Assembly (NCBI GenBank): GCA_020849665.1
Contig: JADLFX010000031.1
Span: forward strand, 23,556 to 87,555
DNA: 64,000 nt
Direction of reading: 5' to 3'
Source: Planctomycetota bacterium
Lineage (GTDB): Bacteria; Planctomycetota; UBA1135; UBA2386
Under the pieces are notes generated by a model, which searched no databases, was not told the DNA's origin, and was given only the letters and a program-made list of their open reading frames with translations. The position numbers and the translations under genes were made by a program. Of the stretch, positions 1 through 64,000 are shown piece after piece; positions within the stretch are counted from its first letter, which is position 1; each line of letters starts with the position of its first letter.

Positions 1-179
1 TCCGAGCCGCCATGCACCACCACCCGACCGCGGTTCAGGTCGTAGGCCATGGCGTGGAACTGGCGACCCTGCGGGCTGCCGGCGGAGATCCGGGTCCACT
101 GCACCTGGGCGGAGGCGAGCCCGGTGGTGCCGGCCAGGACGGCGGCGAGCACGGGGAGGAGGGCGAGGGTCTTGGGCAT
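1..179 (-). CDS. Secreted Kelch-repeat protein, N-terminal fragment (runs off left edge)
   Basis: Only the first 59 codons lie in the window. The ATG (complement of 177-179) opens a clear signal peptide, MPKTLALLPVLAAVLAG, with an ASA|Q cleavage site after residue 24. HAMAYDLNRGRVVVHGG follows at about residues 40-56; this has the spacing of a Kelch motif strand (H-x-M-x-Y-D then R-V-V-V-x-G-G). Kelch repeats form beta-propellers, and exported copies usually bind ligands or surfaces, but the rest of the protein is not visible, so the role is open. It is divergent from the phosphate operon, separated by 471 bases. The signal peptide and motif make the reading frame convincing despite its short visible length. 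Confidence 0.75.
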   Translation of the reverse strand, partial: MPKTLALLPVLAAVLAGTTGLASAQVQWTRISAGSPQGRQFHAMAYDLNRGRVVVHGGS

Positions 180-650
180 GGACGCACCGGGGCGGTTGGG
201 GAGCGGGAGACCGACGGGCCGGCATTGGCAACTCCCATTCCCCGGCGCTTCTTCCGTTTCCTGACCGGTCCGCAGGCATCCGGCGCCGCGATCGTGTGCG
301 CGAACCGGACACGGAGGCGTGCCGCCACGCTCCCGGAGCGCACGGGTGCCATCGCCGGAGGACGGCGGTCGGGCAGCGTGCCACCGCGTGTCCCAGGGAG
401 CAGCGCCTGCGGAGCCTCGGGCGGCGCCAGGGTTTCCGATCGCCTGCGTGCCTGGCACGGCGGGCACGCGCGCGCGGGACGCCCCGGGACGGGCCGGGTC
501 CACCCGGGTGCCGGCATTCCCTCCGCGTCCTGGAACGGCGAACCTGGAAGGGTAGCCTGCGGGACCCCTTCACCCCGTCTTCACAGATCGCCCCGGGCCG
601 GACCCCTTGCGGTCCGACGCTGGTCCGTCCCTCTACCTCCCACGGCCCCC
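180..650. other. Intergenic region between Kelch gene and phosphate operon
   Basis: No credible gene. Reading frames here have the Arg/Pro/Gly-rich composition typical of non-coding frames in GC-rich DNA and no signal peptide or domain. It must hold the promoters of the two divergent genes. A possible -10 element GGTAGCCT lies at 551-558 and a paired CTTCAC repeat at 568-584 (separate entry). Confidence 0.6.
568..585 (+). promoter_or_regulatory. Candidate Pho-box-like direct repeat
   Basis: CTTCAC occurs at 568-573 and again at 579-584, exactly 11 bases apart, 66 bases upstream of the DUF47-Pit start. PhoB/PhoP-type response regulators bind direct repeats with 11-bp periodicity, so in front of a phosphate transporter this is a plausible operator. 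Only two half sites are present, and a possible -10 element lies upstream of them, so the position could also suit a repressor. Inference only. Confidence 0.3.
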
Positions 651-1298
651 ATGTGGCTCGATCGCGTCGTCAAGTGGCTCCTCCCCCGGGAGATGCACTT
701 CTATGACCTGCTGGAACGCGGGGCCGCCTGTGCGCGGGAATCCTCGCTGCTCCTGGTCCAGTGCTGCGGCGAACGCCCCAACCCCAAGCGCTCCGCCATC
801 ATCCAGCAGCTCGGCGAGGTCGAGCACAAGGCCGACGGGGTGATCCACGAGGTGTACGACGCGCTGAACCGCACGTTCGTCACGCCGATCGACCGCACGG
901 ACATCTACAAGCTCGCCACCGACCTCGAGGGGATCACCGACATCGTCTTCGCGACCAGCCTGCAGATCGAGGTGCACGCGATGCAGGAGCTGCCCCATGG
1001 CAGCGTGGAGCTCGCCAGCCAGATCGAGGAGGCCTGCGGCACGATCGAGTCCGCGGTCGGCCTCCTGCGCAGCATGCGCCGGCCCGACGAGATCCGCCGC
1101 CTGTGCAAGGAGATCAACCGCCTCGAGGCGGCGGGCGATCTGGTGTTCCGGTCCCGGCTGGGCGAGATGTTCAAGGCCGAGACCGACGCGATCCGGCTGC
1201 TGAAGCACAAGGAGTTCCTGGAGGGGCTCGAGCGCACCCTCGACGCGTGCGACGACGTCAGCAACGCCCTCGACCAGATCGTGATCAAGAACGCGTGA
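651..1298 (+). CDS. DUF47 / PhoU-like phosphate transport accessory protein
   Basis: 215-residue soluble, all-helical protein of the DUF47 (TIGR00153, PhoU-related) family. The N-terminus LPREMHFYDLLERGA matches the family pattern of a lysine/arginine-rich start followed by FYDLLE, and VEHKADGVIHEVYDALNRTF with ITPIDRTDIY-type sequence (VTPIDRTDIYKLATDLEGI, residues 82-100) is the characteristic core. Such proteins are encoded beside Pit transporters and are thought to control phosphate uptake, probably through metal-binding helical bundles. The stop lies 7 bases before the Pit start, so the two genes are almost certainly one operon. The ATG at 651 gives the usual family length; the open frame continues upstream but that part has no family similarity. 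Confidence 0.9.
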   Translation: MWLDRVVKWLLPREMHFYDLLERGAACARESSLLLVQCCGERPNPKRSAIIQQLGEVEHKADGVIHEVYDALNRTFVTPIDRTDIYKLATDLEGITDIVFATSLQIEVHAMQELPHGSVELASQIEEACGTIESAVGLLRSMRRPDEIRRLCKEINRLEAAGDLVFRSRLGEMFKAETDAIRLLKHKEFLEGLERTLDACDDVSNALDQIVIKNA

Positions 1299-1305
1299 TC
1301 CGGGC

Positions 1306-2358
1306 ATGACCCTCGCGCTCTTCCTCCTGATCCTGGTGGTGCTGACCGCGCTCGCGTTCGACTTCATCAACGGCTTCCACGACTGCGCCAACGCGGTGGC
1401 CACGGTGGTGTCGACCGGGGTGCTGCCGATGCGCACGGCGATCCTGCTCGCCGCGGTGCTCAACTTCGTCGGCGCGCTCACCGGCACCGCCGTGGCGTCC
1501 ACGATCGGCAAGGACGTGGTGACCCACGCGTTCCTCGACCCCTCGGTGGCCGATGCGCACCGCCTCGCCCTGATGCAGGTGATGGTGCTCTCCGGCTTGG
1601 GCGGCGCGATCTTCTGGAACCTGTTCACCTGGTACTTCGGGATCCCCTCGTCGTCCTCGCACGCGCTGATCGGCGGCATCGCCGGCGCGGCGCTGGCCCG
1701 CGGCGGTGCCGAGGCGCTGCACGCCGAGGGGCTCGTCAAGATCGTCACCAGCCTGGTCGTGAGCCCGGTGGTGGGGTTCTTCGGCGGCTTCCTGACCATG
1801 CTGCTGGTCGTCTGGCTGTCCCGGCACAAGAAGCCCTACAAGCTCACCCGGCGCTTCCGGCGCCTGCAGTACCTCTCGGCCGGCTTCATGGCGTTCTCGC
1901 ACGGCAGCAACGACGCGCAGAAGACCATGGGCGTGATCGCGATGGCCCTGGTGGCCTACGGCGTGTTGGAGCCGCACGGCAGCAAGCTGCCGGTGCCGAC
2001 CTGGGTGATCCTGGCGTGCGCGATCGCGATGGGTCTCGGCACCGCCGCGGGCGGCATCCGCATCATCAAGACGATGGGCAAGAAGATCATCGACCTGCGC
2101 CCGCCGCAGGGCTTCGCCGCCGAGACCAGCGCCGCCCTGACCATCCTGGGGGCCTCGACGATCGGGGCCCCCGTCTCCACCACGCACGTGATCAGCACGG
2201 CCATCATGGGCGTGGGGGCGAGCCAGAGCCTCTCGTCGGTGCGCTGGGGGGTGACCGCGAAGATCGTGTGGGCGTGGATCCTGACCATCCCGATCAGCGC
2301 CGGCGTGGCCGCGATGATCTACCTCACGGCGCACGTGCTCATGGGCCCGGCGCTCTGA
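1306..2358 (+). CDS. pit: Low-affinity inorganic phosphate transporter, Pit family
   Basis: 350-residue polytopic inner-membrane protein of the PiT family (PF01384), which takes up inorganic phosphate, probably as a metal-phosphate complex, with protons or sodium. Both halves of the internal duplication show the family signature: FDFINGFHDCANAVAT at residues 18-33 and FSHGSNDAQKTMGV near residues 198-211. The loop FGIPSSSSHALIGGIAGAAL and its counterpart GAPVSTTHVISTAIMGVG are the paired re-entrant segments. It is shorter than E. coli PitA (about 500 residues) because the large central loop is reduced to about 30 residues, as in many bacterial Pit proteins. Translation probably follows directly on the DUF47 gene. 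Confidence 0.93.
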   Translation: MTLALFLLILVVLTALAFDFINGFHDCANAVATVVSTGVLPMRTAILLAAVLNFVGALTGTAVASTIGKDVVTHAFLDPSVADAHRLALMQVMVLSGLGGAIFWNLFTWYFGIPSSSSHALIGGIAGAALARGGAEALHAEGLVKIVTSLVVSPVVGFFGGFLTMLLVVWLSRHKKPYKLTRRFRRLQYLSAGFMAFSHGSNDAQKTMGVIAMALVAYGVLEPHGSKLPVPTWVILACAIAMGLGTAAGGIRIIKTMGKKIIDLRPPQGFAAETSAALTILGASTIGAPVSTTHVISTAIMGVGASQSLSSVRWGVTAKIVWAWILTIPISAGVAAMIYLTAHVLMGPAL

Positions 2359-2364
2359 GGCGCG

Positions 2365-2393
2365 GCGCCGCGGCCGGCCGCCCGCCGCGGCGC
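2365..2393. terminator. Bidirectional terminator-like hairpin
   Basis: GCGCCGCGG at 2365-2373 is perfectly complementary to CCGCGGCGC at 2385-2393 with an 11-base spacer. It lies between the converging stop codons of the phosphate transporter (2358) and the minus-strand gene ending at 2396. There is no T-tract, so it may act with Rho. Confidence 0.45.
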
Positions 2394-2395
2394 GT

Positions 2396-3457
2396 TCAGC
2401 GCGCCTTCGCCGCGCGCAGCGCCTCGGCGGCCAGCTCGCGCACGCGGCGCTCCAGGGCCGCCAGCTCGTCGCGGCGGGACTCGCGCCGCTGGAAGGCTTC
2501 GGGCTGGGTGCGGATCTGCTGGTCGACCTTGTCGAGCAGCGCGTCGCGGTCCTTGCTGCCGGCGAGGATCTTGCGCAGGGCCAGGGGGTCGTCCCCGCCC
2601 TGGCTCCACAGGAAGTGGAAGCGCGGCACCATCAGCGCGTACACGGGGTCCATCGCCGGCTCGGCGCGCAGGGCCGCGCCGGCCGCGGCCTCCAGCTGGC
2701 CGCGGTGGCGGCGGTGCAGGAAGGCCTGGCGCTTGATCTGTTCGTAGAGCCGGCTGCGCCTGGCGTTGGCGGGGATCGGCGAGCGGTACGAGCGGTCGTT
2801 GAGGATCAGCACCGCGAACGGGATCGCGTCCACGTCGGGCACGTCGAGCTGCTGGCCGCTGGCCCAGACCTCGTGCAGGGTGATGCCGTCGAACACCCTG
2901 GCGTCGAGGTCGGCATACAGGTGCGCGAAGTACGCGCCCAGTTTGCGTTGCGCCGGGTCCTGGTCGAGCGCGGCCAGGACGCGGGCCGCGGCGCGGTCGC
3001 TCCCGGGCAGGTAGCCGTGGCAGGCGTTGGCGAACCGCTCCTCCAGGCCCAGAGGATCGGCGCGGCGCACGATCGCCGCCTTGGCCCAGTCGTAGCGCAC
3101 CTGCCAGGCGAGATCCGGAAGGAACGCGAGGCTCGGCACCTTGGCACGCACGCGCGCGTGGCGCTCGTCGTCGGCGCGCAGGAGCGTGCGCGGCGGCGCC
3201 ACGTCCTTGGCCCAGACCGCGGGGTCGTGGATGGGGGCGGGCTCGGCCACGGCCCAGCCGGTCTCCGGCTTGCCGGCGAGGGCCCGGATGCGCTGCGCCG
3301 CGGGCAGCTCGAGCGCGGCGAGCCTCGCCTCCAGCTGGTCGACGAGTTGGGCCTGCACGTCGGCGGGCAGGCTGAGGAACTCGGCGAGCGCGACCGCGGG
3401 TGCGGGCGGAGGGTCCTGCGGCAGGGCCAGGGCGAGGGCGAGCAGGGCTGGAATCAC
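2396..3457 (-). CDS. Exported protein of unknown function
   Basis: 353 residues, starting at a GTG whose last two bases overlap the TGA stop of the upstream amidohydrolase (GTGA, 4-base overlap). That overlap fixes the start, though an unrelated frame stays open further upstream. The N-terminus VIPALLALALALPQDPPPAPA reads as a short signal peptide. The rest is mostly helical with charged C-terminal heptads (about residues 315-353) and no cysteines suggesting disulfides or metal sites. I recognise no family. Residues 130-240 contain several aromatic and histidine positions (for example ACHGYLPGSDRA and FAHLYADLDARVFDGITLHE) that could form a domain. Being translationally coupled, it may work with the D-aminoacylase-type enzyme in the cell envelope, but this is inference. 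Confidence 0.75.
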   Translation of the reverse strand: MIPALLALALALPQDPPPAPAVALAEFLSLPADVQAQLVDQLEARLAALELPAAQRIRALAGKPETGWAVAEPAPIHDPAVWAKDVAPPRTLLRADDERHARVRAKVPSLAFLPDLAWQVRYDWAKAAIVRRADPLGLEERFANACHGYLPGSDRAAARVLAALDQDPAQRKLGAYFAHLYADLDARVFDGITLHEVWASGQQLDVPDVDAIPFAVLILNDRSYRSPIPANARRSRLYEQIKRQAFLHRRHRGQLEAAAGAALRAEPAMDPVYALMVPRFHFLWSQGGDDPLALRKILAGSKDRDALLDKVDQQIRTQPEAFQRRESRRDELAALERRVRELAAEALRAAKAR

Positions 3458-5085
3458 CGGCCACCAGTCTGCGCGGCGTTGCGCCGCAGGACCATCCCCG
3501 GCAGGGCGTCCGTGTGCCTGCCCTGCTCCACGACCAGGACGCCGTTCACGACCACGTGCGGGATGCCCTCCGGAGCGCGCAGCGGCGCCTCGTACGTGGC
3601 GAGGTCGCGCACGGCGGCGGGGTCGAAGACCACGAGATCGGCGAACATGCCCGCGGCGATCCGGCCGCGGCCCTCGATGCCGAACGCCGCGCACGGCAAC
3701 GTGGTCATCCGCCGCACCGCCTCGGGCAGCGAGAGCACCTTCTGTTCGCGCACGTAGCGGCCGAGCACGCGGGGGTTGTTGCCGTTGCCGCGCGGATGCG
3801 GCCGGCCGCTGCCCTCGCCGCGGATGCCCGCGTCGGAGGCGATGGCCACGTACGGCTCGGCGAGGTAGGCCAGCAGGTCGGGTTCGGCCATGGTGTGGTA
3901 GACCATCCCGATGCGCCGGCCCTTCGCCGCGGCCGTGAGCCGCAGCACCAGCTCCGCCTGCGCATCCGGGTCCTTGCCGAGTCCGCGCAGCTCGGCGGCG
4001 GCGGCCACGGTCATTCCCTCCAGGTCGGGGTTGCCGGGCACCGTGGCGAGGTAGGCGTAGGAGAAGTCGCCGAAACCGACGCGCACCATGGTCTGGCGCA
4101 AGGCGGCGTGCATCTCCTTGCGGAATGCGGGATCGGCGTCGAGCCGCTCGGCGAACGCCTTCGGCCCGATCTCCAGCGCGGCTTCGGGGAAGAGCACCGA
4201 GAGGCCGGTGCTGCTCGCCGGGTAGGCGTAGACGTCGCCGGTCACGGCCTGCCCGGCGGCGCGCGCCGCGCGCAGGCGCTCGACCACCTCGCGGCTGCGT
4301 CCCCAGTTGGTCTTGCCGCTGTTCTTGAGGTGCGAGACGTGCACCGGGATGCCCGCCGCCTTGCCGATGGCCAGCGCCTCGTCGATCGCGGCGAGGATCG
4401 CGTCGTTCTCGCTGCGGATGTGGCTGGCGTAGACGCCGCCGGTCTCGGCGACCACCCTGGCCAGGGCCACGAGCTCGTCCTGGCGCGCGTAGCTGCCGGG
4501 GACGTAGATCAGTCCGGTCGAGAGGCCGAACGCGCCCGCGGCCATGCCGCCGCGCACCAGCTCCTGCATGCGGGCCAGCTCCTCGGGGCGCGGCGCGCGG
4601 CGCGCGTAGCGCAGGACCTGCTCGCGCACCGTGCCTGCGCCGATCAGCGAGCCGTAGTTCACCGCCACGCCCTTGGCCGCCACGGCGTCGAGGTGCTTCG
4701 CCAGGTCCGTGACCGATCCACCGCAATTGCCGGTGATCATCGTGGTCACGCCCATCGCCACGAAGTTGCGCGCGCGCGGCGCCTGCAGCACATCGCCATC
4801 GGCGTGCACGTGCACGTCGACGAAGCCGGGGGCCACGGCGAGGCCGTCGGCGCGCAGCACGATCCTGGCCGTGGCGCCGGCCAGCTCGCCCACGGCCGCG
4901 ATCCTCGCGCCGGACACGGCCACGTCCGCGCGGCGTGCCGGCGCGCCGCTGCCGTCCACCACCGATCCGCCGGCGATCAGGAGGTCGTAGGCGGGAGCCG
5001 GCCGCGAGTCCTGGGCCGGGGCGGAGGCGCAGGTGCAGAGCCACGCGAGGAGGATCCTGGCACGCATGTTGAAGGCGGAGTGCAT
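3454..5085 (-). CDS. Exported N-acyl-D-amino-acid deacylase (D-aminoacylase family)
   Basis: 543-residue amidohydrolase-superfamily enzyme that should cleave N-acyl-D-amino acids or a related cyclic/acyl amide. The TIM-barrel metal site is visible: HVHADGD (His92, His94), GVTTMITGNCGG (Cys121, the cysteine ligand typical of D-aminoacylases in place of carboxylated lysine), YASHIRSE, VHVSHLKNSG and IASDAGIRGEGS with the late catalytic aspartate. The C-terminal beta-sandwich returns with GRIAAGMFADLVVFDP. A signal peptide (RARILLAWLCTCASAPAQ) points to the periplasm, unlike cytoplasmic homologues. ATG codons at 5085 and 5067 are both possible; the second places the signal peptide directly at the start. 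The stop overlaps the start of the exported unknown protein. A role in recycling D-amino-acid-containing peptides is inference. Confidence 0.88.
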   Translation of the reverse strand: MHSAFNMRARILLAWLCTCASAPAQDSRPAPAYDLLIAGGSVVDGSGAPARRADVAVSGARIAAVGELAGATARIVLRADGLAVAPGFVDVHVHADGDVLQAPRARNFVAMGVTTMITGNCGGSVTDLAKHLDAVAAKGVAVNYGSLIGAGTVREQVLRYARRAPRPEELARMQELVRGGMAAGAFGLSTGLIYVPGSYARQDELVALARVVAETGGVYASHIRSENDAILAAIDEALAIGKAAGIPVHVSHLKNSGKTNWGRSREVVERLRAARAAGQAVTGDVYAYPASSTGLSVLFPEAALEIGPKAFAERLDADPAFRKEMHAALRQTMVRVGFGDFSYAYLATVPGNPDLEGMTVAAAAELRGLGKDPDAQAELVLRLTAAAKGRRIGMVYHTMAEPDLLAYLAEPYVAIASDAGIRGEGSGRPHPRGNGNNPRVLGRYVREQKVLSLPEAVRRMTTLPCAAFGIEGRGRIAAGMFADLVVFDPAAVRDLATYEAPLRAPEGIPHVVVNGVLVVEQGRHTDALPGMVLRRNAAQTGGR

Positions 5086-5212
5086 GGGCGGGGCGCGACG
5101 GTGTCCCGGTGAAAAATATTTCGCGGCGCCGAGAAACTCATCGCGTGCTCGGCCCTAGGTCTGCGCCGTCCGGGACCGAGCCTCGGCCACGGGCCGGACA
5201 GCCAGAACACGC

Positions 5213-5280
5213 AAGGTTCTCCACGTAGAGGCCGCCGGGCAACGGTGCTCGTCGTCCTCGGGGGCGATGTGGAGAACCTT
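5213..5280. repeat. Perfect 12-bp inverted repeat with 44-base spacer
   Basis: AAGGTTCTCCAC at 5213-5224 is the exact reverse complement of GTGGAGAACCTT at 5269-5280. A CGTTCTTTTC run follows. It lies between two divergent genes, so terminating either of them is unlikely. It could be two operator half sites allowing DNA looping, or a hairpin in an unannotated transcript. The core GTGGAGAACC also occurs at 63710-63719 upstream of the ECF sigma factor gene. Confidence 0.55.
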
Positions 5281-5328
5281 CGTTCTTTTCTGGGAGGCCT
5301 CGCGCGGGCGCGGGCCGGGGAACGCCGC

Positions 5329-5336
5329 GCTAGCAT
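5329..5336 (+). promoter_or_regulatory. Candidate -10 element GCTAGCAT
   Basis: Match to the GCTANNNT pattern found before many genes in this window. It ends 7 bases before the ATG at 5344, the distance expected from a -10 box to the transcription start, so the selenoprotein mRNA may be leaderless. No ribosome-binding site is visible before that ATG, which fits. No convincing -35 element. Confidence 0.4.
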
Positions 5337-5343
5337 CCAGGCC

Positions 5344-6495
5344 ATGGCGCGCACCCTCCTCCTCCACCCCCTCGTGCTCGCCGGCGTCCTCGCCGCGCAG
5401 AAGCCCGAGACCGTGCAGACCCCAGGCATCGAATGGGCCAGGGACCTCGACGCCGCGCTGGCGGCGTCCCGCGCCGACGGCCGGCCGGTGATCGCGTACT
5501 TCACCTTCGAGACCTGACACTGGTGCAAGGTCCTGGAGCGCGAGGCGTTCCCGGACGCCACGGTCGTGGCACTGGCGCGGCGCGCGCACTGGGTGTGGGT
5601 GGATCGCGACCACACCCCGGCGCTCCCCCGACGATTCTCGGTCTCGGCGTATCCCTCGTTGCTCTTCCTCGGCACCGAGGGCGAGAACATCCACCGCTTC
5701 GCGGGCTTCCTCAACACCACCAGCTTCCTCGCGCCGTTCCGCGAGGGGTTCGAGCGGTACGACCGCTACCGCGCGGGCGCGGCCTACGACGCGCCGCCGC
5801 CGTGGCCGGAGGCTCCGGTCGCGGGCCGCACCACGCGGGTGCTGCAGGTCCCCGGCGCGGATGCGCTGCGTGGGATCGCCTGGCACCGCGGCGAGCTGCT
5901 GCTCGCGAGCCTCGGCGAGCTGATCGCGCTCGACGGCACCGGCAGGGAAGTGCGCCGCGTGCCGCTCCCGGACCGGCCCAATGCGTTGGCCAGCGATGGC
6001 GAGCGCCTCTACGGGCTCCACTACGGCTGGACCGCCGGCAGGCCGATCTACGAACTCGATCCGGCCACCGGCGCCGCGGTGCGCCAGATCGTCACGCGCG
6101 CGAACGCCGACAAGCAGGCGTTCTCCGCCACGGGGCTGGCCTGCCACGGCGGCCGCCTGCACGTGCTGACCGTCTCCGGAGCCATCCACGTCGTGGATCC
6201 GGCCAGCGGCGTGGTCGAGCGCACCGTGACCACGAGGCTGCGCTACGTCTCGGCCCTGGCGTTCGACGGCCGGAGCTACGTGGTGGGGGGGCGGGACAGC
6301 CTGAACCGCGTGGATCCGGGCACGGGCGAGGTCGTCGGCTGCGTGCCCCTGCTCGCACCGGTGCGCGGCATGACCTTCCACGCCGGCGCGCTCCACCTCT
6401 TCGAACAGGTGCAGATGGGGTTCGACCGCAACCACAGGCCCAAGCGGATCGCGCCAGACTCCACCCGGATCCACGTGGTGGAGTGGCAGCCCTGA
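5344..6495 (+). CDS. Selenoprotein: exported thioredoxin-fold protein (UxxC) with beta-propeller-like C-terminus
   Basis: 383 residues if the in-frame TGA at 5515-5517 is read as selenocysteine (U58). Residues 1-19 form a signal peptide (MARTLLLHPLVLAGVLAAQ). The thioredoxin domain spans about 30-130: PVIAYFTFET-U-HWCKVLEREAFPD has U exactly where DUF255/Thioredoxin_7 relatives have the first cysteine of CHWC, and the cis-proline loop SAYPSLLFLG is intact. Residues 150-383 consist of repeated strand patterns (LRGIAWHRGELLLAS, LYGLHYGWTAGRPIYELDPATG, IHVVDPASG, LNRVDPGTGEVV) like a PQQ/WD-type propeller. The frame after the TGA runs 325 codons with normal composition, so a decayed gene is unlikely. 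The reaction is unknown; a periplasmic thiol or peroxide redox role is inferred. A related UxxC gene follows 44 bases downstream. Confidence 0.82.
5515..5559 (+). promoter_or_regulatory. Selenocysteine codon and candidate bacterial SECIS region (first selenoprotein)
   Basis: TGA at 5515-5517 lies in frame. Two folds are possible downstream. A short stem pairs 5532-5534 with 5543-5545, with a G-first loop starting 17 bases after the TGA, and a bulged T at 5531 if 5530 pairs with 5546. The alternative, GGCGT at 5544-5548 with ACGCC at 5555-5559, is stronger and has a 6-base loop about 31 bases after the TGA. Bacterial SECIS elements have apical loops 16-37 bases downstream with a G in the first two loop positions; the first fold satisfies the G rule, the second the stability. 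Folded by eye only. Confidence 0.5.
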
Positions 6496-6539
6496 GGCCA
6501 AGGGTTGCCGTGGCCCGGGTCGGGCAGGATGCTGCCGGG

Positions 6540-7883
6540 ATGCGTCCCCGCGCACTGGCCGCCCTCGCGCTCCTCTCCGTCGGCCTGCCGCCCGCCGGCG
6601 ACACGCCGCCGCCCGGCCCGCCCTGGCAGCTCACCTATGCCGAGGCGCGGCAGCTCGCGCTGCGCAAGGGTCAGCCGGTGTTCGTGTACTTCACGAAGAC
6701 CTATTGACCCGCGTGCGTGCCCCTGGAGCAGCAGTTGCTGCCCGACCCCACCCTGAAGCCCTGGTACGACCGCGTGGTCTGGCTCTTCGTCACCCGCAAC
6801 TTCAAGGGTGACGGCGGCGACCTGGAGGCGCTGCGCACCCACGACCGGTTCGGCGTCTCGTCCTGGCCGCAGATGCTGGTGTTCGATCCCTCCGACGACC
6901 GGGTCCTCGTGGAGCCGCCGCGCGACCGCAAGGGCTTCGAGCGGGCGTTCGAGCAGGCCGTGGCCGCGCACCGCGGCAAGCCGGACGCCGGAGCGGAGCG
7001 CGCCGCCGCGGTGGTCGCGGAGGCCAAGGCGCTGCTGGGCAGGCAGAAGTTGGCCGCCGCGCGCGACCTGCTGGAGCCGGTCGCCCGCGAGGAGGACCGG
7101 GCGGGTGTGTGGCTGGAGGCGCGCGCGCTGATGAACTCGTGGGCCGGCGCGCCGGAGCCGTCCCTGCCGGCACTGCTCGAGGACCCCGATCCGCGCGTGG
7201 TGGCGATCGCGTTGGAACGGGCCGCGGCGCAGCCGCAGCTGGAAGCGAAGCTCCTGGCGCGCGCCGGGGCGCTGCTCGGCGACCCCGCCGCCGACCTCGT
7301 GGTGCGCATCCGTGCGCTGCGGCTCGTGGCGAAGGCCACGCCCGAGGCGGTCGTCGACCGCGCCGCGGAGCTGCTGAAGGTCGCCAACGATCCGTTCCGC
7401 TACGAGGTCCTCGACCTCCTGGCGCGCCACCCGCGCCCGGCGCTGGGCCCGGCCCTGGCGGTGCTCTTCCGCGACGCGGGGGAGGCGGTGCCGTCGCGGA
7501 ACCCGAACGTGCTGCGCATGCGGACCGCCGCCTGCCTGGCGGAGTCTGGCGGCACCGAGGCGATCGACGCGCTCGCGCCCCTCGTGCGCACCGCCGACTG
7601 GCGCAACGGCACCACCAAGGTCTCGCTCCAGGCCCTGGCCGGGATCGCGCGCCGCCTGCCCGCGGAGCGGGACCGGATCGCGGCCCTGCTCCTGGACGCG
7701 TTCCCCAGGCCGGTTCCCGCCGAGCCCGCCAACCAGGCGCGGGCCAGCCTGGCGCTCGCCGCCAGCGTGCGGGAGGCGCTCGCGGCCGCGCGGCCACAGG
7801 CGCCCCTGCCCGCCCTGCCCAAGGCGTGGGACGAGGCGGCGCGCACGCAGTGGCTCGCCGAGGTGCGCGCGGCGGCGCGGTGA
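6540..7883 (+). CDS. Selenoprotein: exported thioredoxin-fold protein (UxxC) with HEAT-like C-terminus
   Basis: 447 residues if TGA at 6705-6707 is selenocysteine (U56). Signal peptide at residues 1-20 (MRPRALAALALLSVGLPPAG). The thioredoxin-like domain covers about 30-150: PVFVYFTKTY-U-PACVPLEQQLLPD aligns residue for residue with the upstream gene (YFT, three residues, U, two residues, C, then LE), and the cis-proline loop SSWPQMLVFDP is present. Residues 160-447 are short helical repeats (for example LPALLEDPDPRVVAIALERA and LRMRTAACLAESGGTEAIDALAPL) of HEAT type, a protein-binding scaffold. The start ATG lies 44 bases after the preceding stop, so co-transcription is likely. The 392 codons after the TGA are intact. 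Its substrate is unknown; tandem duplication followed by different C-terminal fusions is inferred. Confidence 0.82.
6705..6741 (+). promoter_or_regulatory. Selenocysteine codon and well-formed candidate SECIS hairpin (second selenoprotein)
   Basis: TGA at 6705-6707. GCAGC at 6728-6732 pairs perfectly with GCTGC at 6737-6741 around the tetraloop AGTT, whose first base lies 25 bases after the TGA and whose second base is G. Both features fit the bacterial SECIS rule (loop 16-37 bases downstream, G in the first two loop positions). The stem can be extended with 6724-6726 against 6742-6744 if the A at 6727 bulges. Confidence 0.65.
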
Positions 7884-7902
7884 GGCGCCGCCCGCCCCGC
7901 GC

Positions 7903-9171
7903 TCACTCGTGGCGCAGGGCCTCGACCGGGTCCATGTTCGCGGCGCGCACCGCCGGGTAGAGCCCGGAGACCACGCCCACCAGGGCCGAGACGCCGAACG
8001 ACAGGATCCAGTGCTGGGGCAGGGCCACGGTCGGCATCTTGGCGAAGGTCTCGATCAGGATCGGCCCGGCCAGTCCGGCGGCCACGCCGAGCAGGCCGCC
8101 CGTCATGCTCAGGACCACGGTCTCGACCAGGAACTGGGAGACGATGTGCTTCTTCTTGGCGCCGAGGGCGCGGCGGATGCCGATCTCGCGCGTGCGCTCG
8201 GTCACCGTCGCCAGCATCACGTTCATGATCCCGATGCCGCCGACCAGGAGCGAGATCCCCGCGATCGAGCCCAGCACGAGGTTCCAGATCAGCTTCTGGG
8301 CCTCGGCCTCCTTCAGCAGCTCCAGCGGCACCACGACCGTGAAGTCCTGCTTGGCGTGGTTCTCGCTGAGCATCTCGCGGACCACGCGGGCGGTGTCGAG
8401 CACGGCCGCGGGGTCGGCCACACGGATCTTGATCTCGTGCAGCTGGACGCTCTCCACCTCCATGCTGCCGCCGGTGCGCTTCATGCTGGTGTCGCCGAAC
8501 CAGGCACGCGACACGCTCATGGGCACGAACACGCACTCGTCGACCGGCGGACCCACGCTGCCGCTCGCGCGCCCCAGGGTCTCCAGCACGCCCACGACGG
8601 TGAAGCGGTCGCTGCCCGCGCGCACCGACTGGCCGATCGGGTTGTCCAGCGGGAACAGGTTCTCGGCGGCGAACGCACCCAGCACGCACACGTTCGTGCG
8701 GCGCTGGTCGTCCTGGTCGGTGAGCCAGCGACCCTCGCGCACCCGCATCCCCGTGACCGTCAGGTACTCGGGCGTCGTGCCCAGGACGTAGCTGGCCTGG
8801 TACTCCGCGCCCACCCGCATCTCCTTGTGCGTCTCGCGCACCGGCACCACCAGTTCGGCCGCCGGCAGGGTGTGCTTGAACCGGTCCAGGTCGTCGTAGG
8901 TCAGCCCGTAGACCTGCGCCGTCCACACGTTGGAGCTGGTGTTCTGCTCCTGCACGTCGGGCTTCTTGGAGCGCAGCAGGATGTTGGTCGAGCCGAGCGC
9001 CTGGATGCGGTCCTGGGCCGCCTTGGAGGCACCCTCGCCCACGGCCAGCATCGCCACGACCGAGGCCACGCCGAAGAGCATCCCCAGCATGGTGAGGAAC
9101 GCGCGCAGCTTGTGCAGGAGCAGGCTCTTCACGCCCATCCGCACCGTGCGCACCAGCTCGAGCAGGATCAT
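7903..9171 (-). CDS. MacB-type ABC transporter permease
   Basis: 422-residue inner-membrane permease of the MacB/FtsX family (MacB_PCD periplasmic core plus FtsX domains). An N-terminal helix (LRAFLTMLGMLFGVASVVAML, residues 26-46) precedes a large periplasmic domain (about 50-290), and three helices close the protein (about 295-415): LVLGSIAGISLLVGGIGIMNV, a middle helix at TGGLLGVAAGLAGPILI and a last one near GVSALVGVVSGLYPAVRAA. The MTVTERTREIGIRRALGAKKKHI segment before helix 3 (VTERTREIGIRRALGAKK) is the diagnostic family loop that contacts the ATPase. ATG at 9171 overlaps the stop of the ATPase gene (ATGA), fixing the start. It is the fourth and last gene of an efflux operon and should move an unknown substrate mechanically through the adaptor to the outer-membrane channel. 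Confidence 0.92.
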   Translation of the reverse strand: MILLELVRTVRMGVKSLLLHKLRAFLTMLGMLFGVASVVAMLAVGEGASKAAQDRIQALGSTNILLRSKKPDVQEQNTSSNVWTAQVYGLTYDDLDRFKHTLPAAELVVPVRETHKEMRVGAEYQASYVLGTTPEYLTVTGMRVREGRWLTDQDDQRRTNVCVLGAFAAENLFPLDNPIGQSVRAGSDRFTVVGVLETLGRASGSVGPPVDECVFVPMSVSRAWFGDTSMKRTGGSMEVESVQLHEIKIRVADPAAVLDTARVVREMLSENHAKQDFTVVVPLELLKEAEAQKLIWNLVLGSIAGISLLVGGIGIMNVMLATVTERTREIGIRRALGAKKKHIVSQFLVETVVLSMTGGLLGVAAGLAGPILIETFAKMPTVALPQHWILSFGVSALVGVVSGLYPAVRAANMDPVEALRHE

Positions 9172-9917
9172 GCGCTCGCCTCCTGGGCCGCGACCGAGGA
9201 CTCGCGGTGCAGGTTCTCCTCGACGGACTCGACCACGCCATCCTTGAGCCACACGGTGCGCTGCGCGCGCGCCGCCACCTTGGCGTTGTGCGTGACCACG
9301 ACGATCGTCACGCCCTCGCGCTGCAGTTCGTCGAGGACGCCCAGGATCTCCTCCTCGGTCTTGGAGTCGAGGTTGCCGGTGGCCTCGTCGGCGAGCAGGA
9401 AGAGCGGGTCGTTCATCAGGGCCCGGGCGATGGCGACGCGCTGCTGCTGGCCGCCGGAGAGCTCGTTGGGGCGGTGTTCCAGCCGGCCCTCGAGGCCCAC
9501 ACGGCGCGCCAGCACCTCGGCCTTGGCGCGCGACTCCGCGCCGACGCGGCCCTGGTAGAACAGCGGCACCTCGAGGTTCTCGAGCACGGTGAGCTGCGGG
9601 ATCAGGTTGAACGACTGGAAGATGAACCCGATCTTCTGGCCGCGCACCTCGGAGAGCTCGCCGTCGCTCAGGTTGGCGACGTCCTCGCCACCGATGCGGT
9701 ACTGCCCGGAGGTCGGGCGGTCCAGGCAGCCCAGGATGTTGAGCAGCGTGCTCTTGCCCGATCCGGAGCGGCCCATGATCGCGGTGTACGAGCCCGCCTC
9801 GATGCGCAGGTTGATGCCGTTCAGGGCGCGGACCACGTGGTCGCCCATGACGTAGTGGCGGTGGATGTCGACCAGCTCGGCGATCGGCACGCCGGCCGGG
9901 AGCCGCTCACTTGCCAT
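9168..9917 (-). CDS. MacB/LolD-type ABC transporter ATP-binding protein
   Basis: 249-residue ATPase. Walker A GRSGSGKSTLLN (residues 49-60), Q-loop FIFQSFNLIPQLTVLEN, signature LSGGQQQRVAIARAL, Walker B LFLLADEATGNLDSKT and switch histidine VVTHNA are all intact. The DEATGNLD form and the sequence after the Q-loop are typical of the MacB/LolD/FtsE group. In E. coli MacB this domain is fused to the permease; here they are two genes overlapping by 4 bases. The gene starts inside the 3' end of the adaptor gene (11-base overlap). It energises the MacA-MacB-TolC-type assembly from the cytoplasmic side. Confidence 0.95.
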   Translation of the reverse strand: MASERLPAGVPIAELVDIHRHYVMGDHVVRALNGINLRIEAGSYTAIMGRSGSGKSTLLNILGCLDRPTSGQYRIGGEDVANLSDGELSEVRGQKIGFIFQSFNLIPQLTVLENLEVPLFYQGRVGAESRAKAEVLARRVGLEGRLEHRPNELSGGQQQRVAIARALMNDPLFLLADEATGNLDSKTEEEILGVLDELQREGVTIVVVTHNAKVAARAQRTVWLKDGVVESVEENLHRESSVAAQEASA

Positions 9918-11904
9918 CCCGGTTCCCGCCGTCGCGTCCGCCGGGGGCGCGCTCGCCGGGCGGCGTGCGTTCGCCGGGCTGGCCGCGCTCGCCTCCGGGC
10001 CCGCCGCCCGGCCGCTGCCCGCCGCGCATCATGCTCGACATCATCTCCTGCATCTTCGCGCTCAGCTCCGGGTCCTCGGCGATCGCGGTGCGGAACTCCT
10101 CGGAGCGCATGAAGGCGCGGTCCTGCTCCAGCTTGGCGGCCAGGTCGGGCCGCTTCTCCTTGAGCAGGGCCTGGAACTCCTGCATCGCAGGGCTCGTGCG
10201 CCGGGGTCCGCCCGGGCCGCCGCCGGGCCCGCGGTTGGGCCGGGACTCGGCCGCCCCCTCGCGCGGCACGCCGTTGGCTCCCGCGGGGTAGGCCGCGGCG
10301 TTGGCCTCGGCCACGGGAGCGCGCGGCGCGGCCGTGCCCTCGTTCTGCACCTTCGCCGCCGGCTGCGCATACTTGGGCGCCTGCACGCCGGGCGGCGTCG
10401 AGAGGTACACCACGTCGCCGGCCGCCACGCCCTTGATGATCTGCACGAAGGTGTTGTCGGCGAGGCCGAGCGAGACCTGACGCGCCTGCGGGCCGGCCGG
10501 CGTGTCCACCCACAGGTATTGGACCAGGCCGTCGCGCTCCACGGCGGTGATCGGCACCTTCAGGGCCCCGGGCAGCTCGGCGACGATGATGTCGACGCGC
10601 GCCGACATGCTGGGCTTCAGGACCGTGTTCATGCCGTCGATCTCCACCTCGGTCTGGAACACCTTCAGGTCGGGATTGCCAAAGCGCGAGGCGGAGTCGG
10701 CGAGCGGGGCCACGCGCCGCACGGTCCCGGTGAACAGGGACTCGGGGCCGAGCGCGTCGACGCGGACCTCGGCGCGCAGACCCGGCTTGACCCGGTCCAC
10801 CGCGGACTCGTGCACCTTCAGCGTGGCGATCATCCGGCTCACGTCGGGCAGGATGATCAGCGTCTGGCGCTCGCGCACCTGGGCGCCCTCGGTGACGTAC
10901 TCCTGGCGCCGGCCGCCCTCGCCCTGCGGCGCGTAGACCACAAGTCCGTCGGTGGGGGCGGTGATCAGGCAGTTCTTGACCTGCTTCTCGAGGTTGTCGA
11001 GCCGCTCCTTGGCAAGATTGAACTCGGCCTCGCGGCTCTTCTTGTCGGCCAGCACCTGCGCGAGCTTGGCCTCGCCGCGCGCGCGCACCCGCTCCAGCTC
11101 GAGCCGCGCGTCGTCCAGCTTCTGCTTGAGCTCCTCGCGGGACTTGACGTGCGTGAAGTTGACCAGCAGGTCGAGCTTGTTCTTGGCCAGCTTCACCGCC
11201 TCCTTGCGCCGCTCCAGGTTGAGGCGGTCGCCGTCGAGCTCGTTCTTGGTGATGAAGCCCTTGTCGGCGAGCTTCTGGCTCCACTGGAACTTGTCGATCG
11301 CCAGCGCGAGCTCCGACTCGGCCAGCTGGATGTCGGAGGTGGCGGCCACGGTCTGCTGCTCCTCCTCGCCCATCTCCCGCGTCCCGTCATCCCGCTTCTT
11401 GCCCAGGAACTTGTCGAGGTCGAGCTGGGCGAAGAGCACCTGGTTCTCGGCTTCCTTCACGTCGGCCGCGAACTGCTTGAGCTGGATCTCGTACTCCTTG
11501 GTGGCGGTGACCAGCTGCGACTCGGCGCGCGCGACGTCGATTTCCTGCTTCGCCTTGCGCTCGACGAGGGCCGAGGAGTCCAGCTCGACCAGCTTCTCGC
11601 CGGCCTTCACCTCGCGGCCCTCGGGGATGAGGAAGATGACCGTGTTGTTGCCCTCCACCTCCGAGCGCACGCGGGTCTCGCGGAACGCCTGGATCTCCGC
11701 GGCCTGGCTGACCCGGATCTGCATGTCGCCGCGCTCGACCGTGAACTTGTCGGCCGGCCGGTCGCTGCTGCCCGACACCTGCTGGGAACAGGCCGCGGCC
11801 AGCAGGCCCAGGCCCACCAGGGCGGTGGCGAGGGTTGCCGGGGCGGTCCGCACCCGGTCGGGGATGCGTGCGCGGCGCAGCGGGGCGTTGGGGCTGTGAG
11901 TCAT
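9907..11904 (-). CDS. MacA-like periplasmic adaptor (membrane-fusion lipoprotein) with long C-terminal tail
   Basis: 665 residues, much longer than MacA (about 370). The N-terminus ends in a lipobox (LGLLAAAC), so it is probably a lipoprotein. A biotinyl-lipoyl half motif (VIFLIPEGREVKAGEKLVELD) is followed by a long alpha-helical hairpin (about residues 125-335, rich in E/K/A/L heptads), the second lipoyl half (ITAPTDGLVVYAP), and beta-barrel and membrane-proximal domains ending near VVYLSTPPGV (about 510). The last 150 residues are unusual: an Ala/Pro/Gly-rich stretch, a predicted helical segment (MQEFQALLKEKRPDLAAKLE), and a Gly/Pro/Arg-rich tail. The adaptor should link the MacB-type permease to the TolC-like channel encoded 22 bases upstream. 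Confidence 0.9.
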   Translation of the reverse strand: MTHSPNAPLRRARIPDRVRTAPATLATALVGLGLLAAACSQQVSGSSDRPADKFTVERGDMQIRVSQAAEIQAFRETRVRSEVEGNNTVIFLIPEGREVKAGEKLVELDSSALVERKAKQEIDVARAESQLVTATKEYEIQLKQFAADVKEAENQVLFAQLDLDKFLGKKRDDGTREMGEEEQQTVAATSDIQLAESELALAIDKFQWSQKLADKGFITKNELDGDRLNLERRKEAVKLAKNKLDLLVNFTHVKSREELKQKLDDARLELERVRARGEAKLAQVLADKKSREAEFNLAKERLDNLEKQVKNCLITAPTDGLVVYAPQGEGGRRQEYVTEGAQVRERQTLIILPDVSRMIATLKVHESAVDRVKPGLRAEVRVDALGPESLFTGTVRRVAPLADSASRFGNPDLKVFQTEVEIDGMNTVLKPSMSARVDIIVAELPGALKVPITAVERDGLVQYLWVDTPAGPQARQVSLGLADNTFVQIIKGVAAGDVVYLSTPPGVQAPKYAQPAAKVQNEGTAAPRAPVAEANAAAYPAGANGVPREGAAESRPNRGPGGGPGGPRRTSPAMQEFQALLKEKRPDLAAKLEQDRAFMRSEEFRTAIAEDPELSAKMQEMMSSMMRGGQRPGGGPGGERGQPGERTPPGERAPGGRDGGNRDGK

Positions 11905-11926
11905 GAGTGGTTCCGTGATCTGGGTT

Positions 11927-13708
11927 CTACCGCACGTCCGGCCTGCCCGGCGATTCCCCCGGGACGGCGGCCAGGTCGTCAGGCGCCGGAGCCGGTCCGG
12001 TTCCGGGCCGCACGGGCGATCCCATCGCAGCGCGAGGTTCGGGACCGCGGGCCAGCGGGGATCGCTGGTCCGCGCCCGCCGGAGTGCCGTGCCGGGCCAG
12101 CTCCGGCCGCGGTCCCGTCGGGATCGGCAGGCCGGGGTCGTACCGCAGCCCCTTGGGCTCGAGCACGAGGCCCTCGAGGTCGCGCAGCAGGTTCAGCCGC
12201 GCCACGGCGTGATCGATCAGTGCCCCGGTGAGCTGGAGCTGGGACTGCAGCAGCGACTCCTGCGCGTCGAGGAGGTCCAGGGCGGTGGAGCGGCCGGCGG
12301 CGTAGAGGTCGCGCGTGCTCTCCACGCGGCGCTCGGAGAGGATCAGCGCGCGGCTCTGGATCTCGTAGCTCGCCGCGGTCCGGCGGATGTTGCGCAGGGC
12401 CTCGCGCACCTCCTGCTTGATGGTGTCCTCGAGCTGTTCGCGCGAACGGATCGCCACGTCCATGTCGATCAGCGCGGCGCGGTAGGCGTTGCGCTGCGGC
12501 AGGCGGTCGATCGCCAGGTCGATCTGGAAGCCGGCCGACCAGTTCACCTTGCTCCAGTCGAAGCGGAACGCCTTGTCGCGATCGGTGGGCACGTCGGCGG
12601 CCGCGACCAGATCGAGGGACGACTCCAGCGCGTCCTCGGCGACCAGGATGCCGCGCCCGGCGTCCTCGACCTCGTCCACGACGTTGCGGTAGTCGAAGCG
12701 GCGCAGCAGCGCCAGCTCGATCGCCTTAGGCTCCTCCAGCGCGATCAGCGGGGCGCCATCGGCGCGCAGGTGCTCGAGCTCGCGGATGTCGAGCGTGAGC
12801 TGCGCATCGGTGGGCAGTCCCAGGAGCACGCGGAAGCGGTCCAGCGTGCTCTCCAGCTGGGCGCGTGCGGTGACCAGGCGGTCGTTGGCCGAGAGCTCGT
12901 CCTGGCGGGCGCGGTCCAGATCCACGCTGGTGCGACGCCCCGCCTCGGCCAGGGCCTCGGTCTGCTCGCGGTTCTGCCGCAGGTTGACGGCGTTGGCCTC
13001 CTCGTTGCGCAGGTTGTCCATCTGCTCGAGCACCCGGTAGTACTCGGTCACCACCCGCACGGCCTGCGTGGCGCGGAAGCGCTCGTAGTCGCGCACCTGG
13101 TAGATCACGTTGCGCTCGGCCTGGGTGAGCGGCTCGCGGGCCACGGCCTTGCCGGCACCGGCGAGCAGGGGCTGGGTGATCGAGAGCGAGAGCAGCGAGC
13201 TCGGGTCCCAGCCGTTGGCCCCGGACACCAGGTTCTTCAGCCAGTTGTTCACGAAGCCGACGACGATGTTGGCCCCGGACTCGGTGTTGCGGGAGGCGCG
13301 CAGCTGGTTGCGCAGGGAGAGCACGGCCTCGTCATCGCCGACGCCGGTGACCTCCTCGGTGCCGGTGAAGGACCAGCGGGTGCTGAAGTTCCACTCCTGC
13401 TGGGTGAGTGCCAGACCCACCAGATAGAGCTGTTCCTTCTGGCGCTGGAACTCGCGGCTGTTCTCCGCGGCGATGTCGAGGGCCTGGGCGATCGTGACCA
13501 CCATCGGCGTGCTGGCGGCCAGGATGCGCTTGCGCAGGGTGTCGACGGGCCGTTCCAGGCGTTCCACCCGGCTCTCCCCGGTCACGCTGCGGCTGACGTT
13601 CTCCAGGAGGCCGTAGACCTGCTGGTCGGCGTCGTCCTTGTAGTCGGAGGGCGAGCAGCCGAGGAGCAGGGCGGAAGCGGGGAGGGGGAGGAGCAGGCGG
13701 CGGAACAA
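11927..13708 (-). CDS. TolC-family outer-membrane efflux lipoprotein
   Basis: 593-residue outer-membrane efflux protein with two long helical repeats (PF02321) that trimerise into a channel-tunnel. The N-terminus FRRLLLPLPASALLLGC is a lipobox, as in OprM-type channels. Family marks are VVTIAQALDIAAENSREFQ at about residues 70-88 (start of repeat 1) and the internal pseudo-repeat around TEALAEAGRRTSVDLDRARQ and YAAGRSTALDLLDAQESLL, both with the conserved G-R-x-[ST]-x-x-D-[LV] turn. The start codon is TTG at 13708-13706, preceded by AGGA six bases away; no better start is present. It is the first gene of the four-gene minus-strand efflux operon. A Pro/Arg-rich tail of about 60 residues follows the last helix and is atypical. 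Confidence 0.9.
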   Translation of the reverse strand: MFRRLLLPLPASALLLGCSPSDYKDDADQQVYGLLENVSRSVTGESRVERLERPVDTLRKRILAASTPMVVTIAQALDIAAENSREFQRQKEQLYLVGLALTQQEWNFSTRWSFTGTEEVTGVGDDEAVLSLRNQLRASRNTESGANIVVGFVNNWLKNLVSGANGWDPSSLLSLSITQPLLAGAGKAVAREPLTQAERNVIYQVRDYERFRATQAVRVVTEYYRVLEQMDNLRNEEANAVNLRQNREQTEALAEAGRRTSVDLDRARQDELSANDRLVTARAQLESTLDRFRVLLGLPTDAQLTLDIRELEHLRADGAPLIALEEPKAIELALLRRFDYRNVVDEVEDAGRGILVAEDALESSLDLVAAADVPTDRDKAFRFDWSKVNWSAGFQIDLAIDRLPQRNAYRAALIDMDVAIRSREQLEDTIKQEVREALRNIRRTAASYEIQSRALILSERRVESTRDLYAAGRSTALDLLDAQESLLQSQLQLTGALIDHAVARLNLLRDLEGLVLEPKGLRYDPGLPIPTGPRPELARHGTPAGADQRSPLARGPEPRAAMGSPVRPGTGPAPAPDDLAAVPGESPGRPDVR

Positions 13709-13795
13709 GGTCGATCCTGGGCAGCGCTACGCGGAGCTGTAGATACGCCCAGGAGGCGGCACCGACGAACCGTTTTTCGCCGGCGGGGCTTGCGG

Positions 13796-13803
13796 CTATC
13801 CTT
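13796..13803 (+). promoter_or_regulatory. Candidate -10 element GCTATCCT upstream of coaB
   Basis: GCTANNNT match 32 bases before the coaB start. TTTTTC at 13774-13779 is a possible weak -35, 18 bases from TATCCT. It sits in the 127-base divergent gap between the efflux operon and coaB. Confidence 0.35.
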
Positions 13804-13835
13804 CCGGCCCTCACGGCGGTTCAAGGCGGGGGCCA

Positions 13836-14477
13836 TTGGCTACGGTACTGATCACGGCAGGGCCGACCCGGGAGCACCTCGACGAGGTGCGGTTCCTGGC
13901 AAACGGCAGCAGCGGGCGCATGGGCTATGCCCTGGCGGCCGCGGCACGGGATGCTGGACACCACGTGGTCCTGATCTCGGGGCCCACGGAGCTGACCCCG
14001 CCCGAGGGGGTGGATCTGGTCCGGGTGATCTCGGCCGAGGACCTGCTCCAGGCGGTCCTGAAGGCCCTGCCCCATGCCGACGCCGCCTTCGCGGTGGCGG
14101 CGGTCGCCGATTGGCGCCCGAAGGAGCGTCTGGCGGGCAAGCCGCCCAAGGCGGCCCGATCCCTGACCTTGGAGCTGGTGCCCACCCCGGACGTCCTGGC
14201 GGAGATGGGTCGGCGCAAGGAGGGCCGGGTCCTGGTCGGCTTCGCCCTGGAGAGCGGCACCGTGGACGAGGCTCTGGCCCGGGGCCGCGCCAAGCTGGAG
14301 GCCAAGAACCTGGACCTGATCGTCGTGAATCGCGTGGCCGCCATCGGCGCGGAGGAGACGGAGGCCTGGCTGGTGTTCGCCGACGGCCACGTCCGGACCC
14401 TCCCGCGCATGTCCAAGTCCGATCTGGCCGCGGTGATCGTGCGCGCCGCCCACGTGCCCGAGGGCAGGCATCGATGA
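13836..14477 (+). CDS. coaB: Phosphopantothenate-cysteine ligase (standalone CoaB)
   Basis: 213 residues covering only the CoaB half of the usual fused CoaBC. It joins 4'-phosphopantothenate to cysteine, activated by a nucleotide (CTP in most bacteria), in coenzyme A synthesis. Visible motifs are VLITAGPTREHLDEVRF at the start, NGSSGRMGYALAAAARDAGH, AAVADWRPKERLAGKPPK (catalytic lysine region), PTPDVLAEMGRRK and VLVGFALESG. The family dimerisation and nucleotide sites are therefore intact. The start is TTG at 13836 with GGCGGGGG just upstream; no ATG/GTG fits. No CoaC (decarboxylase) gene is in the window, so it must be encoded elsewhere. The stop lies 10 bases before ftsK. Confidence 0.9.
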   Translation: MATVLITAGPTREHLDEVRFLANGSSGRMGYALAAAARDAGHHVVLISGPTELTPPEGVDLVRVISAEDLLQAVLKALPHADAAFAVAAVADWRPKERLAGKPPKAARSLTLELVPTPDVLAEMGRRKEGRVLVGFALESGTVDEALARGRAKLEAKNLDLIVVNRVAAIGAEETEAWLVFADGHVRTLPRMSKSDLAAVIVRAAHVPEGRHR

Positions 14478-14487
14478 GGCGGGACCC

Positions 14488-17286
14488 ATGAGCCGGAAGC
14501 CCGGAGCCAGCGTCGCCGCCGTGCCGTGGAGCCAGCGTCTCTCGGAACGCGCCAAGGAGGCGCTCTCCCTGCTGCTGATCGCGTTCGCGCTCTTCTCCCT
14601 ACTGTCGCTGGCGACCTTCCGCCTGCCGGACCCAGGGCTGCAGGCCATCCCGCGGGAGGCCTTCCAGAACCTCGGTGGCGCCGTGGGCTACCACATCGCC
14701 CACGGGATGACGTTCCTCTTCGGGCAGGCGGCGTACCTCGTGTTCGCCTTCCTCCTGGTGCACGCGGTGCTGCTCTTCCTGCGCCACGACGTGCCCAAGG
14801 TGGTGCACAAGGCCCTCGGCGTGCTGGTGTTCACGGTCGTGGCGGCCCTGCTCCTGGCCGGCCCGGACGGCCGGGCGGGGATCGGCGAGCCGACGCCGTA
14901 CGGCGCCGGGGGACGCTTCGGCGCCAACCTCTCGCCGCGCCTCTACGAGGCGTTCGGCGGCTCCGGGCGGATCCTGCTCCTGGTGTTCGGGGGGCTGGTG
15001 GCCTTCCTGATCGCCACCGACTTCCTCTTCCTGGCGCTGCTGCGCCAGGGCGCCGAGCGGCTGGGGCGAGCGGTGGACCGGATCCGGCCCGACCCCGCGG
15101 CGGCGGCCACCGCAGGCGGGTCTGCCGGCGCCGAGGTACTGGACGCCGGCGCCGCGGACCTGCTCGGCCCGCGTTCCACGCCCCGGCGGCGGCGCGCGAG
15201 CCGGGTCCCGGACCCGGCCGAGGAAGCGGAGCCAGGGGAACCGGAACCGGAGGCTGCCTACGAGGACGCCCGCCCCGGCGGCGGCGAGGCGGACGTGGAC
15301 GACCGGGCGGGCGCCGGGCTGGTGATCCATGACTCGCGCCCGCCGCAACCGGCACGTGCCGTGGGCCCGTCCCGACCGGAGCCCGAGCCTGGGTCCGGAC
15401 CCGTCGCCGGGGCTGCGGCGGGGGCTGCGGAGCCGCCGGCAGCCGCCCCCGAGTCTCCGGCCGAGCCGGCCGAGCCTGCCGAGCCGGCCCCGGACCCGGA
15501 CGCGGCCAAGGAGGCCGGCGCTGCCCCGGCCGAGGAGCGCCCGGCCGCGCGCAGGCCGCGCATCAAGGTGGAGCGGGCGCGCCGGGTGCGGCGCGGCCAG
15601 CAGAGTCTGCCGTTCCCGGCCGCCTATCCGTTCCCGCCCATCGATCTCTTCCATCAGGCCGCGCACCAGCGCGACGAGGATCTGCGCACCGCGATCCAGG
15701 CCAATGCCGACGCGATCGAGCGCCGCCTTGGATCGTTCAAGATCGAGGCCAAGGTCGTGAGCGTGTCGCCAGGCCCGGCCGTGACCCAGTACGAGGTGCG
15801 GCTCGGCGAGGGCATCAAGGTGTCGCGCGTCGTGAGCTTCGAGGCCGACCTCGCCGCCGCGCTCAAGGCCACGTCGGTGCGCGTCGTGGCCCCGATCCCG
15901 GGCAAGGACACGGTGGGCGTGGAGGTGCCCAACCAGCGCCGCCAGATGGTCGTGATGCGCGAGCTCCTGGAGCTCCACGGGCGCGCCGAGGACCTGGCCC
16001 TGCCGCTCTTCCTGGGGCGCGACGTCGCCGGCAAGCCGATCGTCGAAGACCTCACCAAGATGCCCCACATCCTGATCGCGGGCACGACCGGGTCGGGCAA
16101 GTCGGTGTGCATCAACACGATCCTGCTCTCGCTCCTGATGACCCGCACGCCGGAGCAGGTGCGGCTCATCCTGATCGACCCGAAGATGGTCGAGCTGCAG
16201 TCGTTCCGGGCCGTGCCGCACCTGGCCTGCGACGTGGTCACCAACATGAAGAAGGCGCCCACGGTCCTGCAGTGGGCGGTCGACGAGATGGAGCGGCGCT
16301 ACGAGCTCTTCTCGCGTGTGGGGGTCAACCACATCACGCTCTTCAACCGGCTCGGCCGCGGGGAGCTGGAGAAGCGCCTGCAGACGCCCGTGGACGAGGG
16401 CGCCGAACGGATCCCCTACATGGTCGTGGTGATCGACGAGCTGGCCGATCTGGTCGCGGTGGCGCAGAACGAGGTCGAGGAGTCCATCCAGCGCCTGGCG
16501 CAGAAATCGCGCGCGGTGGGCATCCACGTGATCCTCGCCACGCAGCGGCCGAGCACCGACGTGATCACCGGGGTGATCAAGGCCAACCTGCCCGCGCAGA
16601 TCGCGTTCCGCGTGAGCCGCAAGATCGACTCGCGCGTGATCCTCGACGCCAACGGCGCCGAGGTCCTGCTCGGCCACGGCGACATGCTCTACAACCAGCC
16701 GGGCGGCAAGGGCATCGTGCGCGCGCAGGGCACCTACGTGGCGGAGGACGAGATCGACGCCGTCGTGAAGTACCTGGAGATGAAGGGGCAGACCCCGAGC
16801 TTCATCCCCGAACTGGCCCGCCCCGAGAAATCGGTCGGCCGCCGGCCCCAGGAGAAGGACGACCTGTACGAGAAGGCGGTCGAGGTCGTGCTCGGGCAGC
16901 AGCGCGGCTCGGCCACGCTCCTGCAGCGGGCCCTGGCGATCGGCTACACGCGGGCCACCAGGCTGCTGGAGCTCATGGAGGAGGACGGGCTGGTCGGTGG
17001 CTTCCAGGGTTCGAAGTCGCGCGAGGTCCTGATGACCCTGGAGGACTGGCGGATCCGGGAGGAGTCGATCCGCGACGAGTTGGACCGCCTGGAGCAGGAG
17101 GGGGCGGAGGACGGTGCGGTCGAGGCTGAAGAGGACGCGGACGCGGACTTGGGCGGGGCCGCAGCCGGCGAGTCCGGGTCGTCCCAAGGCGCAGCCGGCG
17201 AGGACGCCGGATCGGCATCCGACCCAGGAGCCGTCAGGCCGTCCGATCCCGAGGCGACGCAGGAGCACGAGGCTCAGGGTCCCTGA
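14488..17286 (+). CDS. ftsK: DNA translocase FtsK
   Basis: 932 residues. Four N-terminal membrane helices (about 26-45, 72-95, 107-126, 158-185) anchor it at the division septum. A Pro/Glu/Ala-rich linker follows (about 195-370), then the alpha-beta motor: Walker A GTTGSGKS at 532-539, Walker B VVVIDELADL at about 646-655, and the LATQRPSTDVITGVIKAN motif. The winged-helix gamma domain (about 790-855, YEKAVEVVLGQQRGSATLLQ) reads KOPS-like polarity sequences and contacts XerCD recombinases. An acidic tail of about 70 residues follows. It pumps chromosome ends across the closing septum. It is 10 bases from coaB and is followed, 115 bases later, by a motor-less paralogue. Confidence 0.96.
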   Translation: MSRKPGASVAAVPWSQRLSERAKEALSLLLIAFALFSLLSLATFRLPDPGLQAIPREAFQNLGGAVGYHIAHGMTFLFGQAAYLVFAFLLVHAVLLFLRHDVPKVVHKALGVLVFTVVAALLLAGPDGRAGIGEPTPYGAGGRFGANLSPRLYEAFGGSGRILLLVFGGLVAFLIATDFLFLALLRQGAERLGRAVDRIRPDPAAAATAGGSAGAEVLDAGAADLLGPRSTPRRRRASRVPDPAEEAEPGEPEPEAAYEDARPGGGEADVDDRAGAGLVIHDSRPPQPARAVGPSRPEPEPGSGPVAGAAAGAAEPPAAAPESPAEPAEPAEPAPDPDAAKEAGAAPAEERPAARRPRIKVERARRVRRGQQSLPFPAAYPFPPIDLFHQAAHQRDEDLRTAIQANADAIERRLGSFKIEAKVVSVSPGPAVTQYEVRLGEGIKVSRVVSFEADLAAALKATSVRVVAPIPGKDTVGVEVPNQRRQMVVMRELLELHGRAEDLALPLFLGRDVAGKPIVEDLTKMPHILIAGTTGSGKSVCINTILLSLLMTRTPEQVRLILIDPKMVELQSFRAVPHLACDVVTNMKKAPTVLQWAVDEMERRYELFSRVGVNHITLFNRLGRGELEKRLQTPVDEGAERIPYMVVVIDELADLVAVAQNEVEESIQRLAQKSRAVGIHVILATQRPSTDVITGVIKANLPAQIAFRVSRKIDSRVILDANGAEVLLGHGDMLYNQPGGKGIVRAQGTYVAEDEIDAVVKYLEMKGQTPSFIPELARPEKSVGRRPQEKDDLYEKAVEVVLGQQRGSATLLQRALAIGYTRATRLLELMEEDGLVGGFQGSKSREVLMTLEDWRIREESIRDELDRLEQEGAEDGAVEAEEDADADLGGAAAGESGSSQGAAGEDAGSASDPGAVRPSDPEATQEHEAQGP

Positions 17287-17356
17287 GCCGGCCGCGCGGG
17301 CCGGGACCGCGGCCGGACCGAGGCGAGAAACTGGTCCCCCTTCGCGGCCAGCCACG

Positions 17357-17364
17357 GCTACCAT
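17357..17364 (+). promoter_or_regulatory. Candidate -10 element GCTACCAT upstream of the FtsK-like gene
   Basis: GCTANNNT match 37 bases before the ATG at 17402; a GGGAGG ribosome-binding site lies between. It suggests the FtsK-like gene has its own promoter in the 115-base gap after ftsK. Confidence 0.35.
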
Positions 17365-17401
17365 CCCAGGCCTCGTCGACGTTGGACTTCAGGGAGGCAC
17401 G

Positions 17402-19291
17402 ATGTCCGCAGCACCGCTTCCGGCACCTGGGCAGGGCGCCGGGCCACGCACCGGGTGGGCGTACCCGGTCGCCTGTGGTTCCTTCGCCGTGTTCTCGCTC
17501 TCCGCGCTCACCTACCACCACTTCGTACGTGGTGGCGTGGGGGATGGCAGCGGGCTCCTCCAGGGGATGGTGGTCGGGATCTACCAGGGCATCGGCTTCG
17601 TCTCGGCCACGATCACGTTCCTGCTCGTGTTGTCGTGGGCGACGATCTGGTTCGTGCGCGGCGCGCTGGACCAGCCTCTCGCGCGCCTGGGACGCATCCT
17701 GCTCCTCACGCTCTCCCTCGCCGTGCTCACCAGCCTGAGCGGAGCCGGAGTGCCGCCGCCGGGCGGAACCCTCGGCGCGTGGCTCGCCAGCGGGCTCGCC
17801 GACCTGCTGGGGAACGTCTTCAGCCTGCTCCTGGTCACGGCGCTCACCCTCACGGCCCTGCTCCTCGCCACGGACTTCTTCTTCTACGCCTACTTCCAGG
17901 CCGATGCGGTCGTTCCGCGTGCGGGTGCGGGCCGGCCCGAGTCCCGCGGCGCGGAGGCCCCCGCGCCGGCGCCGCTCGCGTCGGTTGCGTGGCAGGGCGA
18001 GCCTCAGGTCGAGGGCCGCGCGCTCCTGCACCTCGATCCGCCGGCCGACCCGCGCATCGTGGGGGTGAGCGGCGTGCTGGGGGCGGCCGGACCTTCCGCG
18101 CCCGTGGAGGACGGCGTCGCCGGAGCGCCCGGCAGCGAACTCGAGTTCGAGGATCGACAGCCGGAACCGGTCGCAGCGGAGGAGACCCAGCCCTCCGGCC
18201 CGGAGCAGGCCGACCGTCCCTGGCGCCGCACGCGCGTGCGGCTGCGCCTCGACGACGTGCCCGAGGACCTGCCTCCGCTGGAGGTGGCGGACGTGGCGGG
18301 ACCCGCGACCTCCGAACGCGCGCCGGAACCGGGGTCCGCAGCGGAGCCGGAACCTGCCGTGCAGCCGCTCTCGGAGGCGGCCGGTTCCGCCGCCGCGTGG
18401 GCCGCGCCCTCCCCGGCGCCCGTTGCCGAGGAGCCGGCCTCGGCCGCGGCCGCTTCCGCGGCCGCTGAGGAGGGCGAACGCATGGTCGAAGCCCTCGACC
18501 GCAGCTCCCCCGACGAGGACGCGTCCGAAGAGGCGCACGAGCCGGGCGAGGAAGAGGATGCCCTGGAGGACGAGCCGGCCCGGGCCGCCGAGGCCGAACG
18601 CGACGAGGAGGAATGGGTGGCGCCGGCCCGCGTGTTCGCGCCCGTGGCGATCGTGGGGGTCGAGGAGCCCGCACCCGCGCCCCACGCGCAGCCGCCCGCC
18701 GAGCCCGCGCCGGAGTCCGGCGCAGGAGCCGCTCCCGGGGCAGGGTCCGAACCCGCAGCCGGAGTGGCGGCGCCGTCCGAGGCGCCGCAGGAGCCGGTCC
18801 AGGACGAGGCGTCCTACGCCGCGGCGGCGCACGAGGACCTCGAGCTGGAGGCCGCCACCGCCGCGGCCGAACTCTACGTCCGGGCGGAGTCCGGGACCGG
18901 CGAGCCCGACCCCCTGGAGGGTGGCGAGGAACCGGCGGCCGGCAGCGCGTCGCCGGCCCAGGCGGCGGACGAACCCGAGTTCGTCCTGCCCCGTCCCGAT
19001 GCCCCGCCGGTCGCCGGCGACACCGTGAAGGTGCGCCAGGGCACGCTCTTCCCCGGGGCGAGCGAGGACCAGCGCCTGGTGGAGGAGGCGGCGCGCCTGG
19101 TGCGCGAGGCGCGTCGCGCCAACGTCTCCCTGCTGCAGCGGCGCCTGCGCGTGCGCTACGACGAGGCCGTCGAACTGCTGCACGCACTCGGCCGGCTGGG
19201 AGTCATCGAGCTCCTGCCCGGGGAGACCCAGGGTCGCGTGCGGGTCGGCTCCGACGAGAGCGAGGCGCAACCCGATGACGCGCATTCGTGA
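17402..19291 (+). CDS. FtsK paralogue without motor: four-helix membrane domain plus gamma-like winged helix
   Basis: 629 residues. The start ATG has GGGAGG six bases upstream. Residues 20-165 hold four hydrophobic helices with the same loop lengths and DFFFYAYFQ end as the FtsK membrane domain next door (DFLFLALLRQ). A disordered linker rich in Pro, Ala and Glu fills about 175-540. The C-terminus, about 555-610 (RLVEEAARLVREARRANVSL then LQRRLRVRYDEAVELLHALG), aligns with the FtsK gamma winged helix (ASxSLLQRRLRIGYxRAxxLxxxME). No Walker A, Walker B or RecA-fold region exists, so it cannot translocate DNA. By architecture it could tether DNA or XerCD to the septum or mix with FtsK hexamers; that is inference. 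Confidence 0.85.
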   Translation: MSAAPLPAPGQGAGPRTGWAYPVACGSFAVFSLSALTYHHFVRGGVGDGSGLLQGMVVGIYQGIGFVSATITFLLVLSWATIWFVRGALDQPLARLGRILLLTLSLAVLTSLSGAGVPPPGGTLGAWLASGLADLLGNVFSLLLVTALTLTALLLATDFFFYAYFQADAVVPRAGAGRPESRGAEAPAPAPLASVAWQGEPQVEGRALLHLDPPADPRIVGVSGVLGAAGPSAPVEDGVAGAPGSELEFEDRQPEPVAAEETQPSGPEQADRPWRRTRVRLRLDDVPEDLPPLEVADVAGPATSERAPEPGSAAEPEPAVQPLSEAAGSAAAWAAPSPAPVAEEPASAAAASAAAEEGERMVEALDRSSPDEDASEEAHEPGEEEDALEDEPARAAEAERDEEEWVAPARVFAPVAIVGVEEPAPAPHAQPPAEPAPESGAGAAPGAGSEPAAGVAAPSEAPQEPVQDEASYAAAAHEDLELEAATAAAELYVRAESGTGEPDPLEGGEEPAAGSASPAQAADEPEFVLPRPDAPPVAGDTVKVRQGTLFPGASEDQRLVEEAARLVREARRANVSLLQRRLRVRYDEAVELLHALGRLGVIELLPGETQGRVRVGSDESEAQPDDAHS

Positions 19292-19557
19292 CGGAATTCC
19301 GCGCGCGTCGCGGACGCGGGCACGGTGGCGCGGCGCGGCGCGCCGCTGCGTTTTCCACCGGATCTCTCCACGCTCGACTCACAACCCGGACTCTTGCGCT
19401 TTGGCCGCGAGTCCGTAGAGGAAGTCGCCGCGCTGGAGCGATCCGCGCACGCAACTTCGATCTCGCATCCGGGCGGTACCGAACCACAACACGAACGCCG
19501 GTCGCGTCCCCGACCCAGACGCGACGCAACGGCTCACGGTCGGGAGGGGGCTCCTTG
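19292..19557 (+). other. Intergenic leader region before dnaB
   Basis: 266 bases with no gene. The frame stays open here but is Arg/Ala-rich and lacks DnaB similarity. GGGAGGGGG at 19541-19549 is the ribosome-binding site that decides the dnaB start. Confidence 0.5.
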
Positions 19558-20907
19558 GTGGACACGCAACCGTCGATCGAAGAACGCGGCGTACCGCGCA
19601 ATCTCGAGGCCGAACGCTCGGTGTTGGGCGCGTTGCTGCTCCATTGCGACGCGGTCAACGACGTCGTCCAGTTCCTGAAGCCGGAGGACTTCTACCTGCC
19701 GGCGCACCAGGTCATCTACCGGGCGATCCTCGACCGCCACGACCGCAAGACCCTCGCCGACGTCATCACGGTCGAGGAGGAGCTGGCCGGCAAGGGGCTG
19801 CTGGAGGAGGCCGGGGGACGGGACCGCCTCCTCGACCTGGCCGGATCGGTGGTCTCGGCCGCGGCGGTGCAGCAGCACGCGGAGATCGTCCGCGAGAAGG
19901 CGATCCTGCGGCGCCTGCTCGAGACCTGCCTGGACCTGTCGCGGCTCGCCTACCAGGGTGGACAGGAGGCCCAGCCGCTGCTCGACGAGGCCGAGCAGCG
20001 CATCTTCGAGATCGCGCGCGTGGGCGTGCGCAGCGACGCCATGGAGATCTCGGCGATCCTGAACGAGACCTTCCAGCGGATCGAGATGATCCGCAGCCGC
20101 GAAGGCCGGCTCTCCGGCCTCGCCACGACGTACTACGACCTCGACGACATGACCGCCGGCCTGCAGAAGGGCGAGCTGGTGATCCTCGCGGCGCGGCCGT
20201 CGATGGGGAAGACCTCGTTCGCCCTCAACATCTGCGAGCGCGTGGCCGGAGCCGGGAACGGCGTGCTCTTCTTCTCCCTGGAGATGTCCGCCCAGCAGGT
20301 CATCCAGAACATGCTCTGCTGCCGGGCGCAGATCGACAGCCAGAGCCTGCGCAAGGGCAAGATCACCGAGCAGCAGTATCGCCGCCTCCAGGAGGAAGCG
20401 GGGGTCCTCTACAACGCCCCGATCTTCGTCGACGACACCGCGGGCATGACCGCGCAGATGATCCGGGCCAAGGCCAGACGCATCCTGCAGCGCCGCCCCC
20501 TCTCCCTGATCGTCATCGACTACCTGCAGCTGCTGAGCAGCGGCCGGCGCGAGGAGAGCCGCCAGCAGGAGATCGCCGGGATCAGCCGCGGCCTCAAGCA
20601 GCTGGCCCGCGAACTGTCCGTGCCGGTGGTGGCCCTGGCCCAGCTCAACCGCGAGGTGGAGGGCCGCGACGACCACCGCCCGCGCATGAGCGACCTGCGC
20701 GAGTCCGGCGCGATCGAGCAGGACGCCGACGTGATCATGCTCCTGCACCGGGAGGAGTACTACAAACGCACGGAGGAGAACGCCGGCCTGGCCCAGATCC
20801 TGATCGCCAAGCAGCGCAACGGCCCGACCGGCGACATCACCCTGCGCTTCTTCCGCGAATTCATGCGCTTCGAGAACTACCGGCGCGGCGCCGAGCCGAT
20901 GACCTGA
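19558..20907 (+). CDS. dnaB: Replicative DNA helicase DnaB
   Basis: 449 residues. The N-terminal DnaB-N domain begins VPRNLEAERSVLGALLL (residues 12-28), and the RecA-fold motor has Walker A ARPSMGKT at 212-219, Walker B SLIVIDYLQLL, H3 motif VVALAQLNREVE and the C-terminal RESGAIEQDADVIMLLHREEYY block. It is a hexameric ring that unwinds DNA 5'-3' at the replication fork. GTG at 19558 is chosen because a strong GGGAGGGGG site lies 8 bases upstream; TTG at 19555 is the alternative. No intein interrupts it, unlike many DnaB genes. Confidence 0.96.
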   Translation: MDTQPSIEERGVPRNLEAERSVLGALLLHCDAVNDVVQFLKPEDFYLPAHQVIYRAILDRHDRKTLADVITVEEELAGKGLLEEAGGRDRLLDLAGSVVSAAAVQQHAEIVREKAILRRLLETCLDLSRLAYQGGQEAQPLLDEAEQRIFEIARVGVRSDAMEISAILNETFQRIEMIRSREGRLSGLATTYYDLDDMTAGLQKGELVILAARPSMGKTSFALNICERVAGAGNGVLFFSLEMSAQQVIQNMLCCRAQIDSQSLRKGKITEQQYRRLQEEAGVLYNAPIFVDDTAGMTAQMIRAKARRILQRRPLSLIVIDYLQLLSSGRREESRQQEIAGISRGLKQLARELSVPVVALAQLNREVEGRDDHRPRMSDLRESGAIEQDADVIMLLHREEYYKRTEENAGLAQILIAKQRNGPTGDITLRFFREFMRFENYRRGAEPMT

Positions 20908-21049
20908 GCCGAGCGCCGCCGCCCCGCGCCCGCGGCGGCCGCGGGACCCCGCGGGCCGGCAGCGCGGGGGGAGTGGCCGACGGCGTTCCGGCCGGCCACG
21001 CCGCGCTACCGCCGGGCCCGCCGCTCTGGTCTCATCTGCCGCCCCGACC

Positions 21050-23731
21050 ATGGGCCGCCCCCCAGATCCGTTGCACACGAGGTGCCCTGGCCCGGAAGCG
21101 GGGGGGCGTGCCCGGGGGCACGCGCGGGGCGTGGCCGCGGCGCTGCTGCTGCTCGGCGCGTCGTGGCCCCTCGCCGCCCAGGAGGTTCCGTCACCTGTCG
21201 CTCCGGGTGCGACGCAGACGCGCCGCGCGCCCGTGCCGCAGACGGCCACGCGACCCTCGCCCCAGACCCAGACCGCGACCGCGACCCAGTCCCGGCCGGT
21301 GCACCAGGAGGGTCCCGCCACCGCGCCCCGCGTGGAGCTGTCGCAGGACGAGGGCAAGATCGTGCGCGAGATCCTGGTGCGCGGCGCCTCGCACGAGTCG
21401 GTGACGCGCAACCTGAAGACCCAGATCCAGCGGCCGCTGCGCGCCGCGGACGTCCAGGACGACCTGCGCGCGCTGTGGGCCTACCAGAAGATCCAGGTGC
21501 AGCGGGTCTGGGTGGAAGACGTCGAGGGCGGGGTGCGCCTGATCCTCGAGGTGCGCGAGCACCGTGACTTCGACCGGGTCGTGTTCAAGGGCCTCGACCA
21601 CCTCACCGAGCAGCAGGTCAAGACCCTGCTCGGCATCGTCGGCACCTCGGGCGTCACCGAGTTCACCGCCCAGACCTACCAGCGTGTGCTCGAGGAGCGC
21701 TATCGGCGCGACGGCTTCTACCACGTCCGCGTGCAGCTCGTCCCGGACGAGGCCAAGAGCACGCTGACGTTCCGCGTCGACGAGGGGCCGCGCGTGCGCG
21801 TCCGCGACATGTACTTCCGCGGCAACACGTCGTTCCCGGCCAGCGTGCCGCTCGACCTCGGCCGGAGCCTGATCAACGGGGCCAAGCTGGAGACCACGCC
21901 GGAGGGCTGGCTGCTCGCCGGCTCGCCGTACTCGGAGAAGGCGGTCGAGGACGATCTCGATCGCCTGCGCCTCTACTACCGGCGTCAGGGCTACCGCGAC
22001 GCGGTGGTGGAGCTGGTCGGGCGCCAGCCCAACGAGGACTGGACCAAGGTGGACCTCTACTTCCGCGTGGTCGAGGGTCCGCGGTACCGGATCGCCTCGG
22101 TGGACGTGGAGCAGGTGCCCATGGCCGGACAGGCGCCGCGCTACCCGCGCGAGGCCCTGCTCAGCGTGGTCCGCACGCGGCCCGGCGACTTCTACGACCG
22201 CGATGCGATCCAGCGCGACCTGCGCGCCATCGAGGAGTTCTACGGCAGCCGGGGCCACCCCGAGGAGCGGCGCTACGGCCGGCGCATCCCCAACGCGTTC
22301 CGCAGCGACGAGCCGGTCGAGGTGTTCGACGTGGACAAGGCCGAGGTGCGCCTGGTGTTCCGCGTGCACGAAGGCACGCCCAAGACCCTGCGCGACATCG
22401 TGATCCGCGGCAACACCCGCACCAAGGACCGCGTGATCCGCCGGCGCGTCGCCCAGCGGCCCGGCGAGGTGGTGGACATCACCAGGATCGACCGCACCAT
22501 CCAGCAGATCGAGGCGCTGCGCTACTTCCAGGACGAGCAGGCGCTCACCGGCGTGCGCTTCGAGCTGGAGCCGGTGCTCGACGATCCCGACCGCGTCGAT
22601 CTGGCGATCGACGTGACCGAAGGGTCGACCGGACAGTTCCTGTGGGGCGCGGGCATCAGCAGCGGTGGCGGCGTGCAGGCCCGGCTGCAGTTCACCAAGC
22701 GCAACTTCGACATCGGCAACACGCCGTCGAGCTGGGACCCGTTCACGGCGATCGGCGAGATCCTCGACAACAAGGCGTTCCACGGCGGCGGCCAGGAGCT
22801 CGACCTGCTGCTCTCCCCCGGCACCGAGTTCAGCTTCTTCCGGCTCAGCTTCTACGAGCCGGACATCTTCCTGCGCCACGAGGACACGATTGGCCTGCGC
22901 ACGACCGGGTTCCGGTCCATCTCGTTCCTCGACTCCTACAACCAGGACTCGCTGGGCGCGACCGTGGGGTTGGATCGGCGCTTCACCGATCAGCTCTCGG
23001 CGGCCATCACGCTGCGCCAGGAGAGCGTGACGGTCGAGGACGTGGACCCGAACGCCCCGGGCATCGTGTGGGATGCCAAGGGCCAGACCGAGCTGCGGAC
23101 GATCCGCCTGAGCACCAAGTTCACCGACCTCGACCAGTTCCTGCGGCCCACCAAGGGGTTCCAGGCCGAGCTGTACGGCGAGGTCGCCGGCGGCTTCCTG
23201 GGAGCCGAGGAGGACTTCTGGAAGGCCGGCGTCAGCGGCGACCTCTACATCCCGCTCTATCGCGACAGCCGCGAGCGCGCGCACGTCCTGCACATCCTGC
23301 AGTCGTTCGACTACGGCCACGCGTACGGCGACAGCAACGACCTCTTCCTGACCGACCGCTTCTACATGGGCGGTTCCAACCTGCGCGGCTTCGCGCAGCG
23401 GCGCGCGGGCCCCTCCCAGTTCGGCCGCCCCGTGCCCGGCGAAGTGCGCTACCTGGGCTCGCTGGAGTACTTCTATCCGCTGTGGTCCGTGGCGCAGGAG
23501 GGCCGCACCCGCGAGCTCGAGCTGCTGCGCGGCGTGGTGTTCACGGACTGGGGACTGCTCGGCCTGCAGATCGACGACCCCACGTTCCGCGAGCCGCGCG
23601 TGAGCGTCGGGTTCGGCCTGCGCATCTTCGTCCCCGGCTTCAACGTGCCGATCGCCCTCGACCTGGGCTGGCCGCTGGTCTACGAGGAGACCGACGACCG
23701 GCGCCAGTTCTACTTCTCCGTGTTCCGCTAG
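21050..23731 (+). CDS. bamA: Outer-membrane protein assembly factor BamA (Omp85)
   Basis: 893 residues. A signal peptide ends near ASWPLAAQ (about 44), followed by a Thr/Pro/Gln-rich stretch (about 46-95). POTRA domains occupy about 100-540 (EGKIVREILVRGASHES, HRDFDRVVFKGLDHLTEQQV, GPRVRVRDMYFRGNTSFPAS, TPKTLRDIVIRGNTRTKDRV are their first strands). The 16-strand barrel fills the rest, with GGSNLRGFAQRRAGP (about 775) matching the Omp85 loop 6 VRGF/Y motif, and it ends in aromatic QFYFSVFR. It inserts beta-barrel proteins such as the TolC-, DUF481- and secretin-like proteins of this window. GTG at 21131 is an alternative start that would leave a normal-length signal peptide. A diderm envelope is implied. 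Confidence 0.93.
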   Translation: MGRPPDPLHTRCPGPEAGGRARGHARGVAAALLLLGASWPLAAQEVPSPVAPGATQTRRAPVPQTATRPSPQTQTATATQSRPVHQEGPATAPRVELSQDEGKIVREILVRGASHESVTRNLKTQIQRPLRAADVQDDLRALWAYQKIQVQRVWVEDVEGGVRLILEVREHRDFDRVVFKGLDHLTEQQVKTLLGIVGTSGVTEFTAQTYQRVLEERYRRDGFYHVRVQLVPDEAKSTLTFRVDEGPRVRVRDMYFRGNTSFPASVPLDLGRSLINGAKLETTPEGWLLAGSPYSEKAVEDDLDRLRLYYRRQGYRDAVVELVGRQPNEDWTKVDLYFRVVEGPRYRIASVDVEQVPMAGQAPRYPREALLSVVRTRPGDFYDRDAIQRDLRAIEEFYGSRGHPEERRYGRRIPNAFRSDEPVEVFDVDKAEVRLVFRVHEGTPKTLRDIVIRGNTRTKDRVIRRRVAQRPGEVVDITRIDRTIQQIEALRYFQDEQALTGVRFELEPVLDDPDRVDLAIDVTEGSTGQFLWGAGISSGGGVQARLQFTKRNFDIGNTPSSWDPFTAIGEILDNKAFHGGGQELDLLLSPGTEFSFFRLSFYEPDIFLRHEDTIGLRTTGFRSISFLDSYNQDSLGATVGLDRRFTDQLSAAITLRQESVTVEDVDPNAPGIVWDAKGQTELRTIRLSTKFTDLDQFLRPTKGFQAELYGEVAGGFLGAEEDFWKAGVSGDLYIPLYRDSRERAHVLHILQSFDYGHAYGDSNDLFLTDRFYMGGSNLRGFAQRRAGPSQFGRPVPGEVRYLGSLEYFYPLWSVAQEGRTRELELLRGVVFTDWGLLGLQIDDPTFREPRVSVGFGLRIFVPGFNVPIALDLGWPLVYEETDDRRQFYFSVFR

Positions 23732-23749
23732 CGCGGGCGCGGCCGCGGG

Positions 23750-24769
23750 TCAGCGGGAGAGCGTGGCCCTGGCCATGGCGCTCAGCACGACCCCCAGGGA
23801 ATTGGCCCCGGGCGCCGGGCCCACCCACTGGCCGAGGAGCGGCCGACCGACCAGGTTGGCGTCGTCGGGCAGCTTCAGGCCGAGACTCGCCGCTCCGCTG
23901 GCGTCGGCGCCTGCCGTGAGCGTGAGCAGCACGTCGGTGCGCAGGACGCAGCCGGGTGCGCCGAGCCCCGCGAGGTCGTAGGGCAGGGTCAGGCCCCCGA
24001 ACGCGGACTCGCTCGCCCCGAGGAGCAGGAGCAGCGAGGTGTTGGGCGTGGCGGCGCTGGCGCTGAGGGTGAACGTGGTCCCGAGGCGCGGCGCGCCGGC
24101 GTGGCCGATCTGGATCGGGCGGGCGTCGGCCTTGAGGCAGCCGGTGCCGACGATGACCACCGAGTCGCCGCCGAGGCGCAGCATCAGCTTGGCCCCGGTC
24201 GGGTATGGGCCCAGCCCGCCCGGGGCCGGATTGCCGATGTCGTAGGCGGGGGCGAACACGCTCTCGAGCACGTCGCTGCGGCGAGTGCCGGGGGTCACGC
24301 CGTTGAAGAACGCGCCCTGGATGGTCACGTCGACGACCAGGTCGCGGCGTCCGTCGTGGGCGAACGAGGCGGTCAGGCCGAGCGTGCGCCACTGGTCCTG
24401 CACGACGTCGAACCGGGCGCCGCTGCTCTTGTCCAGGACCACGACCGCGCCCGCGAGGTTGTTGGCGAAGGTGGGATCCAGCGTGGCACCGGCGAGATGC
24501 GCGAGCCGGACCTGCAGCCGGGTGTAGGTGTAGTTGCCGGTCGAGCCGCCGGCGAAGCCCACGTCCGTGACCGTCGCGCCAGTGCCGGGCAGGTAGCTGG
24601 CCGGTACCCGGATCTGGGTGCGCAGGTTCTGGTAGATGCCGGTGGGGCCCTTGCCGCCCATGGGGACGTTGTTGATCGGACCGGCGCTGGCGGTCCCGTC
24701 CGGAACGTAGACCTGGGCTGGGAGGGCGGCGGCCGCCGCGGCGGCGATGGGGACGAGTAGGGTGCGCAT
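23750..24769 (-). CDS. Secreted protein of unknown function
   Basis: 339 residues from the ATG at 24769, which begins the signal peptide MRTLLVPIAAAAAAALPAQ; an upstream in-frame start would bury it. The mature part is Gly/Ala/Thr/Asn-rich, low in lysine and predicted mostly beta: VYVPDGTASAGPINNVPMG at its start, then NYTYTRLQVRLAHLAG and an alternating-strand C-terminal half (about 220-339). Two cysteines in the latter (GTGCLKAD and APGCVLR) could form a disulfide. The ending GANSLGVVLSAMARATLSR resembles a C-terminal domain repeated in many planctomycete secreted proteins, but I cannot name a family. It converges with bamA (18-base gap) and is divergent from hutH. Confidence 0.7.
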   Translation of the reverse strand: MRTLLVPIAAAAAAALPAQVYVPDGTASAGPINNVPMGGKGPTGIYQNLRTQIRVPASYLPGTGATVTDVGFAGGSTGNYTYTRLQVRLAHLAGATLDPTFANNLAGAVVVLDKSSGARFDVVQDQWRTLGLTASFAHDGRRDLVVDVTIQGAFFNGVTPGTRRSDVLESVFAPAYDIGNPAPGGLGPYPTGAKLMLRLGGDSVVIVGTGCLKADARPIQIGHAGAPRLGTTFTLSASAATPNTSLLLLLGASESAFGGLTLPYDLAGLGAPGCVLRTDVLLTLTAGADASGAASLGLKLPDDANLVGRPLLGQWVGPAPGANSLGVVLSAMARATLSR

Positions 24770-24783
24770 CGGCCTCGGGTCGT

Positions 24784-24808
24784 GGGGTGTCGGTTCCATC
24801 GACACCCC
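24784..24808. promoter_or_regulatory. Perfect 9-bp inverted repeat (operator-like) in the hutH divergent region
   Basis: GGGGTGTCG at 24784-24792 and CGACACCCC at 24800-24808 are exact reverse complements around 7 bases. The site lies 15 bases before the secreted-protein start (minus) and 69 bases before hutH (plus). A perfect TTGACA hexamer follows at 24821-24826. Spacing and symmetry suit a dimeric repressor, for instance of the hut genes, or a hairpin in the leader of the secreted protein. Confidence 0.5.
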
Positions 24809-24876
24809 GGCCGGCGCGCCTTGACACCGCGCGCTCCGCACTTGCCCGCGGCCGGCGCACGCCGCAACCTCTGGCC

Positions 24877-26403
24877 ATGCCCGCCGTCGCCCTCGGCCGC
24901 CCGAACCTCGGACTCGACACGTTGTTCCGTCTCGCCAGCCCGGGCACGCAGGCGCGCCTCGCGCCGGCGGCGCGGCGTGCCGTGGCGGCGTGCCGGGCCA
25001 GGGTGCGGTCGGCGGTGGCCGGGGGCGGGGCGCTCTATGGCATCAACACTGGCTTCGGCAAGCTGGCCGGGGTGCGCATCGAGGCCGACAAGCTGGGCCT
25101 CCTGCAGCGCAACCTGATCCTCAGCCACGCGACCGGCGTGGGCGATCCGCTGCCGGTCGAGGTGTGCCGGCTGGCGCTGGCGCTCCGCGTCCAGGCGCTG
25201 GCGCGCGGCTTCTCCGGGGTGCGCGTCGAGCTGCTGGAGCACGTGCTCGCGTTCCTCAACGCCGACCTGATCCCCGTCATCCCGGAGCAGGGTTCGGTGG
25301 GGGCCTCGGGCGACCTCGCGCCGCTCGCGCACATGGCTCTGCCGCTGCTCGGGCACGGGGAGGTGCATCACCGCGGCAAGGTGGTCTCGGGACGCAGGGC
25401 CCTGGCGCTGCTGCGGCGCCCGCCGATCGCCTTGGCGGAGAAGGAAGGTCTCGCCCTGATCAACGGCACGCAGATCATGACCGCGATCGGCCTCCTGGCG
25501 CTGCGCGACGCGCTGCAGGTGGCGCGCTGCGCCGACGTGGCCTGCGCCACCACGCTGGAGGCGCTGCGTGGCAGCGTGAAGCCGTTCCTGGCCGAGGTGC
25601 ACGCGCTGCGGCCGCATCCCTGGCAGGCCGCCACCGCCGCCAACCTGCGCGCGCTGCTGCGCGACTCGCGCATCGTCCCGAGCCACGCCGACTGCGCCAA
25701 GGTGCAGGACGCCTACTCGATGCGCTGTGCGCCGCAGGTGCACGGGGCAGCGCGCGACGCGCTGGCCTTCGCCGAGCGTGTGCTCCTGGCCGAGGCCAAC
25801 TCGGTCACCGACAACCCGCTGGTCCTGCGCGACGGCCGGGTCGTCTCGGCCGGCAACTTCCACGGCCAGCCGGTGAGCCAGGCCATGGACTTCCTGGGCA
25901 TCGCGCTGGCGACCCTCGCCAACATCAGCGAGCGTCGCATCGAGAACCTCGTGAACCCCGACATCTCGGGCCTGCCGCCGTTCCTCGCGCCGCACCCGGG
26001 GCTGGACAGCGGCTACATGATCCCGCAGGTCGTGGCCGCGGCGTTGGCCTCGGAGAACAAGACCCTGGCGCACCCCTCCAGCGTCGACACGATCCCGACC
26101 AGCGCCAACCGTGAGGATCACGTGTCGATGGGCGTGACGGCGGCGCGCCACGCCGCGCGGATCGCGGCCAACTCACGCAAGGTCGTGGCGATCGAGCTGA
26201 TGTGCGCCGTGCAGGGTCTCGAATGCGGAGCACGCCTGCGTCCTGGGCGCGGCGTGCAGGCGGCGCAGCGCGCCGTCCGGCGCGTCGTGCCGCCGCTGCG
26301 CAGCGACCGGTTCCTCGCCCCGGACCTGCGCGCCATCGAGCGGTTGATCGAGGACGGGTCGCTGCTGCGCGCCGTCGAGGCGCGCGCCGGGCGCCTGGCC
26401 TGA
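24877..26403 (+). CDS. hutH: Histidine ammonia-lyase
   Basis: 508 residues. It removes ammonia from L-histidine to give urocanate, the first step of histidine breakdown. The self-forming MIO cofactor triad Ala-Ser-Gly is at 143-145 in [14 protein letters not shown]. Other marks are YGINTGFG (catalytic tyrosine loop), [46 protein letters not shown] and the [23 protein letters not shown] run. ATG at 24877 gives the usual family length; the frame is open to 24787 but that extension is Arg/Pro-rich. hutU follows 64 bases later. No hutI, hutG or hutF is in the window. Confidence 0.95.
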
Positions 26404-26467
26404 GCCGGCATCCGACCCGCGTCCGCTCCCGGCTTGTCCGTCCGCCGCGGCCGCCGATACTGCGGGG

Positions 26468-28150
<1,683 letters not shown>

Positions 28151-28289
28151 GGTGCGCGGCCGGACCTGGGCGGCCTTCGTCCGGCGCCGACCATTCCCCT
28201 TGGGTGTCCCGTCCCGGGAAGGCCCCAGCACTGGTGTCCCGCAGGTCGCGGCCTCCGGACGCGGGCGCAAGGGCCACCGCCAGGGGGGC

Positions 28290-28318
28290 GTTCCGGTTGG
28301 AGCGTCCCGCTCCGGAAC
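28290..28318. repeat. Imperfect palindrome / hairpin 1 after hutU
   Basis: GGAGCG (28299-28304) pairs with CGCTCC (28308-28313) around TCC, and GTTCC (28290-28294) with GGAAC (28314-28318), leaving a 4-base bulge GGTT. It lies 140 bases after the hutU stop. A second, related palindrome follows 52 bases later. Confidence 0.5.
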
Positions 28319-28369
28319 CGCCCCGTGGTCTCCGCGCGAGGCAAATCGGGGCCCGGTCTGCTCGTGGCG

Positions 28370-28405
28370 CGTTCCGGTGGGACAGAATTGTCCCGGAGCG
28401 GAACG
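28370..28405. repeat. Palindrome / hairpin 2 upstream of the CpsD-like ATPase gene
   Basis: CGTTCCG (28370-28376) pairs with CGGAACG (28399-28405), and inside it GGGACA (28379-28384) pairs with TGTCCC (28389-28394) around GAAT. The inner GGGACAGAATTGTCCC has operator symmetry; the outer arm shares CGTTCCGGT with palindrome 1. It ends 53 bases before the ATG at 28459, so it may regulate the kinase/actin unit or terminate hut transcription. Confidence 0.55.
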
Positions 28406-28458
28406 TCCTTTGCCGAAGCTCCTGGCCTAGGGCACCGCGTAGCGGTTCAAACCCAACG

Positions 28459-29256
28459 ATGACCTGGTTCCGCAAGCAGCGTGACTCCGCCGACCCGCCC
28501 GCGGGCGACGACCCGCGGTCGGAGGGCCACCCCCAGGACCCCGCCGAGGTGTTCGTGGTCACCGACCGGGTGGTGAGCCCGTTCGTCGTGATGGTCCACG
28601 ATCCCGCGGGCTTCCGGGCCGAGCAGTTCCGCGGCCTGCGCAACAAGCTGCTGGCGATGAACCCGGACGGGGCCGCCAAGACGCTGGTGATCACCTCGGC
28701 GATCAAGGGCGAGGGCAAGACGGTGACCGCGATCAACCTCGCGTTGGCCTTCGCCGAGCTGGAACGCACCCCGATCCTGCTGGTCGATGCCGATCTGCGC
28801 AGCCGTGCGATCGAGGGTGCGCTCGGATTGGATCCGGCGCCGGGCGTCGCCGACCTCCTGATGGGGCGTGTCGGCCTGGATCGCGCGATCCGGCCCGCCG
28901 GTTGGCGCAATCTCTCGCTCCTGGGCCCGGGATCGCGCATCGCCGGACCCTCGGAAGTCCTCAGCACGCCGCGCGTGGACGAGCTCTTCGCGCGGCTCAA
29001 GGAGCGCTTCCAGTACGTGATCCTCGACACGCCCCCGATCCTGGCCGCCACGGACGCAGGGGTGCTCGCCGCGCAGGCCGATGGGACCGTCGTCGTGGTG
29101 CGCCTGGAGCACAGCGCCAGGACCCACTCCAAGGACGCGATCCGGCAGATCCAGGACCTGGGCGCCAACGTGCTCGGCACCTTCGTCACCGAGGTGCGCG
29201 GCGCCGATCCGGATGCCGACCCGCGCCTGGGCTACCCGGTGCGCGCGGAGGAGTGA
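28459..29256 (+). CDS. CpsD/CapB-like ATPase (bacterial tyrosine-kinase fold, no tyrosine tail)
   Basis: 265 residues. The conserved block EQFRGLRNKLLAM (residues 55-67) and the three ATP motifs of BY-kinases are present: Walker A SAIKGEGKT (about 80-88), Walker A' ILLVDADLR and Walker B VILDTPPI. The ending PRLGYPVRAEE lacks the tyrosine cluster that is autophosphorylated in CpsD, Wzc or CapB, and no membrane-activator domain is attached. It may be a kinase without self-phosphorylation tail or a MinD/ParA-like switch. No polysaccharide genes are near. The stop overlaps or abuts the start of a coiled-coil protein and then a MamK-like actin, so a cytoskeletal role is at least as likely as exopolysaccharide control. 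Confidence 0.8.
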   Translation: MTWFRKQRDSADPPAGDDPRSEGHPQDPAEVFVVTDRVVSPFVVMVHDPAGFRAEQFRGLRNKLLAMNPDGAAKTLVITSAIKGEGKTVTAINLALAFAELERTPILLVDADLRSRAIEGALGLDPAPGVADLLMGRVGLDRAIRPAGWRNLSLLGPGSRIAGPSEVLSTPRVDELFARLKERFQYVILDTPPILAATDAGVLAAQADGTVVVVRLEHSARTHSKDAIRQIQDLGANVLGTFVTEVRGADPDADPRLGYPVRAEE

Positions 29257-29267
29257 ACTTGGGCGGG

Positions 29268-30053
29268 ATGCGCGAGAGTCTGACCGAGGCCCTGCGCAGG
29301 CTGGCGCGCCGTACGGACGTGGACCAGCTCAAGCGCAGCGGCGTACGCCAGGTCAACGTCCTGGGCCTGGATCGCATCGGGGCCCTGGTCGAGGAGGCCG
29401 TGCACCGCAGCCTCAAGCACCGCCTGCTCGGCGCCGACCGCGAGGCGGTCACGGAGGCCACCAAGGCCGAGTTCCTCAAGCTGCTCCACAGCAAGGAGGC
29501 GCTGGAGCGCTCGCACGACGAGCTGGCGCGGCTCAAGCAGCGTGCCGAGGAGGAGGTCGAGAGCCTGCGCCTGGAGCTGCAGCGCCAGCAGCAGTCCCTG
29601 GCCGAACGGCTCCGCCACGCCGCCGACGGGGCGCGCGCCGGCTACGAGGGCAAGAACGCCGAGATCGCGGCCACCGTCGGCGAACTCTTCGCCGCCGCCC
29701 TGGCAACGTCGCCGCCCGACCTCGCGGCGCTGCGCGAGCGGATCCTGGAGTGCTTCTTCCTCGAGCTCGACCGTGAGCGCCGGGAGACCCTCGCGGCGCG
29801 CGAAGCCGCCAAGGACCGTGAGATCGACGTGCTGGAGCGGCGGATCGCCAAGATGAGCCACGCCCTCGAGCACAGCGAGGCGCGGCTGCGCGAGCTCGGG
29901 CGGACCCACGCCGCCGACCCCGGCATCGCCTCGGTCTACCGCGAGGTCCAGGGCCTCGACCGCGGCGAGAGCCAGTTCCAGCGCAAGAAGGAACTCATGG
30001 CAGTGATCTTCCAGGCCAATCTGGCCCTGCAGAAGGGCGCCAGCGAGGCCTGA
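29268..30053 (+). CDS. Coiled-coil protein linked to the MamK-like actin
   Basis: About 261 residues, cytoplasmic and highly charged. Residues 60-115 and 160-215 show long heptad stretches (ALERSHDELARLKQRAEEEV, LRLELQRQQQSLAERLRHA and DREIDVLERRIAKMSHALEH), indicating two coiled coils around a short helical domain with one cysteine (ILECFFLELDRE). No family recognised. Three starts are possible: ATG 29268, TTG 29259 (GGAGGAG five bases upstream) and GTG 29253, which overlaps the previous stop. In all cases translation is coupled to the ATPase gene. The MamK-like gene starts 28 bases after its stop. A filament adaptor role is inferred from position only. Confidence 0.7.
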   Translation: MRESLTEALRRLARRTDVDQLKRSGVRQVNVLGLDRIGALVEEAVHRSLKHRLLGADREAVTEATKAEFLKLLHSKEALERSHDELARLKQRAEEEVESLRLELQRQQQSLAERLRHAADGARAGYEGKNAEIAATVGELFAAALATSPPDLAALRERILECFFLELDRERRETLAAREAAKDREIDVLERRIAKMSHALEHSEARLRELGRTHAADPGIASVYREVQGLDRGESQFQRKKELMAVIFQANLALQKGASEA

Positions 30054-30081
30054 CACCCATTCCCATCCCGACCCTGCCCCA

Positions 30082-31146
30082 ATGACCAACGACCCAGCCA
30101 GCACCTCCGCCAAGACCCACGGCGTTCTCTACATCGGCATGGACCTAGGCACCTCGCGCACCTCGATCTCCGCCAGCAACGGCGTGCGCGAGACCGTGTA
30201 CTCCGCCGTCGGCTACCCCAAGGACGTGGTGAGCCGCAAGCTCCTCAAGAAGGAGGTCCTCTTCGGCAAGGAGGCGATCGAGAAGCGTCTGTCGCTGAAG
30301 CTCTACAAGCCGCTGGAGAAGGGCGTGCTCAAGTTCAGCGAGCAGGCGCAGAGTCCGGAGGCGAAGGAGAACCTGCAGGCGGCCAAGGACCTGATCGCCG
30401 AGGCGATCCGCATGGCGCGCCCGCGCAGCGACGAACTGGTGTACTGCGTGATCGGCGCACCGGCCCAGGCGTCGATGAAGAACAAGGCCGCGATCATCGA
30501 GGCCGCACGTGCCACGGTGGACTCGGTGATGCTCTGCTCCGAGCCGTTCTCGGTGGCCTACGGGCTCGACATGCTGGAGGACTGCCTCGTGGTGGACATC
30601 GGGGCCGGCACGACCGACATGTGCCGCATGCACGGCACGATGCCGGAGGACGCCGACCAGATCACCAGCGAGATCGCAGGCGACGCCATCGATCACGAGC
30701 TGGCCAACCTCCTGACCAAGCAGTGCAAGGGCGCGCAGTTCACCATCCAGATGGTGAAGGAGATCAAGGAGCGCTACGCGTACGTCGGCGAGGCGCCCGA
30801 GCGGGCGGTGGTGACCCTGCCGGTCGAGGGCAAGCCCACCCAGTTCGACGTCACCGAGCTGATCAAGAAGGCGTGCATGATCCTGGTGCCGCCGATCGTC
30901 GAGGGCATCCGCAGGCTGATCGCCACGTTCGACCCGGAGTTCCAGCACCGCCTGCGCAGCCGCGTGCTGCTGGCCGGCGGCGGATCGATGATCCGCGGCC
31001 TGGACACCGCGGTGGAGGAGGCGATGGCGCGGGATCTGGGCGGCGGCAAGGTCGTGAAGGTGGACGAGCCGGTCTACGGCGGGGCGAACGGCGCCCTCAA
31101 GATCGCGCACGACATGCCCGCGGAGTTCTGGGAGAAGTTGCGCTGA
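30082..31146 (+). CDS. MamK-like bacterial actin
   Basis: 354 residues of the actin/Hsp70 ATPase fold: phosphate 1 YIGMDLGTSRTSISASNG (17-34), phosphate 2 VVDIGAGTTDMC (about 172-183), adenosine motif LLAGGGSMIRGL (about 296-307). It is closer to magnetosome MamK than to MreB or ParM as I recall those sequences: GYPKDV, LKLYKPLEKGVL, the SMKNKAAI region, SEPFSVAYGLDML, KPTQFDVTELIKKAC, FDPEFQ and the C-terminal GALKIAHDMPAEFWEKL all have MamK counterparts. MamK filaments position magnetosomes, but no other mam gene is in the window, so this copy probably organises something else. It ends the CpsD-like/coiled-coil/actin unit, with a strong hairpin 9 bases after the stop. Confidence 0.82.
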   Translation: MTNDPASTSAKTHGVLYIGMDLGTSRTSISASNGVRETVYSAVGYPKDVVSRKLLKKEVLFGKEAIEKRLSLKLYKPLEKGVLKFSEQAQSPEAKENLQAAKDLIAEAIRMARPRSDELVYCVIGAPAQASMKNKAAIIEAARATVDSVMLCSEPFSVAYGLDMLEDCLVVDIGAGTTDMCRMHGTMPEDADQITSEIAGDAIDHELANLLTKQCKGAQFTIQMVKEIKERYAYVGEAPERAVVTLPVEGKPTQFDVTELIKKACMILVPPIVEGIRRLIATFDPEFQHRLRSRVLLAGGGSMIRGLDTAVEEAMARDLGGGKVVKVDEPVYGGANGALKIAHDMPAEFWEKLR

Positions 31147-31154
31147 GGCGCGCG

Positions 31155-31183
31155 GGCGCGGCGGCGACGCACTCCGCCGCGCC
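31155..31183 (+). terminator. Hairpin terminator after the MamK-like gene
   Basis: GGCGCGGCGG at 31155-31164 and CCGCCGCGCC at 31174-31183 are perfectly complementary (10 bp) around a 9-base loop, starting 9 bases after the stop codon. There is no T-run. Confidence 0.55.
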
Positions 31184-31276
31184 GTGAACGCTCGAGGCGG
31201 CGCGCGCCGCGCGCGCGGATCTGGACAGCGTGTCGATGCGGGTCCTCGCCACCCCGGGGCGGAGGCCACGGCCCTC

Positions 31277-31284
31277 GCTACACT
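31277..31284 (+). promoter_or_regulatory. Candidate -10 element GCTACACT
   Basis: GCTANNNT match 64 bases before the secreted-protein ATG at 31349, after the terminator of the actin unit. No clear -35. Confidence 0.3.
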
Positions 31285-31348
31285 TCCAGGTTCGCACGCG
31301 ATCGCCACGTGGCGGCGCGGCCTCCCGAGCCCACCCAGAGCATCCATC

Positions 31349-32503
31349 ATGCGAGCCACTTCTCTCGGTCTTGCCGTGGCGCTGGTCACCACCGGCATCG
31401 CGGCGCAAGCCATCAAGTACAACCCCGTCAACCGCAACAACACGCCGTACTTCCAGGGCGGCGCCCTGCACCCGGTCACGGGGGCGCGCGAGGGGTATCC
31501 GCAGGTGAATCCGGATGCGTTCAACAGCGCCAGCACCGTGGCCACCGGCGTTCCGGCCGGCACGCTGAGCTGGCGCTGGATCCCCAGCGAGACCAACCTG
31601 CGCTTCGAGCCGCGCAAGGTCAGCGGCCTGCAGATCGGCCTGCGCGCTTCGTACTCCACGCCCTCGACCAGCTTCCCCCTGGCGGTGTACGTGCCCGAGA
31701 TCGGCATCTGGGTGCCGAAGGCGCGTGCCGCCGGCGGCTACGACCCCGACCTCTCGCAGGCGCCGATCTTCACCCTGGCCAGGTCCGCGGCCTCGATCCA
31801 GTCGTTCAACTCCAGCTACGTGACGACGCGCACCTTGGGCACGGTGGTGACCGTGAACCAGCGCGAGATGGTGCTCTCGGCCCGCTGGGAGGGCGGAGAG
31901 CATCGCGACAAGCCCGGCACCCAGGGCCTGATCGGCACCGCCCGGGATGGCGTGTACGTGCCGTACACCGTCGGCTTCACCGATCCTGCGAACGGCTCGG
32001 TGATCCCCAACCCGAGCTCGGACATCTCCGTGCTCTGGCTCTTCTACACCGAGGACCAGGCGACCGCGGCTGCCAAGTCCGACTGGGGCCGGCGCCGCAA
32101 CATCGCGCAGCCCCCGTACAGCGGCTACAGCATCGGCACCGCACAGTCCGACCTGGCCACGAGTCAGGGCGAGTTCGGCTACGACGTGTGGGGCGGCACC
32201 GCCAACGCCGGCGCGATGGCGCTTCCGCTCTTCAACTTCGGACCGGTGTTCACCACCGGGGTGCCGGTGCTGGGGCTGGTGCTCGAGGTCAACGTGACGG
32301 ATCCGCTCCTGGGACTCTTCGCCAGCGCCGGCTACACGCTCACGCTCGACCAGACCGGCTTCGCCGCGGGCCCGATGCTCAGCTTCCCCCCGACGCCCAG
32401 TCTGCTCGGCCAGAGCCTCGGGATGGAGTTCGTGCTGGTGCAACTCGGCACGGCCACGCTGGTCGACAGCACGCAGTCGGTCTGGTTCACGGTCACGCGC
32501 TGA
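31349..32503 (+). CDS. Secreted protein of unknown function, paralogue of the one at 58601
   Basis: 384 residues with signal peptide MRATSLGLAVALVTTGIAAQ. The mature protein is beta-rich, with few charges and many Gly/Thr/Ser/Pro. It aligns along its whole length with the protein encoded at 58601-59788: SWRWIPSETNLRFEPRKVSG versus FRWIPKEVNQRTEARVVSG; MVLSARWEGGEH versus MVMTHKYEGGEN; SDWGRRRN with SDWGFQRY; GYSIGTAQSDLATSQGEFGY versus GYSVGTYNSDLATTAGSFGW; both close with a QSVWF/QANWF strand. The conserved FRWIP and EGGE(H/N) blocks define a family I cannot name. No cysteine is present in the mature part. An abundant surface or extracellular protein is a guess. Confidence 0.8.
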   Translation: MRATSLGLAVALVTTGIAAQAIKYNPVNRNNTPYFQGGALHPVTGAREGYPQVNPDAFNSASTVATGVPAGTLSWRWIPSETNLRFEPRKVSGLQIGLRASYSTPSTSFPLAVYVPEIGIWVPKARAAGGYDPDLSQAPIFTLARSAASIQSFNSSYVTTRTLGTVVTVNQREMVLSARWEGGEHRDKPGTQGLIGTARDGVYVPYTVGFTDPANGSVIPNPSSDISVLWLFYTEDQATAAAKSDWGRRRNIAQPPYSGYSIGTAQSDLATSQGEFGYDVWGGTANAGAMALPLFNFGPVFTTGVPVLGLVLEVNVTDPLLGLFASAGYTLTLDQTGFAAGPMLSFPPTPSLLGQSLGMEFVLVQLGTATLVDSTQSVWFTVTR

Positions 32504-32511
32504 GACGCCTT

Positions 32512-32537
32512 GGCCTGCGGCGCGCGCCGCGCCGTGG
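32512..32537. terminator. GC-rich hairpin between converging genes
   Basis: GCGGC (32517-32521) can pair with GCCGC (32526-32530) around GCGC, with GGCC/GGCC flanks extending it imperfectly. It lies between the converging stops at 32503 and 32540. Confidence 0.3.
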
Positions 32538-32539
32538 CC

Positions 32540-33286
32540 TCAGCCCTGGGCCGCCGGCGCCGCCGCCCCGACCCCGAAGTCGCGCCGCAGGATGTCGCGC
32601 AGCTCGTAGAAGTCGCGGATCTCGTAGGTGGGCCTGGTCTCGCCCTGGATCTCCGCGAAGCGGCCCGACCGCTTGCTGCGCACGGTGACCCAGCCCTCGC
32701 GGTTGCACGGGTCGATGTCGTTGCGCGGGTTGTCGCCCACGTACATGCAGTAGCGCGCCTCCAGACCCAGGTCCTGCAGCACGCGCCGGTAGAGCTTGGG
32801 GTTCGGCTTCGAGATGCCGATCTCGTCGGTGAAGTAGATCGCGTTGGGGGTCAGGAACTCGTAGATCTTGAGCCGCACGACCTTCTCGGCCTGCTTGATG
32901 GTCCAGCCGGCCGAGATGATGCCGCGCGCCAGCGGGGTCGCCGCGAGCCAGCGCAGCACCTCGTACACGTCGTCGTAGACCTGCAGCTCGCGGGTCTTGG
33001 TCTCGTGGTAGGCGACCACTCCGGCGGCCACGAGCATCGCCTTGTTCAGGCCCGCGCTGGCGCTCGCCGGCAGGCGCTGGATGACCTTGTCGAAGTGGCT
33101 GCCGTAGTTGCTGCTGAACTCGGCGATCACTTCCTCCAGTTCGCGCAGGCAGGCGTGCCGTTCCGCGCGCAGTCCGTAGAGGATCATCGCGTCGATCGCG
33201 GCGCGCCGGGCCTTGTCGGCGAACACGGTGGTGGAGAAGAGCGTGTCGTCGATGTCGAAGAAGATCGCATCCAGTCGACGGGTCAC
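32540..33286 (-). CDS. HAD-family hydrolase (phosphatase-like)
   Basis: 248 residues. All four haloacid dehalogenase motifs are visible: I FFDIDDTLF (nucleophile and acid aspartates at residues 10 and 12), II GIISAGW (Ser), III the lysine in ISKPNPKLYRRVL, and IV YVGDNPRNDIDPC. A helical cap (about 17-110) is of the C1 type found in phosphoglycolate-phosphatase and nucleotidase-like enzymes. These enzymes usually remove phosphate from small metabolites in the cytoplasm; the substrate cannot be read from sequence. It lies 99 bases upstream of nothing it obviously belongs with: the following minus-strand gene is its upstream neighbour, the secretin-like lipoprotein, so it could be read through from that cluster. 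Confidence 0.9.
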   Translation of the reverse strand: MTRRLDAIFFDIDDTLFSTTVFADKARRAAIDAMILYGLRAERHACLRELEEVIAEFSSNYGSHFDKVIQRLPASASAGLNKAMLVAAGVVAYHETKTRELQVYDDVYEVLRWLAATPLARGIISAGWTIKQAEKVVRLKIYEFLTPNAIYFTDEIGISKPNPKLYRRVLQDLGLEARYCMYVGDNPRNDIDPCNREGWVTVRSKRSGRFAEIQGETRPTYEIRDFYELRDILRRDFGVGAAAPAAQG

Positions 33287-33385
33287 GCTGCTGCCTCCTT
33301 GGTCGGGCCTGGTCGCCTCTGCGCGGCGCTCCCGTGCACCGCTGGCAGGGATCGCGCTCGCTCGGAGCCGCCCGCCGGACCGCGC

Positions 33386-35968
33386 TCAGCGCGCGGCGGT
33401 GCGGGCGCGCTCCATCTCGTCGCGGACGTCGGTGATGCGTGCGCGCACCAGCACCATCAGCGAAGAGTTCTCGTCGGACACGCCCTCCTGCTTGAACAGG
33501 AAGGACACGATCGGGATCTGCGCCAGGATCGGCACCTCGGCGCGGCGTTCCTTGCGGGCCACCTCGCGCAGTCCGCCGATCAGCACCGAGCCGCCGTCCG
33601 GGACGTCGGCCGTCGTGGCGAACGACTTCACGGTCAGCGAGGGCAGCTGCAGGGTCACCGGCAGCGTGGAGCCGGCCAGCGAGGTGGTGAAGGTGGGAAT
33701 CGGCCGCACCAGCTCGGCCACGGTCGGCTGCAGGTTGAGCCGCACGTGCTTGCGGTCGTAGCTGATCACCGGCTTGACGTCGAGCACGACGCCGTCCTGG
33801 ATCACGTCGACCTTGGGGTCGGCGATGAACGCCGACTGCGCCACTTCGACGTCGAAGTCGCGCACGTACGAGGTCTGGTTGAGCACCGCGACGTTGGCCC
33901 GCTGCGTGTTCAGCACGGTGAGACGCTGCTCGTTCACCAGCTGGACGTCCTGCTTCTTCTCCACCGCGCGCAGCACCATCTGCAGCTGCAGGTCGTCGAG
34001 GTAGACCAGTGCACCCGTGAAGCCGCCCACCGGGCTGAGGGCGCGCCCCAGCGAGCCGTTGAAGTAGTTCTCGGTGCGGGCGCGGATGTCGCCGTCGCCG
34101 CCGTCGTTGAAGAACGCACCGGCCGAGGGCTTGCCCGCCGGGTCGCCGGTGCCGGCGTTGTCGAGGCCGCGCGACGCGTTGTCGTCCAGGCCATTGGTGA
34201 TGTCGTCCAGCGTGGCGACGGTGCCCTTCTGGCCAGCGCCGCCCAGGCCGCGGAAGTCGACGCCGATCTCCTGCAGGAACGCCTGGGAGATGGTCAGGAA
34301 CTTCGAATCGATGGTGACCACGGCGGTGGCGAAGCGCCGGTAGTCCTCGAGCAGCTGGCGCACGCGCTCCTGCACGCGCGGGTTGGCCTTCACGTTCAGG
34401 TAGCCGCCCTCGAGGTACTCGATCGTGCCTGCGCCCTCGCCCTCCCAGAGCTTGGCGCCGGTGGCCTCCTTGATGTTGTTCACCAGCTGGTCGCCCTCGA
34501 TGTAGGAGACCTTGGCGTCGCTCTCGCCGCCGCTGCGCGGCGCGCCGCCGGTGTCCTGCCCGTTGGGGATGTCACGGATGAGCGGCGGGAGGAACTCGGT
34601 GACCGGGAAGACCAGGTCGCGCACGTCGTGGGTGAGCAGGATCGCGTCGCCGCCGGCCTTGGCCTTGGTGGTGATCTCGACCACTCCGTTGTGCACGCGC
34701 CAGGCCAGGTTCTCGCTCCGGCCGACCATCTGATCCAGGAAGTTGGCGAGGGTGATCGGCGCGATCAGCTCGATCTTCAGCACGAGGCTCTCGTCCGCGA
34801 CGACCTTGGCGGCGTCGGGGGTGATGATCATCGGGACCTCGGTGATCGTCTGGATCACCTTCTTCACCTCGGCGTACTGCCCGGTCTCCTCGTTGAACGA
34901 GAGCTTGCCGACGGTCTTGGTCTGCACCGCCTCGAGGATCGCCTGGTCTTCAGGGCTGATCCTGGTCTCGATCGCGTCCGAGGCCACGCGCTTGCTCGCG
35001 CGCTCCCAGATCGCCTCGTCGCGCCGCAGGATGTCGGTCTGCGGGATCTTCAGATCCTCCATCGACTCCATGGCCAGGAGGTACTCCCGACTCTTCTCCT
35101 GGATGTACTTGTCCTTGTTGCTGTCGCGCAGCGCCTTGGTGGCCGAGTTGTGCAGGTCGGCGGCCATGCCGCTGGTCGGGTCGAGGCTCATGGCCTCGAA
35201 CGAGAGCTCCTGGGCGACCTGGAAACGGCGCTGCTCGAAGGCGCGGATGGCGCCGCTGAGCAGCCGCTCGACCCGCGCCTTGCGCCGCGCGGTCTCGGCC
35301 TCCTCCTGGGCCCGCAACTGGCGCAGGGTCTCGGCCTCGGCGGACTCGCGCGTCTGGCGCTCCTTGGCGTCCTGGGTCTTCTTGGCGTCCTCGAGCAGCT
35401 TGTTGACCCGGTCCTTGCGGTCGCCCCAGGCCACCATGCTGCCGATCTCCATGTTGAGCTGCGCGGTGCGCAGCTCCTGGATCGCGGCGGAGAAGTTGTT
35501 CTGGGCCAGCATCTCCTGTGCCACCTGGAGGCGGCGGTCGACCTCGGCGCGCTCGCGTTCCTCGCGGATGGTCTGCAGGCGCACCATCTGTTCGGAGTAG
35601 GTCGTCGCCGACCCGGCGCGATCGCCGAGTTCGGCCGCGACCGAGGCGAGGGCGCGCAAGACCTGCTCGTTCTGCGGCGCGAGGTCCTTCGCCAGCAGCA
35701 GCTGGCTCTGGGCCTCGGTGAGCTGGCCCTGGGCGCGGAGGCGCTGGGCGTTCTTCAGGTACTCCTCGACGAGGAACCGCGTGCGTTCGGCCTCGACCCC
35801 CTGCGGCACCGGCTGTTGAGCCACCGGCGTGGGCTGCTGGGTGGGGGTGGCGGCCTCCGGACTACCGGTGGCTTCCTTGCCCTCCGATGGAGTGGACGAG
35901 CAGGAAACCGTCGCGAACGCCAACGAGAGGAGAGAGGCGGCGAGAAGACGCGGGTAGGTTACGGACAT
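33386..35968 (-). CDS. Secretin-like lipoprotein (paralogue 1), last gene of the ExbBD cluster
   Basis: 860 residues from the ATG at 35968. The signal sequence ends in a lipobox (LAFATVSC). Residues 50-330 are TPR-like and coiled-coil (LTEAQSQLLLAKDLAPQNEQ is a clear TPR turn; EERERAEVDRRLQVAQEML a coiled coil). Residues 345-440 resemble an STN/N0 domain (ITLANFLDQMVGRSENLAWR). The C-terminal secretin domain, about 590-845, shows VDVIQDGVVLDVKPVIS, LPSLTVKSFATTADVPDGGS and VLIGGLREV, then VPILAQIPIVSFLFK. A Gly/Asp segment FFNDGGDGDI lies at about 619-628, also found in the second secretin at 43931. Secretins form giant outer-membrane rings, but no pilin, ATPase or inner-membrane platform is here. 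The long TPR N-terminus replaces the usual N1-N3 repeats. Confidence 0.85.
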   Translation of the reverse strand: MSVTYPRLLAASLLSLAFATVSCSSTPSEGKEATGSPEAATPTQQPTPVAQQPVPQGVEAERTRFLVEEYLKNAQRLRAQGQLTEAQSQLLLAKDLAPQNEQVLRALASVAAELGDRAGSATTYSEQMVRLQTIREERERAEVDRRLQVAQEMLAQNNFSAAIQELRTAQLNMEIGSMVAWGDRKDRVNKLLEDAKKTQDAKERQTRESAEAETLRQLRAQEEAETARRKARVERLLSGAIRAFEQRRFQVAQELSFEAMSLDPTSGMAADLHNSATKALRDSNKDKYIQEKSREYLLAMESMEDLKIPQTDILRRDEAIWERASKRVASDAIETRISPEDQAILEAVQTKTVGKLSFNEETGQYAEVKKVIQTITEVPMIITPDAAKVVADESLVLKIELIAPITLANFLDQMVGRSENLAWRVHNGVVEITTKAKAGGDAILLTHDVRDLVFPVTEFLPPLIRDIPNGQDTGGAPRSGGESDAKVSYIEGDQLVNNIKEATGAKLWEGEGAGTIEYLEGGYLNVKANPRVQERVRQLLEDYRRFATAVVTIDSKFLTISQAFLQEIGVDFRGLGGAGQKGTVATLDDITNGLDDNASRGLDNAGTGDPAGKPSAGAFFNDGGDGDIRARTENYFNGSLGRALSPVGGFTGALVYLDDLQLQMVLRAVEKKQDVQLVNEQRLTVLNTQRANVAVLNQTSYVRDFDVEVAQSAFIADPKVDVIQDGVVLDVKPVISYDRKHVRLNLQPTVAELVRPIPTFTTSLAGSTLPVTLQLPSLTVKSFATTADVPDGGSVLIGGLREVARKERRAEVPILAQIPIVSFLFKQEGVSDENSSLMVLVRARITDVRDEMERARTAAR

Positions 35969-36571
35969 CGGGGATCGACTCTTCGAGCTGTCCGTGGGGC
36001 TGGGCAACCGACCACGGGGATCGAGGGAACGTGTCGTCGTCGTGCCGTCCAGAGACGACGGCCCGCGGACTCGAGGGGTGGAGACGCGCGGGATCCGGCT
36101 CGCGAGGGCACGGCGCCCGGGTCGAGGAGGGGGACCTCGCCCAAGCAGCGCGCAGAAACTAGCCACCCCCAAAGGGGCATGCCAGCATGTTTTGTAGACC
36201 CTCCGCTCGTGCCGCGCGGAGGCTCCTGGAGGCGGAAGTGCCGGGGTGGGGCCGGTCTCCGTCCAGCCCATCGGGACCCGGATCCAGCCGCGGCCCGGGC
36301 CCGCCTCGGGGGCGGAACCACCGCAACCGCGCGCGATGGGGGGCCCCGGTCGCCTCGCCGGGAGCCGTGTCCGTTGCCCCACGATCGGCGCGCGCGGCGT
36401 GGCGGAGTTCGTCCCCAGCCACCCAGGGCCAACCAGCCTGGAGCACGCCGCACCGTGCGAGCGGGGCGGGAACAGCGCGGGACGGGCCACCGCAAGCCAC
36501 GCCCGATGCCGAGGGCACGCCGAACCGTCGAAGGGGGGGCTACGACCGGCCTGCCGGAGCCGGGGGAGAGA
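35969..36571. other. 600-base non-coding gap upstream of secretin-like gene 1
   Basis: Open frames exist on both strands but are Arg/Pro/Gly-rich without signal, domain or start context, so I see no gene. The gap breaks the cluster between the chimeric lipoprotein and secretin gene 1 and probably gives the latter its own promoter (GCTAGTTT, listed separately). A small inverted repeat CTCCGC/GCGGAG is near 36201-36223. Confidence 0.5.
36156..36163 (-). promoter_or_regulatory. Candidate -10 element GCTAGTTT for secretin-like gene 1
   Basis: On the minus strand, 187 bases before the ATG at 35968. A weak -35-like TGGCAT lies 17 bases upstream of TAGTTT (36179-36184). This implies a leader of about 180 bases. 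Confidence 0.3.
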
Positions 36572-37417
36572 TCACCGCGGACGTGAGGCGGCACCCGCCG
36601 CCCTGGACTCCGCCCTCCGGGTGAATCGGATGTCTCCGAACCCTGCGGTCTGCGCCGCCTCGACGGTGAGCGCGACCTCGCCGTACGTCACGTCCGGGCC
36701 CGGCTCGATCTGCACCGTGAGCACCGTGGGCTCACCGGTTCGGGGATCCGCCACCTCCGCGTCCGGTAGGGCGCGGATGCGCACGAGTTCGTTGCGGAGC
36801 TCTTGAGCCGTGCGCAGTTGCCTGGCCCCGATGACCCAGTGCAGGCTGCGGCCCTCCAGGCGCCTCGCCTTGGCCAGGATGTCGTCCGAGGCCGCATCGG
36901 GGTAGAGCGTCCGCCACGTGCCGGGGGCGTCACACACGATCTGGATGCGGAGCCGTCCGCGCGGCTCGGCCGGAGAGGTCTCGCGGGGGGGGAGGCGGGC
37001 CGCAGGGCGCCCGGCTCCGCCTTCGAGCAGCTCGCGGACCTCCGGCTTGCGAAGCCAGCGTTCCAGACGCGCGGCCTGGGCGCCGTCGCCGTCGCCGAGC
37101 GCCACAGACAGGGAGGCCAGGGCGCGGCGTACCTCCTCGTGCTCCGGAGCGAGTTCCTTCGCCAGGAGGAGGTAGAGGCGTGCCGTCGCGAGATCACCCG
37201 TGCCGACCTTGGCCTCGGCATACCTCAGGTGCTGCTGGACCCTGGCCTGCGTCCCCTCGTCCTCGACGGCGGGAGGGATGCTCCGTGTGGCGGGCCCGGA
37301 CCCGGTGGGGAGTGCATCCTCGCCGCGCCGGCCGTCCGCCCTCGCGGCGGGTGGATTGGAGCATGCAGCGACGAGGCCCAGCAGGGTGAGAGGGACGGCG
37401 AGTCGCACGAACGGCAT
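36572..37417 (-). CDS. Chimeric lipoprotein: secretin-type TPR N-terminus joined to ExbD-type periplasmic domain
   Basis: 281 residues. Signal sequence with lipobox LGLVAAC (Cys19). Residues 55-115 (HLRYAEAKVGTGDLATARLY then LLLAKELAPEHEEVRRALAS) match the N-terminal TPR of secretin 1 (QLLLAKDLAPQNEQVLRALAS). Residues 150-270 match the periplasmic domain of the adjacent ExbD: LRIQIVCDAPGTWRTLYPDA versus LRIQIVCDNPGTPVPRYPNA, RRLEGRSLHWVIGARQ versus IRLEGHRIRWTVGPKE, VLTVQIEPGPDVTYGEVALT versus VMTVVIEPGPDTVYGDVAVT. The ExbD transmembrane helix with its essential Asp is absent, so this is a soluble, lipid-anchored ExbD domain. It sits between the ExbD genes and secretin 1, as expected for a physical link between motor and secretin. 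No such protein is known to me. Confidence 0.82.
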   Translation of the reverse strand: MPFVRLAVPLTLLGLVAACSNPPAARADGRRGEDALPTGSGPATRSIPPAVEDEGTQARVQQHLRYAEAKVGTGDLATARLYLLLAKELAPEHEEVRRALASLSVALGDGDGAQAARLERWLRKPEVRELLEGGAGRPAARLPPRETSPAEPRGRLRIQIVCDAPGTWRTLYPDAASDDILAKARRLEGRSLHWVIGARQLRTAQELRNELVRIRALPDAEVADPRTGEPTVLTVQIEPGPDVTYGEVALTVEAAQTAGFGDIRFTRRAESRAAGAASRPR

Positions 37418-37503
37418 GGGAGCCCTCGGCGCGGAGACGACGCGGCCCGCCCCGGGTTCAGCCGGCGCGGGCCGCGGTGCGCGACAGGATCCCGGGATGA
37501 GCG

Positions 37504-38067
37504 CTACGGCCGGCGCAGGGCGCCGCCCTGGTTCTTGCCCTTCAGGCCGCCGCCGAAGTTGATCTCGCTGAAGTCCGCGGCCTGGACCGCGTCCACGGTG
37601 ACCGCGACGTCGCCGTAGACGGTGTCCGGGCCCGGCTCGATCACGACGGTCATGACCTTGGGCGCGCCGGTCTTGGGGTCCTTCTGCATCGTGCTCGGCA
37701 GCGCGCGCACGCGCTTCAGCTCGGCGAGCAGCTTCTCGACCGAATTGAACTCCTTGGGGCCGACGGTCCAGCGGATGCGGTGGCCCTCCAGGCGGATGGC
37801 CCGCGCGCGCTCGTCGCCGGCCGGGGCGTTGGGATAGCGGGGCACGGGAGTGCCCGGGTTGTCGCAGACGATCTGGATGCGCAGCTTCTCCTGCGGCTCG
37901 GCTTGCACGGTCGCCGTGCCCACGTCCTTGGGCAGGTAGGCCGGGAGCTTGGCTTCCAGGACTTTGAAGTCGATGCAGATGAAGAAAATGATGAGCAGGA
38001 AGACGACGTCGATCATCGGCGTCATGTCCAGCTCCATCTCCTCCTGGGCGTCCTTGAGATGACCCAT
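37504..38067 (-). CDS. exbD: ExbD/TolR-type motor subunit 2
   Basis: 187 residues. A short cytoplasmic start (MGHLKDAQEEMELDMTPMID) leads into the single transmembrane helix VVFLLIIFFICIDF, with the proton-path aspartate Asp20 conserved. The periplasmic part (about 60-175) is longer than in E. coli ExbD (141 residues) and carries the IQIVCDNPGT ... VIEPGPDTVYGDVAVTVDAV block that recurs in the lipoprotein gene downstream. A Gly/Lys-rich tail follows. With ExbB it forms a proton-driven inner-membrane motor. It begins 2 bases after the ExbD 1 stop. Confidence 0.93.
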   Translation of the reverse strand: MGHLKDAQEEMELDMTPMIDVVFLLIIFFICIDFKVLEAKLPAYLPKDVGTATVQAEPQEKLRIQIVCDNPGTPVPRYPNAPAGDERARAIRLEGHRIRWTVGPKEFNSVEKLLAELKRVRALPSTMQKDPKTGAPKVMTVVIEPGPDTVYGDVAVTVDAVQAADFSEINFGGGLKGKNQGGALRRP

Positions 38068-38069
38068 CG

Positions 38070-38594
38070 CTACCTCCGGGCCGCCTTGAGCAGCACTTCT
38101 TCCTTGTCCTTCTCGCTCATCGCGAGCTCGATCTTCCAGAACGCCGCCTCAGGGGTGATGCAGTTCTCCATGAACTTGCCGACGTGGTACCAGTCGGTCC
38201 ACTTGTCGGCGCGGATCAGGATCGGGTCGTTGATCACCTGGATGGTCCTGCCGCCGAGGTTCTCCGGGGTGATGTCCTTCGACATCGCCTTGAGCTTTGG
38301 CAGGAGGTCGGTCTTGACGCGCTGGTAGTTCTCCAGCCCGTCCTTCCCGGGGTCGTGATAGACGTTGCGTTTGAACTTGACCAGGCCGTCCTGCATCACG
38401 TTCACCACGGGCCGGTTCTCCGGGGGCTTGTCGTCCGGCACCGCGTACTGCGCCTTCGGGAGGATCAGGTCTTCCAACTCCGTCTGGCTGAGGTCGATCA
38501 CGAGCACGAAGAAGATCATCAGGAGGAAGACGCAGTCGATCATCGGCGTCATGTCCATCTTGATGTTCTCTTGTGCCTTGTCGAGTGCGCCCAT
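38070..38594 (-). CDS. exbD: ExbD/TolR-type motor subunit 1
   Basis: 174 residues. MDMTPMID (Asp20) and the helix CVFLLMIFFVLVIDL form the ion-conducting segment. The periplasmic domain (about 45-160) has the ExbD pattern GGRTIQVINDPILIRADKWT, but differs from ExbD 2, so the two are not recent duplicates. Two different ExbD genes behind one ExbB suggest a hetero-dimeric TolR/ExbD rotor. A gap of 51 bases separates it from exbB. Confidence 0.93.
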   Translation of the reverse strand: MGALDKAQENIKMDMTPMIDCVFLLMIFFVLVIDLSQTELEDLILPKAQYAVPDDKPPENRPVVNVMQDGLVKFKRNVYHDPGKDGLENYQRVKTDLLPKLKAMSKDITPENLGGRTIQVINDPILIRADKWTDWYHVGKFMENCITPEAAFWKIELAMSEKDKEEVLLKAARR

Positions 38595-38645
38595 CGCGCT
38601 ACCTCCTCGGTTCGGGGTCTAGGGTGTGGAGCGGCCAGGCCCCGT

Positions 38646-39356
38646 TCAGCTCTTCGCGCGGAAGCGCTCGAAGAGCATCTCGCACATCGCGTTGGTCTCG
38701 ATCGTCGCGCGGATCACGCGGTTGCGGAACATGAAGAAGAACGCGCTGGCGGGGATCGCCACGATCAGTCCGAAGATCGTCGTGACCAGGGCGCTCTTGA
38801 TGCCGCCGGCGAGGGTTGCCGGGCTCACCGAGCCACCGGCCGCGGCGATCGCGCCGAAGGTCTGGAACATGCCGGTCACCGTGCCGAGCAGGCCGAGCAT
38901 CGGCGCCAGGGCCGCGATCAGCGACAGGTAGCCGATCTTCTGGAAGAGCTTCACCGTCTCCTCCTCCTGCATCTCGCGCACCGACCCCTGGATGGTCTCG
39001 AACGCGAAGCCGAGCTTGCCGAGTCCGGCGTGGACCACGTTGGTGAAGTAGTTGCGGTCGTTCTCGCAGACGTCCATGGCCTCCTGGAAGTTCTGCTCCT
39101 CGAAGAGGCTCTCGATCTCGCTCACCAGGTCCGGCGGGGCCAGCTTCTCGCGCTTGATGTTGATGAACATCTCGATGATCAGCGCGAGCGCCACGATCGA
39201 GACGGCGACGATCACGTAGCCGACGGTGCCCGCGTTCTCGAACGCGTCGATGACCGGGTTCGGGGCCTGGGTCGCGCCGGGCTGCCCGCCCTGTTGGGCG
39301 GACGCGAAGGCGGCCAGCACGAGCGTTGCGAGAGCAGGAGTGAGGATCTTGCGCAT
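38646..39356 (-). CDS. exbB: ExbB/TolQ/MotA-type proton channel subunit
   Basis: 236 residues. An N-terminal cleavable-looking signal (MRKILTPALATLVLAAFASAQ) precedes the usual three transmembrane helices (about 42-62, 133-158, 170-198); such a signal sequence is typical of MotA/TolQ/ExbB proteins from Planctomycetes and some Gammaproteobacteria. The channel signature is APMLGLLGTVTGMFQTFGAI with VSPATLAGGIKSALVTTIFG, including the conserved Thr pair. ATG at 39374, six codons upstream, is an alternative start. It drives ExbD 1/2 with the proton gradient. Confidence 0.93.
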   Translation of the reverse strand: MRKILTPALATLVLAAFASAQQGGQPGATQAPNPVIDAFENAGTVGYVIVAVSIVALALIIEMFINIKREKLAPPDLVSEIESLFEEQNFQEAMDVCENDRNYFTNVVHAGLGKLGFAFETIQGSVREMQEEETVKLFQKIGYLSLIAALAPMLGLLGTVTGMFQTFGAIAAAGGSVSPATLAGGIKSALVTTIFGLIVAIPASAFFFMFRNRVIRATIETNAMCEMLFERFRAKS

Positions 39357-39529
39357 GTTCGGAAGAAGGGTCATGGGACGGTTGGAGGATCTCTGGGAAC
39401 GGGTGCGGGGGGTCGACCGCCACCACGTCGCGCGGGGAGGCGGCAAGTGTGCCGAGCCGGGGCGGCGGGCGGAAGCCCTGCGCCCACGCCGTGTGGGGGT
39501 CGTCGCGTGCGTTCCTGCGTAGGGCAGGG

Positions 39530-40666
39530 TCATTTGGCGTCGATCTCCGCCTGGGCGAGGCGCGCCCAGGCACTCTGGGGATGGCGGCGGGTCACGATCT
39601 CGAAGTACGCGCGGGCGCGCTGGCCGGCGCCGTCTCCCTCCTTGGCGGGACCGAGCGCCTTGACCACCAACCCGAGGTGGTAGAGGGCCTTGGCGGTGGC
39701 GTCGCCATTGCTGCCGTCGAGCAGGTTGGCCTGGGCCAGGGCGATCTGGGCCTCGCGCAGCAGCTTCTCGTCCTTGGCGGCCTTGGCCCGCAGGTAGAGG
39801 GCCTGCCCCTTGCCGGCCAGGGCCGCGGCCTGGATCGCGGCCGGCTTGTCCGTGCCGCCGATGCGGTTCCAGTAGTCGGTCGCGTCCTGCAGGCGGTTCT
39901 CGGCCACGAAGGTCTCGCCCGCGCCGATCAGCGCCTCGACCTTCAGGCGTTCCAGGTCGCTGTCGGGTTTGCCCAACTGCGCCACGGCCGCGTCCACCGC
40001 TCCCTGGACGGCCTGGAACGCGGACCGGGCGTCGGCCTGCTTTCCTTGGCTGGCCTGGGCGAGGGCCTTCTCGAACTTGGCGCGCGCGTCCCACTGCACC
40101 CCCCAGTTCTCCTTCACCGCGGTGGTCTCGACCTCGGTGAGCGCGGCCTCGGCCTCGGCGGCCTTGCCGTCGAGGCGCAGCGCGCGGCCGAGGAGGAACT
40201 TGGCCTCCGGCAGCCGCCACGCGGTGGGGTAGTCCTTGAGGAACGCCTTCAGGGCATCGACCGCGGCGGCGGCGCGGTCCTTCTGCCGCGCCGCGGCGGC
40301 CACCAGGGCGCGCGTGGCCAGGAAGCGCGCCTCGGCCTGCAGCGGCTTCCGCTCCGTGGTCTTGGCCGCCTCCTGGTAGAGATTGGCGGCGTTGTCGAAC
40401 TCGCCCTTGGCCTCGGCCGCGGCGCCGGTGCGGAAGGTCTCCGGCGGCTCGCCCCACTCGATCCCCGCGACCAGGGAGGCGAGCAATTCCTGCTGCTCGG
40501 CGCCGCGCTTGAACACGACCTTCTGGGTGTCCATGTCCACGATCTCGACCCCGCGCAGGCGGCTGCCGTCCTTGCGGAGGATCGTGTCCTTGGTCTTCTG
40601 GGCACAGAGCGCCGCGGGCAGCAGGAGCAGCGCGGCGACGAACGGGAGTCTCTGGAGGATGCGCAT
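39530..40666 (-). CDS. Exported TPR-type protein with N-terminal SH3-like segment
   Basis: 378 residues from ATG 40666; a start at 40672 adds two residues. The signal peptide is MRILQRLPFVAALLLLPAALCAQ. Residues 26-60 (DTILRKDGSRLRGVEIVDMD, then KVVFKRG) look like the small beta-barrel that also opens the DUF481 protein at 47778. The rest is TPR-like helical hairpins (FDNAANLYQEAAKTTERKPL, ATRALVAAAARQKDRAAAAV, AEAEAALTEVETTAVKENWG). Predicted periplasmic scaffold. Its stop is 173 bases before exbB. Confidence 0.82.
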   Translation of the reverse strand: MRILQRLPFVAALLLLPAALCAQKTKDTILRKDGSRLRGVEIVDMDTQKVVFKRGAEQQELLASLVAGIEWGEPPETFRTGAAAEAKGEFDNAANLYQEAAKTTERKPLQAEARFLATRALVAAAARQKDRAAAAVDALKAFLKDYPTAWRLPEAKFLLGRALRLDGKAAEAEAALTEVETTAVKENWGVQWDARAKFEKALAQASQGKQADARSAFQAVQGAVDAAVAQLGKPDSDLERLKVEALIGAGETFVAENRLQDATDYWNRIGGTDKPAAIQAAALAGKGQALYLRAKAAKDEKLLREAQIALAQANLLDGSNGDATAKALYHLGLVVKALGPAKEGDGAGQRARAYFEIVTRRHPQSAWARLAQAEIDAK

Positions 40667-40713
40667 GACCATGACGGAAGCGATGGGTGCCTGTGGGTGA
40701 TCCTGGCCTCGCC

Positions 40714-43578
40714 TCACGGCTGGTTGGCCATGAAGAGCTGGTAGAGGGTCTCGCCGGGCAGACCGAACTTGGTCCTGAGGGTCGCGAACTCGTCGGTGGA
40801 CCTGGCGATGTTGTAGAGCCGCTGGGCAAGGTCCCGGAACTTGCTGTCCTTCTTCGCCGCCTCGCGGGCGAAGTGGTAGCACTCCCAGTGGAACTCGTAC
40901 CACTCGTAGCTGTACGGCTGCACCCCGCGCGAGGTGGCGAGCGCATAGGTGCGGTACTCGTCCCAGTACTTCTGATAGGCCTCTGCGGCTTCGCCCAGGC
41001 CGGCGACCGGGACGATCGAGCCGCGCGCGTCGATCTCCTGCCACCCGCCCATCGCGCGGCAGAGCAGCCGCTTGACCGGGTAGTTCTTGGGGTCGGCCTT
41101 CTCGGCGTCGACCAGCAGATCCTTGGCCTCGCGGAAGCGGAGCTGGCGCAGGAGCGCCTCGCCCACGCTGGCCTTCACGAACTTGTCGACGCGCTCCTTG
41201 TAGGTCTTGTCGGTCCCGAACTCGGCGATGATCTTCTGGCCGAACTCGAGCATCGTGTCCCAGCTCTGCAGCGCCTCCGCCTGGCGCATCGCCAGCGTGA
41301 GGACCTCGAACTGGTGCTCCACCGGCATGCGCAGGTACTCGACGCCCAGGGCGAGCGCGGCCCTGCGCGCCTGGTCCAGGCGCCCCTGCGCGGCCTTCAC
41401 CTCCTCGGGCTTGGCGTTCTTGTCGCGCAGGCCCTTGAACTCGACCTCGGCGGCCTTGGCGCGGTCCTCGTGGGCGCTGTAGATCCGGGTCGCGAGCGCG
41501 GGGATCAGCGTGCTCTTGGCGTCGAGCTGGCGCAGGCTGTTGAACATCTCCTCGGCCTTGCCGATGTCGCCCATCTCCACGTAGGTGCGGGCGAGCGAGT
41601 CGTAGGCGAAGGCGAGGAGGTCGGGTGCGACCTGGCCGTGCCGGGCCTTGTAGTCGCTGAGCGACGAGATCACCGCCGGGAAGCGCGTCGGATCGCGCTT
41701 GTCGCGCTGGCGGCCGCCGAACGCCTCCAGGTAGATCATGTAGCCGTCCAGGAAGTCCATCTCGGCGACGGTCCTGGCCCGGCGGTCGACCAGGTCCTTG
41801 CGGTTGTCCGGCAGGCGCGCGAGCGGGGTCTTGAGGAACTCGCGGTAGCGGGTGATCGCCTCGCGCGCCTTGGGCAGCTGCTCGGCGCGCTGCAGGGCGC
41901 TGGCCAGGCGTGACTGGGAGAGTTCCCAGTAGTCGGAGCCGGCCGGGACCTTGGCGAAGAGCTCGGCCGCCTCGGCCCACTTGCGCTCGGCCAGGCGCGC
42001 GAGCCCCTGGTCCCAGTACAGGCGCGCCTCGCTCTTCTTGCCGCCGCGCGTGGCCGCGAGCTGGCGCATGTCCTTGTCCAGGGCGTCGAAGTACGGGTCG
42101 TTCTTGGTCTGGGCGCGCAGGTTGCGCATCGCCCGCTCCAGGTCCTCCGCCGCGTCGCTGGAGACGTCCTCGGGGGCGTCGGTGTATTTCTCCAGACCGG
42201 TGCGTATCGCGAGCACGGCCTCGAGGAAGCGTTCCTGGGCGGCGAGGGCACGGCCGAGCTGGTGCCAGGCGACCAGCCCGAGCGTCTTCTCCTCCGCCGG
42301 AGTGAGGCTGGCGATGGCGCGCTTGAAGCCGGCCACCGCGTCTTCGTAGCGGCGTGCCTGGGCCTCGCCCTTCGCCACCTCGAGCAGGTCGGCGCCGCTG
42401 ACCACTCCCTTGGCGGTGTTCAGGATGTCGCCGATCAGTTGCTTGGCCCGCTGGCCGATCAGGTTGTTGGCGTTGCGGGCGTTGTACTCGCGCGCCTGCT
42501 CCAGGGCCTTCGCCACCTTGGCCGGGTCGCCGGACTCGGCCATGGCGCGTGCCTCGGTGATGAAGATCGAATCGCCCCAGCGGTCGTCGAACTTGGCGTC
42601 CAGCTTCTTCATCCGGTCGCGGTACTCCGCGACCGAGAGCAGCACCTGGTCGGGCTTGCCCTGGGCGAGCTCGGAGGTCGTGAGGTGGTCGTACGCCTCC
42701 TCCATCATCTCGACCACCACGGTGGCCAGATTGCCCTTCAGCTCCACCTCGTCGGAGGTCAGCGCCTTGAAGGTCGCCTCGATGGTGTCGCGGTAGGCAC
42801 GCGATGCCTCGTCCAGATCGCCCACGACCTCGTAGCAGATCGAGTACTCGAAGAGACCGCGCAGCCCTAGGGCGGTCTCCTCGCCCACCTCGAGCACCAG
42901 CTCCTCGAGAGCGTTGCGGGCGCTCTCGATCAGGTGCGGCCGGTCCTTCTTCACCGCGCGGCCGTGCTCGCGCAGCAGGATGCCCTTGCGCAGCCAGAGC
43001 AGGTAGTACTCGGAGGTCAGCTTCTCGTCGCGCCCCTCCTTGGCCCGCGGCCTCAGCTCCTTCATCGCCGTGTCGCACACGTCCACGCCCGTGCGGAACA
43101 CGTTGGCGGCCTCCTCCTCGAGGGTCTTGATGCGATCGGGGTTCTCGATCTCCGCGATGGCGATCTCCTCGACCAGGAAGCGCCCGTACTCGTAGCAGGC
43201 CTCGGCCAGGGTGCCGCGGGCCCGTTCGGCCACCGGGTCGTTGGCGTAGCGCTGCACGACCTCCTGGGCGCGCTCCAGCACCTGCTTGAAGAGCGTGCGG
43301 CGTGCCTCGCGGTCCGGCACCCGCCGCGCACCGATCAGCGTCACGTCCAGGTCCAGTTCGACCAGCGACTTGAAGTCGGGGCTGTCCTTGAAGGTCTGCT
43401 TCAGCCGCTCGACCTCGTCCTGCGCCAGGGACACGAACCCCAGGTCCTTGGCCAGGCCGCGCAGGAACTCGGCGTCGCGCTGGATGCGTCCGGTCTGGGC
43501 GGCGAGGGCGGGGGAGAGCAGGAGGAGGGTGGCAAGGGCCGCGAGGCCGTGGGATCGCTGCACGAATCGCTGGGTCAT
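40714..43578 (-). CDS. Large exported TPR/helical-repeat protein of the ExbBD cluster
   Basis: 954 residues starting at ATG 43578, with AGGAG about nine bases upstream. Signal peptide MTQRFVQRSHGLAALATLLL ending in LSPALAAQ. The whole mature protein is TPR-type alpha-helical hairpins, seen for instance at ARRYEDAVAGFKRAIASLTP, AERKWAEAAELFAKVPAGSD, GDIGKAEEMFNSLRQLDAKS and LRQLRFREAKDLLVDAEKAD. No enzymatic motif. The stop is 47 bases before the smaller TPR gene. Large periplasmic TPR scaffolds beside ExbB/ExbD genes are common in Planctomycetes; a role in holding the motor and secretin together is inference. Confidence 0.85.
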   Translation of the reverse strand: MTQRFVQRSHGLAALATLLLLSPALAAQTGRIQRDAEFLRGLAKDLGFVSLAQDEVERLKQTFKDSPDFKSLVELDLDVTLIGARRVPDREARRTLFKQVLERAQEVVQRYANDPVAERARGTLAEACYEYGRFLVEEIAIAEIENPDRIKTLEEEAANVFRTGVDVCDTAMKELRPRAKEGRDEKLTSEYYLLWLRKGILLREHGRAVKKDRPHLIESARNALEELVLEVGEETALGLRGLFEYSICYEVVGDLDEASRAYRDTIEATFKALTSDEVELKGNLATVVVEMMEEAYDHLTTSELAQGKPDQVLLSVAEYRDRMKKLDAKFDDRWGDSIFITEARAMAESGDPAKVAKALEQAREYNARNANNLIGQRAKQLIGDILNTAKGVVSGADLLEVAKGEAQARRYEDAVAGFKRAIASLTPAEEKTLGLVAWHQLGRALAAQERFLEAVLAIRTGLEKYTDAPEDVSSDAAEDLERAMRNLRAQTKNDPYFDALDKDMRQLAATRGGKKSEARLYWDQGLARLAERKWAEAAELFAKVPAGSDYWELSQSRLASALQRAEQLPKAREAITRYREFLKTPLARLPDNRKDLVDRRARTVAEMDFLDGYMIYLEAFGGRQRDKRDPTRFPAVISSLSDYKARHGQVAPDLLAFAYDSLARTYVEMGDIGKAEEMFNSLRQLDAKSTLIPALATRIYSAHEDRAKAAEVEFKGLRDKNAKPEEVKAAQGRLDQARRAALALGVEYLRMPVEHQFEVLTLAMRQAEALQSWDTMLEFGQKIIAEFGTDKTYKERVDKFVKASVGEALLRQLRFREAKDLLVDAEKADPKNYPVKRLLCRAMGGWQEIDARGSIVPVAGLGEAAEAYQKYWDEYRTYALATSRGVQPYSYEWYEFHWECYHFAREAAKKDSKFRDLAQRLYNIARSTDEFATLRTKFGLPGETLYQLFMANQP

Positions 43579-43930
43579 CCGAGGGAACTCCTGATCACCA
43601 CCCCCACGGCGCGGCCCGGTTGCGGTCGCCGGTGCTCCGGCACCGCGCGGCGGTGGTGGGATCGTCCATGAAGAGCGGTCGCTAGACCTGCACCCTGCGG
43701 TCCTCGGTCCGGCTGCCGCCATGCCAGTGGGGGGTGCCCTGGCTGGATCCCTCGGGGGTGGAGGGGGATCGGGCGCCGGAGTCGGGACCGGGGGGAGAAA
43801 CGGGGATTGTAGAGAAGGGTTCAGCGGGCAGGAGCGGTGCACCGGAGTTCGCCGGCTCGGGCCCGCCAGACAGCGAGCGACCCGGCGAGGGTGATGCCCC
43901 GGCCGGGTCGCGTGGCGAGCGGTCCGCGAC
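43579..43930. other. Gap between secretin-like gene 2 and the TPR gene
   Basis: 352 bases, no credible gene. It contains a terminator-like hairpin just after secretin 2 and, on the minus strand, a TCTACAAT hexamer region (about 43806-43813) that might be a -10 for the TPR-ExbBD genes, so this gap may divide the cluster into two transcripts. Confidence 0.45.
43877..43911 (-). terminator. Terminator-like hairpin after secretin-like gene 2
   Basis: GCGACCCGGC (43877-43886) and GCCGGGTCGC (43902-43911) are exact complements (10 bp); GGG/CCC pairs extend the stem inside. It begins 20 bases past the minus-strand stop at 43931. No T-run, so read-through into the TPR gene remains possible. Confidence 0.5.
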
Positions 43931-46588
43931 TCAGCGGCCGCCCAGGCCCATCAGCGTGGAGATGTCCTCCCGCACCGGCGCGGGCTCCAGCTCCGACGAG
44001 ATCACGATGTTCGCGCGCAGCAGGATCAGGATCTTCATGTTGGAGATCGAGGTCCCCTTGCGGCTGAACAGGAAGTTGACGATCGGGATGTCCATCAGCA
44101 GCGGGATCCCCGACACCATGTTCTGCTTCTCGCTCAGGTTCATGCCGCCGAGCAGGATGGTCCCGCCGTCGGGCATGGTCACCGTGGTGCGCACGCTCTG
44201 GCGCGTGACGCGCGGCAGCTGGATCGAGATCGGCTGACCGACGCCCAGCGTGGTGGTGAACGTCGGGATCGGCAGCTGCAGGGTCATCACGGTGGGCCGC
44301 AGCTCCATGGTGATGAACTGGCGGTCCGAGGACACCACCGGGCGCACGTCGAGCACCACGCCGTCGCGGACCACGTCGACCACCGGGTTGGCCACGGCGG
44401 CGGCCTGCGCGATCTCGACGTCGAAGTCCTTGATGTACGAGGTGTGGCGCAGCACGTTCATGCTGGCCCGGGTGTTGTTGAACACCAGCAGGCGAGGCGC
44501 GGTGATCTCCTGGCTGCGCTGGCGCTTGGCCACGGCACGCAGCACCGCCTCGAGCTCGGTGTCGTCGAGGTAGGCCCACTGCAGCGCGAGGCCGCCGGCG
44601 TTGTCCAGGCCGTTCTCGCGGCTGCCCAGCGTGCGGTCGAAGAGGTTCTCCGTGCGCGCCATCAGGTCGCCATCCCCGCCGTCGTCGAAGAACACGCCCG
44701 GCTCCGTGCCGGTGCCGATCTGCCCGGGCGCCGCGGGGTTGGTGTTCTGGCGCTGGCCGAAGTCGTCGAACCCGGCGTTGGAACGGTTGTTCTGCTCGAG
44801 GCCGCGACCCGGGATGCCCTCCGAGGCCTGATTGCCCAGGCCGCGGAAGTCCACGCCGATGTCCTCGAGGAAGCTGTCCTCGACGCGCAGGAAGCGCGCC
44901 TCGACGTTCACCTGCAGGTTCACGGCGGCGCGCAGGTCGGCGAGCAGCTTGGCGATGCTGGCGTGCACCTCCTTGGTCTGACGGATCAGGAGGCCGCCCT
45001 TCTGCTCGCTGATCGAAGCCTCGCCGCCTTCCCAGCTGGTCGGCTCGATGGTGTTGCGGACCAGGTCGATGAGCTTCTGCGCGTCGACGACGGTGGGCTT
45101 GGCCTCCTCCTCGTCGCCGGGCACGGCCGGCTGCTCCTCGCCGGGCGCGGTGAGCTTGAGGTCGCGGCCGGGGCGGTCCTTCACGCCCTGCACGAGGTCG
45201 CGCACCTCGTAGACCTGCAGGTAGGTCTTGCCCATGGCCTTGTCGGGCGTGACCAGCTGCACCACGCCGTTGGCGATGCGCCAGCGCACGCCGGTCTGCT
45301 GCCCGATCACGTCGAGCGCCTGCGCGACCGACATCGGCGGCAGGGCCAGATCGGTGAGCGACGTCGTGGCCGGGTCGAGTTCCTTGACCGGCTGGGTGAC
45401 CATGAAGTTCACCTCGGTCACCTTCGCGTAGTACGACGCCCAGTCCTCCACGCTCGCCTTGGCGAAGCGGTGCTCCAGGCGCGTGCTCCGCAGCTTCTCC
45501 AGGATCGCCCGCTCCTCGGGCGTCTCGAGCTGCTCGGCGGCGGAGAACTCCAGCGGCTTGCGGTCGCTCACCTCGGTCCAGCGGGCGAGGTCGAACTTCA
45601 TGACCTCGCTCTGGGGGATGTCGGCGGCGTTCAGCTCGTCGAAGGTCTTGGACCACTCCCGCTTCCAGTCCTGGCGCAGGAGGTCCATCCGGTTCTCGTG
45701 CCGGGCGCGGCTGGCGAGGTCGCGCAGACTGGTGGCGTAGCCGTTGGTCGGGTCGAGCTGCAGCGCCTGGTCGAGGAGCTGCACCGAGCTGTCGTAGCGG
45801 CCGGTCTGGAAGTCGTAGTTGGCCTGCTCCAGGAGGCGCTTCACCCGCGACTCGCGCGCGATGCGCTGCTTGCGCTCCTGTTCCTCCAGCTCACGCTGCG
45901 AGGTCATGCGGCGCTGCTCGGCCTGCGCCTGCTCCGCCTGCTGCTTGGCGTCGCGTGCCTGGGCGAGTTTGCCCTCGACCTGCTTCTCCAGGTTCTGGCC
46001 GGGCTCGTAGTAGATCGAGTAGCGCAGGACCAGTCCGGCGCGGCGGTAGGACTCGATCGCGTCGTCGTAGCGGCGCTGCTCCATGAGGGCATCGCCCATG
46101 GCCAGCTCCTGGCGCACCTTGAACTCGTCCTGCGCGATCGCCACCTGGCGCTGCACGACCTTGTCCTGGAACTGCGCGGTCGCCGACTTGCCGCCCTGCC
46201 CCAGGAGATCCTGGGCCGCGAGGAGGATCTGGCGCGCCTCCGCGTTGCTGGGCTCGATCTCCAGCACCTGCGCCGCCGCCCGCGCCGCGTCGTTCCAGAG
46301 CTTGAGGTCCAGCGAGCGGCGCGCCTCCACCAGCGACTGCTCGATGATGAACTTGCGGCGCTGGTTGGCGACGTCCTGGGGATCCTGGGAGCCTCCCTGC
46401 GCCCCGGTCTCCTTGGTCATCGCGGCCTCGACGGCCTTGGCGTCTGTCTCCGAGGTGCTCTTCGCAGCGGCGCCGGTCTCGGTCGGCGGTGCGTTCTGCT
46501 CTTCGACGGTGGCGCCGGAGCAGCTCAGGAGGAGCACCGTGCTCGCGAGCACCAGTCCATGCGAGAGCAGGGCTTGAACCATGTTCAT
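43931..46588 (-). CDS. Secretin-like lipoprotein (paralogue 2), first gene of the ExbBD cluster
   Basis: 885 residues. The signal sequence ends LVLASTVLLLSC (lipobox). Residues 70-330 are TPR-like and coiled coil (YDDAIESYRRAGLVLRYSIY, QTGRYDSSVQLLDQALQLDP). Residues about 365-455 resemble an STN domain (MSVAQALDVIGQQTGVRWRI), with VYEVRDLV next. The secretin domain, about 690-860, reads VDVVRDGVVLDVRPVVSSDR, LPRVTRQSVRTTVTMPDGGT, ILLGGMNLSEKQ and GIPLLMDIPIVNFLFSRKG. A shared acidic insert FFDDGGDGDL lies at about 632-641. AAGGA stands seven bases before the ATG. It is clearly paralogous to the gene at 33386 but not a recent copy. Outer-membrane ring formation is predicted from the secretin domain; the partner machinery would be the ExbBD motor downstream. 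Confidence 0.85.
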   Translation of the reverse strand: MNMVQALLSHGLVLASTVLLLSCSGATVEEQNAPPTETGAAAKSTSETDAKAVEAAMTKETGAQGGSQDPQDVANQRRKFIIEQSLVEARRSLDLKLWNDAARAAAQVLEIEPSNAEARQILLAAQDLLGQGGKSATAQFQDKVVQRQVAIAQDEFKVRQELAMGDALMEQRRYDDAIESYRRAGLVLRYSIYYEPGQNLEKQVEGKLAQARDAKQQAEQAQAEQRRMTSQRELEEQERKQRIARESRVKRLLEQANYDFQTGRYDSSVQLLDQALQLDPTNGYATSLRDLASRARHENRMDLLRQDWKREWSKTFDELNAADIPQSEVMKFDLARWTEVSDRKPLEFSAAEQLETPEERAILEKLRSTRLEHRFAKASVEDWASYYAKVTEVNFMVTQPVKELDPATTSLTDLALPPMSVAQALDVIGQQTGVRWRIANGVVQLVTPDKAMGKTYLQVYEVRDLVQGVKDRPGRDLKLTAPGEEQPAVPGDEEEAKPTVVDAQKLIDLVRNTIEPTSWEGGEASISEQKGGLLIRQTKEVHASIAKLLADLRAAVNLQVNVEARFLRVEDSFLEDIGVDFRGLGNQASEGIPGRGLEQNNRSNAGFDDFGQRQNTNPAAPGQIGTGTEPGVFFDDGGDGDLMARTENLFDRTLGSRENGLDNAGGLALQWAYLDDTELEAVLRAVAKRQRSQEITAPRLLVFNNTRASMNVLRHTSYIKDFDVEIAQAAAVANPVVDVVRDGVVLDVRPVVSSDRQFITMELRPTVMTLQLPIPTFTTTLGVGQPISIQLPRVTRQSVRTTVTMPDGGTILLGGMNLSEKQNMVSGIPLLMDIPIVNFLFSRKGTSISNMKILILLRANIVISSELEPAPVREDISTLMGLGGR

Positions 46589-46894
46589 GGAGGGGTCCTT
46601 GAGGGTTACGCGAATCGTGGATCGGGCGGAGCCGGCCGCTGGAGGGGAAGCCAGCGACCTGCCGGGCAGGGTTCTGCGAGAGGGGGGCGGAGCCTGCCGC
46701 TTCGGAGCCGGCGGACGGTAGCGACGCCCCAGGGGGGGGTCAAGGCAAAGGTCCGCCCGGGCTTGCGCCCGCCACGGAGGGTCGCGGGGCGCGCACTCCG
46801 AGCCCCGGACGAGCGTGCCGCGGACCCCCCGCAGGAGTGGTCCGGACGTGGTGCGGAGCGGCAGCTCGCGGCCTGGATCCGCCGCCGCGCGGAC
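46589..46894 (-). other. Upstream region of the ExbBD-secretin cluster
   Basis: 306 bases without a gene between the uracil-DNA glycosylase stop and secretin 2. It holds the best-looking promoter of the window (next entry), giving a leader of about 120 bases. Confidence 0.55.
46715..46743 (-). promoter_or_regulatory. Sigma-70-type promoter for the secretin/ExbBD cluster
   Basis: On the minus strand, TTGACC (46743-46738) is followed after exactly 17 bases by TACCGT (46720-46715), which is part of GCTACCGT, a match to the GCTANNNT pattern. Spacing is ideal for a housekeeping sigma factor. The ATG of secretin 2 lies 126 bases downstream. Confidence 0.6.
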
Positions 46895-47668
46895 CTAGTC
46901 CGGGACCTGCCGGCGCGGGTCCTCGGCGAGGCCGAGCATCCGGTTGACGCGCTTGATGTCTTCCCAGGTGTCGGCCTTGGCGGCCGGGTTGCGCAGCAGG
47001 TACGCGGGGTGCCACGTGACGACGACCGGGATCCCGCCGTGGCTCAGCTCCCTGCCGCGCAGGTGCTTCATCGCCTCGTGGATCCCGAGCAGGTTCCACG
47101 CCGCGACCTTGCCCAGGGCCACGATCACCTCGGGCCGGAGGATCGCGATCTGCGCCTGGAGGTACGGCAGGCACGCCGCGACCTCGTCGGGTTCCGGCTC
47201 GCGGTTGTTCGGCGGCCGGCACTTGTTGATGTTGGCGATGTAGACGTCGCGGCGCGTCAGCCCCATGCCGCCTTCGATGATCCTGGTCAGGAGCTGCCCG
47301 GCGCGTCCCACGAACGGCAGGCCCTGTTCGTCCTCGCTCTGGCCCGGAGCCTCCCCGACGAAGAGCACCCGCGCCGCGGGATTGCCATCCCCGAACACCA
47401 CCTGGGTGCGGGTCTTGTGCAGCTTGCAGCGGGTGCAGGGCAAGGCCTCGGCGCGCAACGCCGCCAACGCGGTCGCCCGATCGGCCGGCGGCTGTCCCTG
47501 CATCGCCGCCGCGGCGGGCGCCGGCGCCGGGCGCGCCGCGGCGGCCGCGCGCCGCGCGGGAGCCGGCGCGGGCACCGCGATCGGCAGGTCGCCGCCGTAG
47601 GCATCCGCCGCCTCGCCCAGATGCTGCAGCACCGCGCGCCTGCGCCGGTCCCTGGAGCCCTCGCTCAT
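46895..47668 (-). CDS. Family 4 uracil-DNA glycosylase
   Basis: About 257 residues (ATG 47668; ATG 47674 adds two). It removes uracil from DNA to start base-excision repair. Family 4 marks: [20 protein letters not shown] with the motif A GEAPGxxED, the [4Fe-4S] cysteines starting at [30 protein letters not shown], and motif [12 protein letters not shown]. The first 75 residues are an Ala/Pro/Arg-rich disordered leader with the sequence [20 protein letters not shown], absent from thermophile homologues. Such enzymes are often encoded without neighbours, as here. Confidence 0.92.
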
Positions 47669-47777
47669 CGCCACTGTCCGGCACGGTGCTCGTGCCGGTC
47701 CTCCTCGGTCGTCATCGCAATCGTGCGGATCGGCGGGTGTGCGCGTCGTTCGCCCGTGCGGGGCGCCTCGGAGCGAC

Positions 47778-48830
47778 TCAGAAGTTCCACCCGATCGAGA
47801 GGCCGACGAGCTGGTCGGTGCGCTCGCGGCCGGGGCTCGGCGAATTGTCGTAGTCCACCAGCCACTGCAGCTGCGCGAAGAAGTTGTCGATCATCGTGAA
47901 CTGCAGCCGCGAGTCGAAGGTCACCACGTAGTCGCCGTTCTCCAGGCTCGGGAACCAGGTGGCGTCTTCGAGGAAGCGCAGCCAGGGCAGGATCTCCCAG
48001 TCGAGCTTGCCGGCGGCGCGCGCGGCGACGGTGTCCTCGTCGGGCGTCGCGGAGCGGTAGTTCTCGGAGTAGTACGCGAGACCGGCTTCCACCCCGGCCT
48101 TCACGGTCTTCTCCTCGATGAGCTGGTAGCCCATACCTGCGCCGATCTGGTAGCGCAGCTGGAGGTCCTTCTTCACGTCGTAGAGCGCGGACGTGTTGGC
48201 GTACACGTAGAGCTTCTTGCTGACGAAGTAGTCGTACTGCAGTTCGCCGAACACGCGCCGCTGCGAGATCTCCCAGGGCTGCCCGCTCGCGTTCTTCTCC
48301 TCGCTGTACTGCCAGTCGGCCTTGGCGCTGATGCGGTCGTCCAGGGTGCGGCGCACCGCGTTGGCGGAGGCCGACACGCTGCGCCGATCCGTGTTGCCGG
48401 AGGAGAGCGTCGCGCCGGCGGTGATCGAACCGGTCCAGGTCGCGGGCGGCTCGTTGAAGGCCTTCAGGCGGGCGAGCGGGATGCGCAGCGCCTCCCGGCC
48501 CTCGGCGGGCGAGAGCACCAGGGCGTCGCCCTCGATGCCGGTGATGCGGCGCTTGAACCGCTCGCCGTCGTCCGCGGTCACGTCGACCGTGCCCGCGGTG
48601 GAGAGCGTCTGGACCGTGTCGAGGGGCACCTTCACGTCCCCGAGCAGGTCGTTCTTGAGCACGATCGTCCCGCCGGACATCGAGACGACCTTGCCGGTCA
48701 TCCGGTCGCCGTTCTTGAGCACGATCACATCTGGCTCGGCCTTGGGCGCCGGTCCCTGCGCCACCATGCCTGCGGCGCACGCAGCCAGCACCACGCCGAG
48801 GCGGAGCCACTTCGCGGAAAAGGGGGTCAT
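47778..48830 (-). CDS. DUF481 (YdiY-like) outer-membrane beta-barrel protein
   Basis: 350 residues. Signal peptide about 1-24 (LGVVLAACAAGMVAQ). Residues 33-110 form a small beta domain (DVIVLKNGDRMTGKVVSMSG, TIVLKNDLLGDVKVPLDTV) as in many planctomycete proteins. The DUF481 barrel follows (about 120-350) with alternating strands (WTGSITAGATLSSGNTDRRS, RVFGELQYDYFVSKKLYVYA) and a terminal aromatic strand LVGLSIGWNF that suits BamA recognition. The family function is unknown; E. coli YdiY is acid-induced. Divergent from the TPR membrane-protein gene. Confidence 0.88.
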   Translation of the reverse strand: MTPFSAKWLRLGVVLAACAAGMVAQGPAPKAEPDVIVLKNGDRMTGKVVSMSGGTIVLKNDLLGDVKVPLDTVQTLSTAGTVDVTADDGERFKRRITGIEGDALVLSPAEGREALRIPLARLKAFNEPPATWTGSITAGATLSSGNTDRRSVSASANAVRRTLDDRISAKADWQYSEEKNASGQPWEISQRRVFGELQYDYFVSKKLYVYANTSALYDVKKDLQLRYQIGAGMGYQLIEEKTVKAGVEAGLAYYSENYRSATPDEDTVAARAAGKLDWEILPWLRFLEDATWFPSLENGDYVVTFDSRLQFTMIDNFFAQLQWLVDYDNSPSPGRERTDQLVGLSIGWNF

Positions 48831-48889
48831 GCCGCGAGCGTAGGGACGCCGTGCGCCAAAGCCAACATCAGCGCGGCGCCGGCGACGCC

Positions 48890-48897
48890 GCTATCAT
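48890..48897 (+). promoter_or_regulatory. Candidate -10 element GCTATCAT
   Basis: GCTANNNT match 47 bases before the ATG at 48945, in the divergent gap with the DUF481 gene. No -35. Confidence 0.35.
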
Positions 48898-48944
48898 GCG
48901 CCGCCCTCGATCGGCCCCGATCCACGGGCACGCACGCGAAGCGC

Positions 48945-51758
48945 ATGGTCAGCTCGGATCCCAGAGGTGCGGACCACGATGGTTCCGGACACGGCCTGTC
49001 GCACCGCGGCCAGGCGGGTGCCCCGCCGCCGCCGGCCGGGCGTCCGGGGTTCGCCGCCTTCCTGCTCCTCGGCCTGGCGGTGACGCTCGCGTATCTGCCC
49101 GTCCTGGGCGCGGGATTCGTCAACTTCGACGACAACCTGTTCTTCGGCCCGGACAACCCCGAGTTCGCGCGCGAAGGTCTCCGGGCGCTGCTGGACCCCA
49201 CGCGCACGATCGCCAACGCGTACCTGCCGGTCAGCCACCTCTCGCTCTACCTGGACTACACGCTCGGGGGTGCTGCGCCGCGCTTCGCGCACCTGCACTC
49301 CCTGGTCCTGCACGGGCTGGCGGCGTTCCTCCTCGCGCGTCTCCTCGCGGGGGTGGGCGTGCGGCCGTGGCCCGCCACCGCCGGCGCCCTGCTCTTCGCG
49401 GTCCATCCCGCACTCGCCGAGTCGGTGGCCTGGGTGAGCGGGCGCAAGGACGTCCTCTCCGGCGTGTTCGCGCTCCTCTGCCTCGGACAGGTGCTGCGCT
49501 GCGCACGCGGCGGCGGGGCCCTCGCGCTCTGCCTCGCCTGCGGAACCGCGCTCCTGGCGCTCTACGCCAAGGCCACCGCGATGGTGCTGCCGCTCCTGGC
49601 CGCGGGATTGCTCCTGCTCGAACCGCGCGGCGGGCGGCGGCGCTTCCTGGTGCTGCTGCCGTTGGCGGTCGTGACGCTGTGCGTCACCGCGCACCATGCC
49701 TGGCTGGCGGCGCGCGAAGGGACCTTGGTGCCGGGTTCGCCCCTGGGGCGCCTGACCCAGGTGCCTGGCGCCTATCTGCACTATCTCGGCACGCTGGTCT
49801 GGCCGTTCTCGACCAACGTGCTCTACCCCGAGGCCAGGACCCTGGCCGCCTTCCGCGACGCGGCCCTGCCGGGCGGCCTCGTGCTGGTAGGCGTGCTCGG
49901 GACGGCGCTGTGGCTGTGGCGCCGTCCCGGCCGCAGGCCGGGTGCGCTGGGCGTGCTCCTGCTCCTCGTGGCGCTCCTGCCGTTCAACACCGCCTTCCCA
50001 GCCTCGGCGATCGCGGCGGCGGATCGCTACCTCTACCTCGGCGTGCCGTGGCTCGCGTTGGCGATCGTCGGCCTCGCGCGCGACCGGGCCTGGCCCGCAT
50101 TGGCCTGCGTGATCCTCGCGCTGCCCCTGGCGGTGGTCGCGCACCAGCGCAGCCGCGAGTTCTCCGGCTCGGTGCCGCTCTGGGAGGCGAGCCTGCGGCG
50201 CGACCCCGACAACGCGGTGGCGCGGATCAATCTCGCGCTGGCGCTCCTGCCCACGGACCAGCGCGCGGCGCGCGCACATCTCGAAGTGGCCGTGGCGCAA
50301 TCCCGCCATCCCGTGCACCGGCTGCGCGCACACGAGGTGCTGCGCGACCTCGCGGCCGCGGGCGGGCGGTCCGAGGAGGCGGTTGCCCAGGCCCGCGCCG
50401 CCGTCCTGGCGGCCGACGAACTCGTCGACCTGCCGGCCACGCGCGCCCGCAAGGTGGGCGTGCTCCTGCAGGCGGTCACGCTGCTGCGCGCGGAGGCGCA
50501 CGAGGAGGAGGCCGCCGCGCTGCTGGCGCGCGCACAGGCACTCGCGCCGGATCACCCGCAGGTCCTGGCCCTCGCGGCCGCGACCCGGCTCGCGGCCGCG
50601 CTGGGGGCCGACGGCAAGGCCGCCGCCGGCGACCCCCGCGTGCGCGAGGCCGAGGAGCTGCTGGAGCGGGCCCTCCGGGTCGCGCCCGAGGCGTTCGAGC
50701 CGAACCTCGTCCTGGGGCAGCTCCTGGCGGCGCGCGGCCAGGGAGTCTCGGCCCTGGCACGCTTCCGCGCCGCGGCGCGGGCCCAGCCCACGCGGCCGGA
50801 GAGCTGGCTGGGCATGGCCGACGTGTTCCTCGGCCAGCAGCTCCTGGCCGGCGCCGAGCAGGCGATCCGCGACGGTGTGCGCGCCGGGGCGGGCGATCCC
50901 GCCCTCCTCGCGCGGCTGGGCCTGGCGCTCGCGGGGCAGGGCCGGCTCGACGAGGCGCGGGACTACTACGAGACCTACCTGCAGGCGCGGCCGGGCGACG
51001 CCGCGGTGCGCCGCAGTCTGGCGGCGGTGCTGGCCGCGCAGGCGCTGCCGCGCCTCTACCAGATGGATCCGGAGCGGCTCGAAGGACTCGCCCGGCGCCT
51101 GCGCGAACTCGACCCGGAGAATCCCAAGGGCCTGCTCGTGCAGGGGCTCGCCGCGCGCCACCGTCGCGACTACCCGGCCGCCCTCGTGCTGCTCGAACAG
51201 GCGCGCGAGCGGTTGGCGGGCGACGAGGAGGCAACGCGTCTCCTGGCCGAGACCCACCGCGACCAGGGCTACCTGCTCCTGCTGCAGGCGCAGCGGCGCG
51301 ACGCCGCGATGGAGCACTTCCGCCGCTTCCTGGACCTGGCGGTGCCTGGGCTGCCCACGGAGTCGGTGCGCTCGGTGCTGCAGCAGGAATGGCGCACCTG
51401 CCAGGAGCGCGGCGTGCAGGCCCACCTCAAGGACGACCTGGAGGGAGCCGAGGCTGCGTTCCGCCGCTGCCTGCGCCTCCTGCCGGAGGAGCCTGGGCCG
51501 CGCCTGAGTCTCGGACTCGTGCTCCTCGCCCGAGGCGCGCGGGAGGAGGCGCTGGCCATGTTCGAGGCCGCGGAGCGAGGCCAGCGCGAACACAAGCTGG
51601 ACGCGACCCTGCCGGTGCTCTACCAGGTCCTGACCCTGCAGAGCCTGGGCCGCGACGACGAGGCGCGCCGCCGGGGCGAGGGCTACCTCGCCGAGGGACT
51701 GCCCGGCGATGGCGAGGCGCTGGCACGCCTGCGTGCGGCCCTGCGCCGCGGCGGGTGA
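48945..51758 (+). CDS. TMTC-like polytopic membrane protein with C-terminal TPR repeats
   Basis: 937 residues. About ten hydrophobic helices occupy residues 33-400 and resemble the GT-C fold of TMTC/PMT-like glycosyltransferases: first luminal loop FVNFDDNLFFGPDNPEFARE, with the acidic Asp-Asp typical of GT-C enzymes, then the conserved HLHSLVLHGLAAFLLARLLA, FAVHPALAESVAWVSGRKDV and DRYLYLGVPWLAL. The C-terminal half (about 410-937) is tandem TPR (AEELLERALRVAPEAFEPNL, GRLDEARDYYETYLQARPGD, DDLEGAEAAFRRCLRLLPEE). Eukaryotic TMTC proteins O-mannosylate cadherins; bacterial relatives with HPxxxE(S/T)VAW are uncharacterised. Transfer of a lipid-linked sugar to exported proteins is inferred only from the family. 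Confidence 0.85.
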   Translation: MVSSDPRGADHDGSGHGLSHRGQAGAPPPPAGRPGFAAFLLLGLAVTLAYLPVLGAGFVNFDDNLFFGPDNPEFAREGLRALLDPTRTIANAYLPVSHLSLYLDYTLGGAAPRFAHLHSLVLHGLAAFLLARLLAGVGVRPWPATAGALLFAVHPALAESVAWVSGRKDVLSGVFALLCLGQVLRCARGGGALALCLACGTALLALYAKATAMVLPLLAAGLLLLEPRGGRRRFLVLLPLAVVTLCVTAHHAWLAAREGTLVPGSPLGRLTQVPGAYLHYLGTLVWPFSTNVLYPEARTLAAFRDAALPGGLVLVGVLGTALWLWRRPGRRPGALGVLLLLVALLPFNTAFPASAIAAADRYLYLGVPWLALAIVGLARDRAWPALACVILALPLAVVAHQRSREFSGSVPLWEASLRRDPDNAVARINLALALLPTDQRAARAHLEVAVAQSRHPVHRLRAHEVLRDLAAAGGRSEEAVAQARAAVLAADELVDLPATRARKVGVLLQAVTLLRAEAHEEEAAALLARAQALAPDHPQVLALAAATRLAAALGADGKAAAGDPRVREAEELLERALRVAPEAFEPNLVLGQLLAARGQGVSALARFRAAARAQPTRPESWLGMADVFLGQQLLAGAEQAIRDGVRAGAGDPALLARLGLALAGQGRLDEARDYYETYLQARPGDAAVRRSLAAVLAAQALPRLYQMDPERLEGLARRLRELDPENPKGLLVQGLAARHRRDYPAALVLLEQARERLAGDEEATRLLAETHRDQGYLLLLQAQRRDAAMEHFRRFLDLAVPGLPTESVRSVLQQEWRTCQERGVQAHLKDDLEGAEAAFRRCLRLLPEEPGPRLSLGLVLLARGAREEALAMFEAAERGQREHKLDATLPVLYQVLTLQSLGRDDEARRRGEGYLAEGLPGDGEALARLRAALRRGG

Positions 51759-52078
51759 CGGCGGCGCCGGGACCGGGCCGGCGCGCGGATCGCGAGGTCG
51801 GCATGCGCGTGGGACAGCGCGCGGCGATCGCCGGGGGGAAGCGGCTCCGCCCGCATGCCCGACCCCGGCCCGGGCCCGGGATCCGGCGCCGAGCCGGAGC
51901 TCTTGCCCGACATCGAGCCCACGGCGCAGGCACGTGCGTAAACCCTGCATCACCTAGTTGCTCCCGGCGGGGCACTGCGTTACCCTGCCGGCCGCAACGG
52001 AGCCTGGGCGGATGGCTTCGGGTGAGTTCCAAGTTGTTGTACAGAAAGACTTAGTGGCGAAACCCATGGGAGGGTGTC
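51759..52078. other. Intergenic region before the SPOR-like gene
   Basis: 320 bases. One 28-codon frame (51856-51942) is Pro/Gly-rich with no ribosome-binding site, so I do not call it. GTTACCCT at about 51977-51984 may be a -10 variant; GGGAGGG directly before the next GTG is its ribosome-binding site. Confidence 0.45.
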
Positions 52079-52810
52079 GTGTCTAGGGAGCGGGACCTCT
52101 TCAAGATTCTCCAGGACCGGCGCGCCGGCGGTGCCAGTCCGTCGGCGCCAGACAGGGACGCGGGCGAGCCGGAAGGGCGGGACGGAGTCGCGGGCCTCCT
52201 GGATCGCGTGGCGGCGTTCTTCGCGCCGGCGACCCAGGCGGGGCGCACGTCGCGCCACAGGGGCGGGAACGGGCCCGCCAAGGTCTCCTCGCGCCCCCTC
52301 CCCCCGGCACCGCATCGCTTCCTGGTCTCCGGGACCTCGCTCGCGGCCGTGGTACTCGCCGCACTCACCCTTGGCTTTGTCGGGGGACGGTTGCTGGCCC
52401 CGAGCGGCGGCGGCAAGGAGGTCCTTGCCGCTCCCCGCGGCGAGAACCGGATGCAGGCCGCGGTCCCTCCCACCGTGCTCACCGAGGCCCAGGAGGAGGA
52501 GACGCTGGCGAACGAGTTCTTCGTCGTGCTAATGTTCCGCGCTTCCCAGCGAGCGACGGCGGCCAAGGTCGCCGACCACCTCGTGCGGGAGGGCGTGAGC
52601 AGCGCCCGGATCCGGAAGATCCCGAGCCGGCAAGACCCGTCGGAGCACTACTGGTGCACCGTGGTGTACGTCGCCGACCCGGCGGGCAAGTCCGAGATCC
52701 TGGAGCGGCTCAGCGCCGCAGCCGCCCCGGGGTTCGTGCAGGGCTACACCGAAGCCATCGCAGCCCTGAAGGCGAATCCGAAGCTCTATCACGCCGCCCC
52801 CAAGGGCTGA
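52079..52810 (+). CDS. Single-pass membrane protein with SPOR-like C-terminal domain
   Basis: 243 residues. GTG start with GGGAGGG five bases upstream. A cytoplasmic disordered segment (1-80) is followed by one transmembrane helix (about 84-103, SLAAVVLAALTLGFVGGRLL), a linker, and an external alpha-beta domain (about 137-235): ANEFFVVLMFRASQRATAAK, VADHLVREGVSSARIRKIPS, YWCTVVYVADPAGKSEILER. The order strand-helix-strand-strand-helix and the topology resemble SPOR (peptidoglycan-binding) proteins, but the sequence match is weak. It precedes the PVC small basic protein by 33 bases. Confidence 0.65.
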   Translation: MSRERDLFKILQDRRAGGASPSAPDRDAGEPEGRDGVAGLLDRVAAFFAPATQAGRTSRHRGGNGPAKVSSRPLPPAPHRFLVSGTSLAAVVLAALTLGFVGGRLLAPSGGGKEVLAAPRGENRMQAAVPPTVLTEAQEEETLANEFFVVLMFRASQRATAAKVADHLVREGVSSARIRKIPSRQDPSEHYWCTVVYVADPAGKSEILERLSAAAAPGFVQGYTEAIAALKANPKLYHAAPKG

Positions 52811-52843
52811 GTCCAAGAACCTCCGCATTCCGGATCGCAAGCC

Positions 52844-53149
52844 ATGTCCGTCCACAGCAGTCTGAAGGTCAAGGGCACGAGCGCCCAGGAGCGCAACGTC
52901 TGGACTCGCACCGAGCGCCTCGCGGCGCTGGCCAAGAGCGGACGCTGGAAGGAAGGCGACAAGGTCGTCGGGCTGCCCAAGGTCCGCACGAAGTTCAAGG
53001 TTAAGAGCAAGAAGCAGGTCAAGGCCGAGACCCCCGCCAAGGAAGGCGCCGCCGGCGCCGCTCCGGCGGCGGCGCCCGGAGCCGCTGCGGCTCCGGCGGC
53101 CGCGGCGAAGCCCGCGGGCGGCAAGCCGGCGGCCGGCGGCAAGGCCTGA
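52844..53149 (+). CDS. PVC-superphylum small basic protein (TIGR04137-type)
   Basis: 101 residues. The first 60 match the small basic protein known as a signature of the Planctomycetes-Verrucomicrobia-Chlamydiae superphylum: MSVHSSLKVKGTSAQERNVW, TRTERLAALAKSGRWKEGDK and VVGLPKVRTKFKVKSKK. Its function is unproven; a ribosome or RNA association has been proposed. Unusual here is a C-terminal Ala/Pro/Gly/Lys-rich tail of about 40 residues. ATG at 52844 gives the family N-terminus exactly. It is the strongest lineage marker in the window. Confidence 0.9.
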   Translation: MSVHSSLKVKGTSAQERNVWTRTERLAALAKSGRWKEGDKVVGLPKVRTKFKVKSKKQVKAETPAKEGAAGAAPAAAPGAAAAPAAAAKPAGGKPAAGGKA

Positions 53150-53169
53150 GCGCCGGCGCCCCGCGCGCC

Positions 53170-53961
53170 ATGCCCGACCTGGATCGCGTCTCCGACCGGC
53201 CGGTCGCGCCGCTGGTGGAGGTGTTCCATTCGATCCAGGGAGAGGGACGCTTCGTCGGCACGCCGATGGCGTTCGTGCGCGTCGCCGTGTGCCCGCTGCG
53301 CTGCAACTACTGCGACACGCCGCACAGCTACGAGGCCGAGCGCGAGTTCCCGGTGCACCTGCGGCGGGGGCCGCGCTACGAGCCGAACCCGGTGGATGTG
53401 GAACGTGCCACGGCCCTCGTCCGGGAGGTCCTGGCCGGCGGAGCGTTCGCCACCGGCGGGGGCGGCGGCAGGGTGTCGGTGACGGGGGGCGAGCCGCTGC
53501 TCTACCCGGTGTTCGTGCGCGAGCTGGGCCTGCGGCTGCGCGGGCACGGCGTGGCGCTGCACCTCGAGAGCGCGGCGGTCCAGCCCGCGGCCCTGTGCGT
53601 CGCGCTGCCCGGGGTGAGCCATCTCAGCGCCGACTACAAGCTGCCCGAGACCGTGACCGCGGGCGAGTTCGGCGCGCGCCACGCGCGCTGCGTGGCCGAC
53701 GCGCTCGCGGCGGGGATCAGCGTGGACGTGAAGGTCGTGCTCACCGCCGCGGTGCAGGACGCCTCGTTCGCGGGCGCGCTGGCCGATCTGGCGCCGTTCC
53801 GTGCGCAGATCCTCCTGGTGCTCCAGCCGGTGACGCCGTTCGGCGCGGTGCAGGAGCCGTTCCCTGTCTCCCGCCTGGAGGAATGCACCGCACGCGCCCT
53901 CGCCGCCGGCTTCACCGTGCGGGTGCTGCCGCAGGCCCACAAGCTCCTGCGCGTGCAGTAG
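53170..53961 (+). CDS. queE: 7-carboxy-7-deazaguanine synthase QueE (radical SAM)
   Basis: 263 residues. The enzyme contracts 6-carboxy-tetrahydropterin to 7-carboxy-7-deazaguanine, a queuosine precursor. It starts EVFHSIQGEGRFVGTPMAFV, followed by the radical SAM iron-sulfur motif CPLRCNYCDT (C-x3-C-x2-C) and the SAM-binding VSVTGGEPLLYPVF. Longer than E. coli QueE (223) by loop insertions, one glycine-rich (FATGGGGGRVSVTGG). It starts 20 bases after the small basic protein. No other queuosine gene is near. Confidence 0.93.
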   Translation: MPDLDRVSDRPVAPLVEVFHSIQGEGRFVGTPMAFVRVAVCPLRCNYCDTPHSYEAEREFPVHLRRGPRYEPNPVDVERATALVREVLAGGAFATGGGGGRVSVTGGEPLLYPVFVRELGLRLRGHGVALHLESAAVQPAALCVALPGVSHLSADYKLPETVTAGEFGARHARCVADALAAGISVDVKVVLTAAVQDASFAGALADLAPFRAQILLVLQPVTPFGAVQEPFPVSRLEECTARALAAGFTVRVLPQAHKLLRVQ

Positions 53962-53974
53962 AGTCTCGCCCGCC

Positions 53975-55153
53975 GTGGGAATCCTCGCGCGCGTGCTGCT
54001 CTGCCTGCTCCTGCCGTTCCCGCCGATCCAGGCCCAAGGCGAGCCGGGGGCGGGCGGGTCGGTGCCGTGCGACGAATGCCGCGGCCAGGGCTGCTTCCCC
54101 TGTCGCAAGCACGGCAAGGTGCTCCTGCCGCTGGAGGAGGCGGTGGAGGTCTGCTCGGTGGCCGCGGCGTGCAAGGACTGCGCGGGCGCGCTGCGCATCG
54201 ACTGCAAGATCTGCCGGAACGAGGGCGTGGAGCGCGAGCTGGAGCGCCGCCGCGACCTGGCGCGCCGCTGGCTGGGCGAGCGGCGCAAGGCGGTGGACGA
54301 GGTGACGCGCAACCCGGAGATCCTGCACGGGCGCAGCGCGCACGTGGACCTCGCCTTCGCGGTGAAGCCGCTGACCGTGGGCAAGGAGAAGGTCGACACG
54401 CACCGCCTGATGCACCTCTACCTGCAACGCACCGAAGACCTGCGCGCCACGTTCCTGGAGGTGTTCGGCCTGGCCGAGAAGGACTTCAGCGCGCGCCTGC
54501 AGCTCTACCTCTTCCAGGACCCGCGCGACCACCGCACGATCGCCCCGCGCGTGACCGGCGGCGGCGGCAGCAGCAGCGCGGGGCAGAAGCTGATGGGCGT
54601 CGACGCGGTGTGGAGCGTCTACCACGACCCCCGCACCATGCCCGGCGACGAAGGGCTGTACCGCAGCCTCGTGCACAACGTCACGCACCTGCTGCTCTCC
54701 AACATGGAGCCCGCGGTGTGGCTGGGCAATCGCAAGCACGGGTGGATCGACGAGGGCGTGGCGCACTGGTTCGAGGAGAAGGTCACCGGCAAGTGCACCA
54801 ACTACTGCTACGAGGAGGTCGGCGTCGCCCCCGGTTCCGGCTTCAAGGGCGGACGATGGCGCGTGCCGGTGCGCAAGATGGTGGAAGCCAACCGGCTCAA
54901 GCCGTTCGCGGTGATCGCCGAGCTCAACACCGACCAGCTGTCCTGGGAGGACCATGCCCAGGTGTTCGCGCAGGTGGACTTCCTGATGCAGACGCATGGC
55001 GGCAAGGCGTTCGCGGGGTTCGTGCGCGCCGTGAAGAAGGGCGCGGCGACGCGCGACGCGCTGCAGCGCGCGTTCGGCCTCTCGCCGCTGGACTTCGACG
55101 GCGCGCTGCGCACGTGGGTGCGCGCCACCTACCCCATGGAGGAGAACGGATGA
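53975..55153 (+). CDS. Exported zinc-finger and gluzincin-like protein with altered active site
   Basis: 392 residues from GTG 53975. Signal peptide about 1-21 (MGILARVLLCLLLPFPPIQA). Residues 31-80 hold a DnaJ-type cysteine cluster (PCDECRGQGCFPC and CKDCAGALRIDCKIC), probably two zinc sites. Residues 215-330 have the shape of a DUF1570/peptidase-MA gluzincin: LVHNVTHLLL (His234, His238) and, 22 residues on, WIDEGVAHWFEE (Glu260). The catalytic glutamate of HExxH is replaced by Asn235, so it may bind metal but not cleave peptides. No family name for the combination. Its stop overlaps the next start (ATGA). Confidence 0.8.
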   Translation: MGILARVLLCLLLPFPPIQAQGEPGAGGSVPCDECRGQGCFPCRKHGKVLLPLEEAVEVCSVAAACKDCAGALRIDCKICRNEGVERELERRRDLARRWLGERRKAVDEVTRNPEILHGRSAHVDLAFAVKPLTVGKEKVDTHRLMHLYLQRTEDLRATFLEVFGLAEKDFSARLQLYLFQDPRDHRTIAPRVTGGGGSSSAGQKLMGVDAVWSVYHDPRTMPGDEGLYRSLVHNVTHLLLSNMEPAVWLGNRKHGWIDEGVAHWFEEKVTGKCTNYCYEEVGVAPGSGFKGGRWRVPVRKMVEANRLKPFAVIAELNTDQLSWEDHAQVFAQVDFLMQTHGGKAFAGFVRAVKKGAATRDALQRAFGLSPLDFDGALRTWVRATYPMEENG

Positions 55154-56661
55154 GGCGGGTCGGGCCGCCGGCCCTGGTCGCGCTCTGGTGTGGGCTCGCC
55201 GCTGCGGCGCCGCCGGCGCAGGTGCTCAAGCAGGAGCGGCGGACCTACGCGCGGGTCCAGGAGCTGCGCGCCCAGGTGCTCGCGGAATGGCACGGCGCCG
55301 ATGCCGCGCGCCGCGCCGCCGCGGCAGCGGCGCTCCTGGGCGACATGCGCGGCGATCCGTTCCTGCCCCTGGCCGAGGCGCTGGCGGCGCTGCGCGGCGT
55401 GCGTGCCGACGACGCGTTCCGGTTCCGCCTGGGCGTGCAGTGCTTCGCGCTGCCCGAGGTCCTGGATCGCGACGCGATCGCGAACCTTAGCATCACGATG
55501 CACACCCCCGTGCGCATCGAGATCGGCCAGTCGGTGTCGTTCCGCGTGCGCATCCGCGACGCGAAGGGCGGCGAGGTCTGGACGGGCGCCATCGAGCGCG
55601 ACACGGGGCCGGAGGACCTGGCCTACTACCGGGCCACGGTCGACGTGCCGGCCGCCGGGTTCGCGGACGGCAGCTATCGCGTCGAAGTCGACGCCTGCCT
55701 CGCGGACCAGGAGCCGCGGGCCACGGATCCTGCCATCGGCGCCACGGTGCACGTGCTGCGCGGCTTCAAGGCACGCGCGGAGAAGGTGCTCGGGGCGGCG
55801 GCCGAGGAACGGGACGATCGCGAGCTGAAGGCCCTGGTGCAGGGCGTGGCCGCGCCCGTGGCGCGCGTCTACCAGGGCGAGGCGCCGTGGAGCGCGCGCT
55901 CGCCGGTGCGCGACCTCGAGGTGGCGGAACGCGTGCTTGCCAACGTGGCCGCGGGACGGGCCCCGCTCGCCGGCGTCCGGGGCCGGGTGGACCTGATGGT
56001 GCCGCTCGCCGGGGGGGATGCCCTGCCGCTCGACCTGCGCCTGCCCGCCGGGGCGGATGCCGTCGGGCTCGTGGTGGGGGTCGCCGGGGTGCCGCGCTAC
56101 GACGCGGTGTGGTCGCGCCCGACGGCGCCGACCGCCACGCCCGGCGGATGGCTCGCCGATCTCCTCGAGGCTTCGGAGCTGGCCGTGGATCCGACCCTGG
56201 CCCTGGCCAGCCTCGAGTCGCCCGGCCGCGTCGCCGACGCCGGCGCGGCCCTGCGCGCGGCGGTGCACACGCTGCGTCGCTGGCTCGCGTTCCCGGCCGG
56301 AGCCGTGGTCGTCCTCGGCGAGCGCGAGGGCGCGGCGGTCGCGCTCACGGCGGCGCTCGACGAGCCCGGGCTGATCCGTGGCGTCGGACTGGTGGGGGGC
56401 GGGTCGCTGAGTTCCGCGGAGCTGGCGCGGCTGGCCACGGTGCCGATCCTCGCGGTCCCGACCGCCGGGGCGCCGGGGCGCGAGAACCTGCTGCGCCTGG
56501 CGCGACTCGCCGAGAGCCGGCCGGCGGGCGCCGAGGTGCGGCTCCTCGATCTGGACCCCCTGCCCTGGCCGCTCGGACTCCCGCTGGCGCTGCCGGAACT
56601 CGGTCCGCGCGTCAGGGCATGGCTCCGCGCGCCGGCGGCGAGCCGACCGCAGGACCGCTGA
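55150..56661 (+). CDS. Exported protein with degenerate alpha/beta-hydrolase-like C-terminus
   Basis: 503 residues; ATG 55150 overlaps the previous stop (ATGA). Signal peptide about 1-19 (RRVGPPALVALWCGLAAAA). Residues 25-100 are helical; 105-200 form beta strands (VRIEIGQSVSFRVRIRDAKG) like an immunoglobulin-type domain. From about 275, ALPLDLRLPAGADAVGLVVG and, near 395, VVVLGEREGAAVALTAAL look like an alpha/beta hydrolase in which the nucleophile elbow GxSxG became GEREG; PILAVPTAGAPGRE follows. No catalytic triad can be traced, so enzymatic activity is doubtful. Translational coupling to the pseudo-gluzincin suggests the two are partners. Confidence 0.7.
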   Translation: MRRVGPPALVALWCGLAAAAPPAQVLKQERRTYARVQELRAQVLAEWHGADAARRAAAAAALLGDMRGDPFLPLAEALAALRGVRADDAFRFRLGVQCFALPEVLDRDAIANLSITMHTPVRIEIGQSVSFRVRIRDAKGGEVWTGAIERDTGPEDLAYYRATVDVPAAGFADGSYRVEVDACLADQEPRATDPAIGATVHVLRGFKARAEKVLGAAAEERDDRELKALVQGVAAPVARVYQGEAPWSARSPVRDLEVAERVLANVAAGRAPLAGVRGRVDLMVPLAGGDALPLDLRLPAGADAVGLVVGVAGVPRYDAVWSRPTAPTATPGGWLADLLEASELAVDPTLALASLESPGRVADAGAALRAAVHTLRRWLAFPAGAVVVLGEREGAAVALTAALDEPGLIRGVGLVGGGSLSSAELARLATVPILAVPTAGAPGRENLLRLARLAESRPAGAEVRLLDLDPLPWPLGLPLALPELGPRVRAWLRAPAASRPQDR

Positions 56662-56672
56662 GCGGCACCGCC

Positions 56673-57308
56673 TCAGGGACCTGCCGTGTCCGCTGCGCTG
56701 CGTTGTGCCAGGACCAGCCACTGCTCGCTCACGTAGCGACGCAGCGGGATCGCCTGCACGAGCCGGAGTCCGGCGGCGTCCAACTCGGCGTGGAAGCGGC
56801 GGAAGGTCAGGGCGGTGCGCCCGCTGACGTGCCGGCCCAGCCAGCGGCCCACGACGCGCCGCAGGTGCTGCAGGCTCGCCGAGTGGAAGAACGAGAGCAC
56901 CACGGGTCCCTGGGTGACGCGGCACAGTTCGCGCAACACCTGCAGGCGGACCTTCTCGTCGGCGATGTGGTGCATGAGGCGCATGCAGAGCACCCCCGCG
57001 AACGCACGATCCGGGAATGGCAGGGCCAGTCCGGAGGCGCACACCCGCGGTGCCCCGACCCCGGCCGCCTCCAGCATCCGCAGGTCCCGATCTGCCTGGA
57101 CGACGGGTTGCGGCAGATGGGCCGACATGCGGCCGGCACCGCTGGGCACGTCCAGCCAAGGGCCTCGCAGCCCCTGCACGCGGGCGAGCAGGCGTGCCAG
57201 GGCTCCGGTCTCGCGCGCGTGGGTCCGCGGGCCCGAGCCGGTGCGGAACCGCCGGTCGCGGTAGCGCAGGGCGTATCCGGGTTCGCGCTCGTAGCGGTTC
57301 TCGCGCAC
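56673..57308 (-). CDS. Class I SAM-dependent methyltransferase
   Basis: 211 residues. SAM-binding motif I is GPWLDVPSGAGRMSAHL (about 49-65), the acidic loop QADRDLRMLEAA follows, and motif post-II reads FAGVLCMRLMHHIADEKVRL. The Methyltransf_11/25 pattern fits; the substrate is unknown. It converges on the preceding exported-protein gene (11-base gap). A CGTAGAGT element near 57317-57324 before the ATG could be its -10. Confidence 0.85.
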   Translation of the reverse strand: MRENRYEREPGYALRYRDRRFRTGSGPRTHARETGALARLLARVQGLRGPWLDVPSGAGRMSAHLPQPVVQADRDLRMLEAAGVGAPRVCASGLALPFPDRAFAGVLCMRLMHHIADEKVRLQVLRELCRVTQGPVVLSFFHSASLQHLRRVVGRWLGRHVSGRTALTFRRFHAELDAAGLRLVQAIPLRRYVSEQWLVLAQRSAADTAGP

Positions 57309-57383
57309 GCCGGCACTCTACGGCTGCTGTGGGGAGGCTGCCTCACTTCAAGACCCGACCGCCTCGTGGTCGAAACCCTGGAC

Positions 57384-57683
57384 ATGGAGCCGAGCAGGTC
57401 GAGGCCGGCGCCCGGCTCGGATCCCGAGCCCGACGACCGGCGCCAGAGTCCGCGCAGCGCCTTCAGCGGCCGCGTGACGGTGCGATTCGGCGCGGATGCG
57501 CTGGCCGGACCGGGACAGAACATCTCGCGCGAAGGCGTGTGCTTCGTCGCGGACGGCGTGGTGCGGGTCCTGGTCGAGGTGGAAGGTCGACCGGAGCCGG
57601 TCGTGGGTGAACTGGTGCGGGTGCAGACCACCGGTGACGGGCGGACCAACCTGGCGATCCGTTTCGTCGACCCCGGCGCCTGA
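57384..57683 (+). CDS. PilZ-domain protein
   Basis: 99 residues from ATG 57384 (GTG 57366 also possible). One PilZ domain (about 20-97): RRQSPRSAFSGRVTVRF contains the RxxxR half and GPGQNISREGVCF the NxSxxG half of the cyclic-di-GMP binding site, both complete. It ends LAIRFVDPGA. A free-standing PilZ protein would act as a small c-di-GMP-dependent adaptor. No effector gene is next to it. Confidence 0.85.
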   Translation: MEPSRSRPAPGSDPEPDDRRQSPRSAFSGRVTVRFGADALAGPGQNISREGVCFVADGVVRVLVEVEGRPEPVVGELVRVQTTGDGRTNLAIRFVDPGA

Positions 57684-57713
57684 CGCGGCCACTGCCCGAG
57701 GCATCGCGGCGAG

Positions 57714-57721
57714 GCTATCGT
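57714..57721 (+). promoter_or_regulatory. Candidate -10 element GCTATCGT
   Basis: GCTANNNT match ending 6 bases before the ATG at 57728; a transcript starting at the usual distance would begin at or beside the start codon (leaderless). Confidence 0.4.
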
Positions 57722-57727
57722 TCACGC

Positions 57728-58243
57728 ATGGGCAACATGCGCGATGCCTTCCGGAAGGCGAACCTCATCTCCGACAAGGACGCGCGGCGGCTGGCCCATC
57801 AGGAGCGCGTGGAGCGCACCGAAGTGGGTCGCGAGACGCTGGAGGCGCAGGCCCGCGCGCGCCAGGAGGAACTCCTGCAGCAGCGCGAGGCGGACAAGGA
57901 TCGGACCCGTCGTGCCCAGGAACAGCTCGAGCGCGAACGCCGGGAGGAAGCCGAGCGCGCCGCATGCGAGGACATCCTCGCGCGCGAGGTGCGCCGGCCC
58001 GCGACCGGAGCCACCACACGATTCTTCTTCGAGACCGAAGACGGCGAGATTCCGTGGCTCGAGGTGGGGGAGGCCGATCGGCGCCAGATCCAGAGCGGGA
58101 TGGTCTCGATCGTCCGCATGGCGCGTCCCGGGGTGCACGTCTATGGCCTGCTGACCACGGAGCTGGCCCGCCGCGTGGCCCTGGTTCTGCCCGGCCGTAT
58201 CGTGCATGCGCCGCGCGGAGTCGCGCGGCCGGCCCAGGGTTGA
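57728..58243 (+). CDS. DUF2058-like (YaiL-type) cytoplasmic protein
   Basis: 171 residues. Residues 4-28 (MRDAFRKANLISDKDARRLA) resemble the LLKAGLVTSKKA start of YaiL/DUF2058. A charged coiled coil follows (about 28-85, rich in RQEELLQQREADKDRTRRAQ), then a small beta domain (about 95-165, TRFFFETEDGEIPWLEVGEA and GRIVHAPRG). The architecture matches DUF2058, nucleoprotein-associated in E. coli, but identity is low. Function unknown. Confidence 0.65.
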   Translation: MGNMRDAFRKANLISDKDARRLAHQERVERTEVGRETLEAQARARQEELLQQREADKDRTRRAQEQLERERREEAERAACEDILAREVRRPATGATTRFFFETEDGEIPWLEVGEADRRQIQSGMVSIVRMARPGVHVYGLLTTELARRVALVLPGRIVHAPRGVARPAQG

Positions 58244-58600
58244 GCCGAAGCGTCCTCCTGCGCCACGGCGAAACGCCCGTTGCCAGGGAGGGATCTTCCC
58301 GGAGCGATTCTGCTGCAGCCGCCGAGGTTGCCTTCGCACTGGCGTGGGCTACTCTTCAGCCGATCCGGATGTGAGGAGCACGGAACCCTCCGTGATGCAC
58401 CTCACGTCGAAGGTCGCGAGGAGCCGGGCCCCCGGATCCTCGGGGCGCTTCCGCCAGGGTTCACCTGGTGCAGGTCGCTACCGATTCCTGCTCCCGTCCG
58501 CTTGTCCGAGCATGCGCGTGAGTTGTCCCTCGCGTCGGGCTTGCGGCCAAGAGCAGGTCATCTCTCTCCCCAACCGTTTGGCAAGAGGAACCTCCCTCCG
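58244..58600 (+). promoter_or_regulatory. Long structured leader of the secreted-protein gene at 58601
   Basis: 357 bases without a gene. TTGCCT (58328-58333), 16 bases, then TACTCT (58350-58355, within GCTACTCT) is a reasonable promoter; it would leave a leader of about 240 bases. Within it GAACCCT near 58383 pairs with AGGGTTC near 58456, enclosing GC-rich arms. AAGAGGAA before the ATG is the ribosome-binding site. The leader may control or stabilise an abundant mRNA. Confidence 0.45.
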
Positions 58601-59788
58601 ATGAAGTCTCCCGTCCTCGCCGTTACCGCGGCCCTCCTGGCGGCCTCGCTCTCCGCTCAGACCCCAGACAACAACCGGGTCGAGAAGAACAACAACCCCT
58701 GGCTGGTGATCTCGTCCAGCAAGCACCCGACCACCACCAACCCGTACATGTACCCGCCGCAGAACCACCCGGCGTACAGCTTCGGCGCCCCGGCGACTCC
58801 GGGCGTCCCGGCGGGCAGCAAGGTGTTCCGCTGGATCCCGAAGGAAGTGAACCAGCGCACCGAGGCGCGCGTGGTCTCCGGCTTCTACGCCGGCATGTCG
58901 CTGGCCGCCGCCACCCCCGGCGCGGTGCAGGGCTACTTCCCCGAGACGGCGATCGTCCTGCCCAAGGCTCGCTCCGGCAGCACCAGCCAGATCCCGGGCC
59001 AGGACCCCAACACGGCGGTTCCCGCGGTGTTCACGCTGGCCAAGCGCACGCTGACCTTCCCCGGCATCCGCACCGTCGCCAACGCCACGTTCACCCCGAG
59101 CGTGAGCGTGACGCAGCAGGACATGGTCATGACCCACAAGTACGAGGGTGGGGAGAATGACAACGTCCCGGCGACCCCGACCGTGAACTCGCAGGGCTAC
59201 TTCGGCAGCTGGCAGGACAACCTGAACCAGCCCCTGATCATCCCCGCCACCGATGGCAACATCGACGGCACGTCGGGCGTGATCAACTACAACACCGACC
59301 TGAACTTCTGCGGCTGGCGCTCCTACATGGAGGAAGAGGCCAACCTGAGCCAGCACTCCGACTGGGGCTTCCAGCGCTACCCCGGTCTGAGCCCGGTCCC
59401 GTCCGGCTACTCGGTCGGCACCTACAACTCCGACCTCGCCACGACCGCCGGCAGCTTCGGCTGGGACGTGAACGCGGGCACCAGCGAGGCTGGCAACAGC
59501 GTCGTGATGCTCATGAACGCCGGCCCCTTCTTCCCCGGCTCGTTCCCGATCCTCGGCGTGGACGTCAACCTCAACATCGCCGACCCGGCCCTCGGCCTCC
59601 TGGCCGCCGCCGGCTACGTCGGCACGCTGAACGCCCAGGGTCTCTTCGACGGCCCGGCTCTCAGCCTGAGCCCGCTCGGCGCCTCCGGCCTCGGCACGAC
59701 CATCGGCGTGCAGGGCTTCATCGTCGCCGCCTCGCTCACCAACCTGACCGAGAACACCCAGGCCAACTGGTTCAAGGTCGTGAAGTGA
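58601..59788 (+). CDS. Secreted protein of unknown function, paralogue of the one at 31349
   Basis: 395 residues with signal peptide MKSPVLAVTAALLAASLSAQ. The mature part is low in charge, rich in Asn, Thr, Pro, Gly and aromatic residues, mostly beta. Conserved with its paralogue: FRWIPKEVNQRTEARVVSG (about 70-88), MVMTHKYEGGEND, SDWGFQRYPGLSPVPSGYSV and GLLAAAGYVGTLNAQGLFDG. Codon use is strongly biased to C-ending codons (AAC, ATC, TAC, AAG) even compared with its neighbours, a sign of high expression. With a long leader and a 16-bp terminator hairpin it looks like a free-standing, abundant secreted or surface protein. Family not recognised. Confidence 0.85.
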   Translation: MKSPVLAVTAALLAASLSAQTPDNNRVEKNNNPWLVISSSKHPTTTNPYMYPPQNHPAYSFGAPATPGVPAGSKVFRWIPKEVNQRTEARVVSGFYAGMSLAAATPGAVQGYFPETAIVLPKARSGSTSQIPGQDPNTAVPAVFTLAKRTLTFPGIRTVANATFTPSVSVTQQDMVMTHKYEGGENDNVPATPTVNSQGYFGSWQDNLNQPLIIPATDGNIDGTSGVINYNTDLNFCGWRSYMEEEANLSQHSDWGFQRYPGLSPVPSGYSVGTYNSDLATTAGSFGWDVNAGTSEAGNSVVMLMNAGPFFPGSFPILGVDVNLNIADPALGLLAAAGYVGTLNAQGLFDGPALSLSPLGASGLGTTIGVQGFIVAASLTNLTENTQANWFKVVK

Positions 59789-59869
59789 GCGGGATCGGTG
59801 CGGCCTGAGCGGTGACGGAGCACCGTCCCGCGCAGGCCGGACCACCGCGGGCAGGGTTCCCCTTGCTCG

Positions 59870-59905
59870 GAGATCCCCTGGGTGCCTGCGCATCCAGGGG
59901 ATCTC
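59870..59905 (+). terminator. 16-bp terminator hairpin after the secreted-protein gene
   Basis: GAGATCCCCTGGGTGC (59870-59885) pairs along all 16 positions (one G-T) with GCATCCAGGGGATCTC (59890-59905) around the tetraloop CTGC. TCGTTTCTG follows. It is the clearest intrinsic-type terminator of the window, 81 bases past the stop. Confidence 0.8.
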
Positions 59906-60008
59906 TCGTTTCTGTCCATGGCCTCCGGGTGAGGGGCCGCCAGCCGCCGGGTGGTGGCGCTGGTTGGGACGAGGCTCGATCGCGGTCCGCTCCGGTGCGT
60001 CCTTCGGG

Positions 60009-60016
60009 GCTAGGAT
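60009..60016 (+). promoter_or_regulatory. Candidate -10 element GCTAGGAT
   Basis: GCTANNNT match ending 9 bases before the ATG at 60026, so the mRNA may be leaderless or nearly so. It follows the terminator at 59870-59905. Confidence 0.4.
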
Positions 60017-60025
60017 TCTCCACTC

Positions 60026-60640
60026 ATGCAGCGCAACGCATTCCTTGCCGTAGCCGTGTTGGGTGCCGTCGCGGGCGGCGCGGCCCTCTTCGCCTGGATC
60101 CGTGCCGATCGCGGCGAGGTCCCGGTACCCCCGGCTCCCGCCAGCCAGCCGGCCACCCGCCAGGCCGCGCTTCCGGCGCAGACGGCATCCCGCCCAGGTT
60201 CGGACCTCGAAGGGATGCCCGACGAGTTCTATCGCAAGTACCCGCCGCTCTCGAAGGTCGCGATCACCCTCCCGCGGGTGACGAGCGGCATCCGGATGCC
60301 GGACGGCTCGTACCTGCCGCTGTTGAACGGCGTGCCGCACGCTCCGCCGGTGAGCCGCGACCGGTTCCTCCCGCCACCCGGACGCATCGTCGCCAAGTAC
60401 ACCGACACCGAAGGGGACGAGTGGTGGATCCACGAGGATGGCTCGACGACGACGACGCGCTTCGTGGAGGCCACCTACCAGGACGGCAGCAAAGCGAAGG
60501 TCATCGTCACGGACCACGCGGCGGCGCTCCCCGATGCCATGGCGCGACCCGTGTCTCCGGACGAGGAGCGCAAGGCACTCGAGCGGATGACCCAGCAGCG
60601 CAAGCAGCAGACCAACTCCAATCCACCCCGGCAGCAGTGA
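60026..60640 (+). CDS. Membrane-anchored or secreted hypothetical protein
   Basis: 204 residues. Hydrophobic helix at 6-24 (FLAVAVLGAVAGGAALFAWI) without an evident cleavage site, then a Pro/Ala/Gln-rich spacer (30-58) and a small domain (about 60-165) with KYTDTEGDEWWIHEDGSTTT and the strand pair RFVEATYQDGSKAKVIVTDH. A Gln/Lys/Asn-rich tail ends it. No family recognised. It converges with pnp. Confidence 0.7.
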   Translation: MQRNAFLAVAVLGAVAGGAALFAWIRADRGEVPVPPAPASQPATRQAALPAQTASRPGSDLEGMPDEFYRKYPPLSKVAITLPRVTSGIRMPDGSYLPLLNGVPHAPPVSRDRFLPPPGRIVAKYTDTEGDEWWIHEDGSTTTTRFVEATYQDGSKAKVIVTDHAAALPDAMARPVSPDEERKALERMTQQRKQQTNSNPPRQQ

Positions 60641-60700
60641 GCGCCGGGCGGCGGGCGGCAAGCGGCAGGGAAGCACCTGCGCCGCCGCACTGCCTCCGGG

Positions 60701-62782
60701 TCAGAACTCGATCCGCGCCTCGTCCACGCCGAGCGCGGCCTTGCGCGACAGGCGCAGGCGACCGCGGTCATCCACGCCCAGGACCTTGACCACGACGGCG
60801 GCCCCCTCGCCCAGCCCCTCCGGGCCAGCGGCGCCGCGCTCGCCGATCTCCTCGGCCGGCACCAGCCCCTCGGTGACGGCGTTGATCTTGACGAAGATGC
60901 CGAACTCCTTCACCCCGGTGACCTCGCCGCGGTAGTAGCCGTTGCGACGCACCACGCCGGCGGCGCGCCGGACCGCGGCCAGTGCGTTCTTGGCCGAAGG
61001 TCCGTCGGCCGCGTAGACCAGCACGGTCCCGTCGTCCTCCACCGAGACGCGGGCGCCGGTGCTGGACTGGATGGCCTTGATGTTCGCGCCGCGCGGGCCG
61101 ACCAGGATGCCGATCGCCTCGGGCACGATGGCGAGCCGCTGCACGCGCGGCGCGTGCCGTGACATCTCCGGCGCCGGGCCGGCGAGCGCCTTCTTCATCT
61201 CCCCCAGGATGTGGAGCCGTCCGCGCCGCGCCTGGTCGAGGGCGAGCCGCAGCGTGTCCGCGCCCAGCCCGCCGACCTTGTTGTCCAGTTGCAGCGCGGT
61301 GACGCCCTCCTCGGTCCCGACCACCTTGAAGTCCATGTCGCCGAGGTGATCCTCGTCCCCGAGGATGTCGGAGAGGATCGCGGTGCGTTCGCCGTCGGTG
61401 ATGAGCCCCATGGCGATCCCCGCCACCGGCTTGCGGAGCGGCACCCCGGCGTTCCACAGCGCCAGGGTGGCTCCGCACACCGTGGCCATCGACGAGGAGC
61501 CGTTGCTCTCGGCGATCTCGGACTCGATCCGGATCGTGTAGGGAAACTCGGCGAACTCGGGGAGGACCCGCGCCAGGCCGCGCCGGGCCAGGAAGCCGTG
61601 GCCGATCTCGCGCCGGCCCGGGCCGCGCAGCGGGCGGATCTCGTTCACGCTGTAGGGTGGGAAGCCGTAGTGGAGGAAGAAGTGCTCCTGTCGCGACCCG
61701 TTCAGGTCCTCGATCTGGAGCGCGTCCTCCGTGGTCCCCAGGGTGGCCGTCACCAGCGCCTGGGTCTCGCCGCGCGTGAACACGGCCGATCCGTGGGCGC
61801 GCGGCAGCCACCCCACGTCGCACCAGATGGGACGGATGTCCTCGAGTCCGCGCCCATCGAGGCGGCGGCCCTGGTCCAGCACGCGCTGCCGCACCAGCCG
61901 GTGCTCCGCTTCGGCGAACGCCGCCGCGCCGCCCGGGCGCTCGGGTTCGGCGAGCGTCGCCAGCCACGCGTCCCGCACCGCGCGCACCGCCGCCCGCCGC
62001 TCGTTCTTGGCGACGGTCGACAGCGCCCGATCGAGGTCCGCGGTCAACGACTCCGGGAGGGCCGGCAGCGCCGCCGGCGCGGTCGCCGACTTGGGCCGGC
62101 CGCAGGCGGAGCGGAGCTCCTCGAACGCCCGCCCACAGCGCTGCAGGATCGTGCTGGCCTCGCTCAGGGTCTGGACGCAGGCGTCCTCGCCCGCCTCGCG
62201 GGCCTCGCCCTCCACCATCACCAGGCCCTGCGGACCGGCGCCGACCACGAAGTCGAGTTCGGCCTCGCTGCGCTGTCGCCGGCTCGGGAAGGGCAGCAGC
62301 GAGCCGCGCCAGGACACCAGCCGGATGCCCGCGGCTGGGCCATGGAACGGCACCGGACTCACGTGCAGGGCAGCACAGGCGGCGAGGATGGCGAGCGAGG
62401 TGAGGTCCGACTGCGGGTCGGCGGAGAGCACCGCCACCTGGATCTGCACCTCGCAGCGGTACTCCTCTGGGAAGAGCGAGCGGATGGTGCGGTCGATGAG
62501 CCGCGACACCAGGACCTCGTGGTCGGTGATGCGCGTCTCGCGCCGCCCGTACGCACCCGGAATGCGGCCCGCCGCGGCCATCTTCTCGCGGTACTCGACC
62601 GTGAGCGGGAAGAAGTCGGCCCCGGGCCTCGGGGCGTCCGCCGCCACGACCGTCGCGAGCACGACGTTGTCGCCGCAGCGTCCGACCACCGCCGCCGAAC
62701 AGAGGCGGGCGATCCGGCCGGTCTCGAAGGTGCACGTCGTTCCCGCGATCTGCAGGGTGACGGAATGCGGCTCCGGTTCCAT
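60701..62782 (-). CDS. pnp: Polyribonucleotide nucleotidyltransferase (PNPase)
   Basis: 693 residues, normal length. Two RNase PH domains: the first (about 1-215) starts SVTLQIAGTTCTFETGRIAR and has EYREKMAAAGRIPGAYGRRE; the second, catalytic one (about 310-540) has RRLDGRGLEDIRPI, FTRGETQALVTATLGT, FFLHYGFPPYSVNEI, phosphate-binding ESNGSSSMATVCGATLAL and metal-binding ILGDEDHLGDMDFKVVGT. KH (about 555-615, IGILVGPRGANIKAIQ) and S1 (about 620-690, YYRGEVTGVKEFGIFVKINA) domains complete it. It degrades RNA 3'-5' with phosphate and is usually in the degradosome. rpsO, its usual neighbour, is not adjacent. Confidence 0.96.
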   Translation of the reverse strand: MEPEPHSVTLQIAGTTCTFETGRIARLCSAAVVGRCGDNVVLATVVAADAPRPGADFFPLTVEYREKMAAAGRIPGAYGRRETRITDHEVLVSRLIDRTIRSLFPEEYRCEVQIQVAVLSADPQSDLTSLAILAACAALHVSPVPFHGPAAGIRLVSWRGSLLPFPSRRQRSEAELDFVVGAGPQGLVMVEGEAREAGEDACVQTLSEASTILQRCGRAFEELRSACGRPKSATAPAALPALPESLTADLDRALSTVAKNERRAAVRAVRDAWLATLAEPERPGGAAAFAEAEHRLVRQRVLDQGRRLDGRGLEDIRPIWCDVGWLPRAHGSAVFTRGETQALVTATLGTTEDALQIEDLNGSRQEHFFLHYGFPPYSVNEIRPLRGPGRREIGHGFLARRGLARVLPEFAEFPYTIRIESEIAESNGSSSMATVCGATLALWNAGVPLRKPVAGIAMGLITDGERTAILSDILGDEDHLGDMDFKVVGTEEGVTALQLDNKVGGLGADTLRLALDQARRGRLHILGEMKKALAGPAPEMSRHAPRVQRLAIVPEAIGILVGPRGANIKAIQSSTGARVSVEDDGTVLVYAADGPSAKNALAAVRRAAGVVRRNGYYRGEVTGVKEFGIFVKINAVTEGLVPAEEIGERGAAGPEGLGEGAAVVVKVLGVDDRGRLRLSRKAALGVDEARIEF

Positions 62783-62873
62783 GGCGCCAGCGTGCCGGCG
62801 CGCCGGTGCCGAGGGAAGGGGTGTGCTCCCCGCGGCAATGGGCGGACGCGCCCGTGCGGCGATCCAGGCCGGC

Positions 62874-63521
62874 CTACTGGAAGCAGGCCGGAGGGCGGCG
62901 GATCCGTCCGAGGTGCTGGGACAACTCGCGGAAGAGGCGCCGGCGCGCCCGCATGATGCGGATCGCGACCGTGCCGGTGGGGATCTCCAGGCGGTGGGCC
63001 GCCTCGTCGTAGGAAAGGCCCTGGCGCACGCAGAGGTCGAACACGGTCTGGTAGCGCTCCGGCAGATGCTCGACAGCACCCTGGAAGGCGGTCATGAACT
63101 CCCGCTCCTCGAGGTCACGGTTCACCCGCTCCTCGGGCAGCAGGTCGAGCGCATCGTTGCCCTGGTCGTCGTCGGTGTTCAGGCTGCTGATGGGACGGGG
63201 GCTGCGGCGGCGGGTGCGGAGGGCGGAGAGAGCCTGGTTGCGGGCCACTTCGAAGAGCCAGGCACGGAAGTTGGTCCCGGTGCGGTAGAGGTGGCTCTTG
63301 AGGAACACCTTCTCGAAGACCTCTTGCGTCACGTCCTGCGCGAGGTGGGCGTCCTTCAGGAGGCCGAAGACGAAGTGGTAGATGCGGCGCGCGTAGCGGT
63401 CCTGGAGCACCGTCAGGCCGGTCTGCGCCTTGCCAGTGGCGACCAGCACCATCAGGGCGTCGTCGCTGTGATTGGCGTGCTCCTGCGAGAGATGGCTGGA
63501 TCCGCTGCGCGCATCGAACAT
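62874..63521 (-). CDS. RNA polymerase sigma factor, ECF / sigma-70 family
   Basis: 215 residues. Region 2 (about 45-110): RYARRIYHFVFGLLKDAHLA, QDVTQEVFEKVFLKS, FRAWLFEVARNQALSALRTR. Region 4 (about 155-205): LPERYQTVFDLCVRQGLSYD then EAAHRLEIPTGTVAIRIMRA with its helix-turn-helix. The linker is long (about 112-150, SSLNTDDDQGNDALDLLPEE). No anti-sigma gene lies downstream within the window; the gene ends 91 bases before pnp on the same strand. ATG 63521 chosen; no good ribosome-binding site. It has a 350-base upstream gap with inverted repeats. Confidence 0.92.
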   Translation of the reverse strand: MFDARSGSSHLSQEHANHSDDALMVLVATGKAQTGLTVLQDRYARRIYHFVFGLLKDAHLAQDVTQEVFEKVFLKSHLYRTGTNFRAWLFEVARNQALSALRTRRRSPRPISSLNTDDDQGNDALDLLPEERVNRDLEEREFMTAFQGAVEHLPERYQTVFDLCVRQGLSYDEAAHRLEIPTGTVAIRIMRARRRLFRELSQHLGRIRRPPACFQ

Positions 63522-63875
63522 GTCACGCTTACGTCCAAGTGCCGTGCCAAACCCTCTCCTGCCGGTAGATTCCCACAAGAGTGGCTTCCCATGTCGCTTG
63601 GGAATGCGGACCAAGACAGTCCCCTTTCGTTGGTGCAACCTGTGGTTGGCACCCGCAGGGCAACGGTTGCACCTGCGTGCTCTCGAGGCGGCGCCACGCG
63701 CCGCACGAGGTGGAGAACCCTCGGCCGAATCCGGTCTTTCGCCCGGGGCGCGATTCGTGCCCGCTGCGTGCGCGGTCCCGGATCCTGGCCACCAAGATTT
63801 ATATGGGTGTGTCGGGAGCCGGGTCCGCCGCACCCCCCTGCGGGTGCCGCGCCCGGCCCTCGGCCTCGCACCTGC
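63522..63875. other. Upstream region of the ECF sigma gene
   Basis: 354 bases without a credible gene. It contains a 9-bp inverted repeat (63632-63673) and GTGGAGAACC (63710-63719), the same core as the arm of the inverted repeat at 5213-5280. No confident promoter; an ECF factor often drives its own gene from an unfamiliar promoter. Confidence 0.45.
63632..63673. repeat. 9-bp inverted repeat upstream of the ECF sigma gene
   Basis: GGTGCAACC (63632-63640) and GGTTGCACC (63665-63673) are exact reverse complements with 24 bases between. Inside, GTTG (63645-63648) can pair with CAAC (63661-63664). A third related copy, GGTTGGCACC, lies between at 63644-63653. It ends 111 bases before the ATG and could be an operator or a leader hairpin. 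Confidence 0.45.
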
Positions 63876-64000
63876 TCACATCGCCCGCACCGACTTCCAG
63901 CTCTGCTTCCCGTCGCGGCAGCTCGGGAAGATGCTCACCTCCCCGAAGTCCTGCCGCCATTGCACGCAGTCGGCCAGCGTCAGCGGCGCCTGCAGCAGCC
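63876..64000 (-). CDS. C-terminal end of an unknown protein (runs off right edge)
   Basis: The last 41 codons of a minus-strand gene, ending with TGA at 63878-63876. The visible tail, LLQAPLTLADCVQWRQDFGE then VSIFPSCRDGKQSWKSVRAM, has normal amino-acid balance with two cysteines and tryptophans, unlike the other two frames, so it reads as coding. No family recognised. It ends 355 bases before the ECF sigma start on the same strand. Confidence 0.6.
   Translation of the reverse strand, partial: LLQAPLTLADCVQWRQDFGEVSIFPSCRDGKQSWKSVRAM

What the first reader, a model, noticed from the sequence alone, without database searches (positions are those of the whole stretch)
5344..7883. Two adjacent selenoprotein genes with UxxC in exported thioredoxin folds
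Seen: each of two neighbouring frames contains one TGA exactly where the first cysteine of a thioredoxin CxxC motif belongs (YFTFET-TGA-HWCKVLE at 5515 and YFTKTY-TGA-PACVPLE at 6705). The protein reads on intact for 325 and 392 codons. TGA is the normal stop of most other genes here, so it is not a reassigned codon. Known: UxxC thioredoxin-fold selenoproteins exist in bacteria. Inferred: both are translated with selenocysteine, so this organism must have selA, selB, selC and selD elsewhere. Automatic annotation would split or shorten both genes.
Basis: partly seen in the sequence, partly recalled or inferred. Interest (0 to 1): 0.93.

Follow-up and report, generated by a model that had tools for sequence, protein, structure and literature searches.

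The report
Twin thioredoxin-fused selenoprotein genes in Planctomycetota
Two neighbouring genes of an uncultured Planctomycetota bacterium carry a stop codon at the active site of a thioredoxin-like domain, and the cell, which has the genes for the selenium amino-acid machinery, likely reads that stop as selenocysteine, which would make two kinds of predicted exported redox protein that are missing from the selenoprotein catalogue we read.

Summary
Gene 1 (5344-6495) and gene 2 (6540-7883) each have one in-frame TGA (5515, 6705) where the first Cys of a thioredoxin-fold CxxC belongs. The genome holds selA, selB, selD (itself with an in-frame TGA) and tRNA-Sec; TGA is an ordinary stop elsewhere. 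Counting the window, 28 gene-2 and 9 gene-1 family members have TGA at exactly this codon; three of each have Cys. A hairpin fitting the published bacterial SECIS model follows: in gene-2 relatives its loop starts 24-25 nt after UGA in 27 of 29 rows, with compensatory base changes (11 cells; 0 of 500 shuffles reach that). Models give thioredoxin + propeller (gene 1) and thioredoxin + HEAT-like repeats (gene 2). Both are very probably selenoproteins, of families absent from the 119-family catalogue read here and from NCBIfam. The kind (UxxC thioredoxin-like selenoprotein) is known. Export, redox activity, partners and substrates are inferred. The genome has at least 11 candidate selenoprotein genes, one a DsbD with UxxC, so an exported selenol relay is plausible. 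The gene pair itself does not look like a conserved unit.

The parts
5344..6495 (+). Gene 1: thioredoxin-fold (DsbH/Thioredoxin_7) domain with UxxC fused to a beta-propeller; 383 residues counting U
5515..5517 (+). In-frame TGA, predicted selenocysteine 58 of gene 1 (UHWC)
   Evidence: TGA at this codon in 8 relatives, Cys in 3 others
5530..5556 (+). SECIS-like hairpin of gene 1, apical loop GAG 24 nt after UGA, -16.6 kcal/mol
   Evidence: 9 of 9 family members meet the model, 2.9 expected from synonymous recoding
6540..7883 (+). Gene 2: thioredoxin-fold (Thioredoxin_7) domain with UxxC fused to HEAT-like repeats; 447 residues counting U
   Evidence: AlphaFold model pLDDT 93.7, pTM 0.89
6705..6707 (+). 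In-frame TGA, predicted selenocysteine 56 of gene 2 (UPAC)
   Evidence: relatives
6728..6741 (+). SECIS-like hairpin of gene 2 (5 bp core stem), loop AGUU 25 nt after UGA
   Evidence: covariation over 23 sequences
5344..5406 (+). Hydrophobic N-terminus of gene 1, signal-peptide-like
   Evidence: Read by eye; no signal-peptide program run
6540..6602 (+). Hydrophobic N-terminus of gene 2, signal-peptide-like
   Evidence: Read by eye; no signal-peptide program run

Best explanation
Each of the two neighbouring genes has an in-frame UGA at the first-cysteine position of a thioredoxin-fold CxxC motif, and both are likely translated through it with selenocysteine to give predicted exported UxxC thiol-disulfide oxidoreductases. 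Shown by sequence: the UGA position, its conservation in relatives, Cys forms at the same codon, a hairpin 3' of the UGA with compensatory changes in the gene-2 family, and the selA, selB, selD and tRNA-Sec genes. Inferred from established knowledge of bacterial selenocysteine insertion: SelB carrying Sec-tRNA binds the hairpin and inserts Sec at the UGA. Inferred: the selenol of the UxxC pair attacks disulfides, the C-terminal propeller (gene 1) or HEAT-like (gene 2) domain positions the substrate, and a DsbD in the same genome, whose own thioredoxin domain carries UxxC, would supply electrons across the membrane.
For: selA 482.5 bits, tRNA-Sec 75.4 bits with TCA anticodon, selB 325.9 bits, selD 366.9 bits against a cut-off of 125, with an in-frame TGA in CSG-U-AAK. 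Of 15 Thioredoxin_7 places in the genome 5 hold one TGA; all five lie at the first position of UxxC. Gene-2 family: in the class search (154 genomes) 10 genomes, our own included, match at E<1e-23, 9 with TGA, 1 with Cys; in the phylum search (392 genomes) 19 genomes other than our own match at E<1e-28, 19 of 19 with TGA, and 18 of these 19 have selA (the exception G353 is 77% complete). A scan that cannot prefer U or C gave 13 named records, 13 of 13 with TGA. Gene-1 family: 8 relatives with TGA, 8 of 8 in genomes with selA. Hairpin: gene-2 stem paired in 95.7% of cells, 11 double changes against 2.6 in shuffles, 0 of 500 reach it; one pair is GC 11, AU 5, CG 5. Gene-1 hairpin 9 of 9 against 2.9 expected. 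The cis-Pro position of the thioredoxin fold is invariant in both family alignments.
Against: No protein or selenium data. Gene 2's own hairpin is only just at the model's energy limit (-7.5 kcal/mol) and 37% of synonymous recodings do as well; plain folding of window stretches gave z of -0.2 to -2.5. Of 29 gene-2-type rows 14 meet the energy limit (6.9 expected), and 5 of 7 Cys homologues of the gene-2 and third families also meet it, so energy alone does not separate Sec from Cys; loop position and covariation do. RNAalifold on nine gene-1 sequences picked another helix further 3', so gene 1's hairpin has no shared register. One gene-1 relative (L066) has a TAG 33 codons before the TGA. Three relatives of each gene have Cys, and those whose genome was searched (G141, G434, G490) do have selA, so Sec is not required by every member. 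The genome is a draft in 122 contigs.
Confidence: 0.92

Rival explanations
1. The TGAs are true stops: short leader peptides end there, and downstream starts (GTG 5566, GTG 6717) give proteins without the thioredoxin active site.
For: Gene callers do this: the database holds 309 and 388 aa versions, and the ORF list shows these starts.
Against: Homology and coding signal run across the TGA; full-length Cys forms exist (P0007, P0018, P0019); a stop in the middle of a thioredoxin fold at the same codon in 35 relatives (27 of gene 2, 8 of gene 1) is not expected; hairpin covariation.
Confidence: 0.04
2. Decay: both genes are pseudogenes with a nonsense mutation.
For: One TGA each; one relative (L066) has an extra TAG upstream.
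Against: The same codon is TGA in relatives from several families of the phylum, the frames run on from start to stop in the gene-2 rows collected, and third-position GC stays coding-like after the TGA.
Confidence: 0.01
3. TGA is inserted as another residue by a reassigned code or general read-through.
For: None beyond the open frame.
Against: TGA ends 32 of 48 frames in the window; the in-frame TGAs found in the genome's thiol proteins sit at Cys positions of redox motifs; Sec machinery present.
Confidence: 0.02
4. Both are selenoproteins, but they are not general exported reductases: the C-terminal propeller or HEAT-like domain is the main function and the UxxC domain senses or repairs it.
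Against: The thioredoxin part with its redox pair and cis-Pro is well conserved; only 1 of 14 gene-1 family members hits the glutamine cyclotransferase Pfam model, at E 0.00056.
Confidence: 0.25

Closest known systems
Thiol:disulfide interchange selenoprotein (PF13098, UxxC) and HUIPC-motif thioredoxin-like selenoprotein in Table 1 of PMC13188914
   Same: UxxC in a thioredoxin fold, UGA read with a downstream SECIS
   Different: Neither is listed with a propeller or HEAT fusion; here the better Pfam matches are Thioredoxin_7 and DsbH. Their sequences were not compared with ours
Trx7/PDZ domain-containing selenoprotein (NF041199)
   Same: Thioredoxin_7 domain, selenoprotein
   Different: Catalogue gives CxxU and a PDZ partner; our proteins score 14.1 and 16.8 bits against a cut-off of 300
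DsbD C-terminal domain and DsbH (1uc7, 2ju5; also 3f9u)
   Different: Solved relatives have no HEAT or propeller partner as far as their titles tell; in gene 2 U replaces the first Cys
Bacterial and plant glutaminyl cyclases (3mbr, 3nok, 2iwa)
   Different: 18% identity; active-site residues were not compared; membership not established
Selenoproteins reported in Planctomycetes P1 and P2 of Porphyra (PMC4807772)
   Same: Phylum with Sec machinery and selenoproteins
   Different: The passages seen name formate and formylmethanofuran dehydrogenases; the supplementary list could not be read here

Membership tests
Bacterial selenoprotein | Full Sec machinery in the same genome | tested here: met
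   selA, tRNA-Sec, selB, selD
Bacterial selenoprotein | In-frame UGA conserved at one position, Cys in homologues there | tested here: met
Bacterial selenoprotein | SECIS hairpin: apical loop 16-37 nt after UGA, G in the first two loop positions, at most -7.5 kcal/mol (model read in PMC13188914) | tested here: met
   Gene 1 -16.6, gene 2 -7.5 kcal/mol; covariation; gene-1 family 9 of 9. The energy limit is met by 14 of 29 gene-2-type rows only
Bacterial selenoprotein | Sec shown in the protein | not testable with these tools
   Needs 75Se labelling or mass spectrometry
Thioredoxin_7 / DsbH-like domain | Pfam score over the curated cut-off | tested here: met
   Gene 1 38.8 (Thioredoxin_7) and 39.1 bits (DsbH), gene 2 33.9 bits (Thioredoxin_7), cut-offs 27
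Thioredoxin fold | CxxC-equivalent pair and invariant cis-Pro (role of this Pro recalled) | tested here: met
   Alignments A3, A6: P110 of gene 2 and P104 of gene 1 invariant; folds
NF041199 Trx7/PDZ selenoprotein | Curated cut-off 300 bits | tested here: not met
   14.1 and 16.8 bits
NF045694 TsoB | Curated cut-off 805 bits | tested here: not met
   Gene 1 34.4 bits
HEAT repeat protein (gene 2) | HEAT_2 match in the family and repeat fold | tested here: met
Glutaminyl cyclase (gene 1 propeller) | Family score | tested here: inconclusive
   Fold aligns, 1 of 14 members hits PF05096 weakly, catalytic residues not compared
Exported protein | Signal peptide | not tested
   N-termini hydrophobic by eye; no program on hand

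The most novel reading that the evidence does not exclude
A large part of Planctomycetota has rebuilt its exported thiol-disulfide network on selenocysteine: a Sec-DsbD passes electrons to many Sec thioredoxin-fold proteins, among them the thioredoxin-propeller and thioredoxin-HEAT families found here; [quoted passage not shown]
Probability: 0.4. Interest if true: 0.7.

Novelty: new member of a known kind. Interest (0 to 1): 0.5.

Why it matters
Gene callers cut these proteins at the active site, so two redox families spread over the phylum are largely stored without their catalytic half. Their hairpins, with an AGUU or GGU loop at a nearly fixed distance and clear covariation, would serve as a training set for finding bacterial SECIS elements. 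selA was matched in 145 of 154 genomes of the class, 139 over the cut-off, and in 276 of 392 of the phylum sample, 239 over the cut-off, so the lineage is a place to ask why Sec is kept in exported redox proteins.

Tried and rejected
Reassigned TGA code: rejected. Pseudogene: rejected. Hairpin energy alone as proof: rejected, because GC-rich synonymous recodings and Cys homologues often pass. RNAalifold on gene-1 sequences gave a helix at columns 42-57, which does not fit the model's loop distance and was not used. Conserved operon for the pair: not supported. Gene 1 and gene 2 relatives lie on different contigs in G279 and G240, and most genomes with one gave no strong match to the other; the neighbours scanned differ. 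These are draft contigs, so adjacency elsewhere is not strictly excluded. Plasmid carriage of gene 2: no match in 72,556 records. First genome-contig scan with an alignment that spans the U position found no relative, as its pattern demands a Cys codon there; a second scan with the part after U worked. A first site collection by motif pattern was too narrow (11 Sec and 7 Cys sites) and was replaced by alignment-based collection. Glutaminyl cyclase membership of the propeller: left open. Foldseek gave no PDB match at E<=0.001 for gene 2 (best 1.5e-3). Rfam at its gathering scores: no family in the window. Paper searches: HEAT or propeller selenoproteins, (0 papers; 29 papers, listing only seen); Planctomycetes and selenoproteins, (listings; passages read of two of the papers); NCBIfam names.

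The tree of the gene-2 family (30 rows: 27 Sec, 3 Cys) needs two changes between Sec and Cys and well-supported branches force two; the gene-1 tree (12 rows: 9 Sec, 3 Cys) needs two but well-supported branches force only one. Both are rooted for drawing only, so the direction Sec to Cys rests on Sec being the majority state.

Full report
What is there. Gene 1 (5344-6495) and gene 2 (6540-7883) lie on the + strand, 44 bp apart, between - strand neighbours: an amidohydrolase upstream and a MacB/FtsX-type permease downstream. Each has one in-frame TGA at the first-Cys place of a thioredoxin CxxC: UHWC in gene 1, UPAC in gene 2. In a scan of all stop codons in the window for coding signal on both sides these two rank first and second of seven listed. 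TGA ends 32 of 48 frames picked in the window.

The machinery. The window is part of a 5.24 Mb genome in 122 contigs, 94.8% complete. It holds selA (482.5 bits), tRNA-Sec (75.4 bits, TCA anticodon), selB (325.9 bits) and, overlapping the end of the selA frame, selD (366.9 bits), which has an in-frame TGA in CSG-U-AAK. The only other tRNA-Sec model hit over the cut-off is a tRNA-Ser by ARAGORN.

Relatives of gene 2. In a class search of 154 genomes, 74 match at E<=0.001, many of them through other thioredoxin-fold genes. Ten genomes, our own included, match at E<1e-23; nine carry one TGA and one (G141) has Cys. In a phylum sample of 392 genomes, 19 genomes besides our own match at E<1e-28, 19 of 19 with one TGA; 18 of these 19 have selA, the exception being a 77% complete genome. 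Only a few first-look candidates per genome were scored (11 and 4), so counts are lower bounds. One more genome, G180, gave a short split match without a stop that I did not read further. A scan of named genome records with the part after the U position, which cannot prefer U or C, gave 13 loci, all metagenome-assembled genomes titled Planctomycetota, Planctomycetia or bacterium, 13 of 13 with TGA; several are the same sequences as above. In the protein database search (29 rows) two forms with Cys, P0018 and P0019, cover 93-100% of the query; 25 rows cover only 79-87%, as expected if the gene call begins after U. I read three of these (P0011, P0021, P0035) and P0026, and each begins after the U position.

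Relatives of gene 1. TGA forms: L064, L065, L066, L177, L178, L180, L182, L183, 8 of 8 in genomes with selA. Cys forms: L179 and L181 (their genomes also have selA) and database protein P0007. L066 has a TAG 33 codons before the TGA, so its start must lie after that.

Third family. The searches also brought in a third Thioredoxin_7 family with the signature YFTRSY..U (60 TGA rows, of which L029 is a DsbD, and 1 Cys row). It is present in our genome too (L104).

The hairpin. The published bacterial SECIS model (section read in PMC13188914) asks for an apical loop of 3-9 nt starting 16-37 nt after UGA, G in its first two positions, and at most -7.5 kcal/mol. Gene 1 gives -16.6 and gene 2 -7.5 kcal/mol. 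Because the genes are GC-rich I compared with synonymous recodings, using the codon usage of window genes. Rows meeting the model: gene-1 Sec 4 of 4 (1.2 expected), gene-2-type Sec 14 of 29 (6.9), third family 51 of 60 (18.0), gene-1-like Cys 10 of 31 (6.8), gene-2-like Cys 4 of 6 (1.6), third-family Cys 1 of 1 (0.2). With one bulge allowed and more relatives, gene 1: 9 of 9 (2.9 expected). The loop position is sharper: 27 of 29 gene-2-type Sec rows start it 24-25 nt after UGA (one of the other two is L056, a DsbD-like row), against 1 of 6 Cys rows; at least 52 of 60 in the third family.

Covariation. For gene 2, I aligned 23 of the 29 rows (left out: five with a GGUCU loop in another register, and L056). 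The 5-bp stem pairs in 95.7% of cells, with 11 double changes (shuffles 2.6, 0 of 500) and a covariation score of 0.265 against 0.086; every slid version scores at most 0.095. The number of pair types is not raised (4 against 4.5). The most variable pair joins the first base of a codon (mostly Glu, Lys or Gln) to the third base of a Leu codon: GC 11, AU 5, CG 5, other 2. For the third family, 58 of 60 rows (left out: L029, L149): 97.0% paired, 36 double changes against 6.8, 0 of 500. Shuffles do not model relatedness, as the tool warns.

The genome's other candidates. From two family searches and the selA neighbourhood I count 11 genes with 12 in-frame TGA codons at redox positions: genes 1 and 2, L104 (UGPC), L105 (a DsbD with DsbD_N and DsbD_TM domains and UANC in its thioredoxin domain), L106 (two: WUGPC and GPGUPWC), L217 (peroxiredoxin TPGU), four TlpA-like genes with UGPC (L218-L221; the label TlpA-like is mine) and selD. 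This is a lower bound, since only Thioredoxin_7 (15 places, 5 with TGA) and AhpC-TSA (21 places, 6 with TGA) were searched.

Mechanism. Insertion of Sec by SelB at the hairpin follows from known bacterial biology (recalled, and in the review). That the products are exported rests on N-termini read by eye. That they are reductases rests on the fold, the UxxC pair and the cis-Pro position. That the Sec-DsbD feeds them is a guess from co-occurrence.

Novelty. The review PMC13188914 (sections 5, 9, 10 and parts 1-2 of section 7 with the whole of Table 1 seen) lists no thioredoxin-propeller or thioredoxin-HEAT selenoprotein, and the word stem planctomycet has 0 occurrences in it and in the 2022 review PMC9312934 (passages). 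NCBIfam gives no match over a cut-off for either gene. A 2016 paper reports Sec machinery and selenoproteins in two planctomycetes (passages read); its supplementary list was out of reach, so an earlier mention of such genes there cannot be excluded. On Sec-to-Cys change, the review calls it rare, and a 2006 survey counted 15 such events in four families (passage). UxxC thioredoxin-like selenoproteins as a kind are well known.

Noticed in passing
window 5213-5224 and 5269-5280: Perfect 12-bp inverted repeat (44 nt apart) just upstream of gene 1; of 216 loci searched only the four that contain this stretch of the window match. Role unknown.
   Followed up: partly
L106 (G000:C3), codons 199 and 339: One gene with two in-frame TGAs: WUGPC in an AhpC/TSA-type domain and GPGUPWC in a Thioredoxin_7 domain, a candidate double selenoprotein.
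   Followed up: partly
L105 (G000:C59), 2188-4812 minus strand: DsbD-type protein with in-frame TGA (UANC) in its thioredoxin domain; a possible electron donor for exported selenoproteins.
   Followed up: partly
L104 (G000:C35): Tandem pair of YFTRSY/YFTRSF-type genes: one with UGPC, the other with Cys and no resolving Cys (CGAA).
   Followed up: partly
L177, near 3243-3299 minus strand: Next to a gene-1 relative in G279 lies another thioredoxin-like frame with TGA (DC-U-PVD), so a tandem Sec pair may recur with another partner.
   Followed up: no
L071, L072, L073, L091: Thioredoxin-fold proteins with a normal CGPC or CPPC have an in-frame TGA 76, 77, 77 and 86 residues further on, in four genomes. 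Not explained.
   Followed up: no
window 11965-12058: ARAGORN calls a tRNA-Arg inside a coding frame of an outer-membrane efflux gene; probably spurious.
   Followed up: no
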